This document shows positions 1 through 45,443 of a stretch of DNA of 45,443 bases, piece by piece. Source of the DNA: an uncultured bacterium (lineage in GTDB: Bacteria > Bacteroidota > Bacteroidia > Bacteroidales > CAIWKO01). Made by a program: the position numbers and the translations under genes. Location of the stretch: NCBI GenBank assembly GCA_903862465.1, contig CAIOYH010000029.1, positions 1 through 45,443 on the forward strand. Direction: 5' to 3'. Numbering within the stretch: the first letter of the stretch is position 1; every line of letters begins with the position of its first letter. Below the pieces are notes generated by a model that ran no database searches, was not told the origin of the DNA, and was given only the letters and a program-made list of their open reading frames with translations.

Positions 1-142
1 CCGAGCGGAGTCGACCGGTCACCGAGCGGAGTCGACCGGTCGCCGAGCGGAGTCGACCGGTCACCGAGCGGAGTCGACCGGTCGCCGAGCGGAGTCGACC
101 GGTCGCCGAGCGGAGTCGACCGGTCGCCGAGCGGAGTCGAGG
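1..142. repeat. 21-bp tandem array, 7 units
   Basis: Units begin with CCGAGCGGAGTCGA at 1, 22, 43, 64, 85, 106 and 127, so the period is exactly 21 bp. Each complete unit ends in the 8-bp palindrome GACCGGTC followed by a single A or G. The last unit is cut short and runs into GGTG. The array touches the window edge, so it may continue upstream. The same CGAGCGGAGTCGA core appears as an inverted pair at the other end of the window (45345-45412). No coding sense is apparent. Confidence 0.95.
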
Positions 143-289
143 TGAGGAATAGCAGCGAAAAGCCCGACCCTCAAATAAAAATAAAGGTTAAATAATCGAA
201 ATCATTACATCGTATTGAATAATTATTTGTAATTTAGCCAAAGTTTTCTCAGTCATGGTTTTTTCAATTATAAACAAAGGAGGTCTTTT
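143..289. other. Upstream region of the first secreted protein gene
   Basis: This AT-rich leader contains AAAGCCCGACCC, a short dispersed sequence that recurs near 30434. A strong Shine-Dalgarno-like AAAGGAGG lies at 276-283, six bases before the ATG at 290. Such a site is unusual here, because most other genes in the window lack one. No exact TAnnTTTG box is visible. Confidence 0.6.
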
Positions 290-2167
290 ATGAAGAAGTT
301 TATTACGCTTATAGTCATTTTGAGTTGCGTGCTCTGTGTTTCGCACAGCTTCGCGCAAAAAAGCACCAATTATGTGGTGCTCACCACGGTCAGCTCATCC
401 GATCCTTACTATCAGGCAGCGCAAACCTTAGCCACCTATCGGGGCGCGACCATAGTGCATTTCAGCGCCGATTCCATTGCCGATTTGATACCCACCCTCA
501 CCGCTATGGCGCCGCGCTATGTTGCCGTCGTGCTCAAACCCATTCAGCTCGACATCAATTTCGTCCGCCGATTCTTGGTCATGTCCACCAATCTCGATGC
601 CGACCCCTTCAGCGATTTCTCTTACGGCTACATCACAGGCGCGACGGCTCAGGATGCGCTCAACTTCGTCAACAAAATCATCTATGCAGAGACGCATGCC
701 ATACAAAACTATCCGCTCAATGTGGGCGGCTATTCCGCGTCGTCGCTTAACTTTGTCTATCCCGGCTCGGGCGATTACAAGAAATATCTCAACCCGCCCG
801 TGTCAAACAACATCTATATGGAAACCAACGACTCGGGCATCGGGCACGATTTCTTTGTTGCCAACACGAGCTATATGCTCGACAACAAATTGCTCGACAT
901 AGGGCACAATGGTGATGCCCACATGCTGTGGCTCTTTGCCGATGGCAATGCCACCACCAATCCGCCCCCGTGGATATATGACAGCACCAAGATAGAAGAC
1001 ACCGCTTATGCGCGCGTCGGACTGACGAGCTTCGACATAGGCGCCCTAAACCTCTATCCCGCCGTAGCCTTCAACGGGGCATGCCATTCGGGCGAACCCA
1101 AACGCGTGATGATAGAAAGCGACATCGAGGCCACCTTTGGCGACACCCAAGGCTTGATAAAGTTCTACACCATGAGCGACACCTTTTCTTTTTGTTTATC
1201 CATATTGAAGACGGGCATCACGGGCTATTTTGCTCCCTGCGGAGCCAACAATGCCAACGACCAAGGCGAGGAAGTCTATAACGCTTTCCTATTCAACGAG
1301 CCGTTAGGCGATGTGCAAAAACGCACGATTGATGGGGTGGTGATGGGCTGTTTGGGCAACCGACCCAATTTGAAGATATTCCACGAAGGCGGCTCTATTT
1401 ACGATGCTGACATATTGTCGTCGGGCACGTTTAACCCTGCCAATTGGTCGGGCGCGTCAAGCATGTTGGGTGGCAAAGCCAACCGTATCTATTACGGCGA
1501 CCCGATGTATAACCCCTACAAGTATGACCATTCCGACTCCTTAAACATCACCAAGACCGTGATTGATTCCATCAAACCCACCACCTTTGATGTGCATCTG
1601 ACTTACAAGAAACCCGACGTGTCGGTAGCCTATTTCCCCGTGTGGGATAAGTTTCATTTTGGCGACACACGCATTTATGCGCCCGTCGAGTTGCCTGCCT
1701 TCTGTGGCGCGATAAACAATTTCGCCGTGGTGGATTCTTCTGCGCCTTATCATTTAGTGATACATGCCGTGGAGCAGTTTGATGGTAAAACCATTTTGCA
1801 CATCGAGGTGGATATCCCCAACGATATGTATGCTGCGATTAATTATGACATCCGCTTCCGCATCACCTACACCCCTTCGGGCATAGCGCCTATCGCCGAC
1901 CCTGCTTTTTCGATGTTTGAGGTCTTCCCCAATCCATCAACGGGCGATGCCGCCGTCAGCTTTAGTTTAAATCATGCGTCTGATGTCAGCCTAAATCTCT
2001 ATGATATCACGGGCAGATTAGTGCGCAACCTCTTCAGTGGCTTGCAACAAAGAGGCACCCACACTATAGATGTTTCGATGGATAATACGTTGATGAGCGG
2101 TATCTATTTCATTCGCTTAGAAACTGAGACCTATCAAGCAACAAAAAAGTGGGTGTTGATGCGATAA
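290..2167 (+). CDS. Secreted T9SS substrate, candidate clan CD (gingipain/caspase-like) cysteine peptidase
   Basis: The 625-aa product starts with a signal peptide (residues 1-22, ending SFAQ) and ends with a T9SS type A sorting domain (about 545-625; FPNPSTGDA near its start, GIYFIRLETE and KKWVLMR at its end), so it should cross the outer membrane. The middle contains GHNGD with His206 and FNGACHSG with Cys265. This resembles the His-Gly and Ala-Cys pair of clan CD peptidases such as gingipains, with a somewhat longer gap between the two residues. The N-terminal part (about 28-130) resembles a conserved region I recall from uncharacterised secreted proteins, but I cannot name it. The start is fixed by AAAGGAGG just upstream. 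The peptidase role is inference; the secretion route is well supported. It is encoded alone, convergent with the next gene. Confidence 0.6.
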   Translation: MKKFITLIVILSCVLCVSHSFAQKSTNYVVLTTVSSSDPYYQAAQTLATYRGATIVHFSADSIADLIPTLTAMAPRYVAVVLKPIQLDINFVRRFLVMSTNLDADPFSDFSYGYITGATAQDALNFVNKIIYAETHAIQNYPLNVGGYSASSLNFVYPGSGDYKKYLNPPVSNNIYMETNDSGIGHDFFVANTSYMLDNKLLDIGHNGDAHMLWLFADGNATTNPPPWIYDSTKIEDTAYARVGLTSFDIGALNLYPAVAFNGACHSGEPKRVMIESDIEATFGDTQGLIKFYTMSDTFSFCLSILKTGITGYFAPCGANNANDQGEEVYNAFLFNEPLGDVQKRTIDGVVMGCLGNRPNLKIFHEGGSIYDADILSSGTFNPANWSGASSMLGGKANRIYYGDPMYNPYKYDHSDSLNITKTVIDSIKPTTFDVHLTYKKPDVSVAYFPVWDKFHFGDTRIYAPVELPAFCGAINNFAVVDSSAPYHLVIHAVEQFDGKTILHIEVDIPNDMYAAINYDIRFRITYTPSGIAPIADPAFSMFEVFPNPSTGDAAVSFSLNHASDVSLNLYDITGRLVRNLFSGLQQRGTHTIDVSMDNTLMSGIYFIRLETETYQATKKWVLMR

Positions 2168-2218
2168 CATAGCACCCTACACCCACTTCGGAAACCCCTC
2201 TTCAGGAGCTAAAGCCGT

Positions 2219-4960
2219 TTAGTTGATTTTTATAAACTTATGCGTTGTGGTATTTTTATCTGTGATGATGTTGATAAAATAAATCCCCGTGCGCAAAGCA
2301 TCCACAGCAATGTGCATGTCAGATACATGATTAGCGGATGTGGTCTGTAGTTTTTGTCCAAGCGCATCAAATATCTCTACGGAAGTCATCGGATTGGATG
2401 AAGTAACTCGGATGCTGCTGCCATTACTTGGGTTAGGATATATCGCAGTTTGATCCTTTGCAGCAATTTCTTTCACCGATACGGGGTTTAGAATATGCGT
2501 GCTTGTAGTATTGGTGATGATAGGCGTGTTATAATCAAAGAAGATATAAGCTTTGTTGAGGATGCTATCGCCCAAAACACAAGAGCTTATCGGTTTGATG
2601 GTATATTTTACAAAACCATGGCTCAATGCTTGGTTGGTACTGCTGTCGGGCAGGTTGATGTTATAGAAACGGAACCATACTTCTTTATCATAGAAATTAA
2701 CCGTAACGGGATGACTCGAGCTTATGAGTTTAAAGGTACTCAAATTTAGTTTTTGGCTGATACTATCGGTAACAATAACGGTGAAGGCGGTGTCGGTGCC
2801 TGTATTTTGGAAGTTCACGATATATTCCAACACATCGCCATTGGCAATAAAGGATGGTGGTATGTTTCCTTTGGGATATACTTCTTTTTCGTTGGGATCA
2901 TAAGAGGCTGAGATAACCCGATGAACGGTGTCGCTATTGTTCGCGGGAGTAAGGTCGCTCACATCAGGAGCAGAGGCGCTTGCAACCACATTGCTGCCGA
3001 TGGTGGCAAGCAGGTCAACGGCGTATTCAACCACATAACTAATCTGCTGCGTGGGATTGAGGTTGTAGGCAAGCGTAGCGGCATTGCCCGTGATATTTGT
3101 AGCCGCAGGTATGCACGAACTGATGGTGATGTTGGGATGATTTAGCAACACATTCATGCTGCCCGACTTGGTGGTGGTGCCCACATTCTTTAGGGTAACA
3201 TGTGCGATGCCCGTGAATCCGGGTCTAAATGCACCTGTAACCAAATCTATCACCAAATCATTTTGATTGGGAATAGGCTGAAAGGCAAAGTTGTTTAGGG
3301 AATCAATTTGATTGTTGAGGGCAGCAAAGGTCGAGGTGTAGGAAATAGGTGTGTAGGTATAATATAAAGGTGCATCGGTGATGGTGCTCACATACGTGCC
3401 TTTATCAACGCCCACCTGATACAGTCCGTTCACCACGGTGGTGATAGCGTTGCCAGCTTTAGTCAAGGTTAGTTTAGCAGGGCAATAGCTATCGGTGCCA
3501 TCATAGAGGGTGTTAGCATTAAAATCATAAAAAGTTTTCCCCGTAATCATATTGGCGCTATCCGTGAATTGCGCCACATAATTCGCGGAATTCGTTTGCA
3601 AAGTTGATAGCACATGTCCACCAAAAGCTGCGATGCTGCCCACATTCCCTGTTAGGAAAACACGCGAATTGTTGCACGCCATATTTTGCGTATTGAGTGT
3701 GGCAAAATCGAAGCTGTATGCGGCACCTTTTAGCGCATTGCCGTCCAGGTCTGTTTCCAACAGATAGCATATACAACTATAGGTATGCGATGGGGAAAGT
3801 GAAGTAGCGTATGTCAGATGCAAGGTGTCGAACTGATTGCTTGGGAAGTAAGGACTCGTATATCCTGTAAGGTAGATACGATTATTGTTTTTGGTGGCAC
3901 AATAGAAATGGGATTCGTAGGTGCCGTATTTCTTTGCCCACAGAAAACTGCCTGCATTGTTTATTTTAGAGATATAGGTGGAGTAGGTGGTTGATGAGAG
4001 TGTGGTGCCCATAGTGGTTGAGCCGTTGAAGCAGCCAAAAAGAAGCACATCATTGTGGTCTGTCAGCACTTCGGTGCGCCACCATGATGAACTTTCGAGC
4101 ATCTTAGCCCAAACAAAACTTCCCGCAGCGTTGGCTTTCACGATAAAATCCTGTGGAGATGAGGTAAGCGTGGAGAGTGTTCCTGCACCTCCAAGGTTTA
4201 GCGTTCCTCTAAATTCACCTGCGATAAAAATATCTTCATTATCAGCCATGGCGATGCTCAGATTCATGTGCAAAGGACTTCCGCCGAGCACGGTGGCGTG
4301 TAGCCAATTCCCGTTATCATCAATCATTGCATAAAAAAGGTTGCCCGTAGTGGGCGAAATAGTGGAACTCCCGACGGTTTGAGGGCTTACCCCTGAAAAA
4401 GGAGCACTGACTGCAATACGATTCGTGCCATTTCCTGTAATCCTTATCATGTCTGAGTTTGAATTGGATGTGCTTAGAGCTATTTTCACTGAGTTGCTCC
4501 ACAGAACATTCCCGCTCGGGTCATATTTTACAATAAAAAAGGCGACTCCGCTTGAAAGACTAATAGGATGTGGGTAGCAGTTTAAGGTTGTGGCGTTGAG
4601 GGAATCGCCGAAAATACCTACAGCATAAATATTTGATTGCTGATCCGTGTATAAACCACAAACGAAGGCATAAGTGCCACTACTGAGACTTTTTGCCCAT
4701 ACCACAGAATCGTTGTCATCGCGTTTTACAATAATGGAACTGATAGTACCATTCGATGTAAAAGTTGTGCCACCAACGATTATCGAAGTTGTGTAAGTAG
4801 TGGAATTTATTACATTGTGCATATTGTCGGTGGCAATGCGGCTCTGGAAGCCTGTGTTGGAGTTGCCTGTTTTATTGGTGTAAGCACTAATAAAGTTCTG
4901 CGTGTTGGCATAATAACCGAAACACAAAACAGTCAAAAGGGTAAAGATTATTTTTTTCAT
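2219..4960 (-). CDS. Large secreted beta-propeller protein with T9SS type A sorting domain
   Basis: The product has 913 aa. Residues 1-20 form a signal peptide. Residues of about 25-470 hold repeated blades of the SBBP type, with recurring phrases such as FIVKYDPSGNVLW and WAKMLESS. About 475-560 looks like an SdrD-B/carboxypeptidase-regulatory-like fold (GKTFYDFNANTLYDG). About 690-825 matches the Bacteroidota DUF11-like/DUF7619 domain (SYDPNEKEVYPKG, FQNTGTDTAF). The last 80 residues are a type A sorting domain (YPNPSNGSS, GIYFINIIT). It is most likely a surface-anchored or released adhesin-like protein; no enzyme motif is seen. It lies 96 bp downstream of the C1q-like gene on the same strand, and the gap holds either a terminator or an ECF-type promoter. 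Confidence 0.8.
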   Translation of the reverse strand: MKKIIFTLLTVLCFGYYANTQNFISAYTNKTGNSNTGFQSRIATDNMHNVINSTTYTTSIIVGGTTFTSNGTISSIIVKRDDNDSVVWAKSLSSGTYAFVCGLYTDQQSNIYAVGIFGDSLNATTLNCYPHPISLSSGVAFFIVKYDPSGNVLWSNSVKIALSTSNSNSDMIRITGNGTNRIAVSAPFSGVSPQTVGSSTISPTTGNLFYAMIDDNGNWLHATVLGGSPLHMNLSIAMADNEDIFIAGEFRGTLNLGGAGTLSTLTSSPQDFIVKANAAGSFVWAKMLESSSWWRTEVLTDHNDVLLFGCFNGSTTMGTTLSSTTYSTYISKINNAGSFLWAKKYGTYESHFYCATKNNNRIYLTGYTSPYFPSNQFDTLHLTYATSLSPSHTYSCICYLLETDLDGNALKGAAYSFDFATLNTQNMACNNSRVFLTGNVGSIAAFGGHVLSTLQTNSANYVAQFTDSANMITGKTFYDFNANTLYDGTDSYCPAKLTLTKAGNAITTVVNGLYQVGVDKGTYVSTITDAPLYYTYTPISYTSTFAALNNQIDSLNNFAFQPIPNQNDLVIDLVTGAFRPGFTGIAHVTLKNVGTTTKSGSMNVLLNHPNITISSCIPAATNITGNAATLAYNLNPTQQISYVVEYAVDLLATIGSNVVASASAPDVSDLTPANNSDTVHRVISASYDPNEKEVYPKGNIPPSFIANGDVLEYIVNFQNTGTDTAFTVIVTDSISQKLNLSTFKLISSSHPVTVNFYDKEVWFRFYNINLPDSSTNQALSHGFVKYTIKPISSCVLGDSILNKAYIFFDYNTPIITNTTSTHILNPVSVKEIAAKDQTAIYPNPSNGSSIRVTSSNPMTSVEIFDALGQKLQTTSANHVSDMHIAVDALRTGIYFINIITDKNTTTHKFIKIN

Positions 4961-4995
4961 ATTGCTATATATTTATGGAATTACATTTTATATAT

Positions 4996-5022
4996 AACAA
5001 CAAAAACAGGCAAAAGGTTGCC
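4996..5022 (-). promoter_or_regulatory. Possible ECF-type promoter, or Rho-independent terminator of the C1q-like gene
   Basis: Read on the minus strand, GCAACCTTTTG (5021-5011) is identical over 11 bp to the sequence upstream of the ECF sigma gene (26958-26948). It is followed after 17 bases by GTT (4998-4996), where the sigma gene has GTC. The same bases also fold as GGCAA-CCTT-TTGCC (5022-5009) followed by TGTTTTTGTT, which is a plausible weak terminator for the C1q-like gene. Both readings are possible; the sequence alone does not decide. Confidence 0.35.
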
Positions 5023-5056
5023 TCAGTGTATAAATATTCCTATTAATTTCAGGAAG

Positions 5057-5575
5057 TTAATAAACTTTGTAGCCAAAGAAATGCGAATCGCCAACATAAC
5101 CGCCAATGGTTGTGTTTCCGCCATAAGCAGCATTAGCTCTCACTTTGACAGTATCACCTACCATAAGATTCATGAGTGCAGACGTAGAAGTGAAAGCGGC
5201 TCCCTGCATTGTTGAGCTTATCTCCGTCCAAGATTCCACATCTTCATTTGAATTGGAGTTCTTAATGATTTTAAAACCAACCGTACTTGGTTTGTCGGCA
5301 GTGTACCAAATCAATTGTACATGAAAATAATACCATCCGGCAAAGGGAGCTATATAATATCCTGTCTTCTTATCGTAAGCGTTGGCGGTATTGACAAACA
5401 CCGAATCAAAAGCCACTTCGGTTAAGCCGCTCACAGGTAGGTTGTGCGCCATAAGTTGTGCTTTAAATACAGCCGGCTCCGTGGAGGTAGGCTGTGGACT
5501 CAAACTTTGAGGCGCTTGTGCAATCGAAAATGATGTTACGAACAACAGTACGATTAATAAATAGATTCTTTTCAT
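5057..5575 (-). CDS. Secreted C1q-like domain protein
   Basis: The 172-aa product begins with a signal peptide (MKRIYLLIVLLFVTSFSIAQ). I chose this start, not an in-frame ATG 66 bases upstream, because it puts the signal peptide at the N-terminus. The remainder fits the C1q/TNF-like jelly roll: TGYYIAPFAGWYYFHV matches the family's central strand pair with its APxAGxYxF pattern, VGDTVKVRA matches the LxxGDxVxV strand, and the protein ends SHFFGYKVY like the family's C-terminal SxFxGF. C1q domains usually trimerise and bind ligands. No sorting domain is present, so it probably stays in the periplasm or leaves by another route. It lies upstream of the propeller gene in the same orientation. Confidence 0.7.
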   Translation of the reverse strand: MKRIYLLIVLLFVTSFSIAQAPQSLSPQPTSTEPAVFKAQLMAHNLPVSGLTEVAFDSVFVNTANAYDKKTGYYIAPFAGWYYFHVQLIWYTADKPSTVGFKIIKNSNSNEDVESWTEISSTMQGAAFTSTSALMNLMVGDTVKVRANAAYGGNTTIGGYVGDSHFFGYKVY

Positions 5576-5704
5576 CTTTTTCGATTTAAGGTTTATATAA
5601 AGAACTAGGACAAGAATATTGCGCAGAAATAAAATCTCCACAATGATTCTTTACAAATGTAGAAAATAAAAACCAAACCCAAGCAAATTATTTACAGAAG
5701 AGCT

Positions 5705-6796
5705 TTAATCTGCAATAAATTCAAATCTTTGATTTCGCAATTTAGGTTCAAAGCCCGCTTCTTTGATGGCAACAATCATTTCATCCGGCGTAATTTTAAA
5801 GTTAGCTCCGGCTTTACTGACCACATTCTCTTCTATCATCACCGAACCAAAATCATTGGCACCGGCATGCAAACAAATTTGCGCCACAGGCACGCCAACC
5901 GTCAACCAAGATGGTTGGATATTCGCAATATTGTGCAAAACGATACGGCTGATAGCGATAAAGCGGATGTAATCTTGCGCTAATATCGAATTCTCTACAC
6001 CCCATTTCCGTTGTAGATTCGTGTCGTGATGCTGAAAGGGCCATGGGATGAATGAAACAAAACCTAAACTAGTGGTAGGTTTCTCATCTTGCACCTGACG
6101 TATGGAAATCAAATGATCAATGCGTTCTTCGAGCGTTTCAATATGCCCCATCATCATGGTTGCCGAAGTGGAAATGTGTAATTGATGCGCGGCACGCATA
6201 ACATCGAGCCATTCAACAGCGGAACATTTAGCAGGCGAAATCAATTGACGAACTCTATCGGAAAGAATTTCCGCACCGGCTCCTGGCAAACTATCCAAAT
6301 CCGACTGTGTAAGCGCTATTAATATCTCCGAATACGTCTGTTTTTCCTTCTTTGATAAATAAGCAACTTCCGGGGGACCTAGGGCATGAAGTTTCACCGT
6401 AGGGTAGAGAGATTTTAACTTCGAAAATAGCGAGGTGTAGAAATCTAATCCTAAATCGGGATGCATGCCGCCTTGCAACAAGAGTTGCGAACCACCCATG
6501 CCAATCATCTCATCTATTTTCTGAATATATTCTTCCGTGGATGTGATATAGGCATCAGCATGCGTCTTGATGGTGCAAAAGTTGCAGAAAGAGCATTGCG
6601 AAACACAAATGTTGGTGATATTTACATTACGGTCAATAATCCACGTAACAATATTATTGGGATGAAGCTTCTTGCGGATTTGATTTGCAGTATAAATCAG
6701 TTCGGGCAAAGACGCATTATTATATAGGTATAGTGCTTCTTCCTTAGAAATAGGCTGTAATAATGATGCTTTGTATAAAATATCTCCGATTTTCAT
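5705..6796 (-). CDS. mqnC: Cyclic dehypoxanthinyl futalosine synthase (MqnC)
   Basis: This 363-aa radical SAM enzyme carries the cluster motif CxxxCxxC at Cys64, Cys68 and Cys71 (CVSQCSFC). The downstream sequence GANDFGSVMIEENVV is typical of MqnC, whereas the sister enzyme MqnE reads differently at this place. MqnC cyclises dehypoxanthine futalosine in the futalosine route to menaquinone, in the cytoplasm. The length is usual for the family. Other mqn genes are absent from the window, as is common in Bacteroidota, where the pathway is scattered. It is on the same strand as the YqeY-like gene and ftsZ, 66 bp downstream of the former; shared transcription is possible but not shown. Confidence 0.92.
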   Translation of the reverse strand: MKIGDILYKASLLQPISKEEALYLYNNASLPELIYTANQIRKKLHPNNIVTWIIDRNVNITNICVSQCSFCNFCTIKTHADAYITSTEEYIQKIDEMIGMGGSQLLLQGGMHPDLGLDFYTSLFSKLKSLYPTVKLHALGPPEVAYLSKKEKQTYSEILIALTQSDLDSLPGAGAEILSDRVRQLISPAKCSAVEWLDVMRAAHQLHISTSATMMMGHIETLEERIDHLISIRQVQDEKPTTSLGFVSFIPWPFQHHDTNLQRKWGVENSILAQDYIRFIAISRIVLHNIANIQPSWLTVGVPVAQICLHAGANDFGSVMIEENVVSKAGANFKITPDEMIVAIKEAGFEPKLRNQRFEFIAD

Positions 6797-6862
6797 AACA
6801 TGAAACTACCTAGTTTAAAAGAGAAATGGAGATGAAAGGAGATTACCCAAGTGACTAGAAAA

Positions 6863-7315
6863 TCAAATGCCAAGCAATTGCTTCACCTTTTCGGAGATAG
6901 CTTTGTTATCTGCCTTGCCCGCTAATTTCTTTGCAGCAAGACCCATAACTTTTCCCATATCCTTGACGGAAGTGGCGCCTGTTTCAGCGATGACACCTTT
7001 AATTATACTAGTCAATTCTTCATCGCTCATTTGTTCGGGCAAATAATGTTGAATAATATCTGCCTGAAACAATTCGACATCGGCTAATTCTTGTCTTCCT
7101 TTGGCACTATAAATCTCCGCCGTTTCTCGACGTTGCTTCACCAAGCGTTGCAGAATTTTGATTTCAGCATCTTCATCCACGGCACCATCGCCACCTTTTT
7201 CAGATTTAGCTAGTAGCAAAGCAGATTTAATGGCACGTAAGGCTTCAAGCTTATCTTTATCTCTAGCAAGCATTGCTTGCTTGATGTTGTCGTTTATTTT
7301 TAGTTCTAAGCTCAT
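6863..7315 (-). CDS. GatB/YqeY domain-containing protein
   Basis: The 150-aa product matches the YqeY family throughout: the N-terminal helical part has LEALRAIKSALLLAKSEK, and the C-terminal half has DIIQHYLPEQMSDEEL and TSVKDMGKVMGLAAKK. The fold resembles the tail of the GatB subunit of the tRNA amidotransferase, but the stand-alone protein has no settled function. It starts six bases after the ftsZ stop codon, so the two are almost certainly co-transcribed. ftsZ followed by this gene is a conserved pair in Bacteroidota. Confidence 0.92.
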   Translation of the reverse strand: MSLELKINDNIKQAMLARDKDKLEALRAIKSALLLAKSEKGGDGAVDEDAEIKILQRLVKQRRETAEIYSAKGRQELADVELFQADIIQHYLPEQMSDEELTSIIKGVIAETGATSVKDMGKVMGLAAKKLAGKADNKAISEKVKQLLGI

Positions 7316-7321
7316 GATAGT

Positions 7322-8935
7322 TTAGTCAACATTATCGTGTAAAAAAGAATTAGGCTTTATTTCATTTTTCTTTTCATCATCATTGCCCATAGAAAGTTTT
7401 GAGATTTCTGATTCCGAAGAAGGCGTTGTGTTGAGCAAAATAACATTGCGACGGATATAAGCAGGTTCTTTTTCCAATTCATTTAATCCACCGGGGTGAT
7501 TGAATTTTTGGCTCATTTCCTTTAAGCGAAGTTTCCGTTCACGATCTTTAAGCGCCATGGTTTCGCTTTCGATAGAAACAGGAGGCGTTGCAACTTCATT
7601 CGTAACGACAATAGGGGGAGTGACGGGCTCATTGTGAATCGGTTCATTGTGAGCAGGCTCTTCGTTGACTGTAGATTTCTTGAATATGAACATTTCCGTA
7701 GGAGAAGACATATCATGGAATTCCATTTTTATTTCATTTGTGGGTTGTTCGGAAATAAAGTTTTGATTGTTGGAGGAAGTATTATCTTCTTGTTGAACAA
7801 AAACATCCTGAACATCGTGCTTCTTCTCTTCAAACTTGAAATCCCTGATAACTATTTTCATTTCTTCCTCAACAACAGGGGGCTTAATTGGCTCGGGGGC
7901 GACAGCTTTAACTTCATCAAGACTAACAACAATCTTTTCGATTTCTTTGGTAGGCGAATATTCGAGGTTTTTTTCAGCAGCAAATCCTGTAGCAATTAAG
8001 GTAACACTGATTTTAGCACCTAAGGCTTCATCATTGCCATTTCCCCAAATGATTTCAGCAGTAGAACCGGCTGCTTGTTGAATATAATCGGTGATTTCCG
8101 ACACTTCATCCATAGAGATTTCTTCGGAACCCGACGAAATATACAATAAGATATTTTGCGCTCCGGTGATATCGCTATCATCCAACAAAGGCGACGACAA
8201 CGCCAATTCAACGGCTTTGATGGCGCGGTTTTCTCCTTCTGCCAAACCGGTGCCCATGATGGCAGCACCGCTATCGCGCATCACCGTGTTGACATCATTA
8301 AAGTCAACATTGATATAACCCGTAACCGTGATGATTTCAGCAATGCCTTTGGCAGCAATGGTCAGGATGTTATCGGCTTTTTCGAAGGCTTCGGAAAGCT
8401 TCAAATCGCCATGAAGTTGACGCAATTTGTCATTACAAATTATCAAAAGCGTGTCAACATATTTACGCAATTCTTCCAAACCTTGTTCGGCTTGTTGTTT
8501 TCTCTTTCTGCCTTCAAAAGAAAACGGAAGCGTTACGATACCCACCGTAAGTATGCCCATTTCTTTCGCAATTTGAGCAATGACGGGAGCAGCACCTGTG
8601 CCTGTTCCTCCACCCATACCGGCAGTGATGAATACCATTTTAGTGTTTTGCTGCAATATTTCTTTGATGTCGTCAATAGTTTCGAGGGCGGCTTTTCTAC
8701 CTGTTTCGGGAATGGAACCTGCGCCCATGCCATTCGTAAGTAAGGCACCAAGTTTGATTTTGACAGGAATTGGGCTAGTCTCTAAGGCTTGTTGATCGGT
8801 GTTTGAAATGATAAAATCAACCCCTTTTATTCCTTGGTTGTACATAAAATTGACGGCATTGCTGCCGCCACCGCCTACTCCAATTACCTTAATGATTGAA
8901 GATGAGTTTTTTGGACTGTCGAATTTTATTGCCAT
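7322..8935 (-). CDS. ftsZ: Cell division protein FtsZ
   Basis: The 537-aa tubulin homologue has the N-terminal GVGGGGSNAVN, the GTP-binding signature GGGTGTG at residues 108-114, and the synergy-loop region INVDFNDVNTVM. A long, poorly conserved linker rich in E, P, N and T (about 330-480) precedes the conserved C-terminal peptide ELEKEPAYIRR, which in this phylum is followed by a further tail. FtsZ polymerises into the division ring at midcell. In most Bacteroidota ftsA and ftsQ lie directly upstream; here the upstream side is a 1.2-kb repeat region and then an unrelated membrane protease gene. No exact TAnnTTTG box is seen just upstream; TAATTTAG (plus-strand complement near 8946-8953) is one base off. 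Confidence 0.97.
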   Translation of the reverse strand: MAIKFDSPKNSSSIIKVIGVGGGGSNAVNFMYNQGIKGVDFIISNTDQQALETSPIPVKIKLGALLTNGMGAGSIPETGRKAALETIDDIKEILQQNTKMVFITAGMGGGTGTGAAPVIAQIAKEMGILTVGIVTLPFSFEGRKRKQQAEQGLEELRKYVDTLLIICNDKLRQLHGDLKLSEAFEKADNILTIAAKGIAEIITVTGYINVDFNDVNTVMRDSGAAIMGTGLAEGENRAIKAVELALSSPLLDDSDITGAQNILLYISSGSEEISMDEVSEITDYIQQAAGSTAEIIWGNGNDEALGAKISVTLIATGFAAEKNLEYSPTKEIEKIVVSLDEVKAVAPEPIKPPVVEEEMKIVIRDFKFEEKKHDVQDVFVQQEDNTSSNNQNFISEQPTNEIKMEFHDMSSPTEMFIFKKSTVNEEPAHNEPIHNEPVTPPIVVTNEVATPPVSIESETMALKDRERKLRLKEMSQKFNHPGGLNELEKEPAYIRRNVILLNTTPSSESEISKLSMGNDDEKKNEIKPNSFLHDNVD

Positions 8936-9206
8936 ATCTTTGCTAAATTAGGGTACTAAAATAGTTTAAATTTATCAGGTGGAGTTAAGTAAAAAAAATA
9001 TTTATTAACCGCCCTTTGTTAATTCAATATTTCTTGGAAAACCAATCGCATCTTGCCCAAAATCTTTCTTCAACAAAGATATGAAAAATCTTCAATATGC
9101 ATCTAATAAATATGTAGAAATATATAAAATAAGGGAAATGGGAGGGGTTTATGTTCTGAAATATCGAAGGTAGGGATAAGCCATGGCATGTCCTACCGCG
9201 TACCAT
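8936..9206. other. AT-rich non-coding region upstream of ftsZ
   Basis: No convincing gene is present; short open frames here have no recognisable features. The stretch presumably holds the ftsZ promoter and leads into the 42-bp array. Confidence 0.6.
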
Positions 9207-9900
9207 CTGCGATATCTATGAACTTTATAATAATAGATTTTCTGCCTTTATAGAAATCTAAAATCATGGCTAACATGTTCTTTATGTTATCATTGAAATC
9301 TTTGAATTATAAAAATATGTAATTTATGCCATCATAGATATCTATGAGCTATAAAATTATTTAATTTGTGCCATCTTAGATATCTATGACCTATAAAATT
9401 ACATAATTTGTGTCATCTTAGAAATCTATGACCTATAAAAGTATATAATTTGTGTCATCATAGATATCTATGAGCTATAAAATTATATACTTTGTGTCAT
9501 CATAGATATCTATGACCTATAAAATTGAATAATTTGTGCCATCATAGAAATCTATGACCTATAAAATTAAATAATTTGCCTCATTGGAGAAATCGGACAT
9601 CTATAAAATAAATGTTTTTGCTTGATGGGAGATATCGGACATGTATATAAAATTTGAATTTGCTTGATTGGAGATATCGGACATCAATATAAAAATAGTT
9701 TTTGCTTCGTTGGAGAAATCGGACATCAATAAAAAACTAGTTTTTGCCTCATTGGAGAAATCGGACATCAATATAAAACTAGTTTTTGCTTCATCGGAGA
9801 AATCGGACATCAATAAAAAACATTTTTTTGCTTCATTGGAGAAATCGGACATATATAAAAAACGCTTTTTTGCCTCATCTTCGATATCGAAGAGCTATAA
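9207..9900. repeat. 42-bp tandem array, 17 exactly phased units
   Basis: A central GATATC or GAAATC hexamer recurs at 9211, 9253, 9295, 9337, 9379, 9421, 9463, 9505, 9547, 9589, 9631, 9673, 9715, 9757, 9799, 9841 and 9883: 16 consecutive steps of exactly 42 bp. Units up to about 9560 carry flanks that often give the perfect palindrome CATAGATATCTATG (for example 9333-9346, 9459-9472, 9501-9514). Units from 9589 on carry GGAGAAATCGGACAT with ACTAGTTTTTGC spacers. The last unit has a different perfect palindrome, CTTCGATATCGAAG (9879-9892). Open frames exist over part of the array only because 42 is a multiple of three; in-frame stops break them elsewhere. Confidence 0.95.
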
Positions 9901-9975
9901 AATAATATAATTTGTGCCTAATAAAAATCTAGGCAGTGAAGCGCGCATCCTGCGTATAGGCGCTATGAATGATTA

Positions 9976-10143
9976 GTATCCCTACGAATTACGAATTTTC
10001 GAATTACGAATATCCCTACGAATTACGAATAATTGAATTAGGAATACGTCAAAAATGTCTGTGTAAATTCCATACAGCTAAATCCTAAGCCATAACATTC
10101 TGTGAGTGTCATTAGTAATTCGCATATTCGTATTTCGTAGGGG
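9976..10143. repeat. Dispersed CGAATTACGAAT repeats in inverted arrangement
   Basis: CCCTACGAATTACGAAT occurs at 9980-9996 and 10014-10030 in direct orientation, with a shorter CGAATTACGAAT between them. A diverged inverted copy, ATTCGTATTTCGTAGGGG, lies at 10126-10143, so the block could fold into a large hairpin. The same core recurs at 30527-30540, which marks it as a dispersed family. No gene is visible here. Confidence 0.8.
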
Positions 10144-10180
10144 CAAATCTTGGGATTTAGCTTTATTTCCTATTATTTTT

Positions 10181-11116
10181 TTATTTGATAACAAACTCCC
10201 CATCTGACCGCCTATTTCTAAACAACAAAAAGACCAACAAACTTACTACCATCGCGCTAAACACAATGACGAAGGTGTCGTCGGAGCGCCCGAAGGTGTC
10301 AAAATTGGCTTTGAGCAAACCTTTAGCCGAAAGGAAAGCTACACAAACGGCTATACCATTGTTCATAAAATGTATCATAATAGGAATCCATAAATTGCCC
10401 GACCAATAAAATATATAACCCAAATAGATGCCAAGCAGAAACCTTGGGATGAAACCATAAAACTGCATGTGGATAGCGCTAAATATAAAGGCAGTTATGA
10501 GCACCGCCACATGAATGTTTCCAAACCATTCTTTAAATATGCGTTGCAGCACACCTCTAAAAAAGAGCTCCTCTCCGATGGCAGGCAAGATGGCAATCAT
10601 CAGCATATTCACCACGAACCCCCATAAGCTAGGTGTGTTTAGGAAAGCCGTGGTGACTTCTGCGGCTTGCGCTTCCGAGCTTTTCATCCATTGTTCGATG
10701 CCCGAAAACATTTGTGGAAACGACATGCGGGCGTTCACCTCGCCTATCCAATTGATGAAAGGCAAACCGACTATCACCACCGCCAATGCAAACATCAGAA
10801 AAACACTAGAGATGTGTCTTTTTAATCGAACATACCTGAACAGTTTGTCTCCTGCGAAAAGCGAGAAAACAAGAGAAGGGATTATAAATAGCGCAAATTG
10901 ATTCACGATTTGAAGATACTTTAGTTTCGAAACGATGTCGGGCTTAGAAAAATCATAGCCCTGCGACAGGCTCTCTAAGAATGAGCTTCCATAAAAAGGG
11001 AATGCCAAAAGCACGCCCAACATATTCACAAAGAATAAGCTTGCGGCTAGAATTAGGATGAAATATAAAAGTTTCAAGGCAGGAGTTTGCCGCTGCAAAA
11101 CAGGATGTATGATCAT
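10181..11116 (-). CDS. CPBP family intramembrane metalloprotease
   Basis: This 311-aa polytopic membrane protein contains the three motifs of the CPBP/Abi family (CAAX prenyl protease 2-like): EELFFRG with Glu182, Glu183 and Arg187, FIFSAIHMQF with His216, and HFMNN with His249 and Asn253. These residues bind the metal and water in membrane-embedded glutamic-type proteases of this class. About seven to eight hydrophobic segments are visible. The substrate cannot be deduced; family members process prenylated proteins in eukaryotes and serve in peptide maturation or immunity in some bacteria. It is transcribed alone and divergently from the next gene. It lies on the upstream side of ftsZ, beyond the 42-bp array. 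Confidence 0.88.
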   Translation of the reverse strand: MIIHPVLQRQTPALKLLYFILILAASLFFVNMLGVLLAFPFYGSSFLESLSQGYDFSKPDIVSKLKYLQIVNQFALFIIPSLVFSLFAGDKLFRYVRLKRHISSVFLMFALAVVIVGLPFINWIGEVNARMSFPQMFSGIEQWMKSSEAQAAEVTTAFLNTPSLWGFVVNMLMIAILPAIGEELFFRGVLQRIFKEWFGNIHVAVLITAFIFSAIHMQFYGFIPRFLLGIYLGYIFYWSGNLWIPIMIHFMNNGIAVCVAFLSAKGLLKANFDTFGRSDDTFVIVFSAMVVSLLVFLLFRNRRSDGEFVIK

Positions 11117-11267
11117 AAAGAAATTAGATTTGAGTACAATATTACAAATTTTTGGCGAGATATGAATAATTCTTTTTATTTTTACGGATTATTGCTGCAA
11201 GCGATTGGATTCTGAAAGCAGCGGAATTTGAAAAAACAACACTAAGAGTTTATGGATTAGATAGATT

Positions 11268-13325
11268 ATGAAAACGATACTGAAAACATACTTACGAGCC
11301 AATCAAAATTCATTGCATAAAAAAGCGGGCATATTGCTTTTTGCATTGCTGATGGGGTTTTTCTGCGTAAAGTTTTATTCGAGCAATATCAAATCTTTTC
11401 CGGGCAACACACATACGTGGGCGCAAGGCGATAGATATGCCTTGGCATTAAACTTTCAACGAAACGGATTTGATTTGTTTCATCCGCAGACTTTTAATTT
11501 GAAACCACAGTTTCCGCCTTACCTTCCGCTCCCCAACGAAAAGGGCATAACGCAGGTGGATTGCCCGATTCACGAATATGTGATTGCTGCCATCATGACT
11601 TTCGTCAGGAACAACAGCCCCCTGATTTTTCGTTTATACAATTTGTTATATGCACTGATAGGATTCTTTTTTCTGTTTCGTTTAGTAAGATATAACACCC
11701 ACTCTAATTCGAAATCCATTGCTGTAATCGTTTTTGCATTCTTATCGCCTGTTTTGGTTTATTATTTTGATGGATTTTTGCCATCCATCAGTTCGTTGGC
11801 AAGCGCCTTAATCGGCTACTATTTCTTCTTTGAATATCGTAGAAATGGCGTGTTCCGGAATTTAGCCTTAGCCGTGCTTTTTGTGTTTATTGCCGCCTTG
11901 AGCCGCACACCCTTTGCCTTGTTTTTGGGCGCCATGTTTTGCCAAATACTTTATGATGCCATATATAAAGGTATAAAAAAGAACATAAAGCCCATTCTGA
12001 TATTTCTGATAGCGTTCGTTATTTTAGGTGGATATTTCTTGTATAATACGTGGTTGGCAAGAACATACGGGTCGGTGTTTTTAACGCATATTATGCCTGT
12101 AACCAATAGGAGCGAGATTCGCGACATCTTGAAACACATTTACGATTCGTGGTTGCTGTTGTATTTCACCTTATTTCATTACGGCATTTTTATCGTGCTA
12201 GGGTTGCTCTTTATTTTTCAATGGATAAAGAAGAAGGCTCTCACCCCATTTCAAAAAGCAGTGGGCTTCCAATTTCTTGTTACTTCTGCGGGTGCCTTGG
12301 CTTACTTTGGCTTGATGATAGCGCAGTTTCATAGTCATGATTATTACTTTTTGGATAGTTTTTATGTGCCTTGCATTTTATTTGTGATACTTTGTATGGA
12401 TAGTTTCTCTGTCAAGAAATTGTATGCAAAGATTGTATTGGTTGGGTTTACGTTGCTTTTGGGCTATTATAGTTTCGGGAAATGCGAAAAAGAAATCACT
12501 TTTCGCTATCAGGAAGACCGCAATAATATATTTTACACGGAAACGATGAATTTTCAAGGCTCAGGTGCTTATCTTGATTCGCTAAAAATCAGTTCGGATG
12601 CGCGCATCTTGGTTATCAATGCCAACTCTGCCAATATTCCTTTTATATTGATGCATAGAAGTGGCTACGGATTGATACTTTCTACGCCTACGAATATTAA
12701 GGAAGCGTTTAGATGGAATTATGATTATATCGTCATGCAAAATGAGATAGTCCTCTCCGAAGTGGTGACCTACTATCCTACTATCATAAACGAACTTGAA
12801 CCGATAGGCACCAACGGGAAGATTTCTGTTTATCGAAAACTGCATCGGGATAAGAGTTTGGTTGAGTTTCTACAAATAAAGAATAAAATTCAGTATTGCA
12901 TTAATTCATGTGGAAATAATCATGAGATGTGTTCAACTTGCTTGGCAACAAATCTGAGCTGCGACTCGACTATGAAGATACTTCCCGAAACAGAATTCGC
13001 CGACTTATTGAAATTGAATTTAGATGAGTTGAAAACCAACAACGTGAATTTGTATTTTACTGCCGATGTCCGCATAAATCAATATAATGGCGGCAATTCG
13101 GATATTGTGGCAACCATAAATCAAGATGAAAAGCAAATTTATTATAAGAGTTATTCCCTCAATCAGTATCTCGACAACACCGTTGATACCAAATTCTACA
13201 GATTGTATTTCATGTATCCTTTAAAATATCTCTATGGCAGTTCGTCGAATCTATCTTTGTATTCGTGGAACAACGGAAAAAATGCTATAGAGCTGAAAAA
13301 TATAAGTATTTGGCTTGCGAACTAA
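11268..13325 (+). CDS. Polytopic membrane protein, probable GT-C type glycosyltransferase
   Basis: The 685-aa product has an N-terminal membrane anchor, a first outer loop containing THTWAQGDRYALA (with an acidic residue where GT39/PMT-like enzymes carry theirs), and about nine or ten further hydrophobic segments to near residue 400. A soluble C-terminal half of about 280 residues follows, with a Cys-rich patch CINSCGNNHEMCSTC near 545. The topology and loop pattern fit lipid-linked-sugar glycosyltransferases of the GT-C fold, but no family-defining motif is certain. Its stop codon overlaps the stop of the opposing YihY-type gene by two bases (13323-13324), so the genes converge without a gap. 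Confidence 0.55.
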   Translation: MKTILKTYLRANQNSLHKKAGILLFALLMGFFCVKFYSSNIKSFPGNTHTWAQGDRYALALNFQRNGFDLFHPQTFNLKPQFPPYLPLPNEKGITQVDCPIHEYVIAAIMTFVRNNSPLIFRLYNLLYALIGFFFLFRLVRYNTHSNSKSIAVIVFAFLSPVLVYYFDGFLPSISSLASALIGYYFFFEYRRNGVFRNLALAVLFVFIAALSRTPFALFLGAMFCQILYDAIYKGIKKNIKPILIFLIAFVILGGYFLYNTWLARTYGSVFLTHIMPVTNRSEIRDILKHIYDSWLLLYFTLFHYGIFIVLGLLFIFQWIKKKALTPFQKAVGFQFLVTSAGALAYFGLMIAQFHSHDYYFLDSFYVPCILFVILCMDSFSVKKLYAKIVLVGFTLLLGYYSFGKCEKEITFRYQEDRNNIFYTETMNFQGSGAYLDSLKISSDARILVINANSANIPFILMHRSGYGLILSTPTNIKEAFRWNYDYIVMQNEIVLSEVVTYYPTIINELEPIGTNGKISVYRKLHRDKSLVEFLQIKNKIQYCINSCGNNHEMCSTCLATNLSCDSTMKILPETEFADLLKLNLDELKTNNVNLYFTADVRINQYNGGNSDIVATINQDEKQIYYKSYSLNQYLDNTVDTKFYRLYFMYPLKYLYGSSSNLSLYSWNNGKNAIELKNISIWLAN

Positions 13326-14263
13326 TCTTTTGTCGCCAATGTTTTCTTTGCGATAGCGATACTTGCGTTTAATTCGAAGCCAACCAACAAGGCAATAGAG
13401 TTAAAATACAACCACATCATTATTACAATGATAGTTCCTATGGACCCATATAGGGCGTTGTACTTGGCAAAGTTGTTCACATAAAAATTAAAGCCGGAGG
13501 TGGTGGCAAGAAACAATAATGTTGCTAAGGTTGAACCTGCTGATATGAACCGAAAGCGTTGTCTTTTAGCAGGAGCCAAATAGTAAAGAAAAGAAATAGC
13601 AAAGAAGACCATCAACAATACAACCACCCAACGACCATATTTAATAAGGTATAGAACTAAAGATTGGTCTAAAATATGTGCATGATTTAAGTACTTGATG
13701 CCTGCAGTGCCTAGTAGTATCAATGCCGTTGAAATCACAACAATAAGAGAGAGGATCACCATTAGCACAATAGAAATCATATATTGTTGCCACCATTTTC
13801 GAGTTTCAATGCTATGCGATGTATTATTAAAAGCTACAATCACTCCTAGAATCCCGTTGGAAGCAAAATATAAAGCCATCACCACACCAAAGGAAAGCAA
13901 ACCGCCTTGTTGTCGGGAGATGATGTCGGTTATGGTAGAATTAATCAGGACATAAAAGTTTTCGGGAACGGATGTGTGGATAGTTTCCAACAAAGTTCTT
14001 TGGAAATGCTGAATCGGTATATATGGAATCAAAGTAAATAAAAACAGAATGGCAGGAAACATCGCCAAGAAGAACTTGAAGGCAATGGAACTTGCACGTG
14101 TTGTGATGCTGCCATCCATCAAACCCTTTATGAAGAAAACTATCACATCATAAAGCGGCATACGATCAAATCCGGGAAGAATTATCCTTTTGGTAATAAT
14201 CCGAAACGCCCTAAATAGACGAGATTCTTTTATGGATGTTTGAAGGCTAAATTTTGGTTCCAT
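13322..14263 (-). CDS. YihY/virulence factor BrkB family membrane protein
   Basis: The 313-aa protein has six predicted membrane helices and family hallmarks: TTRASSIAFKFFLAMFPAIL after the first cytosolic part, SNGILGVIVAFNN, and the C-terminal GTIIVIMMWLYFNSIALLVG. The family was once called ribonuclease BN in error; its function remains unsettled, with transport or envelope roles proposed. The ATG follows the nadC stop codon with no gap (stop at 14266-14264, start at 14263), so the two genes are translationally adjacent and surely co-transcribed. Confidence 0.9.
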   Translation of the reverse strand: MEPKFSLQTSIKESRLFRAFRIITKRIILPGFDRMPLYDVIVFFIKGLMDGSITTRASSIAFKFFLAMFPAILFLFTLIPYIPIQHFQRTLLETIHTSVPENFYVLINSTITDIISRQQGGLLSFGVVMALYFASNGILGVIVAFNNTSHSIETRKWWQQYMISIVLMVILSLIVVISTALILLGTAGIKYLNHAHILDQSLVLYLIKYGRWVVVLLMVFFAISFLYYLAPAKRQRFRFISAGSTLATLLFLATTSGFNFYVNNFAKYNALYGSIGTIIVIMMWLYFNSIALLVGFELNASIAIAKKTLATKD

Positions 14264-15100
14264 CTAACAGCTTTTCAAACTTAAATCCAAACTTTTGATA
14301 TGATGGGTTATGGCTCCCACAGATATATAATCCACACCACTGAGGGCATACTCTTTTATATTCATTAGGGTGATGTTTCCTGAAGCTTCCGTTTCGTATT
14401 TCCCATCAATCAACTGAATGGCTCTTTTCAGATTCTCAGGCGTGAAATTGTCTAACATAATTCTATCCACTTGCCCAATATGTAGCACTTCGTCCAATTC
14501 GGAAAAGTTCCTGACTTCAATTTCAATCTTTAAATCTTTCCCTAATTTCTTCACATAGGTTTGTGTAACTTCAATGGCTTGCTGAATCCCTCCCGCAAAA
14601 TCAACATGATTGTCTTTTATCATTATCATGTCGTATAAGCCCATGCGATGATTTTGCCCTCCACCAATCGCCACTGCCATCTTCTCAAAGATGCGCATAT
14701 TGGGCGTTGTCTTCCGTGTGTCGAGTAAGCGTGTTTTTGCTCCTGCTAAAGTCTCACAATAATGATGGGTAGAAGTTGCGATGCCACTCATGCGTTGCAT
14801 GAAGTTCAACACGGTGCGCTCTGCGGTGAGCATAGACAGGCAAGATCCTGAGATATAAAAAACAACATCGCCTTTTTTAACATGAGCACCATCCCTCATC
14901 ATTATATCCATGATGATGTCCTCATCCACTTCTTGGAAAACCAAACGTGCAATCTCAACACCTGCTATCACCCCATCTTCTTTCACCAAGAGCTTCATTG
15001 TCCCTTGCGCCGATTCGGGAATTGTGGCACGAGAGGTGTGATCGCCGTCGCCCACATCTTCGGCAAGTGCTTGTTTGATAAGTTTCGTAATTATATCCAT
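14264..15100 (-). CDS. nadC: Nicotinate-nucleotide pyrophosphorylase (carboxylating)
   Basis: The 278-aa enzyme (quinolinate phosphoribosyltransferase) makes nicotinate mononucleotide from quinolinate and PRPP in de novo NAD synthesis. Family signatures include EDVGDGDHTS at the N-terminus, AERTVLNFMQRMSGIAT, LDTRKTTP for substrate phosphate binding, GGGQNHRMGLYDMIMIKDNH, and the barrel strands ending VDYISVGAITH. Length and order are normal. It lies between a DUF4783 gene (68 bp upstream) and the YihY-type gene (directly abutting), all on the minus strand. nadA and nadB are not in the window. Confidence 0.96.
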   Translation of the reverse strand: MDIITKLIKQALAEDVGDGDHTSRATIPESAQGTMKLLVKEDGVIAGVEIARLVFQEVDEDIIMDIMMRDGAHVKKGDVVFYISGSCLSMLTAERTVLNFMQRMSGIATSTHHYCETLAGAKTRLLDTRKTTPNMRIFEKMAVAIGGGQNHRMGLYDMIMIKDNHVDFAGGIQQAIEVTQTYVKKLGKDLKIEIEVRNFSELDEVLHIGQVDRIMLDNFTPENLKRAIQLIDGKYETEASGNITLMNIKEYALSGVDYISVGAITHHIKSLDLSLKSC

Positions 15101-15168
15101 GAAAATAAATCTCTAGTTTTTGGCTAAATTACGGAATGTAACGCATAGAGACACCCTTTGTAAAGCAA

Positions 15169-15603
15169 TTATTCTTTTTCGAATTGGAGTTGTTGAATTT
15201 GAGATATGCCACTCACCTTCTTCACAAGGAAATAGGTGCGAAACCTTACGGATTTGGAACTATAGGTGCCGATGGCAAATTGAGAACCTTCGTTGGAGGA
15301 ACCCTGCTGATTGAGTTTGAACGAATCGGGGGGATATTGCGAAAAGAACTTCATGATAATCATTTCGGCTTGCGATTTGCTATACGTACCATCAGTGTTG
15401 GGTAGCGTCAAATCTATACTTGCACTAAAATAAAAAGCCAATTTCTTAGCATCACCCGCTCCGATAGCCGCGGCAATGCTATTATTGATTTCGTCATTCA
15501 CAATATTCTGTGTACTATCAATTCGTGTTGTGGAATCAATGGGGGATGCGAAATTACTCAAGGAGTAAAAACAAAATAATACGATCAGAGTTATGTTTTT
15601 CAT
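15169..15603 (-). CDS. DUF4783 domain-containing exported protein
   Basis: The 144-aa product has a signal peptide (MKNITLIVLFCFYSLSNFAS) and then matches DUF4783, a Bacteroidota family with a SnoaL/NTF2-like character: AAAIGAGDAKKLAFYFSASI, TYSKSQAEMIIMKFF, and a C-terminal strand reading ISQIQQLQFEKE. I placed the start 42 bases inside the longest frame because only this ATG puts the signal peptide first. Genes of this family often sit beside nadC in Bacteroidota, as here. Function unknown; the NTF2-like fold suggests ligand binding in the periplasm. Confidence 0.82.
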   Translation of the reverse strand: MKNITLIVLFCFYSLSNFASPIDSTTRIDSTQNIVNDEINNSIAAAIGAGDAKKLAFYFSASIDLTLPNTDGTYSKSQAEMIIMKFFSQYPPDSFKLNQQGSSNEGSQFAIGTYSSKSVRFRTYFLVKKVSGISQIQQLQFEKE

Positions 15604-15670
15604 GTAAAAAAATATTTTTTGAATTATAATATCAGCAAAAATCAAGCCACAATAATCTAGATTAGCTATG

Positions 15671-15678
15671 CAAAATTA
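15671..15678 (-). promoter_or_regulatory. -7 box upstream of the DUF4783-nadC-YihY genes
   Basis: TAATTTTG on the minus strand fits the Bacteroidota primary-sigma -7 consensus TAnnTTTG. It lies 67 bases before the DUF4783 start. No clear -33 element is visible. Confidence 0.5.
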
Positions 15679-15696
15679 AATAAAATTTGAATATAA

Positions 15697-16962
15697 TTAT
15701 CTTACTACTTGAAATTTTCCACGAAATATGTTTTCATCATCATTCAAAACATAAAAAAACACGCCTGTGGGGAGCATCGCTACTGAAATTTCCTTGCCCG
15801 AAACACTACGCCCCTGCATCATTTCCATGCCCTCCATATTATACAAGGTATAAACAAACGCCTTTTTCACTTCGGATGTGCCAAAAATAATGACATCATT
15901 AGCGGGAGATGGATACGGATTCATAGCCGTGAGGGCGATGTTCGCTTGATCAATTCCTACGGAGGTGATGCTGACGGTATGAGATACCGTACTCGATGAG
16001 CAGCCACGATAGGCAATAAGCTTCACGGTGAAGGTTCCCGTGGTCAAATAGGTGTGTGATGTGGTGTTGCCGCTGTAGGTTTGACCATCACCAAAATCCC
16101 AATAATAGGCATCGGCATTGAGCGAAGCGTTGGTTATCGCGACATTATTTTGATTGGCATTCATTGAAAAGGCAGCATGAGCCGTGAGTGTGTCAATTTG
16201 CCACAACGCCAAACTGTCGAAAACAACTTGCGCGGCATATTGCTGCAAATGCAGGGCTGTAGCAGGGTTTAATCCCGCATAGTAGGACGACCCTATGGGC
16301 GATTTGTGGAACATCGTTGCATAAAACGTGCAGGCTGCCAAATAACTCCCTGCCAAACTCGGATGGCTTTCATCCGCATTGTACAACAAGATGGAATCGC
16401 CCTGATTGCGCACTTTTTTCCACACAACACCTACGGGTGCCACAACAGCATGCAGCATTTGTGTCATGGTCATATAGCTCAGCCGAAGACCGGCTTGCAT
16501 GCCTTCGTAGGTGCAGATGGGCGGATAGGAAGCGCAATTGGAAGCATCGCCATTTTGGCGTCCCCATGTCATAAAAAACAAGGTTTGGGAGCAGCTATCG
16601 TTTCGTTTGATGTATTTATTTAAGGAATCGGCATAAGGATACACCTCAGCAGCCACCTGCGATGGCGGAAAAGCCGGCATCTGACTTTGCTCTTGCAAGA
16701 CGACATAATCCCAAGGGCGCGCACTGATTTTGCTCAGGGAGGTGGCATTGGTAGAATGTGCCTGAAGGGTGTAGCCTCCAATGTTGTTTTCATCATGCAG
16801 CAAGGTGTCGCCTTTGGAGAGGGCAATTTGAGTTATCAGCGTGGGCAAGTCGTTTACATACGTATAGCTATTGCCTAAAAATAAGGCTTGCAGCTTCTTT
16901 TGTCCGAACAGAGACATGCTGACAAGCAATAGTAAGAGCGAAATAAATAGATTCTTCTTCAT
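15697..16962 (-). CDS. Secreted SGNH/GDSL-type hydrolase with PKD domain and T9SS type A sorting domain
   Basis: The 421-aa protein has a signal peptide (1-20), an SGNH-fold region with FLGNSYTY near the start (Ser32 as nucleophile in the place of the usual GDS) and DESHPS with Asp197 and His200 as the rest of the triad. A PKD domain (about 250-330; YYWDFGDGQTYSGN, SHTYLTTGTFTV) and a type A sorting domain (about 340-421; PYPSPANDV) follow. Such enzymes hydrolyse esters, often on polysaccharides; the substrate is not evident. It is transcribed alone from a TACTTTTG box 14 bases upstream of its ATG. Confidence 0.82.
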   Translation of the reverse strand: MKKNLFISLLLLLVSMSLFGQKKLQALFLGNSYTYVNDLPTLITQIALSKGDTLLHDENNIGGYTLQAHSTNATSLSKISARPWDYVVLQEQSQMPAFPPSQVAAEVYPYADSLNKYIKRNDSCSQTLFFMTWGRQNGDASNCASYPPICTYEGMQAGLRLSYMTMTQMLHAVVAPVGVVWKKVRNQGDSILLYNADESHPSLAGSYLAACTFYATMFHKSPIGSSYYAGLNPATALHLQQYAAQVVFDSLALWQIDTLTAHAAFSMNANQNNVAITNASLNADAYYWDFGDGQTYSGNTTSHTYLTTGTFTVKLIAYRGCSSSTVSHTVSITSVGIDQANIALTAMNPYPSPANDVIIFGTSEVKKAFVYTLYNMEGMEMMQGRSVSGKEISVAMLPTGVFFYVLNDDENIFRGKFQVVR

Positions 16963-16976
16963 AGCAAATGTTTTTG

Positions 16977-16984
16977 CAAAAGTA
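16977..16984 (-). promoter_or_regulatory. -7 box of the SGNH hydrolase gene
   Basis: TACTTTTG on the minus strand matches TAnnTTTG and lies 14 bases upstream of the start codon, the same short distance seen at several other genes in the window. Confidence 0.6.
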
Positions 16985-17178
16985 TCATTTTTTCTTTTAT
17001 GAAGATGAAAGTTTCTCGGAAATTATTTGGAATACATTGGAGAGGGGGTGCTTGTATTGCTAGATGGCTGAATGGTTAAATTGTTAGAGGGTTAGATGCT
17101 TGAATTATCGTGTCGGACGTGTTCGATTTTATCTATTTAAGCAGAAATAAAAATGCTTGACACTTAGGACGCATCAAC
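16985..17178. other. Non-coding region with short degenerate repeats
   Basis: No gene is seen. The stretch 17058-17104 repeats short phrases such as GGTTAAATTGTTAGAGGGTTAG, split over a run of loosely 8-9 bp units, similar in style to dispersed repeats elsewhere in the window. Confidence 0.5.
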
Positions 17179-17292
17179 CTACTCCTTTATTATCTTCTTC
17201 GCCATATTTATATCCTCGCCTATCATTCTGACGATATACACCCCTGCATCAAAGATGTTACATTCATTGTTTATTATGAATGCCGCCGGAAA
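17179..17292 (-). pseudogene. Relic of a T9SS type A sorting domain
   Basis: The minus strand encodes a 37-codon open stretch containing IFDAGVYIVRMIGED followed by INMAKKIIKE and a stop codon. This is the classical C-terminal end of a type A sorting domain (GVYIVR, then basic residues, then KE). In the same frame an upstream stop closes it shortly after position 17292, and no start codon or rest of a gene is present. It is best read as the surviving tail of a lost secreted-protein gene. Confidence 0.6.
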
Positions 17293-17590
17293 AAATCAAA
17301 TGAGCGCGCGATTTAAATTTACATTAACGGATTAGATTTTTTCGAAGATGCTTGTTCTACATCTTGTGGAACAAAAAATTAGGGATGCAGCGCCACCACG
17401 CTTCATCCCCTTTTTTTTTGTATTTCTATATAGAAAAAGATTTTTATTGAGATTGAAAGACGAAGCATTCACCTTAAAGTTTACTCAAAGTGAAATCCAA
17501 CTATTTTCGCCCATCATCCATTTTTTTTATCCTATGATTGATCTTCGATTTTATTACAACATACTATAATAATCACCCAAAAAGTCGCAA
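17293..17590. other. AT-rich non-coding region
   Basis: A 73-codon open frame (17348-17569, plus) exists here, but it has low-complexity hydrophobic and basic content, no ribosome binding site and no recognisable family, so I do not call it a gene. Confidence 0.5.
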
Positions 17591-17597
17591 ACTGGTC

Positions 17598-17815
17598 GGT
17601 AGTAATTTCAATCTGCACGGTAGTAACTCAAATCTGCTCGGTAGTAACTCCAATCTGGTCGGTAGTAACTCAAATCTGCTCGGTAGTAACTCAAATCTGC
17701 TCGGTAGTAACTCAAATCTGCTCGGTAGTAAATTCAATTTGCTCGGTAGTAAATTCAATCTGCTCGGTAGTAACTCAAATCTTCTCGGTAGTAAATTCAA
17801 TCTGCTCGGTAGTAA
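17598..17815. repeat. 21-bp tandem array, 11 units
   Basis: Units begin with GGTAGTAA at 17598, 17619, 17640, 17661, 17682, 17703, 17724, 17745, 17766, 17787 and 17808: ten consecutive steps of exactly 21 bp. The variable part alternates between CTCAAATCTGCTC and ATTCAATCTGCTC types. Both strands stay open through the array and would encode heptapeptide repeats (LLGSNSN on plus, LLPSRFE on minus), but the unit differences change amino acids on both strands, which argues against coding. Confidence 0.95.
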
Positions 17816-18093
17816 TTGGGGGCATATCGGCACAAAAAACCGCTTCCATCTTTACAATATATCGTTGCAATCATCCTATTTTCATCTATATAGAATATGG
17901 TAAATGGTATAAGATAAATGGTATATGGTAAAAGGTATTTGGGATTTGTTGCGGCGAATTTGGTATTTGGAGCTTGGTATTTGGAGCTTGGATCTTCCAA
18001 AGTATGCCTGCCTGAACTATGAACTATGAACTCTTTACTCTGAAACTTGCATCCCGAATCATAAAAACTTTTCCTCCATACAAATCTTTTTTG
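17816..18093. other. Non-coding region with simple repeats
   Basis: Short tandem phrases occur: variants of GGTATAAGATAAATGGTATA near 17905-17937, two copies of TTTGGTATTTGGAGCTTG near 17960-17990, and AACTATGAACTATGAACTC near 18015. A lone TGCCTGCCTGA near 18004 matches half of the palindrome at 18945-18986. No gene is seen. Confidence 0.6.
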
Positions 18094-18101
18094 TAACTTT
18101 G
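18094..18101 (+). promoter_or_regulatory. -7 box of elbB
   Basis: TAACTTTG matches TAnnTTTG. It lies 48 bases upstream of the elbB start codon. No clear -33 element is visible. Confidence 0.6.
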
Positions 18102-18149
18102 CATCCTAAAAAAAATCATACCTTCGTTTCAATAAATCAATAGTAGAAG

Positions 18150-18803
18150 ATGAAAAAATTTGCAGTTATTTTAGCAGGATGCGGCAACATAGACGGTGCC
18201 GAAATCCACGAATCGGTGATGACGCTGCTTGCCATAGACAAGTTGGGCGCGCAATACCGTTGTTTTGCTCCCGATGTGTATCAGCACCATGTGGTTGACC
18301 ACTATCGCAAGAAACCCATGCCCGAATTGCGCAATGTGTTGGTGGAGTCGGCTCGCATAGCCCGCGGCGACATACAAGCGCTTTCGGAATACAAACCCGA
18401 CGATTTCGATGCGTTGGTGATGCCCGGCGGTATGGGCGCTGCCAAAAATTTGTGCGATTATCACAAAAAAGGCGCTGCCATGAAAGTCAATCCCGAGGTG
18501 AAGGCTGCCATTCTCAATACCTTTAAATTGCACAAACCCATAGGTGCCTTGTGCATCGCCCCCGTGATGTTGGCAAAACTCATTCCGCAGGTCACCATCA
18601 CCATGGGCGCGAGCGAAGACGCCGAAAAGATAACCGCCACGATGGGCGCCACCAACATCCGCAGCACGCATGGCGATGTGGTGATTGACACCAAAAACAA
18701 TGTGTTCACCACGCCCTGCTATATGCTCGATGCCACCATCAAAGATATAGCCGAAGGCGCCGAAAACCTCATCGCTGCCATACTGAAAAAGCTTGGCGAA
18801 TAA
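18150..18803 (+). CDS. elbB: Isoprenoid biosynthesis glyoxalase ElbB (DJ-1/PfpI superfamily)
   Basis: The 217-aa product matches ElbB (ElbB/Elb2, YhbL type) along its whole length: FAVILAGCGNIDGAEIHESV at the N-terminus, the GGMGAAKNLCDY segment, and the nucleophile elbow GALCIAPV with Cys135. Members show weak glyoxalase activity and have been linked to isoprenoid synthesis; the physiological substrate is uncertain. The gene is monocistronic, with a TAACTTTG box at 18094-18101. A 227-codon open frame on the opposite strand is a shadow of this gene. Confidence 0.92.
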   Translation: MKKFAVILAGCGNIDGAEIHESVMTLLAIDKLGAQYRCFAPDVYQHHVVDHYRKKPMPELRNVLVESARIARGDIQALSEYKPDDFDALVMPGGMGAAKNLCDYHKKGAAMKVNPEVKAAILNTFKLHKPIGALCIAPVMLAKLIPQVTITMGASEDAEKITATMGATNIRSTHGDVVIDTKNNVFTTPCYMLDATIKDIAEGAENLIAAILKKLGE

Positions 18804-18837
18804 ACAACACAAATCGAATATAGCGCCAACTATGAAA

Positions 18838-19012
18838 AGCCACCATCTTGCCACAAAGGCACTAAGACTCCAAGAAACACTAAGTTTTTGAAAGATGCTT
18901 GTTCAATAGAACCATTCTTTGTGATGCTTTGTGTCTTCGTGTCCCTGCCTGACTGTGTCCCTCATGACAATGTCACGCAGGCAGGTTCGTGGTGTTTTTT
19001 TTCTTTGTGGTT
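18838..19012. repeat. Dispersed 8-bp-type repeats and a palindrome
   Basis: CCACAAAGGCACTAAGACTC near 18840 and its complement-like CTTTGTGTCTTCGTGTCC near 18926 belong to the same family as the large repeat field at 32825-33225. Between and after them CCTGCCTG (18944-18951) pairs with CAGGCAGG (18977-18984), giving an interrupted hairpin. No gene lies between 18804 and 19171. Confidence 0.7.
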
Positions 19013-19143
19013 TTCGAAAGTAGCTCTTTATTAAAATGCCGCAGTTTCCCAAAATTGAAGCAATAAAACCGATAAAAAACAGTTTGAAATCCGTAGAAAA
19101 ATCATTACACGAAAATAAATTTCTCTATATGGATTTTTTTTAG

Positions 19144-19151
19144 TAATTTTG
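19144..19151 (+). promoter_or_regulatory. -7 box of the 868-aa secreted protein gene
   Basis: TAATTTTG matches TAnnTTTG and lies 20 bases upstream of the ATG at 19172. Confidence 0.6.
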
Positions 19152-19171
19152 ATGAACTTTTTTTAGCATCT

Positions 19172-21778
19172 ATGAAAAACACTTTCTTATCGGCATGGCT
19201 TCTTTTGGTTTTGAGCATCACAGCTTTTGCCACGCATCAGCGTGCTGGGGAAATTACGTATGTATGGAAATATGGCTACACCTATGAAGCTACTATTATT
19301 ACCTATACCTTCACCCCTAGCCCCGCCGACCGCCCTGAGTTGGAATTGTTTTGGGGCGATGGCACCTCTTCTATTATTACCCGCACATCAAAAGAGAATT
19401 TGCCCAATAATATTAGCCGAAACACTTATACATACGCTGGAGATGGCACCGGCGGTAGACATACATATCCCGCGGCAGCCGTTTATAAGTTGTCAATGGA
19501 AGACCCCAACCGCAACAATGGCATCATCAACATACCTAACTCGGTCAATACCGTTTTTTATATCGAAACCTATTTGGTTATCAACAATTGGTTGGGCAAC
19601 AATTCCTCGCCCATACTCACCAACCCGCCTGTTGATAATGCCTGCATCTATAAACCCTTTATGCATAACCCGTGGGCGATTGACCCCGATGGCGACAGTT
19701 TGTCCTATCGTTTAGATTTCTGCAAAGGTTCGGGAGGGGAATATATCCCCGGATTTTTTTATCCCCCTGCCAACAACTCACTCACTATTGATCCCTATAC
19801 GGGCGAAATGTTGTGGGATAGTCCGCAGTTGAATGGCGAATATAATATATGTATCATTGTTGATGAATGGCGCCATGGCATTTGGATAGGCTCGGTGAGG
19901 CGCGATATGCAAATAACGGTGGTGGCGTGCGACAACGACCAACCCGTTATAGATGCTATGAAAGATACCTGCGTGGAAGCAGGCACCTATCTCGCCTTCA
20001 ATGTACATGCTTCCGACCCTAATGGGGATATTATTACCCTTACGGGGAATGGGACGCCGCTGACAGTGCCGTCATCTCCGGCACATTTCACCCAACCGGT
20101 GCAGGGCATAGCAACCGTCAACTCGCAATTCACTTGGCAAACGGAATGTTCGCATGTAAAGAAGAACCCCTATCAAATGAATTTCAAAGCGCAAGATGAT
20201 GGCTTCCCCGTTGAACTTGTCAACTTCGCCTCCATGCGTATAACGGTGGTGGCGCCTTCTCCCAAAAACCTCACCGCAACCCCTTCGGGCAATCATATCA
20301 ACCTGAAATGGAACAAAGAGACCTGTACCAATGCCGTTGGCTATCGTATCTATCGCCGCAACGGTTACTACGGTTTCTTCCCCGACCATTGCGAAACGGG
20401 CGTGCCTGCCTACACGGGCTATGTGAAAATTGATCAAATAAATGATATCAATGACACCATTTATCTTGATGATAACAATGGCGCGGGATTGATACGCGGC
20501 ATAGATTATTGTTATATGGTGATAGCGTATTTTGCCGATGAAGCCGAGAGTTATGCTTCCTTGGAAGCTTGCGCCGTATTGCAAAAAGATGTGCCTGTGC
20601 TCACCAATGTCAGCATCACCTCCACCGACGTGGCGACCGGCACCGTCTATGTAGCATGGTCGAAGCCCACCGAATTCGACACCATCCAAATCCCGGGACC
20701 TTATAAATATTTAATCTATCGCGGACAGAATTTCTCAGGGGCACCTTACACACTTATTGATTCCGTTGCGTCCATAAACGATACCACCTACAATGATTCG
20801 CTACTCAACACTAAAGATATGCCCTATCATTACCGCATAGATTTCTATAATGACGAACCGGGCAATCATTTTTTGGTAGGAGCTACCACGCCTGCCTCTT
20901 CCGTATTTTTAACACTGACGCCCACGGATAACAAAATCATACTCTCGTGGCAATTTGATGTGCCATGGCAAAATGATTACTATGTCATTTACCGACTGAA
21001 TCCTATCACCACGCTTTATGATTCCATAGGATATACGCTTCAACATACCTACTCCGACAGTGCGCTCATCAATGGCACCACCTATTGCTATTATGTGAAA
21101 TCCGTGGGACGCTACTCGGCTAGTGGCTATGCCTATCCTTTAATCAATTTGTCCGAACGGGTTTGTGGCGTGCCTATAGATAATGTGGCGCCATGTCCTC
21201 CTTATATATATGGTGAAGCAAACTGTAAAGAAGTCTTCAATCGTTTAATTTGGACCAATCCCAATCATTCGTGTGCGGATGATGTGGTTCGATATAATTT
21301 GTATTACTCTCCGGATGCAAACAGTTCAGACTTTTCGGTGATATTTACTACTACGAACTTATCAGATACGAATTTCATCCATTCGACTATTTATACCATA
21401 GCGGGCTGTTATTATGTCACTGCCCTAGATTCCAACAATAATGAGAGCCTCCCGAGTAATGTGCTCTGTTTTGATATTGACGTGTGCTCGCCTTACACTT
21501 TGCCCAATGTTTTCACTCCGAATGGCGATGGCTCGAATGATGTGTTTAAACCTTTTCCGTATAATTTTGTAGAGAAAATCTATATACAGATATTTAATCG
21601 TTGGGGAACGGTGGTTTTCACCACAGAAAACCCGGATATTAATTGGGATGGCAAGGACAAAATGTCAAATCGCGATTGCAGCGTGGGAGTTTACTACTAT
21701 GTGTGCGATGTCTATGAACGCAAGTTGAATGGCTTGGCTAAAAGAAGTTTAACGGGCACAATCACCTTGATTCGATGA
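19172..21778 (+). CDS. Large secreted protein with fibronectin-like domains and T9SS type B (gliding-type) sorting domain
   Basis: The 868-aa protein has a signal peptide (1-20, ending AFATHQ). Residues of about 21-260 form a domain common in Bacteroidota surface proteins (HQRAGEITYVWKYGYTYEA, then DPDGDSLSYRL like a cadherin/PKD-type strand). About 365-760 holds several fibronectin type III-like repeats (NLTATPSGNHINLKWN, YRIYRRNG, YLIYRG). The C-terminus (about 776-868) is a type B sorting domain, starting LPNVFTPNGDGSNDVF and ending in GTITLIR. Type B substrates are exported by T9SS and attached through other machinery than type A. It is probably a surface adhesin or scaffold; no catalytic motif is seen. 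Confidence 0.88.
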   Translation: MKNTFLSAWLLLVLSITAFATHQRAGEITYVWKYGYTYEATIITYTFTPSPADRPELELFWGDGTSSIITRTSKENLPNNISRNTYTYAGDGTGGRHTYPAAAVYKLSMEDPNRNNGIINIPNSVNTVFYIETYLVINNWLGNNSSPILTNPPVDNACIYKPFMHNPWAIDPDGDSLSYRLDFCKGSGGEYIPGFFYPPANNSLTIDPYTGEMLWDSPQLNGEYNICIIVDEWRHGIWIGSVRRDMQITVVACDNDQPVIDAMKDTCVEAGTYLAFNVHASDPNGDIITLTGNGTPLTVPSSPAHFTQPVQGIATVNSQFTWQTECSHVKKNPYQMNFKAQDDGFPVELVNFASMRITVVAPSPKNLTATPSGNHINLKWNKETCTNAVGYRIYRRNGYYGFFPDHCETGVPAYTGYVKIDQINDINDTIYLDDNNGAGLIRGIDYCYMVIAYFADEAESYASLEACAVLQKDVPVLTNVSITSTDVATGTVYVAWSKPTEFDTIQIPGPYKYLIYRGQNFSGAPYTLIDSVASINDTTYNDSLLNTKDMPYHYRIDFYNDEPGNHFLVGATTPASSVFLTLTPTDNKIILSWQFDVPWQNDYYVIYRLNPITTLYDSIGYTLQHTYSDSALINGTTYCYYVKSVGRYSASGYAYPLINLSERVCGVPIDNVAPCPPYIYGEANCKEVFNRLIWTNPNHSCADDVVRYNLYYSPDANSSDFSVIFTTTNLSDTNFIHSTIYTIAGCYYVTALDSNNNESLPSNVLCFDIDVCSPYTLPNVFTPNGDGSNDVFKPFPYNFVEKIYIQIFNRWGTVVFTTENPDINWDGKDKMSNRDCSVGVYYYVCDVYERKLNGLAKRSLTGTITLIR

Positions 21779-21831
21779 TGCGAAATTAGGCGAAATCGCA
21801 AATTTTTCATTTTTTTCTCCGCTATGTCAAT

Positions 21832-21839
21832 TATTTTTG
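21832..21839 (+). promoter_or_regulatory. -7 box of the OPT transporter gene
   Basis: TATTTTTG matches TAnnTTTG and lies 53 bases upstream of the ATG at 21893. Confidence 0.5.
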
Positions 21840-21892
21840 CTTATTTAGCAGAATAATTCCAATTCTTATTTATTAACTAAAATCAAATAATT

Positions 21893-23968
21893 ATGTCAGA
21901 ACAGAAAAAATTTGTGCCTTTTGTATCGTCAGAGACCAACATGGCAGAGTTCACAGTTCGCGCCTTAATCATCGGCTTGATTATGTCGGTGGTGTTGGGT
22001 GCCGCTAATGCGTATCTAGGACTGAAAGCCGGGATGACCATTGCCGCAACGTATCCCGCTGCTGTAATAGGTATGGCAATTTTAAAAATGGTTAAGGGTT
22101 CTATTCTTGAAGAAAACTTTGCTCGTACTGTAGGCTCCATTGGAGAATCCGTAGCAGCAGGAGCCATCTTCACCTTACCCGCATTTTTCATTTCAGGGGT
22201 GTGGCCCGAGTTTTATACTCCGGGACATTATATCACTTCGGCATTGATACTCGTTGCCGGTGGTATCTTAGGTATTATGTTTGTCGCCTTATTGCGCAGA
22301 GTGATGGTGGAAGATGCTGAATTGAAGTTCCCCGAATCTATTGCGGCTGCCGAGATTCACAAAGCAGGACGCAGAAGCGGTGGTGGATCTAAATTCCTTT
22401 TTGGCGCTATGATAGGCGGTGCAGTGATACAAGCCTTAGGTCAATTTAAGTTCTTCGCCACAACATGGGAGAAATTTATTGTCTTTGGAAAACAAACAAT
22501 AACAGGTACAGTTTTTACAGGTAAAGGTGGATTGCTTTTAAGTTCTCCCGGCATCAGCCCCGCGTATATGGGTGTTGGATATATCATCGGACCCAAATTG
22601 GGCGCATTGAACTTTAGCGGTGGATTAATCGCTTGGGGTTTGTTAGCACCTATTATATATTATTTCATTGCTCCTTCCATCAATATGGACTTTCTCAATA
22701 GTTGGGCAGCCATGCTCCAAGTGAAAGACCCCAACATGACCACGGCTGATGCTTTGGCAAAAGTGAGCGATTCAGGTTATCAAATCACACAGGTGTGGAG
22801 ATTCATCGTGCGTCCTATCGCTATTGGCGGTATGCTTATGGGTGCATGCTTCACTTTATTCAAAATGAGAAAGAGTCTAGGCGCCGGCATCTCAAGAGCT
22901 TTGGGCGATGTTCGCAAAGCTGCAGGTGGTGGCAATGTTGCTACAGATCGTACAGAAAAAGACATTTCCTTCTTATGGATAGTAGCGGGTATTTTAGGCG
23001 TTGCTTGTTTAACCTTCTGCATAGCGTTCTTTGTATTTAATGCAAGTTTAATTGTTTCTATAGCAGCAGCCACAGTGCTAATCGTCTTAGCGTTTCTGTT
23101 TGGAGCTGTTTCAGGATATTTGGTTGGCATCATGGGTTCGAGTAACAATCCTATCAGCGGATTGACCTTGACTGCTTTGGTTGTCACGGCATTGATTCTT
23201 GTAGCCCTTGGCGTAAGCGGAAAAGAAGGCATCGCAACCGTTTTAGGCGTTGCGGCTATTGTTTGTGTTTCGGCTGCCGTTGCCGGCGAAATGCTTCAAG
23301 ATTTGAAAGCAGGACATATCTTAGGTGGAACACCATGGAAAATGCAGATTGGAGATATCATTGGCGTTATCTTAGCCGCATCGGTTATGTTTGGCGTATT
23401 GGTTATTTTGAATCAAGGTGATATTGCTAAAGGTATAAAAGAAGGGTATGAAGGCGGCTTTGGCAGTAAAAACTTGTCGGCACCCCAAGCGAGTTTGATG
23501 GCGATGCTATCTAAAGGTATTGTTGGCGGACAAATGGCATGGCCTCTCATCATTGTGGGTATGCTCATGGGACTTGGTTTAATTTTGATGCAGGTAAAAA
23601 GCCCGATGCTTGTCAGTGTGGGTATGTATTTGCCACTCGAAACAACCTTTGCTATCTTTTTAGGTGGTGTTGTAAAAGGCATTGTTGAAGCCATCGGAAA
23701 GAAGAATAACTATTCACTTGGACAGAATGTGCGCATGGAGAACACAGGAGTGCTGCTTGCTTCCGGATTTATTGCCGGAGAGGCTTTGATGGGATTGGTA
23801 TTTGCATTGCTATATTTCCTCAATGTGCCTACCTTTGCAATTTTCTCCGAACCATCATTCTTAGTAAGTATTTTGGTGTTAATCATCATCGCGTTTGTTT
23901 TGGTTTATTTCCCTGTAAAACATAGAGGCGCCGCTGACGAGCCACCTCCACCAAGTGGAAACTTCTAA
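21893..23968 (+). CDS. OPT family oligopeptide transporter
   Basis: The 691-aa product is a polytopic membrane protein with about 14-16 hydrophobic segments. Typical OPT features are AAYL/LGLKAGMTIAATYPAAVIGM near the start (as NAYLGLKAGMTIAATYPAA), FARTVGSIGESVAAG, FPESIAAAEIHKAG and GSSNNPISGLT. Members import small peptides or metal chelates using the proton gradient. The bacterial branch, to which this belongs, is poorly characterised. Its gene ends at a clear hairpin terminator (23979-24013), which separates it from the patatin gene. Confidence 0.92.
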   Translation: MSEQKKFVPFVSSETNMAEFTVRALIIGLIMSVVLGAANAYLGLKAGMTIAATYPAAVIGMAILKMVKGSILEENFARTVGSIGESVAAGAIFTLPAFFISGVWPEFYTPGHYITSALILVAGGILGIMFVALLRRVMVEDAELKFPESIAAAEIHKAGRRSGGGSKFLFGAMIGGAVIQALGQFKFFATTWEKFIVFGKQTITGTVFTGKGGLLLSSPGISPAYMGVGYIIGPKLGALNFSGGLIAWGLLAPIIYYFIAPSINMDFLNSWAAMLQVKDPNMTTADALAKVSDSGYQITQVWRFIVRPIAIGGMLMGACFTLFKMRKSLGAGISRALGDVRKAAGGGNVATDRTEKDISFLWIVAGILGVACLTFCIAFFVFNASLIVSIAAATVLIVLAFLFGAVSGYLVGIMGSSNNPISGLTLTALVVTALILVALGVSGKEGIATVLGVAAIVCVSAAVAGEMLQDLKAGHILGGTPWKMQIGDIIGVILAASVMFGVLVILNQGDIAKGIKEGYEGGFGSKNLSAPQASLMAMLSKGIVGGQMAWPLIIVGMLMGLGLILMQVKSPMLVSVGMYLPLETTFAIFLGGVVKGIVEAIGKKNNYSLGQNVRMENTGVLLASGFIAGEALMGLVFALLYFLNVPTFAIFSEPSFLVSILVLIIIAFVLVYFPVKHRGAADEPPPPSGNF

Positions 23969-23978
23969 ATAAAAAATC

Positions 23979-24013
23979 AAATGGGATTTTGTTCTGCAGA
24001 ATCCCATTTTTTT
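23979..24013 (+). terminator. Rho-independent terminator after the OPT gene
   Basis: AAATGGGATT (23979-23988) pairs perfectly with AATCCCATTT (24000-24009) around an 11-base loop, followed by a run of T. It overlaps an in-frame upstream ATG of the patatin gene at 23981, which supports the later start for that gene. Confidence 0.9.
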
Positions 24014-24037
24014 ATAATTTCGCAGCCAAAAAAAATC

Positions 24038-24955
24038 ATGTCACAGAAAGTTTCATTAGTACTATCAAGCGGAGGTTGTCGAGGGCTTGCCCATATTGGC
24101 GTCATCGAAGAACTGTTGAAGGATGGATATGAAATCACGTCTATTTCAGGGTCGTCTGTGGGCTCATTAATTGGTGGGATTTACTGTTCGGGCAACATCA
24201 AAAGATTCACCGAATGGGTTTGCCAATTGGATGAGGTGGATGTGTTCGACTTTATGGACTTCACCTTTACGGGACAAGGATTCATAAAAGCCGAACGCTT
24301 TTTCCGAAGTCTTGAAGAATTTATTGGCTGCAAAACATTCGAAGAACTGAAGATACCTTTATCTGTAGTGGCAACCGATTTGACGCATCGCTCCGAGGTA
24401 GTGTTTGACAAAGGCAACCTTTTGTTGGCTATCAGAGCTTCGGTAGCGATTCCTTCTATTGTTACTCCGGTATTATATAAAGACATGGTTTTGGTGGATG
24501 GTGGCGTCATCAACCCCATCCCTTCCGACTGTGTAAAACGTACTGAGGGTGATATTTTGGTGGTCGTAGATGTCAATGCTAACATTCCTTATGAGAAACC
24601 AACGTTTGATGCCATAATCTTTCCAAAGAAACAGTTCTCCGTAAAAAGAAATCTTTTCAGATACATAAAAAACAACTTCAATTTGTTCTCTGATGAGAAA
24701 CCTGCAAGTCAAGAAACGCATGGCTATCTCAGTGTGATTGACAAAACCTTTGACATCATGCAAGACCAAATCTGCCGTTTGACTGTTATGCAAGAAAAAC
24801 CCGACATCAGCATTGACATCTCACGCCATGCCGCTTCCACCTTCGAATTCTATAAAGCTCAAGAGCTCATAGAAGCAGGAAAAATTGCATACCGAAAAGC
24901 TAAGGGCACTAAGCAAACCCATATACACCATACATCTCAAATCAATAAATCATAA
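24038..24955 (+). CDS. Patatin-like phospholipase family protein
   Basis: The 305-aa protein has the patatin elements in order: the oxyanion-hole glycines SGGCRGLAHIGV (11-22), the nucleophile elbow GSSVG with Ser40, and the catalytic aspartate in VDGGVINPIP (Asp154). It should hydrolyse acyl esters of lipids with a Ser-Asp dyad. No signal peptide is visible, so it is cytosolic or membrane-associated. The ATG at 24038 was preferred to 23981 because the earlier one lies inside the terminator stem and adds a non-conserved tail. The PqqD-like gene follows after 15 bases, so they probably form an operon. Confidence 0.88.
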   Translation: MSQKVSLVLSSGGCRGLAHIGVIEELLKDGYEITSISGSSVGSLIGGIYCSGNIKRFTEWVCQLDEVDVFDFMDFTFTGQGFIKAERFFRSLEEFIGCKTFEELKIPLSVVATDLTHRSEVVFDKGNLLLAIRASVAIPSIVTPVLYKDMVLVDGGVINPIPSDCVKRTEGDILVVVDVNANIPYEKPTFDAIIFPKKQFSVKRNLFRYIKNNFNLFSDEKPASQETHGYLSVIDKTFDIMQDQICRLTVMQEKPDISIDISRHAASTFEFYKAQELIEAGKIAYRKAKGTKQTHIHHTSQINKS

Positions 24956-24970
24956 ATCTAAAATCCAATC

Positions 24971-25342
24971 ATGGCAGTCAACTTTTTTCAAAGAAGAAAA
25001 ATCCTCAAAAAGCTAAACTATATGGAAGCAACGCCCATTAGAAAAAGCAAATTCGAAACCGATGAACACGGTATCGTAACTATAGTGGTTCCAAAGTTCA
25101 AAAACGAGAAATTCAACACCTTTTTTTGTTCTCCACGCAAACGCTTTTTCCGCATTGTGCTCGACGAGTTAGGTTCAAACGTATGGCTACAAGTTGATGG
25201 CAGAACGAAGGTTAGGACTATCTGCGAAAAATCTTTAGAGTTGTTGGGCGACAAGGTGCAACCCGTTCAGCTTCGCGTTACCAAATTCCTGACCATGCTC
25301 TACGAAGCACGATACATCTCCTTTCAGGAAATTGAAAAATAA
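24971..25342 (+). CDS. PqqD-like (RRE-type) protein
   Basis: The 123-aa product resembles the PqqD family: after a basic N-terminus, VLDELGSNVWLQVDG, TKVRTICEKSLELLGD and RVTKFLTMLYEARYISF reproduce the winged-helix pattern in which PqqD-like peptide-recognition domains bind precursor peptides. Here no radical SAM maturase or precursor peptide gene is adjacent, and stand-alone proteins of this type are widespread in Bacteroidota next to housekeeping genes. The function is therefore open. It follows the patatin gene closely and converges with the anti-sigma-like gene 18 bases further on. Confidence 0.75.
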   Translation: MAVNFFQRRKILKKLNYMEATPIRKSKFETDEHGIVTIVVPKFKNEKFNTFFCSPRKRFFRIVLDELGSNVWLQVDGRTKVRTICEKSLELLGDKVQPVQLRVTKFLTMLYEARYISFQEIEK

Positions 25343-25360
25343 AATGTAGAAATCTTTGTG

Positions 25361-26380
25361 CTATTTGCTGCGCACTATAGTGATAGGTCCTTTAATCAAA
25401 CCCTTGCTATTCGTCTTGTCTTTATAGCTTAAAATGTAATAATAGGTGCCGTCAGGAACGCTTTGTGCATCCCAATCGTTCATATAGGAGTTCCGTTCAT
25501 AAACAATCTTACCATTGCGGTCGGCAATCAACAAGGAATTCTCAGGATATTTATCCAAATTCTTTATCACAAACATATCATTAAATCCATCTCCATTAGG
25601 GGTGAATACGTTTGGTATTTCAAGATTATAAACAATGGTTTCCACAGGATTCACAGTGTTCTCTTGCGTATTAGGCTCGATGATAGGTGTAAATTCAGAT
25701 TCCGTTTCGGTGTTTTGGTCAACAATAGGTTCCTGATGAAGCGTTGAGTTCTGCGGGTTCAGCTTTTGGATATAATTCAACAAATTCAACACATTATTTT
25801 TCGGTTTAGTGCCTTCATTGTCATGTTTTGTGGAGGCAACATGCGCTTTGCTATCCTTCGCAGGATTTGAATTATTGTCTGCAACCGTTGTGTTTGCTTT
25901 GTTTGTTGAGTTGTCTTGTTTGGCAGGTGCCACTTGAATCTTATTAGGAGTCTTCACATCGTGATTCTTTACAACAGCCGTTTTATTTTCCACTATTGGC
26001 GCCTGAGTGTTCAGGTCATTGCTTTGTTTAGCAATCGGAGGAATTGTCTGAGATATTTTTGCAGGTGCGACAGAATTTTCCACCTTATTAAACAGTTCAT
26101 TCTTTATAACATAAACAGCTCCAAAAGCAATACCTATGGTGAGACAAGCCGCAGCAGCATAACTAATCCATACTTTAGCTTGCATCGAAGCTACTTGTGT
26201 TTGTGGATTAAAGGAGCGCTTCAGTTTCCTGAAAGAAACAAAATCCAACACATCCTTTTTAAAAAGTTTGTACTTCAGCTTTCCCCAAATGTGCGCATTT
26301 GGAGCGTGCTGATAGTTATCCAAAACATTTTTAAGATGACTATCGAAATTTGTTAGACCGTTATGTATATTCCCACTCAT
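25361..26380 (-). CDS. Anti-sigma-like single-pass membrane protein ending in a T9SS type B/gliding sorting domain
   Basis: The 339-aa protein has three parts. Residues 1-70 are a soluble, basic, helical region (NAHIWGKLKYKLF), as in cytosolic anti-sigma domains. Residues of about 71-92 form one transmembrane segment (WISYAAAACLTIGIAFGAVY). A disordered N/K/T/Q-rich linker (about 97-245) leads to a type B sorting-type domain (about 248-339; IPNVFTPNGDGFNDMF, DGTYYYILSYKD). There is no cleavable N-terminal signal peptide. Its ATG shares one base with the stop codon of the ECF sigma gene, so translation is coupled. The anti-sigma role is inferred from topology and neighbourhood. The combination of an inner-membrane anchor with a sorting-type domain is unusual and is discussed in the findings. 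Confidence 0.72.
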   Translation of the reverse strand: MSGNIHNGLTNFDSHLKNVLDNYQHAPNAHIWGKLKYKLFKKDVLDFVSFRKLKRSFNPQTQVASMQAKVWISYAAAACLTIGIAFGAVYVIKNELFNKVENSVAPAKISQTIPPIAKQSNDLNTQAPIVENKTAVVKNHDVKTPNKIQVAPAKQDNSTNKANTTVADNNSNPAKDSKAHVASTKHDNEGTKPKNNVLNLLNYIQKLNPQNSTLHQEPIVDQNTETESEFTPIIEPNTQENTVNPVETIVYNLEIPNVFTPNGDGFNDMFVIKNLDKYPENSLLIADRNGKIVYERNSYMNDWDAQSVPDGTYYYILSYKDKTNSKGLIKGPITIVRSK

Positions 26381-26919
26381 TATTTTTTGCTTGACAGCTT
26401 TTCTTGTATTATTTTTCGTGCTTTCGATAACTGTGATTTTGACGTTCCGACGTTTATATCCAGTATCTCGGCAATTTCTTTATGTTTATATCCCTCAACA
26501 ACGTATAAGTTGAGCACTATTCTATATCCATGGGGCAATTCGTTCATCACTTTCAATATTGCATCGGCTGAATGATTGTCCGAAATTTGCAAATCTTCAC
26601 CATCTTTGATATCAATCTCCATAATATCATCAATATCGGAATGGAAGTAATGCTTCAAGTTTTTTCTGTAGTTGTTTATTGCTGTATTTACCACGATTCT
26701 TCTTATCCACGAACTAATCGAACTTTCTTTCCGAAAGGTGTGAATTTCCGAAAGAATCGTCATAAATGCCATCATCAAAACATCTTCAGCTTCATCTTTG
26801 GTACGGCAATACCTCATACAAATGCCCATCATAGATGACTTATAAGTATCAAAGAGAGCCTTTTGTGCCTTCCTGTTTCCAGCAATACAACCCTCAATTA
26901 TTTTTTCTTCAAAGCTCAT
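26380..26919 (-). CDS. ECF-type RNA polymerase sigma factor
   Basis: The 179-aa protein has sigma region 2 (about 20-85; MMGICMRYCRTKDEAEDVLM, then SSISSWIRRIVVNTAINNYR) and region 4 (about 120-175; LPHGYRIVLNLYVVEGYKHKEIAEIL with the helix-turn-helix INVGTSKSQLSKARK). It should direct RNA polymerase to a small set of promoters. It sits upstream of, and one base overlapping with, the membrane protein that probably controls it. A candidate own-type promoter lies at 26933-26958, which would allow autoregulation. It is divergent from pepD. Confidence 0.93.
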   Translation of the reverse strand: MSFEEKIIEGCIAGNRKAQKALFDTYKSSMMGICMRYCRTKDEAEDVLMMAFMTILSEIHTFRKESSISSWIRRIVVNTAINNYRKNLKHYFHSDIDDIMEIDIKDGEDLQISDNHSADAILKVMNELPHGYRIVLNLYVVEGYKHKEIAEILDINVGTSKSQLSKARKIIQEKLSSKK

Positions 26920-26932
26920 CTATTTTTTTTAA

Positions 26933-26958
26933 GACAATAAAATTATACAAAAGGTTGC
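26933..26958 (-). promoter_or_regulatory. Candidate ECF promoter of the sigma gene
   Basis: On the minus strand GCAACC (26958-26953), a typical ECF -35 core with AAC, is followed after 17 bases by GTC (26935-26933), a typical ECF -10 core. The spacing is ideal for this sigma class. The -10 lies 13 bases before the ATG, so the leader would be very short. The 11-mer GCAACCTTTTG recurs upstream of the 913-aa secreted protein gene. Confidence 0.5.
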
Positions 26959-27019
26959 ACACTGAGGACATTTTTTTAAAATAAATTACTTTTTTATGCG
27001 TTTTGTCCAATTAATAGTA

Positions 27020-27027
27020 TAAATTTG
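27020..27027 (+). promoter_or_regulatory. -7 box of pepD
   Basis: TAAATTTG matches TAnnTTTG, 40 bases upstream of the pepD start. A TTTG at 27002-27005 is only 14 bases away, too close to be a standard -33 element. Confidence 0.5.
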
Positions 27028-27067
27028 TTGAGTTATTCTGATTACTAATTTTAATTTTTAATTTACT

Positions 27068-28528
27068 ATGGGAAATATTTTAAGTGGTTTAAAACCAAGT
27101 GCCTTATGGCGCAATTTCGAGGATATATGTAGTATCCCGCATCCATCAAAATATGAAGAAAAAATGAGAGAACATGTTTTGAATTGGGCAAAAACTAATA
27201 ATTTGGCAACTTACGTTGACGAAGTAGGCAATGTAATCGTTAAAAAACCTGCTACAGCCGGTATGGAAAATCGCAAAGGTATCATTTTGCAAGCGCATCT
27301 TGATATGGTTCCTCAAAAAAACAACGACACTCCACACGACTTTCTGACCGACCCTATTGTTCCTCGCATTGATGGCGATTGGGTGAAAGCTACGGGCACC
27401 ACTTTGGGTGCAGACAATGGTTTGGGTATGGCTGCTGCGATGGCAGTGTTTGAAGCAACTGATTTGGTTCACGGACCTCTCGAAATGCTGCTTACGGTGG
27501 ATGAAGAAACAGGCATGACCGGGGCTTTTGGTTTGAAACCGGGCTTGCTGAGCGGCGACATCCTGATGAATTTGGATACAGAAGAAGAAGGCGATTTGTG
27601 TGTAGGTTGTGCAGGTGGCACCAATGCTAACATCAAATTCACCTACACCAACGAAGCTCCTGCGGCAGATGCTCAGGCATTCAAACTGACCATCAAAGGG
27701 CTCAAAGGCGGACATTCGGGTGTGGATATCAATTTGGAACGTGCCAACTCCAACAAACTTCTCAACCGTATGTTATGGCATGGTTACAACAAAATGGGAA
27801 TGCGCCTTGGCGCTATTGATGGCGGAAGTTTGCGCAATGCTATTCCTCGCGAATCTATGGCTGTAATCACCTTGCCAAAAAATCAGGTGGAGGCTTTCCA
27901 AAGTTATGTGAAAGAAATCACCGCCGTATTTATCAATGAATATAAAAATGTGGAAACCGACATCACCTTGGTGTTCGAAGCTTGCGCTATGCCTGCCAAC
28001 TTGATTGACAATGCTACCACAGGCAAACTGCTGAACGCTATCTATGCCACGCCCAATGGTGTCATCCGGGTGAGTCAGGATATGAAGGGCTTGGTGGAAA
28101 CTTCTACCAACCTTGCTATCGTGAAATCGGAAAACAATGTGATTGACATAAAATGTTTGTTGCGCAGCTCGGTGGATAGCGCTAAAGAAGATTTGGAAAA
28201 TATGTTTGCAGGTGTTTTTACTTTGGCAGGAGCCGAATGTGTGTTTGATGGGCAATATCCCGGATGGAAACCCAATTTGGATTCAGCCATTTTGAAAGAA
28301 ATGTTGGCTGCCTACGAAGCACAATTTGGCAACAAACCACACATCGGCGCCATACATGCCGGATTGGAATGTGGCTTGTTGGGCGGAGTTTACAAAAATT
28401 GGGATATGATTTCTTTCGGACCCACTATCAACTTCCCCCACTCTCCGGATGAAAAAGCAAATATTCCTTCTGTAGAAAAATTTTGGGCATTTCTGACCGA
28501 AACTTTGAAGAATGCTCCTATGAAGTAG
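27068..28528 (+). CDS. pepD: Aminoacyl-histidine dipeptidase (PepD, M20 family)
   Basis: The 486-aa metallopeptidase matches PepD of family M20: ILQAHLDMVPQ with metal-binding His77, TTLGADNGLGMAAAMA with the bridging Asp116, VDEETGMTGAFGL with catalytic and metal-binding Glu residues, and a dimerisation lid with IKGLKGGHSGVDINLERANS. The C-terminal part has IHAGLECGLL with another metal ligand. It hydrolyses dipeptides such as beta-Ala-His and other Xaa-His peptides in the cytosol. Length is normal. The gene stands alone, divergent from the sigma gene, with a strong terminator at 28622-28656. Confidence 0.95.
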   Translation: MGNILSGLKPSALWRNFEDICSIPHPSKYEEKMREHVLNWAKTNNLATYVDEVGNVIVKKPATAGMENRKGIILQAHLDMVPQKNNDTPHDFLTDPIVPRIDGDWVKATGTTLGADNGLGMAAAMAVFEATDLVHGPLEMLLTVDEETGMTGAFGLKPGLLSGDILMNLDTEEEGDLCVGCAGGTNANIKFTYTNEAPAADAQAFKLTIKGLKGGHSGVDINLERANSNKLLNRMLWHGYNKMGMRLGAIDGGSLRNAIPRESMAVITLPKNQVEAFQSYVKEITAVFINEYKNVETDITLVFEACAMPANLIDNATTGKLLNAIYATPNGVIRVSQDMKGLVETSTNLAIVKSENNVIDIKCLLRSSVDSAKEDLENMFAGVFTLAGAECVFDGQYPGWKPNLDSAILKEMLAAYEAQFGNKPHIGAIHAGLECGLLGGVYKNWDMISFGPTINFPHSPDEKANIPSVEKFWAFLTETLKNAPMK

Positions 28529-28536
28529 GAAATTCA

Positions 28537-28605
28537 TCAAGTACTTAAAGTGCCTAAAGTATTTAAAGTGCCTAAAGTACTTGGAGTACTTAAAGTTCAT
28601 CAAGT
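28537..28605. repeat. 9-bp tandem repeat
   Basis: Eight or so 9-bp units of the type AAGTACTTA, AAGTGCCTA and AAGTATTTA follow the pepD stop codon. They cannot be coding for pepD and resemble other short-period repeats in the intergenic regions. Confidence 0.85.
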
Positions 28606-28621
28606 TTTAATTTATAAAGAA

Positions 28622-28656
28622 AAAAGGCTTGCCTATGTTTTGGGGGCAAGCCTTTT
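28622..28656. terminator. Strong hairpin terminator after pepD
   Basis: AAAAGGCTTGCC (28622-28633) pairs perfectly with GGCAAGCCTTTT (28645-28656) around an 11-base loop. With A-rich sequence before and T-rich after the stem it could work in both directions. Confidence 0.92.
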
Positions 28657-28675
28657 GTTTTATGGAAACTTCACA

Positions 28676-28722
28676 AACAGGCACAGCCTGTTGGAATATC
28701 TTTGACTAAGGTGGAACCTTAG
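28676..28722. repeat. Two small perfect hairpins
   Basis: AACAGGC-ACA-GCCTGTT (28676-28692) and CTAAGGT-GGA-ACCTTAG (28706-28722) each have a 7-bp stem and a 3-base loop. They lie between the pepD terminator and the DUF433 gene; neither is followed by a T run. Confidence 0.8.
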
Positions 28723-28760
28723 CCAAACTTAAATTGTGTTTATCTATAACCTCAAATCAA
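28709..28760. repeat. Dispersed repeat, copy 1
   Basis: This stretch, containing GCCAAACTTAAATTG and CTATAACCTCAAATCAA, is closely matched by 29829-29882. The two copies flank the DUF433 gene and the outer-membrane-type gene in direct orientation. Confidence 0.75.
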
Positions 28761-28773
28761 ATGGTGAATTTCA

Positions 28774-29001
28774 TTAAGCACTTATTTTAAGAGAATACCC
28801 CGACAAGTATAGCTTGGCAAAATTTAAACTTGCCAATATATCTTCTCTTTCCAATTCTTTATGGTCGTCAATAATTTGTTCAATAGTCATGCCTGAGCCA
28901 AGCATGTCTATTATAACCTCAACAGGCCATCTCATGTTACGAATGCATGGCTTACCATGGCATATCTCAGTGTTTATTGTAATTCTATCTAAATAATTCA
29001 T
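28774..29001 (-). CDS. DUF433 domain-containing protein (antitoxin-like)
   Basis: The 75-aa protein matches DUF433 end to end: RITINTEICHGKPCIRNMRW, then WPVEVIIDMLGSGMTIEQI and ERDI-like EREDILASLNFA. The family folds as a small winged-helix protein and is usually the antitoxin partner of a DUF5615/PIN-like (Mut7-C) toxin encoded directly downstream. Here the 245 bases downstream hold only repeats and a terminator, so the partner is missing. A TAATTTTG promoter box lies 16 bases upstream of its start. Confidence 0.88.
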   Translation of the reverse strand: MNYLDRITINTEICHGKPCIRNMRWPVEVIIDMLGSGMTIEQIIDDHKELEREDILASLNFAKLYLSGYSLKISA

Positions 29002-29017
29002 TGATTCATTTTTTTTA

Positions 29018-29025
29018 CAAAATTA
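29018..29025 (-). promoter_or_regulatory. -7 box of the DUF433 gene
   Basis: TAATTTTG on the minus strand matches TAnnTTTG, 16 bases before the start codon. Confidence 0.6.
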
Positions 29026-29078
29026 CAAATAAATATTTATTTCTATAGAAAAATCTTCTATTCGTCCTTAAAAATCAC

Positions 29079-29086
29079 TACCTTTG
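29079..29086 (+). promoter_or_regulatory. -7 box of the outer-membrane-type gene
   Basis: TACCTTTG matches TAnnTTTG, 64 bases upstream of the ATG at 29151. Confidence 0.55.
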
Positions 29087-29150
29087 TTCCTGATTTCATT
29101 ATTTCAACCATGCAATCACGATACTATTATTAATGTAAAAAACTTATACC

Positions 29151-29822
29151 ATGAAAAAGTCAATCAACGTGCTGCTTTTGGCGATGCTTATGCCATTTCT
29201 TTCGAATCATCTGTATGCTCAAGATGGTGGTTTGAAACGGGAGTTTGGTTTATCGGTGGGGGGATTCACCAATTTTCCTGTGAACCAAAATTATTTAAAA
29301 GACAATATTAAAGTTGTTTCGCTTGCGCCTTATGTTAAGGTAGGCAAACATGAATTCTATGCGGGATTTTTATATCCGATTAAATCGCCCGGTTTATATT
29401 CAGGGGCAAATATACACCCTCAACTAAGTGCATTGGCAGGCTACAAATTCTATCTATTCAATATTGCAGGAAGAGAAAATCTATACCTGAATTATTCGTT
29501 TCAATATTTAAGATTTCGGGGAATCTACGAGACGAAAGACCCTGTCACTAACCATACTATTATTTATAATGACACGCCTACCTATATAAATAATGTAATC
29601 AGTTTAGGATATGTTGTATATTTTGACCGAAACCAACGCTTTGGATTTTATTATACTCTTGGATATGTAATTTCGCAGATTAGTTATCTACCTTATAATT
29701 GGAATGATTTACGAATGGACAGAATTTGGCATACTGAATACATTTGGGATCATCTTAGCACCAACATCGGCTTTAGTTTCAAACTAAAATCTTTCGACAA
29801 GAAAATGCCGAAAGGAAATTAA
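29151..29822 (+). CDS. Exported protein, probable outer-membrane beta-barrel
   Basis: The 223-aa product has a signal peptide (1-23, ending HLYAQ) and then alternating short strands rich in Y, F and G: FGLSVGGFTNF, LAPYVKVGKHEFYAGFLYP, LYLNYSFQYLRFRG, RFGFYYTLGYV and TNIGFSFKLKSF. This spacing fits an eight- to ten-strand barrel, although the final strand does not end at the terminal aromatic residue as barrels often do. No family name can be given. It stands alone, divergent from the DUF433 gene and flanked by the two copies of a dispersed repeat. Confidence 0.6.
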   Translation: MKKSINVLLLAMLMPFLSNHLYAQDGGLKREFGLSVGGFTNFPVNQNYLKDNIKVVSLAPYVKVGKHEFYAGFLYPIKSPGLYSGANIHPQLSALAGYKFYLFNIAGRENLYLNYSFQYLRFRGIYETKDPVTNHTIIYNDTPTYINNVISLGYVVYFDRNQRFGFYYTLGYVISQISYLPYNWNDLRMDRIWHTEYIWDHLSTNIGFSFKLKSFDKKMPKGN

Positions 29823-29828
29823 GGCAAC

Positions 29829-29882
29829 AAGGGAGGAATCTTTGCCAAACCTAAATTGTTTTTTTTCTATAACCTCAGCTCA
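29829..29882. repeat. Dispersed repeat, copy 2
   Basis: Contains GCCAAACCTAAATTG and CTATAACCTCAGCTCAA and aligns with 28709-28760 with few differences, in the same orientation. Confidence 0.75.
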
Positions 29883-30046
29883 ACGGGGATTTGGCGATTT
29901 TATGTAATTTTAAAATAGGTGAGTTATCTTAGCTCAGCAGTGCACTGGGATATGCTGATTCAAATGAAAAAATATCGAAGTTTGCAAGATGCTAACTTAT
30001 TTTCGAGTGGATGAAAAGAGCGGTGAAATGTTTTTTCTTCTTAATA

Positions 30047-30258
30047 GAATGAATCGAGCATGAGCTCGAATGAATCGAGCACGAGCTCGAATGCAATCGA
30101 GCACGAGCTGGAATGTTTCGGGCATGAGCTGGAATGATTCGAGCACGAGCTAGAATGATTCGGGCATGAGCTGGAATGATTCGAGCATGAGCTGGAATGC
30201 AATCGAGCATGAGCTGGAATGATTCGAGCATGAGCTGGAATGATTCGAGCTTAAGCTG
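30047..30258. repeat. 21/22-bp tandem array, 10 units
   Basis: Units of the type GAATGATTCGAGCATGAGCT plus one base repeat about ten times. Eight units are 21 bp and two (those starting GAATGCAATCG) are 22 bp. The 22-bp units shift the reading frame, so the heptapeptide-like frame on the minus strand is not maintained, which argues against coding. Variants exchange GAGCATGAGC, GAGCACGAGC and GGGCATGAGC. Confidence 0.92.
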
Positions 30259-30648
30259 GATTGGAACAATTTTGAGGTTTGAAGGTTGGCGTTAATGCCA
30301 AAACAGTCTAATATAAAGGATGATAGAGAAGGATAGTTACGATTCCTGAAGATAGCCCTTTGGCACGCGCGTGAGGGATTGGAACGTAAAGCCCACAGGA
30401 GCGCTTCTTCGCGCTCCGAGGACTTGGAGAGTAAAGCCCGACCCCGACATTTTCTGTCGGGGGCACGCCCAAAAGAAAAAGATCCAAATCCCAAGATCCA
30501 AATCCCAAATTCCAAGGATTGCACTCTACGAATTACGAATGGGCGAATTACGAATATGGAGGCAGTGTTTCTTAGTGCTCTCCGTGCCTCCGTGCTTATT
30601 TCTTCTTCTCAAAAAAATCTTTTTTCCTTCCATTCCAAAAAGTTTTTG
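30259..30648. repeat. Non-coding mosaic of dispersed repeats and hairpins
   Basis: Two perfect hairpins are present: GGAGCGC-TTCTTC-GCGCTCC (30398-30417) and CCCCGACA-TTTTC-TGTCGGGG (30442-30462), each linked to a GTAAAGCCC phrase. CCAAATCCCAAGATCCAAAT near 30484 is a short tandem. TACGAATTACGAAT at 30527-30540 belongs to the family of 9980, and TTAGTGCTCTCCGTGCCTCC near 30573 to the 8-bp family of 32825-33225. No gene is seen. Confidence 0.75.
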
Positions 30649-30656
30649 TAAGTTTG
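30649..30656 (+). promoter_or_regulatory. -7 box of recG
   Basis: TAAGTTTG matches TAnnTTTG. Transcription would start a few bases further on, after the in-frame ATG at 30658, which supports the later start codons at 30706 or 30709. Confidence 0.6.
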
Positions 30657-30705
30657 TATGTTCCATAAAATATATAACCATTCAGCTAATTCAAAAATAT
30701 TTGCC

Positions 30706-32817
30706 ATGATGCTTCAAGTTTTTTTAGAGACTCCCATCGAATATTGCAAAGGCGTTGGTCCGGTGCGTGGCGAATTGTTTAAGAAAGAACTCGCCATTTT
30801 CACGTTCGGGGATTTGCTGAATTTGTTTCCGTTTCGCTATGTGGACAAAACTAAGTTTCAGAAAATTGTGGACATCAAAGACGATGCGTCGTATGTGCAG
30901 TTGAAAGGTAGGATACGTTCGGCGCAGTTGGTGGGCGTGGGCAGAAGTATGCGGTTGGTGGCGAATTTGAGGGATGAGACGGGCGAGATTGAGTTGGTGT
31001 GGTTCAATGGCGCCAAATGGATGGTGGATAAAGTGGTGGCGGGGGTGGAGTGTATCGTATATGGCAAGCCGACGGTGTTTAACAACAAACTCAATATCAC
31101 GCACCCCGAATTCGAAACCCTACAGATGGACGAGCTGCCGACACGCGCCCTGACGCTTTACCCCTTCTATTCTTCGACGGAGAAACTCAAAACGCGCGGC
31201 TTGGACAGCAAAGGCATCTCGAAGGTGGTGCGCAAAATTTTGGACGATGCCGCAGGGAAAATCCCCGAGATACTTTCGGAGGATATCATCCAAAAACTCA
31301 AGCTCCCCTCGCGCGAGGAAGCTATCTTCAACATACATTTCCCCGATGATTTCCAAAAACTGAACCGAGCCACGGCACGCCTCAAATTCGATGAGTTATT
31401 TTTTGTGCAATTGCGTTTGGTGAAGCTGAAACTGTATCGCGCCAAAAAAAGTAAAGGGAATGTGTTTTCGACGGTGGGCAGCAACCTCAACGATTTTTAT
31501 TTCAAAGCGCTGCCGTTTCCGCTCACCGAGGCGCAGAAACGTGTGATAAAAGAAATCCGTAAAGATATGGCGTCGGGCAAACAGATGAATCGTTTGTTGC
31601 AGGGGGATGTGGGCAGCGGCAAAACTTTGGTGGCGCTGATGTGTATGCTCATCGCCTTGGACAATGGTTTCCAATCATGCATCATGGCGCCTACGGAGAT
31701 ATTGGCGTTTCAACATTTCAAAACCCTGCAACGTTTCCTTGCCAATTTGGCGATTAAAGTGGAGCTGCTGACAGGCTCGACCAAAACTGCCAAGCGCAGA
31801 GAGATTTTGGCGGGCATACAGTCGGGCGAAATCAGCATCCTGATTGGCACCCATGCGTTGATAGAAGATGTGGTGGTGTTCCATAAGTTGGGCTTCGCGG
31901 TGATTGACGAGCAACATCGTTTCGGCGTTGCCCAACGAGCCAAGCTATGGGAAAAAGGCGAGTTGCCGCCACATATTTTGGTGATGACCGCCACACCCAT
32001 CCCCCGAACCTTAGCGATGACGGTGTATGGGGATTTGGATATTTCGGTGATAGATGAATTGCCCCCGGGCAGGAAATCGGTGAAGACCTTGCATTATTAC
32101 GATTCAAACCGTTTGAAGGTCTTTGGATTTATGAAGGAACAAATACGGGCGGGCAGGCAGATTTATGTGGTGTATCCCTTGATACATGAGTCGGAGACCT
32201 TAGATTTGAAACACCTGATGGAAGGCTACGACGCCATAGTGCGCGATTTTCCGTTGCCCGATTATGCCATCAGCATGGTGCACGGGCAGATGAAAACCAA
32301 GGAAAAGGAGTATGAGATGGGGCGTTTTGTGAAAGGCGAAACCAATATCATGGTAGCCACCACGGTGATAGAAGTGGGTGTGGATGTTCCCAACGCGTCG
32401 GTGATGATAATAGAAAATGCAGAGCGTTTTGGTTTGTCGCAGTTGCATCAGCTTCGCGGGAGGGTGGGCAGAGGCGCCGACCAATCGTATTGCATCCTAA
32501 TGACGTCGTTCAAAGTGTCGAGTGACGCCAAACAACGTATCAACACCATGCTCGAAACCTCCGATGGGTTCGTGATAGCCGAAGCCGACCTGCGCCTGAG
32601 AGGTCCGGGCAACATCGAAGGTTTGCAACAAAGCGGCATAGCCGACCTGCATATAGCCGACATAGTGAAAGACGAAAAGATATTGAAATATGCGCGCCAA
32701 ATCGCCATCGAATTGCTTCAAGACGACCCCGAAATAGAACTGCCAAGCAACCTGCCGATAAAAACCTATATCCGCCAAGAAAACAAACGGAAAGGTTCGT
32801 GGGGAATGATTAGCTAA
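30706..32817 (+). CDS. recG: ATP-dependent DNA helicase RecG
   Basis: The 703-aa protein has the N-terminal wedge/OB domain (ETPIEYCKGVGPVRG; VQLKGRIRSAQ, region 20-170), then helicase motif I GDVGSGKT (about 296-304), motif II DEQHRFG (about 400), motif III TATPIPRTLAM, and the C-terminal TTVIEVGVDVP with QLHQLRGRVGRG. RecG remodels stalled forks and Holliday junctions. Length agrees with E. coli RecG (693 aa). An upstream in-frame ATG at 30658 sits at the promoter and adds 16 non-conserved residues, so I use 30706; the ATG at 30709 is an equal alternative. It is monocistronic, followed by a long repeat field. Confidence 0.96.
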   Translation: MMLQVFLETPIEYCKGVGPVRGELFKKELAIFTFGDLLNLFPFRYVDKTKFQKIVDIKDDASYVQLKGRIRSAQLVGVGRSMRLVANLRDETGEIELVWFNGAKWMVDKVVAGVECIVYGKPTVFNNKLNITHPEFETLQMDELPTRALTLYPFYSSTEKLKTRGLDSKGISKVVRKILDDAAGKIPEILSEDIIQKLKLPSREEAIFNIHFPDDFQKLNRATARLKFDELFFVQLRLVKLKLYRAKKSKGNVFSTVGSNLNDFYFKALPFPLTEAQKRVIKEIRKDMASGKQMNRLLQGDVGSGKTLVALMCMLIALDNGFQSCIMAPTEILAFQHFKTLQRFLANLAIKVELLTGSTKTAKRREILAGIQSGEISILIGTHALIEDVVVFHKLGFAVIDEQHRFGVAQRAKLWEKGELPPHILVMTATPIPRTLAMTVYGDLDISVIDELPPGRKSVKTLHYYDSNRLKVFGFMKEQIRAGRQIYVVYPLIHESETLDLKHLMEGYDAIVRDFPLPDYAISMVHGQMKTKEKEYEMGRFVKGETNIMVATTVIEVGVDVPNASVMIIENAERFGLSQLHQLRGRVGRGADQSYCILMTSFKVSSDAKQRINTMLETSDGFVIAEADLRLRGPGNIEGLQQSGIADLHIADIVKDEKILKYARQIAIELLQDDPEIELPSNLPIKTYIRQENKRKGSWGMIS

Positions 32818-32824
32818 ACACGAA

Positions 32825-33225
32825 GAAAAAAAATACGCCACTACGGCACAAAGGCACGAAGACACTAAGACACGAAGGCACAAAGACACGAAGGCACTAA
32901 GGCACTAAGGCTCTAAGACACTAAGACACTAAGGCACAAAGACACGAAGGCGCGAAGATGCGAATGTAAGAGCTTTGTGTTTCTTAGTGTCTTTGTGGTT
33001 AAGTTTTGACTTGATTAAACTTTGTGTCTTCGTGTCTTTGTGTCTTTGTGGTTAAGTTTTTACTTTTTTAAACTTTGTGTTTCTTTGAGTCTTTGTGTCT
33101 TCGTGCTAAGGTTTTGACTTCTTTAAACTTTGTGTTTCTTTGAGTCTTTGTGTCTTCGTGCTAAGGTTTTGACTTCTTTAAACTTTGTGTTTCTTTGTGT
33201 CTTCGTGTCTTTGTGGCAAGGTTTT
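32825..33225. repeat. 8-bp repeat field with inverted arms and 53-55-bp higher-order repeats
   Basis: From about 32840 to 32960 the sequence is a run of about 15 units with consensus AAGRCACN (for example AAGACACG, AAGGCACT, AAGGCACA). From about 32975 on the complementary pattern (CTTTGTGT, CTTCGTGT) appears, so the two arms could pair. The right arm is itself organised in larger units beginning AACTTTGTGT at 33018, 33071, 33126 and 33181. Similar short copies occur at 18840, 30573, 45030 and 45286. No gene lies between recG and the transferase gene. Confidence 0.9.
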
Positions 33226-33238
33226 GATGGCGCAAAGC

Positions 33239-33267
33239 TTGAGTTCTCTTTTTTTTGACTATCTTTG
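33239..33267 (+). promoter_or_regulatory. Primary-sigma promoter of the transferase-metH-metF operon
   Basis: TTG at 33239-33241 and TATCTTTG at 33260-33267, separated by 18 bases, fit the Bacteroidota -33/-7 pattern. The -7 box lies 16 bases before the ATG at 33284, so the leader is very short. It also rules out the longer in-frame start at 33185. Confidence 0.7.
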
Positions 33268-33283
33268 CACGAAATTTCGACCC

Positions 33284-33934
33284 ATGCCTGTATTATTTAA
33301 GAAACACCTAAATAACGACACCCTGATAGGTGTTTGGCACATCACCGAAACTGCAGAAGAACTTTTGACCCTTGCGAACCTCAACGAGCGCGAACAACAC
33401 ACGCTCGAGACCTATAAAAACGAAAATCGCAAGAAACAATGGCTGAGTTATCGTGCTTTGATTCGTGAGTTGGTGGAAGAAAACTATCATATCACCTACA
33501 CCGACTTTGGCAAACCTTTTCTGCAAATCAGCAAAAAGAACAAACACGTCTCCATTTCTCATGCAGGCACCTACGCCGCTGTTATCATCAACGAATTTTT
33601 TCCTGTCGGGATAGATATAGAGAAGTCCTCACCACGAATCGTTCGCGTTTCCCAACGTTTTCTTTCGGATGATGAATTGGGATTTATGGATCCGGCAAAT
33701 CATCTGAACCATCTCACCATTTGTTGGACCGCCAAAGAAGCTTTGTTTAAACTTCATGGCAACACCTGCCCCGATTTCAAAGAACAGATTCCCCTCACCC
33801 CTTTCGCCTTTTGCGAAACAGGCGAAATTGACAGCCAAATCATTTTAGACGACACAACAGAAGCCTATAAGGTGTATTTTACTAAAATAAACGACTATTT
33901 TTTGGCGTTTGTAACCGATACAAAAAAAGGATGA
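33284..33934 (+). CDS. 4'-phosphopantetheinyl transferase superfamily protein
   Basis: The 216-aa enzyme has the two family signatures VGIDIEK (about 108-114; Mg2+-binding Asp and Glu) and WTAKEALFKLHG (about 147-158; Trp, Lys, Glu, Lys). It attaches the phosphopantetheine arm of CoA to a carrier-protein serine. Its size falls near the Sfp group rather than the short AcpS group. I placed the start at 33284 because an earlier frame start lies in the repeat field upstream of the promoter. Its stop overlaps the metH start by four bases (ATGA), so both are co-translated, although no biochemical link between the two is known. Confidence 0.92.
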   Translation: MPVLFKKHLNNDTLIGVWHITETAEELLTLANLNEREQHTLETYKNENRKKQWLSYRALIRELVEENYHITYTDFGKPFLQISKKNKHVSISHAGTYAAVIINEFFPVGIDIEKSSPRIVRVSQRFLSDDELGFMDPANHLNHLTICWTAKEALFKLHGNTCPDFKEQIPLTPFAFCETGEIDSQIILDDTTEAYKVYFTKINDYFLAFVTDTKKG

Positions 33935-36900
33935 AAAAACCGAACGATATAGCAAGTTTGTTACAAGAGCGAGTGCTCGTGCTCGATGGGGCTATGGGTT
34001 CGCTAATACAAGCCTACAGACTGAGCGAAGCTGATTTTCGTGGCGAACGTTTTGCTGACTTCCCCCACAATTTGAAAGGGAACAATGATATACTTTCCAT
34101 CACACAGCCGCAGATAATTTCGGATATACACCGCAAATATTTGGAAGCGGGCGCCGACATCATCGAAACCAACACCTTTAATTCCACCAAATACGGACAA
34201 GCTGACTACGGTACAGAGGACTTTATTTATGAAATCAACCTCAAGGCTGCCCAAATTGCGAAGAAATTAGCTACGGAATATGCAACATTAACTCCCGACA
34301 AGCCACGTTTTGTGGCAGGTTCAGTAGGTCCCACCAACAAAATGCTTTCCCTGTCAACGGAGTCCGATGCCGCCTCCGAACAAACAATCACCTATATGGA
34401 ATTGGCAGATTCTTATGCCGAGCAATATCGTGGGTTGATAGATGGGGGTGTTGATTTGATTATCATCGAAACTATCTTTGATGGACTGAACGCTAAAGCT
34501 GCCATCTTTGCTTTGGAAGAAGTGTTTGCAGAGAAAGACATCCGTTTGCCGCTCATCCTTTCGATGACCATCAATGGCAGCGAAGGCAGAATCCTTTCGG
34601 GACAAACTTTGGAAGCTGTTGTGGCAAGTCTGAGTCATGCACAACCTTTAGCTTTTGGCTTGAACTGTTCCTTTGGAGCCAAACAAATGCTGCCCTTTGT
34701 CGAGCAATTAGCCGCCGCGACTTCTGCCTTTATTTGTATCTATCCCAACGCCGGTTTGCCCAACAATTTCGGATACTACGACGAAACGCCAACCACCATG
34801 GCGGAAAACATACAAACACTTTTCGACAAACAAGTGCTGAATATTATTGGCGGATGTTGCGGTACTACGCCCGAACATATTGAAGCAATAGCAATGGGTG
34901 CAGCGAAAGCAAAGCCACGGATTCCCTCACCAAAGAAAACAATTACCACGCTTGCCGGACTCGAAGTGCAAGAAATATCGAAAGAAAAGAACTTTATCAA
35001 CATAGGCGAACGAACCAATGTGGCAGGCAGCATAAAGTTTGCGAAGCTCATCCGCGAGAAAAAGTATGAAGAAGCTATCAGCGTTGCCCGTCAACAGGTG
35101 GAAGCAGGTGCACAGATTATTGATATCAATTTAGATGATGCCATGTTGGATGCCATGCAAGAGATGCCGAAGTTCATCAAAATGATTTCCTCCGATTTCG
35201 AAATTGCTCGCGTTCCGTTTATGATAGATTCTTCTAAATGGGACGTATTGGAAACCGCACTACAGCATGTTCAGGGCAAACCCATCGTCAATTCCATTAG
35301 TTTAAAAGAAGGCGAAGCGGCTTTCATTGCCAAAGCAAAGCGGATAAAGATGTATGGTGCAGCCCTTGTGGTCATGGCTTTTGATGAAGAAGGACAAGCC
35401 ACATCCTACGAACGAAAAATTGCGATTTGCAAACGGGCGTATGACATCCTGACCTTACAAGTAAACTTTCCTGCGGAAGATATTATTTTTGATGCGAACG
35501 TTTTGACCATCGCCACGGGCATGGCAGAACACAATGGATTTGCTATGGATTTTATCGAATCCGTTCGATGGATAAAAGCCAATCTGCCGCATGCAAAAAC
35601 AAGTGGCGGTGTCAGCAATCTTTCTTTTTCCTTCCGTGGCAACAACGTGCTACGCGAAGCCATGCATTCGGTCTTTCTGTTTCATGCCATACATGCAGGT
35701 TTGGATATGGCAATTGTCAATGCAGGCAACCTTCCCATCTATGATGATATTCCAAAAGAGTTGTTGCAAGCCGTCGAGGATTTGATTTTAAATAAAAGAG
35801 CCGATGCTTCCGACCGTTTGATTGAACTTTCGCAACGGTATACAACTACACAAACAGAAGCAAGTTCCATTGAAGCGTGGAGAACTTTTGCAACCGACCA
35901 AAGAATAAAATACGCATTAATTAAAGGTATCAACGAATTTATTTCCTCCGACATCCAACTTTCCTATCAGGAGTTGGGGAAAGCCATTCACGTGATTGAA
36001 GGTCCGTTGATGGAAGGGATGAAAGAAGTGGGCGAGTTGTTTTCCAATGGCAAGATGTTTCTGCCCCAAGTGATAAAATCTGCCCGTGTGATGAACAATG
36101 CGGTCACCTGTCTAAAACCTTTTTTGGAACAAGAAAAAGAATCCGGCGCCACCACAAGCTCAGGCAAAATACTGTTGGCAACCGTGAAAGGCGATGTGCA
36201 CGACATCGGCAAGAATATCGTGAAAGTTGTCTTGGCATGTAACAATTATGAGATTATTGACCTTGGCGTGATGGTTTCCACTGAAAAGATTGTGGAGACT
36301 GCCCGAACTGAACACCCCGATATTATAGGTCTCAGCGGACTGATTACCCCTTCTCTTGACGAAATGATTCACATTGCACAAGAATTGACCCAAGCCGGTA
36401 TAGACATCCCTTTATTGATTGGAGGTGCTGCCACTTCGGAAGAGCATACGGCAATTCGCATCAAACCACACTTTGAAGGCAGCGTAATTCATGTGGGCGA
36501 TGCATCCCAATCCGTCACTGTCGTGAACAAACTGATGAACAAAACCAATAGAGCTGTTTTCATCCAAGAGATTAATGCAAGATACGAGACCATAGCGCAG
36601 CAATACGGCTCGAAATCAAAACAATTTATCAGCCTATCACAAGCAAGAGCAAACAAAGCAAGTTTTAGCAATTACACATCCATTCCGCCTAAAGTTACAG
36701 GCATCCAAATCATCAAAAACATTTCAATAGCAACCCTGATTCCTTTGATTAATTGGACATCCTTTTTCTATGCTTGGGGTATTCATGGTCGCTACCCCGA
36801 TATTTTCAATCATCCCATAAAAGGAAAAGAAGCCAAACAACTCTTTGAAGATGCATGCAAGATACTTTCAGAAAACATAGAAACCAATTTTTTCAACCCT

Positions 36901-37548
36901 CAAGCAACGATTGGAATCTTCCCCTGCAAAGTATCCAATGATGATGTAATTATTCATGATAATGGGAAAGACATTGCGACATTTTATTTCTTACGGAATC
37001 AAGAAAAACAATCTGAACTCAATCACAATCTAAGCATGACAGATTTCTTGGCAAAGGAAGATTACATCGGACTATTTGCTGCCACCTCAGGTTACGACGC
37101 CAACCGAACTCCACCCCAATCGGATGATTATACGAACCTAATGGTGCAACTACTTTCTGACCGATTAGTTGAAGCCTTTTCCGAACACCTGCATTATAAA
37201 ATCCGCACCGAATATTGGGGATATGCTCCCAACGAGACGCTGAATCCCGAAGCTCTTTTAAAAGGTCACTTCCAAGGCATCCGACCCGCCATCGGTTATG
37301 CGTCCTGTCCCGACCATAGTGAAAAGAAAACGCTTTTCGACCTATTAGAAATCGAGAAAAATCTCAGCATCCGCCTCACCGAAAACTTCGCCATGAACCC
37401 TGCTTCATCAGTATGCGGATTCTATTTGGCAAATCCTCATGCAAAATATTTCTCCATAAACACCGTTCAAGATGACCAACTTGAGGAGTATGCCATCCGA
37501 AAGAAGTCCAGTAAATGTATCACAAAGTTTTTATCAAATCAGTATTGA
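33931..37548 (+). CDS. metH: Cobalamin-dependent methionine synthase, full length
   Basis: The 1205-aa enzyme contains all four modules in order. The homocysteine/zinc module (1-325) has Cys246 (GLNCSFG) and Cys309-Cys310 (GGCCGTTPEH). The methyltetrahydrofolate barrel (about 345-620) has INIGERTNVAGS. The cobalamin module (about 640-880) has DVHDIG with His757 as lower ligand. The activation module (about 890-1190) has RPAIGYASCPDHSEK for S-adenosylmethionine. It transfers methyl groups from methyltetrahydrofolate to homocysteine through cobalamin. It overlaps the transferase gene by four bases and precedes metF by five bases, which supplies its substrate. No cobalamin riboswitch is evident in the short leader. 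Confidence 0.97.
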   Translation: MKKPNDIASLLQERVLVLDGAMGSLIQAYRLSEADFRGERFADFPHNLKGNNDILSITQPQIISDIHRKYLEAGADIIETNTFNSTKYGQADYGTEDFIYEINLKAAQIAKKLATEYATLTPDKPRFVAGSVGPTNKMLSLSTESDAASEQTITYMELADSYAEQYRGLIDGGVDLIIIETIFDGLNAKAAIFALEEVFAEKDIRLPLILSMTINGSEGRILSGQTLEAVVASLSHAQPLAFGLNCSFGAKQMLPFVEQLAAATSAFICIYPNAGLPNNFGYYDETPTTMAENIQTLFDKQVLNIIGGCCGTTPEHIEAIAMGAAKAKPRIPSPKKTITTLAGLEVQEISKEKNFINIGERTNVAGSIKFAKLIREKKYEEAISVARQQVEAGAQIIDINLDDAMLDAMQEMPKFIKMISSDFEIARVPFMIDSSKWDVLETALQHVQGKPIVNSISLKEGEAAFIAKAKRIKMYGAALVVMAFDEEGQATSYERKIAICKRAYDILTLQVNFPAEDIIFDANVLTIATGMAEHNGFAMDFIESVRWIKANLPHAKTSGGVSNLSFSFRGNNVLREAMHSVFLFHAIHAGLDMAIVNAGNLPIYDDIPKELLQAVEDLILNKRADASDRLIELSQRYTTTQTEASSIEAWRTFATDQRIKYALIKGINEFISSDIQLSYQELGKAIHVIEGPLMEGMKEVGELFSNGKMFLPQVIKSARVMNNAVTCLKPFLEQEKESGATTSSGKILLATVKGDVHDIGKNIVKVVLACNNYEIIDLGVMVSTEKIVETARTEHPDIIGLSGLITPSLDEMIHIAQELTQAGIDIPLLIGGAATSEEHTAIRIKPHFEGSVIHVGDASQSVTVVNKLMNKTNRAVFIQEINARYETIAQQYGSKSKQFISLSQARANKASFSNYTSIPPKVTGIQIIKNISIATLIPLINWTSFFYAWGIHGRYPDIFNHPIKGKEAKQLFEDACKILSENIETNFFNPQATIGIFPCKVSNDDVIIHDNGKDIATFYFLRNQEKQSELNHNLSMTDFLAKEDYIGLFAATSGYDANRTPPQSDDYTNLMVQLLSDRLVEAFSEHLHYKIRTEYWGYAPNETLNPEALLKGHFQGIRPAIGYASCPDHSEKKTLFDLLEIEKNLSIRLTENFAMNPASSVCGFYLANPHAKYFSINTVQDDQLEEYAIRKKSSKCITKFLSNQY

Positions 37549-37553
37549 ATCGA

Positions 37554-38507
37554 ATGAAAGTAACAGATAGCATCAAACAAGCGAAAAGCCCATTATTTAC
37601 CTTTGAATTATTACCCCCTTTAAAAGGCGATAATATCGAATCTATTTACAATATCATTGAGCCGCTGATAGAATTCAATCCATCCTACATCAATGTGACC
37701 TATCATCGCGAAGAAGTGGTGTATAAAAGCCGTGAAGCAGGTCTTCTCGAGAAGAAGATTGTGCGCAAACGCCCCGGAACTGTTGGAATCACGGCTGCCA
37801 TAAAATACAAATACAAAATCGAAGTCATCCCCCATATCATCTGCGGCGGCTTCAACAGAGAAGAGACCGAAAACGCCTTGATTGACCTCCATTTTCTCGA
37901 CATCCACAACCTCCTTGTGATGCGCGGCGACACCTTAAAAAGCGAACGCACTTTTACTCCTGAACCCGATGGACATCAACATGCCTTAGGTTTAGTGAAA
38001 CAAGTCATGGAAATGAATCATGGAAAATATATTGACGAAGAAATCGAAAACAATGCTCCCACCAACTTCTCCTTGGGCGTGGCAGGCTATCCCGAAAAAC
38101 ATATCGAATCGCCCAACTTAGAAGCCGACTTATATTTCCTGAAACAAAAGATAGATGCGGGAGCTGAATATATCGTCACACAAATGTTCTTCGACAACAG
38201 CCGCTATTTCCGCTTCGTGAAACAATGCCGCGAAGCAGGTATTCATGTCCCCATCATCCCCGGATTAAAATTGATTACCACTAAGAAACAATTATCCATA
38301 ATTCCCCAAACATTTAATATTGATTTGCCCAACGATTTGGTGAAAGAAATCATCAAATGCACCACCAATCTCGAAGTCCAACAATTGGGCATAGAATGGG
38401 CAATTGCGCAGTCGAAAGAATTAATGCAACAAGGTGTCCCCGCTTTGCATTTCTTCACCATGGGCAAATCCGACAACATCCGACAAGTGTGTAAAGCTAT
38501 TTTTTAA
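37554..38507 (+). CDS. metF: Methylenetetrahydrofolate reductase
   Basis: The 317-aa flavoprotein makes 5-methyltetrahydrofolate for MetH. Family motifs are FTFELLPPLKGD near the start, INVTYHREE, HIICGGFNREE, LLVMRGD (folate and FAD contact), LGVAGYPEKH and YIVTQMFFDN. I chose the ATG at 37554, five bases after the metH stop, over an in-frame ATG at 37515 that overlaps metH and adds a non-conserved 13-residue tail. It ends the transferase-metH-metF operon and converges with recJ. Confidence 0.95.
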   Translation: MKVTDSIKQAKSPLFTFELLPPLKGDNIESIYNIIEPLIEFNPSYINVTYHREEVVYKSREAGLLEKKIVRKRPGTVGITAAIKYKYKIEVIPHIICGGFNREETENALIDLHFLDIHNLLVMRGDTLKSERTFTPEPDGHQHALGLVKQVMEMNHGKYIDEEIENNAPTNFSLGVAGYPEKHIESPNLEADLYFLKQKIDAGAEYIVTQMFFDNSRYFRFVKQCREAGIHVPIIPGLKLITTKKQLSIIPQTFNIDLPNDLVKEIIKCTTNLEVQQLGIEWAIAQSKELMQQGVPALHFFTMGKSDNIRQVCKAIF

Positions 38508-38540
38508 TTGCATCGATGGGATGATGACATCATAACAGCG

Positions 38541-40307
38541 TTAGCGCTTCCCCTTTTTGATGTCTTTTATATTCAACTGCAACGAAATGTTGCCGTTCCA
38601 CTCATTTTCTTCAATATGGTAGCAAATATCGAATAGGTTTCCCGAATAGATATAATTAAAAAAGTCCCCAAGTTGAAACCCGATAGCCGGAAACGGACCT
38701 ATGGAGATATTTGGATACGTGATGGCGAGTTTCAAATGATTCTTATCGCTTTTCCCCACCAATCTCGCCGTACCCATATCCACCACGCCCGTGGTCTTAA
38801 AAATCGGAGCCATATTCCCCGGTCCGAAAGGCGCAAATTGTTTGATAATCTTATAAAAATTTGGCGTAATCTGACGCAAATCTATCACCTCGTCTATTTC
38901 AACCTCCGGCACTTGCATGTCTTGTGTAATAGTAGTCTCCACAATCTCCTCAAACCTCCTCCTAAATTCAGGCAAATTCTCCGCTTTCAGCGATAATCCC
39001 GCCGCATATTTATGCCCACCAAAATGTTCCAACAAGTCGCTACACGCATCAATCGCATCATAGATATCAAAGTCCTTCACCGACCGCGCCGACCCACAAA
39101 TTAACCCGTTCGACTCCGTCAAAACTATCGTAGGTCTATAAAAAGTCTCCGTAAGCCGCGACGCAACTATGCCAACAACCCCCTTATGCCAATCCGGTGA
39201 ATATACCAACGTCGCCTTGTTTTTCAGCAAATCGGGATTCGATTGTATCATCTCCACTGCTTCTATCGTTGTCGCAGTATCCAAGCATCTTCTTTCCGTA
39301 TTGAAAGTATCTATCTGAAGAGCAATAAGCGCCGCATCCTCCATCGTCTCCGTAATCAAAAGTTTCACCGAATCCTTCCCGCTCTCTATTCTTCCAGCAG
39401 CATTTATCCGTGGACCTATCAAAAAAACAATATCATTGATATTCAACTGACGACTAAAAATAAACCCATCTTTCTCACAAACTTCTTCCGTCTTCCGCTT
39501 TATGTTGCCACTTCCCAAAACAGCCTCTATCCCCGGTCGCGGTTTCGTATTAATCAACTTTAAACCATAATACGCCAAAACCCGATTCTCCCCCGTAATT
39601 AAAACGATATCCGAAGCTATGCTGATAGTAACCAAGTCAAGATATTTTATCAACGCATCTATTCCAATATTTCTTTTCTGCGCAAACGCTTGTATCAATT
39701 TAAACCCTATCCCGCAACCCGAAAGCTCCTTATACGGATACTCACAATCACTTCTTTTTGGATCTAAAACAGCGTAGGCTTCTGGCAATTCATTCCCGGG
39801 ACGATGATGGTCACAAATAATAAAATCAACCTGCTTGGTCTTCGCATATTTCATCTTTTCAACTGCCTTTATCCCACAATCCAACGCAATCACAAGCTTC
39901 ACATTGGTCTCAGCAGCAAAATCTATCCCTTGCAGCGAAATGCCATACCCTTCCGAATACCTATCAGGTATATAAAAATCAATGTTATCGTAAAACTCTT
40001 TCAAATAAGAATAAACCAATGCCACCGCAGAAGTCCCATCCACATCATAATCCCCATAAACCAAAATCCGCTCATTGTGTTCAATCGCTGCTTCTATCCG
40101 CAAAACAGCTTTATCCATATCCTTCATCAAATACGGATCGTGCAGATGACTTAACTCAGGACGAAAAAAAGTTTTTGCATCTTCATAATTCGTGATACCA
40201 CGTTGGTATAGCAAATTGGCAATCGGAAAAGAAACATTTATCTCTTTTGCCAATTGTTCAATCAACTCTTTATTACCTTGATGCCGCAGTTCCCATCGCT
40301 TTTCCAT
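38541..40307 (-). CDS. recJ: Single-stranded-DNA-specific exonuclease RecJ
   Basis: The 588-aa protein has the DHH-family motifs YGDYDVDGTSAVAL (motif I, about 80-93), LDCG (motif II) and CDHHRPG (motif III), followed by the DHHA1-type region with GGHKYAAGLSL and a C-terminal OB-like domain. It degrades single-stranded DNA 5' to 3' in recombination and repair. Length is typical. A CAAATATA element just upstream, TATATTTG on the coding strand, is its -7 box. Its coding strand is G/T-rich at third positions, the mirror image of the neighbouring moeA operon. Confidence 0.96.
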   Translation of the reverse strand: MEKRWELRHQGNKELIEQLAKEINVSFPIANLLYQRGITNYEDAKTFFRPELSHLHDPYLMKDMDKAVLRIEAAIEHNERILVYGDYDVDGTSAVALVYSYLKEFYDNIDFYIPDRYSEGYGISLQGIDFAAETNVKLVIALDCGIKAVEKMKYAKTKQVDFIICDHHRPGNELPEAYAVLDPKRSDCEYPYKELSGCGIGFKLIQAFAQKRNIGIDALIKYLDLVTISIASDIVLITGENRVLAYYGLKLINTKPRPGIEAVLGSGNIKRKTEEVCEKDGFIFSRQLNINDIVFLIGPRINAAGRIESGKDSVKLLITETMEDAALIALQIDTFNTERRCLDTATTIEAVEMIQSNPDLLKNKATLVYSPDWHKGVVGIVASRLTETFYRPTIVLTESNGLICGSARSVKDFDIYDAIDACSDLLEHFGGHKYAAGLSLKAENLPEFRRRFEEIVETTITQDMQVPEVEIDEVIDLRQITPNFYKIIKQFAPFGPGNMAPIFKTTGVVDMGTARLVGKSDKNHLKLAITYPNISIGPFPAIGFQLGDFFNYIYSGNLFDICYHIEENEWNGNISLQLNIKDIKKGKR

Positions 40308-40325
40308 GAATTATTTTCTATCCTG

Positions 40326-40333
40326 CAAATATA
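40326..40333 (-). promoter_or_regulatory. -7 box of recJ
   Basis: TATATTTG on the minus strand matches TAnnTTTG, 18 bases before the start codon. Confidence 0.6.
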
Positions 40334-40436
40334 ATAATAAAATACACAACAGAAACTTTTTGTCCTTATTTTATTCATAAAGTTTAAAATTATCATCTAT
40401 CAACATTATTTATACTCACAACATTTCAAAGTTTCG

Positions 40437-40444
40437 TAACTTTG
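40437..40444 (+). promoter_or_regulatory. -7 box of the moeA-moaA-Nramp operon
   Basis: TAACTTTG matches TAnnTTTG, 18 bases before the moeA ATG at 40463. An in-frame TTG codon at 40442 lies inside this box and can be excluded as a start. Confidence 0.65.
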
Positions 40445-40462
40445 TGCTCAATTTTTTTAACT

Positions 40463-41638
40463 ATGATTTCATTCGCTAATGCTCTTCAAACTATAATGTC
40501 TCAGACCTATCGCTTAGGTGCTGAAGCCATCCCCCTCCACAATGCTTCAGGCAGGGTCCTTTCCCAAGATATTGTCTCTGATATGGATATGCCCCCATTC
40601 AACAAATCTGCTGTGGACGGTTACGCCTGTCGTATGTCCGATATTGTCAATCCCTTGCAGCTCATTGAAACCATTGCAGCAGGTGCTTTACCACAAAAAA
40701 GCTTGTCTGCCAACCAATGTTCCAAAATAATGACAGGTGCCATGCTCCCCCAAGGAGCTGATTGCGTCCTGATGGTCGAAGATACAACGGTTGATGAACA
40801 CAACAACATCCGCTTCCAAAAACCATCCACCTACCACAACATCTGCTTCCAAGCCGAAGACGTAAAACTCGGAACCCAAGTCTTATCCGCAGGAACGCTC
40901 CTTCGTCCCGAACATATCGCCGTTCTCGCATCCGTCGGTTGCTCCCAACCTTTCGTTGCCATCAAACCCAAAGTAGGAATTATCTCAACAGGCGACGAAC
41001 TTGTCGAACCTTTCCACACCCCTTCCCCTGCCCAAATCCGAAACAGCAACTCGTGGCAACTCATGGCGCAAGCCCTTCAGATGAACGTCGAAGCTACCTA
41101 CTACGGCATCGCACAAGACACCGAAGAATCAACACTACAAAAAATCGCAAAAGCGCTTGCCACCAATGATATCGTTCTCTTGACAGGCGGTGTATCCATG
41201 GGCGACTTCGATGTAGTCCCCGACATGATGCTCAAAGCAGGTCTCCAAATCCTTTTCCGCTCCATCGCCATCCAACCCGGAAAACCCACCGTCTTCGCAA
41301 CCAAAGACAACAAATTCTGCTTCGGACTCCCCGGAAATCCCGTCTCTTCCTATGTCCTTTTCGAGATATTAGTCAAACCACTCCTCTATCAATTGATTGG
41401 ACATCTCCACGCCCCTCTTATTTTCAAAATGCCATTCGCCCACAACTACAACCGACGCCGAAACGACCGCCTCGCATTCGTCCCCATCACCTTCAATCCC
41501 GATGGAACCATCTCAACTATCAACTACCACGGCTCCGCTCACATACATTCCATCACACTTGCACAAGGATTTGCCTACATACCCATCGGCACCACTTCCG
41601 TTCAAAAAGGAGAACTCGTTGATGTTAGACCGCTATAA
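40463..41638 (+). CDS. moeA: Molybdopterin molybdenumtransferase MoeA
   Basis: The 391-aa enzyme inserts molybdenum into molybdopterin. Signatures are MPPFNKSAVDGYAC at the N-terminus, KIMTGAMLPQGADCVLMVEDT, VGIISTGDELVEP, LTGGVSMGDFDVVP and FGLPGNPVSSYV. The C-terminal domain is complete. The ATG at 40463 follows a -7 box by 18 bases. moaA begins 17 bases before the moeA stop codon. Third codon positions become increasingly C-rich toward the 3' end. Confidence 0.95.
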   Translation: MISFANALQTIMSQTYRLGAEAIPLHNASGRVLSQDIVSDMDMPPFNKSAVDGYACRMSDIVNPLQLIETIAAGALPQKSLSANQCSKIMTGAMLPQGADCVLMVEDTTVDEHNNIRFQKPSTYHNICFQAEDVKLGTQVLSAGTLLRPEHIAVLASVGCSQPFVAIKPKVGIISTGDELVEPFHTPSPAQIRNSNSWQLMAQALQMNVEATYYGIAQDTEESTLQKIAKALATNDIVLLTGGVSMGDFDVVPDMMLKAGLQILFRSIAIQPGKPTVFATKDNKFCFGLPGNPVSSYVLFEILVKPLLYQLIGHLHAPLIFKMPFAHNYNRRRNDRLAFVPITFNPDGTISTINYHGSAHIHSITLAQGFAYIPIGTTSVQKGELVDVRPL

Positions 41639-42422
41639 CCGTCCTATAAACTACCTGCGCATTTCCGTCACCGACCGTTGCAACTTGCGCTGCACCTACT
41701 GCATGCCCGAATCGGGCGTCACACTTTTGCGCCATCAAGACATCCTTTCTTTTGAAGAAATTACAGATGTCGTCAAAATCGCTGTCCAATCAGGCATCAA
41801 CAAAGTCCGTATCACGGGAGGCGAACCCCTTGTCCGCAAAGGCATAGTCTCCTTAGTCCAATCTATCGCACAAATCCCCGAAATCAACGACCTATCCCTC
41901 ACCACCAACGCCATCCTCCTCTCCGAATTCGCTCAACCCCTCGCCTCCGTCGGACTCCATCGCATCAACATCAGCCTCGACACAACCGACCCCCTTAAAT
42001 ACGCCAAAATAACCCGTGGCGGCGACATCCATCAAGTCGTCAAAGGCATCCTTGCCGCCCAAAAAGCAGGCTTGCATCCCATCAAAATCAACTGCGTCAT
42101 CCAATCCTCATCCTCCGAACCCGACGCCCTCGCCGTCAAACAATTTTCCGACAACCTCGGGCTCCAAGTCCGCTTCATCCATCAGATGAACCTCGGCTCA
42201 GGACATTTCTCCATCGTAGAAGGCGGAACAGGCGGCGACTGCGTCCAATGCAACCGCCTCCGACTAACCGCCGACGGAAAAATAAAACCCTGTCTATTCA
42301 ACGACCTCGAATTCGACGTCCGCTCCCTCGGTGCCCAACAAGCAATCGCTCAAGCAATCGCCCGCAAACCCAAATGCGGAACATTCAACTCCAACAACCA
42401 TTTTCATAACATAGGCGGATGA
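41622..42422 (+). CDS. moaA: Compact GTP 3',8-cyclase MoaA
   Basis: The 266-aa radical SAM protein has the N-terminal cluster motif CNLRCTYC (Cys20, Cys24, Cys27), GGEPLVR, and a second cluster set Cys207, Cys210, Cys224 in CVQCNRLRLTADGKIKPC, and it ends in the Gly-Gly tail (265-266) needed for MoaA activity. MoaA proteins usually have about 320-340 residues; here the segment between the barrel and the second cluster is about 50-60 residues shorter. MoaA starts molybdenum cofactor synthesis from GTP. The ATG follows AAAGGAG (41606-41612), a rare clear Shine-Dalgarno site here. The Nramp gene overlaps its stop by four bases. Confidence 0.88.
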   Translation: MLDRYNRPINYLRISVTDRCNLRCTYCMPESGVTLLRHQDILSFEEITDVVKIAVQSGINKVRITGGEPLVRKGIVSLVQSIAQIPEINDLSLTTNAILLSEFAQPLASVGLHRINISLDTTDPLKYAKITRGGDIHQVVKGILAAQKAGLHPIKINCVIQSSSSEPDALAVKQFSDNLGLQVRFIHQMNLGSGHFSIVEGGTGGDCVQCNRLRLTADGKIKPCLFNDLEFDVRSLGAQQAIAQAIARKPKCGTFNSNNHFHNIGG

Positions 42423-43678
42423 AACTCTTCCACTCCATCTTCAGCACCAAAAACCACAAACCACGATTCGGTGCACTCGAAATACTCAAATACATCGGTC
42501 CCGGACTCCTCGTAACCGTCGGTTTTATAGACCCCGGCAATTGGGCATCCAACATCGCTGCCGGATCCCAATTCGGCTACACCCTCCTTTGGGTCGTAAC
42601 CCTATCCACCATCATGCTCATCATCCTCCAACACAACGTCGCCCATCTCGGCATCGCCTCCGGACTCTGCCTCTCCGAAGCCGCCACCCAACACACCCCC
42701 AAATGGGTCTCCCGCCCCATACTATCCATCGCAATGCTCGCATCCGTAGCCACTTCCCTCGCCGAAATCCTAGGCGCCGCCATCGCGCTCAAAATGCTCC
42801 TCAACATCCCCATCCAAGCCGGAGCACTCCTCACAACCATACTCGTCCTCATACTCCTATTCACCAACTCCTACAAACGCATCGAACGCGTCATCATCGG
42901 ATTCGTCTCCATCATCGGACTCTCCTTCATCTACGAACTCTATCTCGTCCAAATCAATTGGTCAGCCGCCGCAATCGCCTTCATCAACCCCGCATTCCCG
43001 CCCAACTCCATCATCATCATCATGAGCGTCCTCGGTGCTGTCGTCATGCCCCACAACCTCTTCCTCCACTCCGAAATCATCCAATCCCGTCAATGGAACC
43101 TCCGCGACGACAAAATCATCAAACGACAACTCGACTTCGAATTCACCGACACCATCCTATCCATGATCATCGGATGGGCTATCAACTCCGCCATGATACT
43201 CCTCGCCGCTGCCACATTCTTCAAAAGCCACATCCTCGTCAACCAACTCCAACAAGCCGCCGACATCCTCCGTCCCATGCTCGGCAACAACTCCGCCATC
43301 ATCTTCGCCCTTGCCCTCCTATTCTCCGGAATCGCCTCCTCCGTAACCTCAGGCATGGCAGGCGGAAGCATCTTCTCAGGCATCTTCCTCGAACCCTACG
43401 ACATCCACGACCCCCACTCTCGCCTCGGCGTCCTCCTTTCCATCGTCCTCGCCCTCATCATCATCCTCTTCATCTCCAACCCGTTCATGGCGCTCATATA
43501 CTCACAGATGGCGCTCAGTCTCGTCCTTCCCTTCACCATCTTCCTCCAAATCTACCTCACCTCATCCAAAAAAGTCATGGGAAAATACGCCAACAAAATC
43601 CCCCTCAAAATCCTTCTTTTTTTAATTGCCGTTGTTGTTACAGGATTGAATGTTTATTTGTTGATAGAGAGTTTTTAA
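42419..43678 (+). CDS. mntH: Nramp family divalent metal transporter
   Basis: The 419-aa membrane protein has the Nramp hallmarks GPGLLVTVGFIDPGN (metal-binding Asp and Asn in helix 1) and GAVVMPHNLFLHS (metal-binding Met and the MPH motif in helix 6), with about eleven hydrophobic segments. It should import Mn2+ or Fe2+ with protons. The overlap ATGA with moaA makes it the third gene of the operon; whether it serves molybdenum metabolism is unknown. Codon use is extreme: third positions are nearly all C or A, and T is scarce, which also leaves a 398-codon empty reading frame open in another phase. Confidence 0.93.
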   Translation: MKLFHSIFSTKNHKPRFGALEILKYIGPGLLVTVGFIDPGNWASNIAAGSQFGYTLLWVVTLSTIMLIILQHNVAHLGIASGLCLSEAATQHTPKWVSRPILSIAMLASVATSLAEILGAAIALKMLLNIPIQAGALLTTILVLILLFTNSYKRIERVIIGFVSIIGLSFIYELYLVQINWSAAAIAFINPAFPPNSIIIIMSVLGAVVMPHNLFLHSEIIQSRQWNLRDDKIIKRQLDFEFTDTILSMIIGWAINSAMILLAAATFFKSHILVNQLQQAADILRPMLGNNSAIIFALALLFSGIASSVTSGMAGGSIFSGIFLEPYDIHDPHSRLGVLLSIVLALIIILFISNPFMALIYSQMALSLVLPFTIFLQIYLTSSKKVMGKYANKIPLKILLFLIAVVVTGLNVYLLIESF

Positions 43679-43801
43679 TTGGGGTTTATCTTAGGTTTAA
43701 AAGAAAAATCATATCTCATAAATTTAGTGTGAGATAGTTGATTTGTTGCAGGGGATGCGATAGTGTTCTAATAGGATTCTTTTGTTGGCAATTACCAACG
43801 T
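43679..43801. other. AT-rich spacer after the Nramp gene
   Basis: No gene or clear terminator is seen. The C-rich bias of the preceding gene ends abruptly here. Confidence 0.5.
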
Positions 43802-44053
43802 ATTGTAATAATTTACGGAAGTATTGTTTGGAAACAGTTAGCGATTGTGTTGTTATGGGTATTCATTGTGATGGAATACCATTGGATTGTGCTAATTTAC
43901 CTTGGAATTGTGTTCGAATACCGTTGCATTGTAGTGCATGAGGATTGTATTGTTTTTACATGGCATGCTATTGTAAGCAAATACCATTGTATTATTATTT
44001 AATACCGTAGCATTGTAGAAATATACCGTGGCATTGTATTCAATTTCCAAATT
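43802..44053. repeat. Degenerate 21-bp array, 12 units
   Basis: ATTGT recurs at 43802, 43823, 43844, 43865, 43886, 43907, 43928, 43949, 43970, 43991 (as ATTAT), 44012 and 44033: eleven steps of exactly 21 bp. Between the anchors a second motif AATACC or ATACCGT appears at constant offset in several units (for example 43981, 44002 and 44023). The rest of each unit has diverged strongly, yet no indel breaks the phase. Confidence 0.88.
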
Positions 44054-44130
44054 ATTAAAACGTATTTTCTTGATATATTTATAATCTAAGTACGTATATA
44101 TTGAATGCAGGAGGGTATATTAATACTTTA

Positions 44131-44277
44131 GGTATGTATAATATTATAAATTGTATCGTGTTTTATAAATATTGTACCGTAATTTATAGATTTAATACCT
44201 ATATTTACGTTTTTGGTATCAATATTTATGTTTTTGGTATCAATATAAATAAATATAGCACCAATTTTTGAATAGTT
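44131..44277. repeat. 21-bp array, 7 units, related to the preceding one
   Basis: Units anchored on GGTATC, TGTACC, AATACC or AGCACC start at 44131, 44152, 44173, 44194, 44215, 44236 and 44257, again exactly 21 bp apart. The shared AATACC motif links it to the array at 43802-44053, with a phase shift between the two. Two units (44215 and 44236) are nearly identical. Confidence 0.88.
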
Positions 44278-44288
44278 GGGAGCGTGTT

Positions 44289-45008
44289 TTATTTTGAGGG
44301 ACGACGGAAATAGAGTTTGGATATTTGGCTGTATTCTTCTTTTGTGATTGCTTTGACGGAGCGGACGTATTTTTTGACGGCGAGGGCGATGTCTATCATT
44401 CCGGTTTTGGGGGCGTAGAGGATTTGGTTGCGGACGTTGAGAGCGGAGAGCCAAGGGGTGTCGGCGTCTATGGCATCTTGGTTTAGTTGGCAGAGGAGGG
44501 TGTGGAAGGAGGTTAGGGCGGCTTCTTTGAGTTCGGTTTCGTTGGGGGCGTAGGTTGGTTGGGCGAGGACGAAGGTGATGAGTTTGTGGAAGAATTCAGC
44601 TTGGTTGAAGTAGGAACGCTGGGAGGCAGAGATTTGTTTGGGGTCGGTGGGCGACGGGTTGAGGATTTTTTTGGATTTGCGTTCGCCGCGGATTTTGCGG
44701 ACGTAGGTTTGGGCTACTTGAACGATACGTTTGTCAACGTCTTCGGAGGCGGCAAGGGCGTTGACGATGCGGGTGCAGTAGGGAGGCAGGGTGACGTAAT
44801 TGGTTACGCGGGCGGCGATGGTGTTGGAACGGGGAGTGGCAAGGTCATCTATGGTAAGGATGGATTGACCCGCGTTGGTTTGGATGGTTTGGAGGGCGGG
44901 GATTTTGATTTTGTTGTTGGAGGGGTTGTAACGGGATGAGTAGCCTTGACATGATGAGATGAGGATGTCGAAGTTTTGGATGTTTGGGATGATTCCTGTT
45001 TCGGGCAT
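44289..45008 (-). CDS. Conserved hypothetical protein of Bacteroidota
   Basis: The 239-aa protein starts MPETGIIPNIQNFDILISSC and has central RIVQVAQTYVRKIRGER and C-terminal TGMIDIALAVKKYVRSVKAI. I recall this pattern from a family of uncharacterised Bacteroidota proteins that appears mainly helical. No signal peptide, membrane segment or catalytic motif is visible. The coding strand is C/A-rich, so the plus strand is extremely G/T-rich (28 G against 2 C in 44881-44940 by hand count). No promoter box was recognised. It converges on the Nramp gene across the 21-bp arrays. Confidence 0.7.
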   Translation of the reverse strand: MPETGIIPNIQNFDILISSCQGYSSRYNPSNNKIKIPALQTIQTNAGQSILTIDDLATPRSNTIAARVTNYVTLPPYCTRIVNALAASEDVDKRIVQVAQTYVRKIRGERKSKKILNPSPTDPKQISASQRSYFNQAEFFHKLITFVLAQPTYAPNETELKEAALTSFHTLLCQLNQDAIDADTPWLSALNVRNQILYAPKTGMIDIALAVKKYVRSVKAITKEEYSQISKLYFRRPSK

Positions 45009-45344
45009 TTTATTTAGGATTTAGTTTTTTTTACCACATAGATACATAGACACATAGGTGCTTAATACATAATTTTGAGAACACATAGGAGGAAGGACAC
45101 ATAGATTTAAGATTTTTGATTTATGATTTTTTTTGAACGCTGATGACGCTGATTTTTATGATTAAAGTATGATTTTTTTGGTTATTTGGTTTAGATTTTT
45201 TTAACCTCAATCCCGACTAAAGTCGGGACTATAACAGGGCTGGTTATGTTTTATTTTTTTGGTTATTTGGTTTAGATTTTTTTTACCACGGAGATACGGA
45301 GAACACTTAGGGACACTAAGGGGTTTGGTTTTGTTGGTTCTGCC
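45009..45344. repeat. Non-coding terminal region with mixed repeats
   Basis: TACCACATAGATACATAGAC near 45031 and TACCACGGAGATACGGAG near 45285 belong to the 8-bp repeat style. A direct repeat containing GGTTATTTGGTTTAGATTTT occurs at 45172-45202 and 45253-45284. Between them lies the hairpin TCCCGACT-AA-AGTCGGGA (45211-45228). No gene is seen. Confidence 0.8.
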
Positions 45345-45412
45345 CCTCGACTCCGCTCGGCGACCGGTTAATTAGCTTGGGGAGGTGTGGCGGTCACCGA
45401 GCGGAGTCGAGG
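45345..45412. repeat. Inverted pair of the CGAGCGGAGTCGA element
   Basis: The arm at 45345-45366 (starting CCTCGACTCCGCTCGG) is the reverse complement of 45391-45412 (ending CCGAGCGGAGTCGAGG) with one mismatch over 22 bp, around a 24-base loop. The core is the unit of the tandem array at 1-142. Confidence 0.92.
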
Positions 45413-45443
45413 TGTGGTTTGATTTTTGGTTTTTTGTTGTTCA

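Follow-up and report, generated by a model that had tools for sequence, protein, structure and literature searches.

The window, i.e., the whole 45,443-nucleotide stretch of uncultured Bacteroidales DNA analyzed here, encodes an ECF-type sigma factor followed by a membrane anti-sigma-like protein whose C-terminus is a T9SS type B sorting domain (CTD, CHU_C family; Table 1). This partner is probably a trans-envelope anti-sigma of the Dma-like kind, one that would reach the outer membrane by means of its type B CTD instead of a barrel. An earlier sequence-only reading of this DNA had described the two genes, and on recheck its coordinates, strand, frames and the single base common to the sigma stop and the partner start all proved correct.

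Table 1. Features of the sigma/anti-sigma pair (window positions), followed by candidate promoter sites away from the pair (contig positions; AF2, AlphaFold2).
Feature	Position	Strand	Basis or context
ECF-type RNA polymerase sigma factor, 179 aa	26380-26919	-	TIGR02937, Sigma70_r2 and Sigma70_r4_2 matches
Conserved ECF-type promoter-like element (CAACCTTTT ... GTCTTA)	26930-26957	-	10 bases before sigma ATG; kept in G001 and G002
Membrane anti-sigma-like protein with T9SS type B CTD, 339 aa	25361-26380	-	Pfam, TIGRFAM, hydropathy, AF2
N-terminal cytosolic anti-sigma-like module, residues 1-68	26177-26380	-	AF2 secondary structure; HMM of long-class N-termini
Single transmembrane helix, residues 69-95	26096-26176	-	hydropathy 74-92; AF2 helix 65-97
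Mostly disordered linker, residues 96-250	25631-26095	-	low pLDDT; low identity to G002 orthologue
T9SS type B C-terminal sorting domain (CHU_C), residues 251-339	25364-25630	-	PF13585, TIGR04131, AF2, VIA-align
Non-self site, own genome	C120:29956-29983		before type B CTD protein
Non-self site, own genome	C220:15953-15979		before type A CTD protein
Non-self site, own genome	C165:3912-3939		before a sigma gene that we take to be RpoD-like
Site in G001	C37:65694-65721		before a sigma gene that we take to be RpoD-like

Among the NCBIfam profiles, the sigma open reading frame (ORF) clears the cut-off of TIGR02937 (sigma70-ECF; 93.9 bits, cut-off 42.9), and its top match, TIGR02985, falls below its own (97.5 vs. 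126.4 bits); Pfam recognizes Sigma70_r2 and Sigma70_r4_2. The sigma/anti-sigma pair is found in all four genomes of the genus (its own, G001, G002 and G003, where the sigma copy is cut by a contig end), and CHU_C was detected in the partner orthologue of each of the three relatives. The one-base overlap is not kept across the genus, with 1 base again in G003 and separations of 7 bases in G001 and of 14 in G002. Around the pair, the window carries a convergent PqqD-like ORF after the partner and a divergent M20 peptidase gene (Pfam). When the first 100 residues of the partner were used as query at the BLAST level, 55 genomes sampled from the rest of the order gave no match; a search of this type is blind to diverged forms and too weak for claiming absence. 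Elsewhere in the window, positions 29992-30231 (- strand) hold a spurious-looking ORF of short repeats (PAHARII-like units).

The AlphaFold2 model of the partner, built on 27 aligned sequences, places three helices in the N-terminal module (residues 10-21, 29-40 and 47-55) with low to middling confidence (block pLDDT 47-71). The first hydrophobic stretch of the protein is that of the membrane helix (residues 74-92), so that hydropathy gives no N-terminal Sec signal peptide. Beyond the helix, pLDDT drops below 50 over most of the linker (residues 96-172, 174-198 and 207-248). Linker length ranges from 147 to 159 residues within the genus, which in an extended chain is long enough to cross the periplasm. 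The linker also includes a short predicted helix, VLNLLNYIQKL (residues 197-207, window 25760-25792), which is partly conserved in the genus and possibly a binding motif. Separately, Met 66 (window 26183-26185), located just ahead of the membrane helix, is a possible internal start that would yield a shorter, signal-peptide-like, secreted form; this residue is present in the window, L010 and L011, and absent from L012.

The CTD is the only Pfam match of the partner (PF13585, CHU_C, residues 254-326, 85.2 bits for a cut-off of 27). It also exceeds the cut-off of TIGR04131 (53.6 vs. 35 bits), and since the partner ranks 9th among the 41 TIGR04131 matches of its own genome, this domain is not degenerate. 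Its model is beta-stranded and confident (block pLDDT 82-93). Evolutionarily, dN/dS between the window and G003 is lowest in the CTD (0.034), as compared to 0.225 for the N-terminus, 0.179 for the membrane helix and 0.274 for the linker. Because synonymous sites are saturated in most of the distant comparisons, we quote identity for these; the distant G002 orthologue is identical at 66% of CTD positions, 44% of N-terminal positions and 25% of linker positions. Of the 26 columns conserved among the other type B CTDs compared from its own genome (a set of 12 rows, or 10 distinct sequences, which themselves score 22-25, partly because they define the columns), the window CTD further keeps 20. Given this strong constraint and the type B columns retained, the window CTD appears to be a working domain and no relic, and the type B sorting domain named in the sequence-only reading is thus real. 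For type B CTDs in general, a passage of PMC12618676 describes five conserved motifs (A-E) as required for secretion.

Structural comparison agrees with this assignment without deciding it. A T9SS substrate domain (8glk_D) ranked third in the Foldseek search with the CTD model and first with VIA-align (Z 9.2, 74/75 residues, 2.0 Å), which also listed the CTDs of PorZ (8.7), RemZ (7.9), RemA (7.8) and mirolase (7.5). However, DUF3244 and further domains of the Ig-like kind either score no more than 1 Z unit away from 8glk_D or are interspersed with these CTDs, and because of this tie the fold alone settles nothing on the identity of the domain. Three further T9SS CTDs, one of type B and two of type A, are found in the window at 21500-21775 (+), 2228-2443 (-) and 1922-2155 (+).

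To place the pair among its relatives, we used a sigma-alignment scan of GTDB species genomes and retained the best 80 of 588 confirmed relatives (more exist, hence the following counts are no census). The gene after sigma was a CHU_C protein in 24 of these loci, a protein of at least 400 aa without CHU_C (hereafter the long class) in 22, another ORF of 60-350 aa in 32 (five of them truncated at contig ends, so that a CTD might be missed, and two, L063 and L080, doubtful), and missing in 2. As identical SprA coordinates show, L031 among the 24 duplicates the G003 locus, leaving 23 outside the genus. The sequence-only reading had suggested surveying sigma-adjacent genes for this very architecture, and its recurrence here, along with the pair in the three other genus genomes, argues against a chance association. 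Pfam confirms CHU_C in all 27 CTD-class partners (these 24 plus the window, L011 and L012), 17 of which also include a PKD domain, and 14 of the 22 long-class partners match OMP_b-brl_2 at an E-value of 0.01 or better.

With an HMM of long-class N-termini (22 long partners plus L013 and L028), 24 of 26 CTD-class N-termini outscored every one of 520 shuffled decoys (19.2 bits for the window module vs. 9.6 for the best decoy), and the reverse search with a CTD-class HMM placed 22 of 24 long-class N-termini above decoys. As judged from these reciprocal profile matches, the N-terminal anti-sigma modules of the CTD class and of the long, mostly barrel-type class are homologous. Together with a conserved promoter-like element before the sigma gene (see below), this homology lends support to the earlier designation of the pair as an ECF sigma factor with a membrane anti-sigma. 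On a quick sigma tree of 85 rows, which has a long L013 branch and is not to be pressed further, the CTD label requires 6 or 7 changes (with or without the unclassed rows) vs. 23.2 when shuffled, and the starred branches force at least two changes, from which the end domain seems to be inherited within clades and to have changed, probably, more than once. A split version of the same parts was observed at L054, L097 and L105, which encode a sigma factor, a short anti-sigma-like protein without CTD, an outer-membrane-like protein (two short ORFs in L105) and a separate CHU_C protein (detected with our own HMM).

The translocon protein SprA is encoded in the own genome of the pair (G000, 2717.6 bits), in all four genus genomes and in all 24 CTD-type genomes. 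It failed, however, as a discriminator of the CTD class, being also present in 21 of the 22 genomes with long-class loci (44 of 45 genomes overall, in a test that covered the CTD-type and long-class genomes; the sole miss, G084, holds the long-class locus L037). SprA, which a link through the T9SS would require, is thus in place.

Eleven CTD anti-sigmas with PKD or PKD-like parts form one clade (95% SH-aLRT, eight of the 11 records named Bacteroidales). Except in L056, the next gene is PorP/SprF in every member (L032, L034, L038, L039, L041, L042, L047, L048, L050 and L051), and PF11751 was confirmed in each of these ten. Overall, a same-strand next gene within 350 bp was found at 56 of 76 loci, 46 of them outside this group of ten. 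With an HMM built from the ten PorP/SprF proteins, no score above 3.1 bits was obtained for any of the 46 (among whose listed Pfam matches are OMP_b-brl_2 in at least 11, type A CTDs in at least five and SprB repeats in at least one), vs. 37.4 and 30.7 bits for two anti-sigma fusions described below (L013 and L144). The CTDs of this clade have diverged, the PNGDG.ND motif being lost in nearly all members and the rest kept, and in the L041 model CTD pLDDT is about 48-84 vs. up to 94 in the PKD part. The PorP/SprF gene lies 156-293 bp downstream of the anti-sigma gene, and an ECF element looked for by eye before these PorP/SprF genes was not seen. The own genome of the window pair encodes five PorP/SprF proteins, one of them an anti-sigma fusion, and none adjoins the pair.

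Passages of PMC9143113 and PMC12618676 describe type B CTD proteins as binding PorP-like barrels and needing cognate PorP/SprF shuttles, whose genes commonly lie directly downstream of the substrate gene, and according to the latter source published type B substrates can also be orphans without an adjacent shuttle. The sequence-only reading had placed the sorting domain in the periplasm; the membrane anchoring and the T9SS-type domain stand, but a location in the translocon, or next to a PorP/SprF-type partner of the outer membrane, is just as conceivable for this domain.

The own genome includes 16 sigma loci over the cut-off, and the window pair and 15 other regions were read. Among these 16, three operons with such an anti-sigma-like partner could be recognized, on what we take to be its hallmarks, each carrying a T9SS part. 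Apart from the window pair itself, one (L013, 1115-4004 on C92) mirrors the window: it encodes a sigma factor, a 573-aa anti-sigma-like protein fused to a PorP/SprF barrel (109.6 bits against TIGR03519, cut-off 90.55) and a separate 196-aa CHU_C protein, whose start looks lipoprotein-like by eye. The same three genes are present in G001 (L144, 354-3285), and no description of an anti-sigma-PorP/SprF fusion was found among the open-licence PMC papers listed in our searches. The other (L148, 118-3635 on C170) encodes a sigma factor, a long anti-sigma-like partner without family match (barrel-like only by eye) and an SprB-repeat/PKD protein ending in a type A CTD; this gene order is found in all four genus genomes (L148, L145, L146 and L147), with the type A CTD confirmed in three and cut off in G003 (L146). 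In our view, the mirror arrangement is the strongest argument that a contact between CTD and PorP/SprF belongs to the signaling path. In L013 the barrel is fused and the CTD separate, the alternative to a CTD-bearing anti-sigma held by a separate barrel.

The promoter-like element was also sought in 81 regions preceding related sigma genes. A loose form, a pattern chosen after viewing the sequences, is found in 57 of them, including 24 of the 25 CTD-type regions, vs. 1.3 on average and 4 at most in 100 shuffling trials, and a tight form in nine of the 81 vs. none when shuffled. As this element is both kept in G001 and G002 and enriched before related sigma genes, the sigma factor likely regulates its own operon. 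For the wider regulon, a first pattern (CAACC N16-18 GTCTWA) was useless, with six own-genome matches vs. 18 for the backward control. A tighter one, picked after seeing the matches of the first, gave nine matches in the four genus genomes (none of them in G003) vs. 0 backward, three at the sigma operon and six elsewhere. Besides the sites of Table 1, these include two in G002, one (C93) before a protein with a signal-like start, seen in part, and one (C207) with unclear context. Two of the three non-self sites in the own genome precede T9SS substrates, which is only suggestive, because this genome has at least 150 type A and 41 type B matches. In seven genomes of the PorP/SprF-linked clade, the tighter pattern gave seven matches vs. 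two backward (none in G066). Five of these precede the sigma gene, another is at a contig end next to the same divergent neighbor, and one lies elsewhere. The predicted regulon being thin, we claim autoregulation alone. As context only, a passage of PMC9723704 reports a promoter motif common to a sigma/anti-sigma pair and T9SS genes such as gldN and porU in F. psychrophilum.

Put together, these elements outline how a single polypeptide might link the outer membrane to a sigma factor. The N-terminal module would hold the sigma factor at the inner membrane, as would be expected from homology and gene order, one uncleaved helix would cross this membrane, and the disordered linker of about 155 residues would span the periplasm. 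At the far end, the type B CTD would be recognized by the outer-membrane T9SS machinery, either a PorP/SprF-type partner or the SprA translocon; a PorP/SprF barrel holding the CTD would put this end at the outer membrane, as the fused barrel does. The state of this contact (CTD bound, displaced or pulled) would then set the amount of sigma held, and freed sigma would transcribe at least its own operon. Candidates for altering the contact are export load, shuttle supply, envelope stress or a surface ligand, and sigma could be released by conformation or by proteolysis.

It is tempting to go further and speculate on a secretion-coupled switch, in which the translocon or a PorP/SprF shuttle engages the export tag of the anti-sigma, and RNA polymerase is thereby informed, through a single chain, of T9SS state, shuttle supply or surface anchoring. 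Two mirror forms would then exist, one with the CTD on the anti-sigma and PorP/SprF in trans, the other with PorP/SprF on the anti-sigma and the CTD in trans. This extension is possible, although we hold it tentatively and at less than even chances, and that secretion flow is the signal of the anti-sigma, as the sequence-only reading had proposed, is something we still infer.

Several observations count against a CTD-mediated outer-membrane link. The window gene has no PorP/SprF neighbor, and the clade which does have one carries a diverged CTD, with its PorP/SprF gene downstream and no ECF element in front. SprA is non-discriminating, the fold match is tied with Ig-like domains, and few regulon sites were predicted. 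In addition, known T9SS substrates bear a Sec signal peptide according to a passage of PMC12618676, which by hydropathy the window partner does not.

A rather unlikely alternative, under which T9SS is not involved, is that the CTD serves as a convenient Ig-like periplasmic sensory or docking domain for a ligand or an envelope protein. The similar Z scores of DUF3244 and other Ig-like domains, the PKD matches in 17 of 27 CTD-type anti-sigmas and the diverged motif of the PorP/SprF-linked clade are all consistent with such a role, but it would leave unexplained the 20 of 26 type B columns kept by the window (relative to ten distinct sequences), the PorP/SprF genes or fusions recurring beside such anti-sigmas and the presence of SprA in all 24 CTD-type genomes. 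Anti-sigmas commonly undergo regulated proteolysis, and the protein might instead be cleaved in the periplasm or membrane, its outer part being exported by T9SS as a surface protein and the remaining stub acting as anti-sigma before being lost, in which case cleavage itself would be the signal and there would be no standing link. The CTD does look export-competent (from its score and conserved columns), and the PKD-CTD ends of related partners resemble secreted surface proteins. Yet no protease gene was recognized adjoining the window pair except that of the divergent M20 peptidase, and linked proteases are rare among the listed Pfam matches of the 46 next genes (M16 in at least two, one of them at L035, and S8 in at least one); this course is quite improbable. 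Finally, the partner could be a silent, non-regulatory fusion, i.e., a minor surface membrane protein beside a sigma gene by chance; with the architecture recurring in 24 of the best 80 sigma loci, a common N-terminal module, a strongly constrained CTD and a conserved promoter-like element, this is highly improbable.

The pair bears on two general questions, namely by what means Bacteroidota monitor their T9SS and which inputs many of their ECF sigma factors read. A class of anti-sigmas bearing either the export tag or the outer-membrane receptor of this tag would be a direct candidate for a sensor of T9SS. If so, an export signal could be used as a sensor, beyond delivery, and the recurrence in relatives suggests that cells may tune gene activity to events at the secretion machine. 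No description of an anti-sigma joined in this sense to a type B sorting domain, CHU_C, PorP or T9SS was found among the open-licence PMC papers listed in our searches.

Among known systems, FecIR-type cell-surface signaling combines an anti-sigma with a TonB-dependent transducer and would resemble the window pair in that a one-helix anti-sigma passes an event at the outer membrane on to an ECF sigma factor; in contrast, the partner has no FecR-type domain according to Pfam, and the pair is flanked by the genes for the PqqD-like protein and the M20 peptidase, neither of them a TonB-dependent receptor. The PorA-PorXY-SigP pathway of Porphyromonas gingivalis, as described in PMC7712824, likewise regulates the T9SS by way of a CTD protein that acts upstream of an ECF sigma factor. 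PorA, however, is a surface protein acting via a two-component system, whereas the window CTD is part of the anti-sigma itself. With the type B substrates SprB (SprB-SprF) and PG1035 (PG1035-PorP), as portrayed in passages of PMC9143113 and PMC12618676, the window partner has in common a CTD above the curated family cut-off and a translocon in the genome, and other members of its class also have the same order of a CTD gene followed by a porP/sprF gene. The window copy differs by the missing adjacent PorP/SprF gene and signal peptide (by hydropathy), and would stay in the inner membrane with its sigma-binding end in the cytosol.

The closest parallel is with the Dma anti-sigmas of Bacteroides, which passages of PMC13088901 describe as an N-terminal anti-sigma domain, a membrane helix, a disordered tether and a C-terminal barrel, encoded beside ECF21 sigma factors. 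The sequence-only reading was right on the sigma/anti-sigma pair and the type B CTD, but had missed that this general architecture is known, with a different end domain. In Bacteroides ihuae, the one Bacteroides among our control genomes, neither TIGR04131 nor SprA was matched, and the CTD form would thus have no machinery there. Compared by published description, Dma and the window partner agree in a sigma-adjacent gene, an N-terminal anti-sigma module, one membrane helix, a long disordered tether and a far end assigned to the outer membrane. The sigma factor beside the window partner, in a pair kept in the genus, is of the ECF type. The two differ in that the window partner ends in CHU_C, a small stranded domain in the model, and not in an outer-membrane beta-barrel, which is why we say that it would work like Dma and not that it is Dma.
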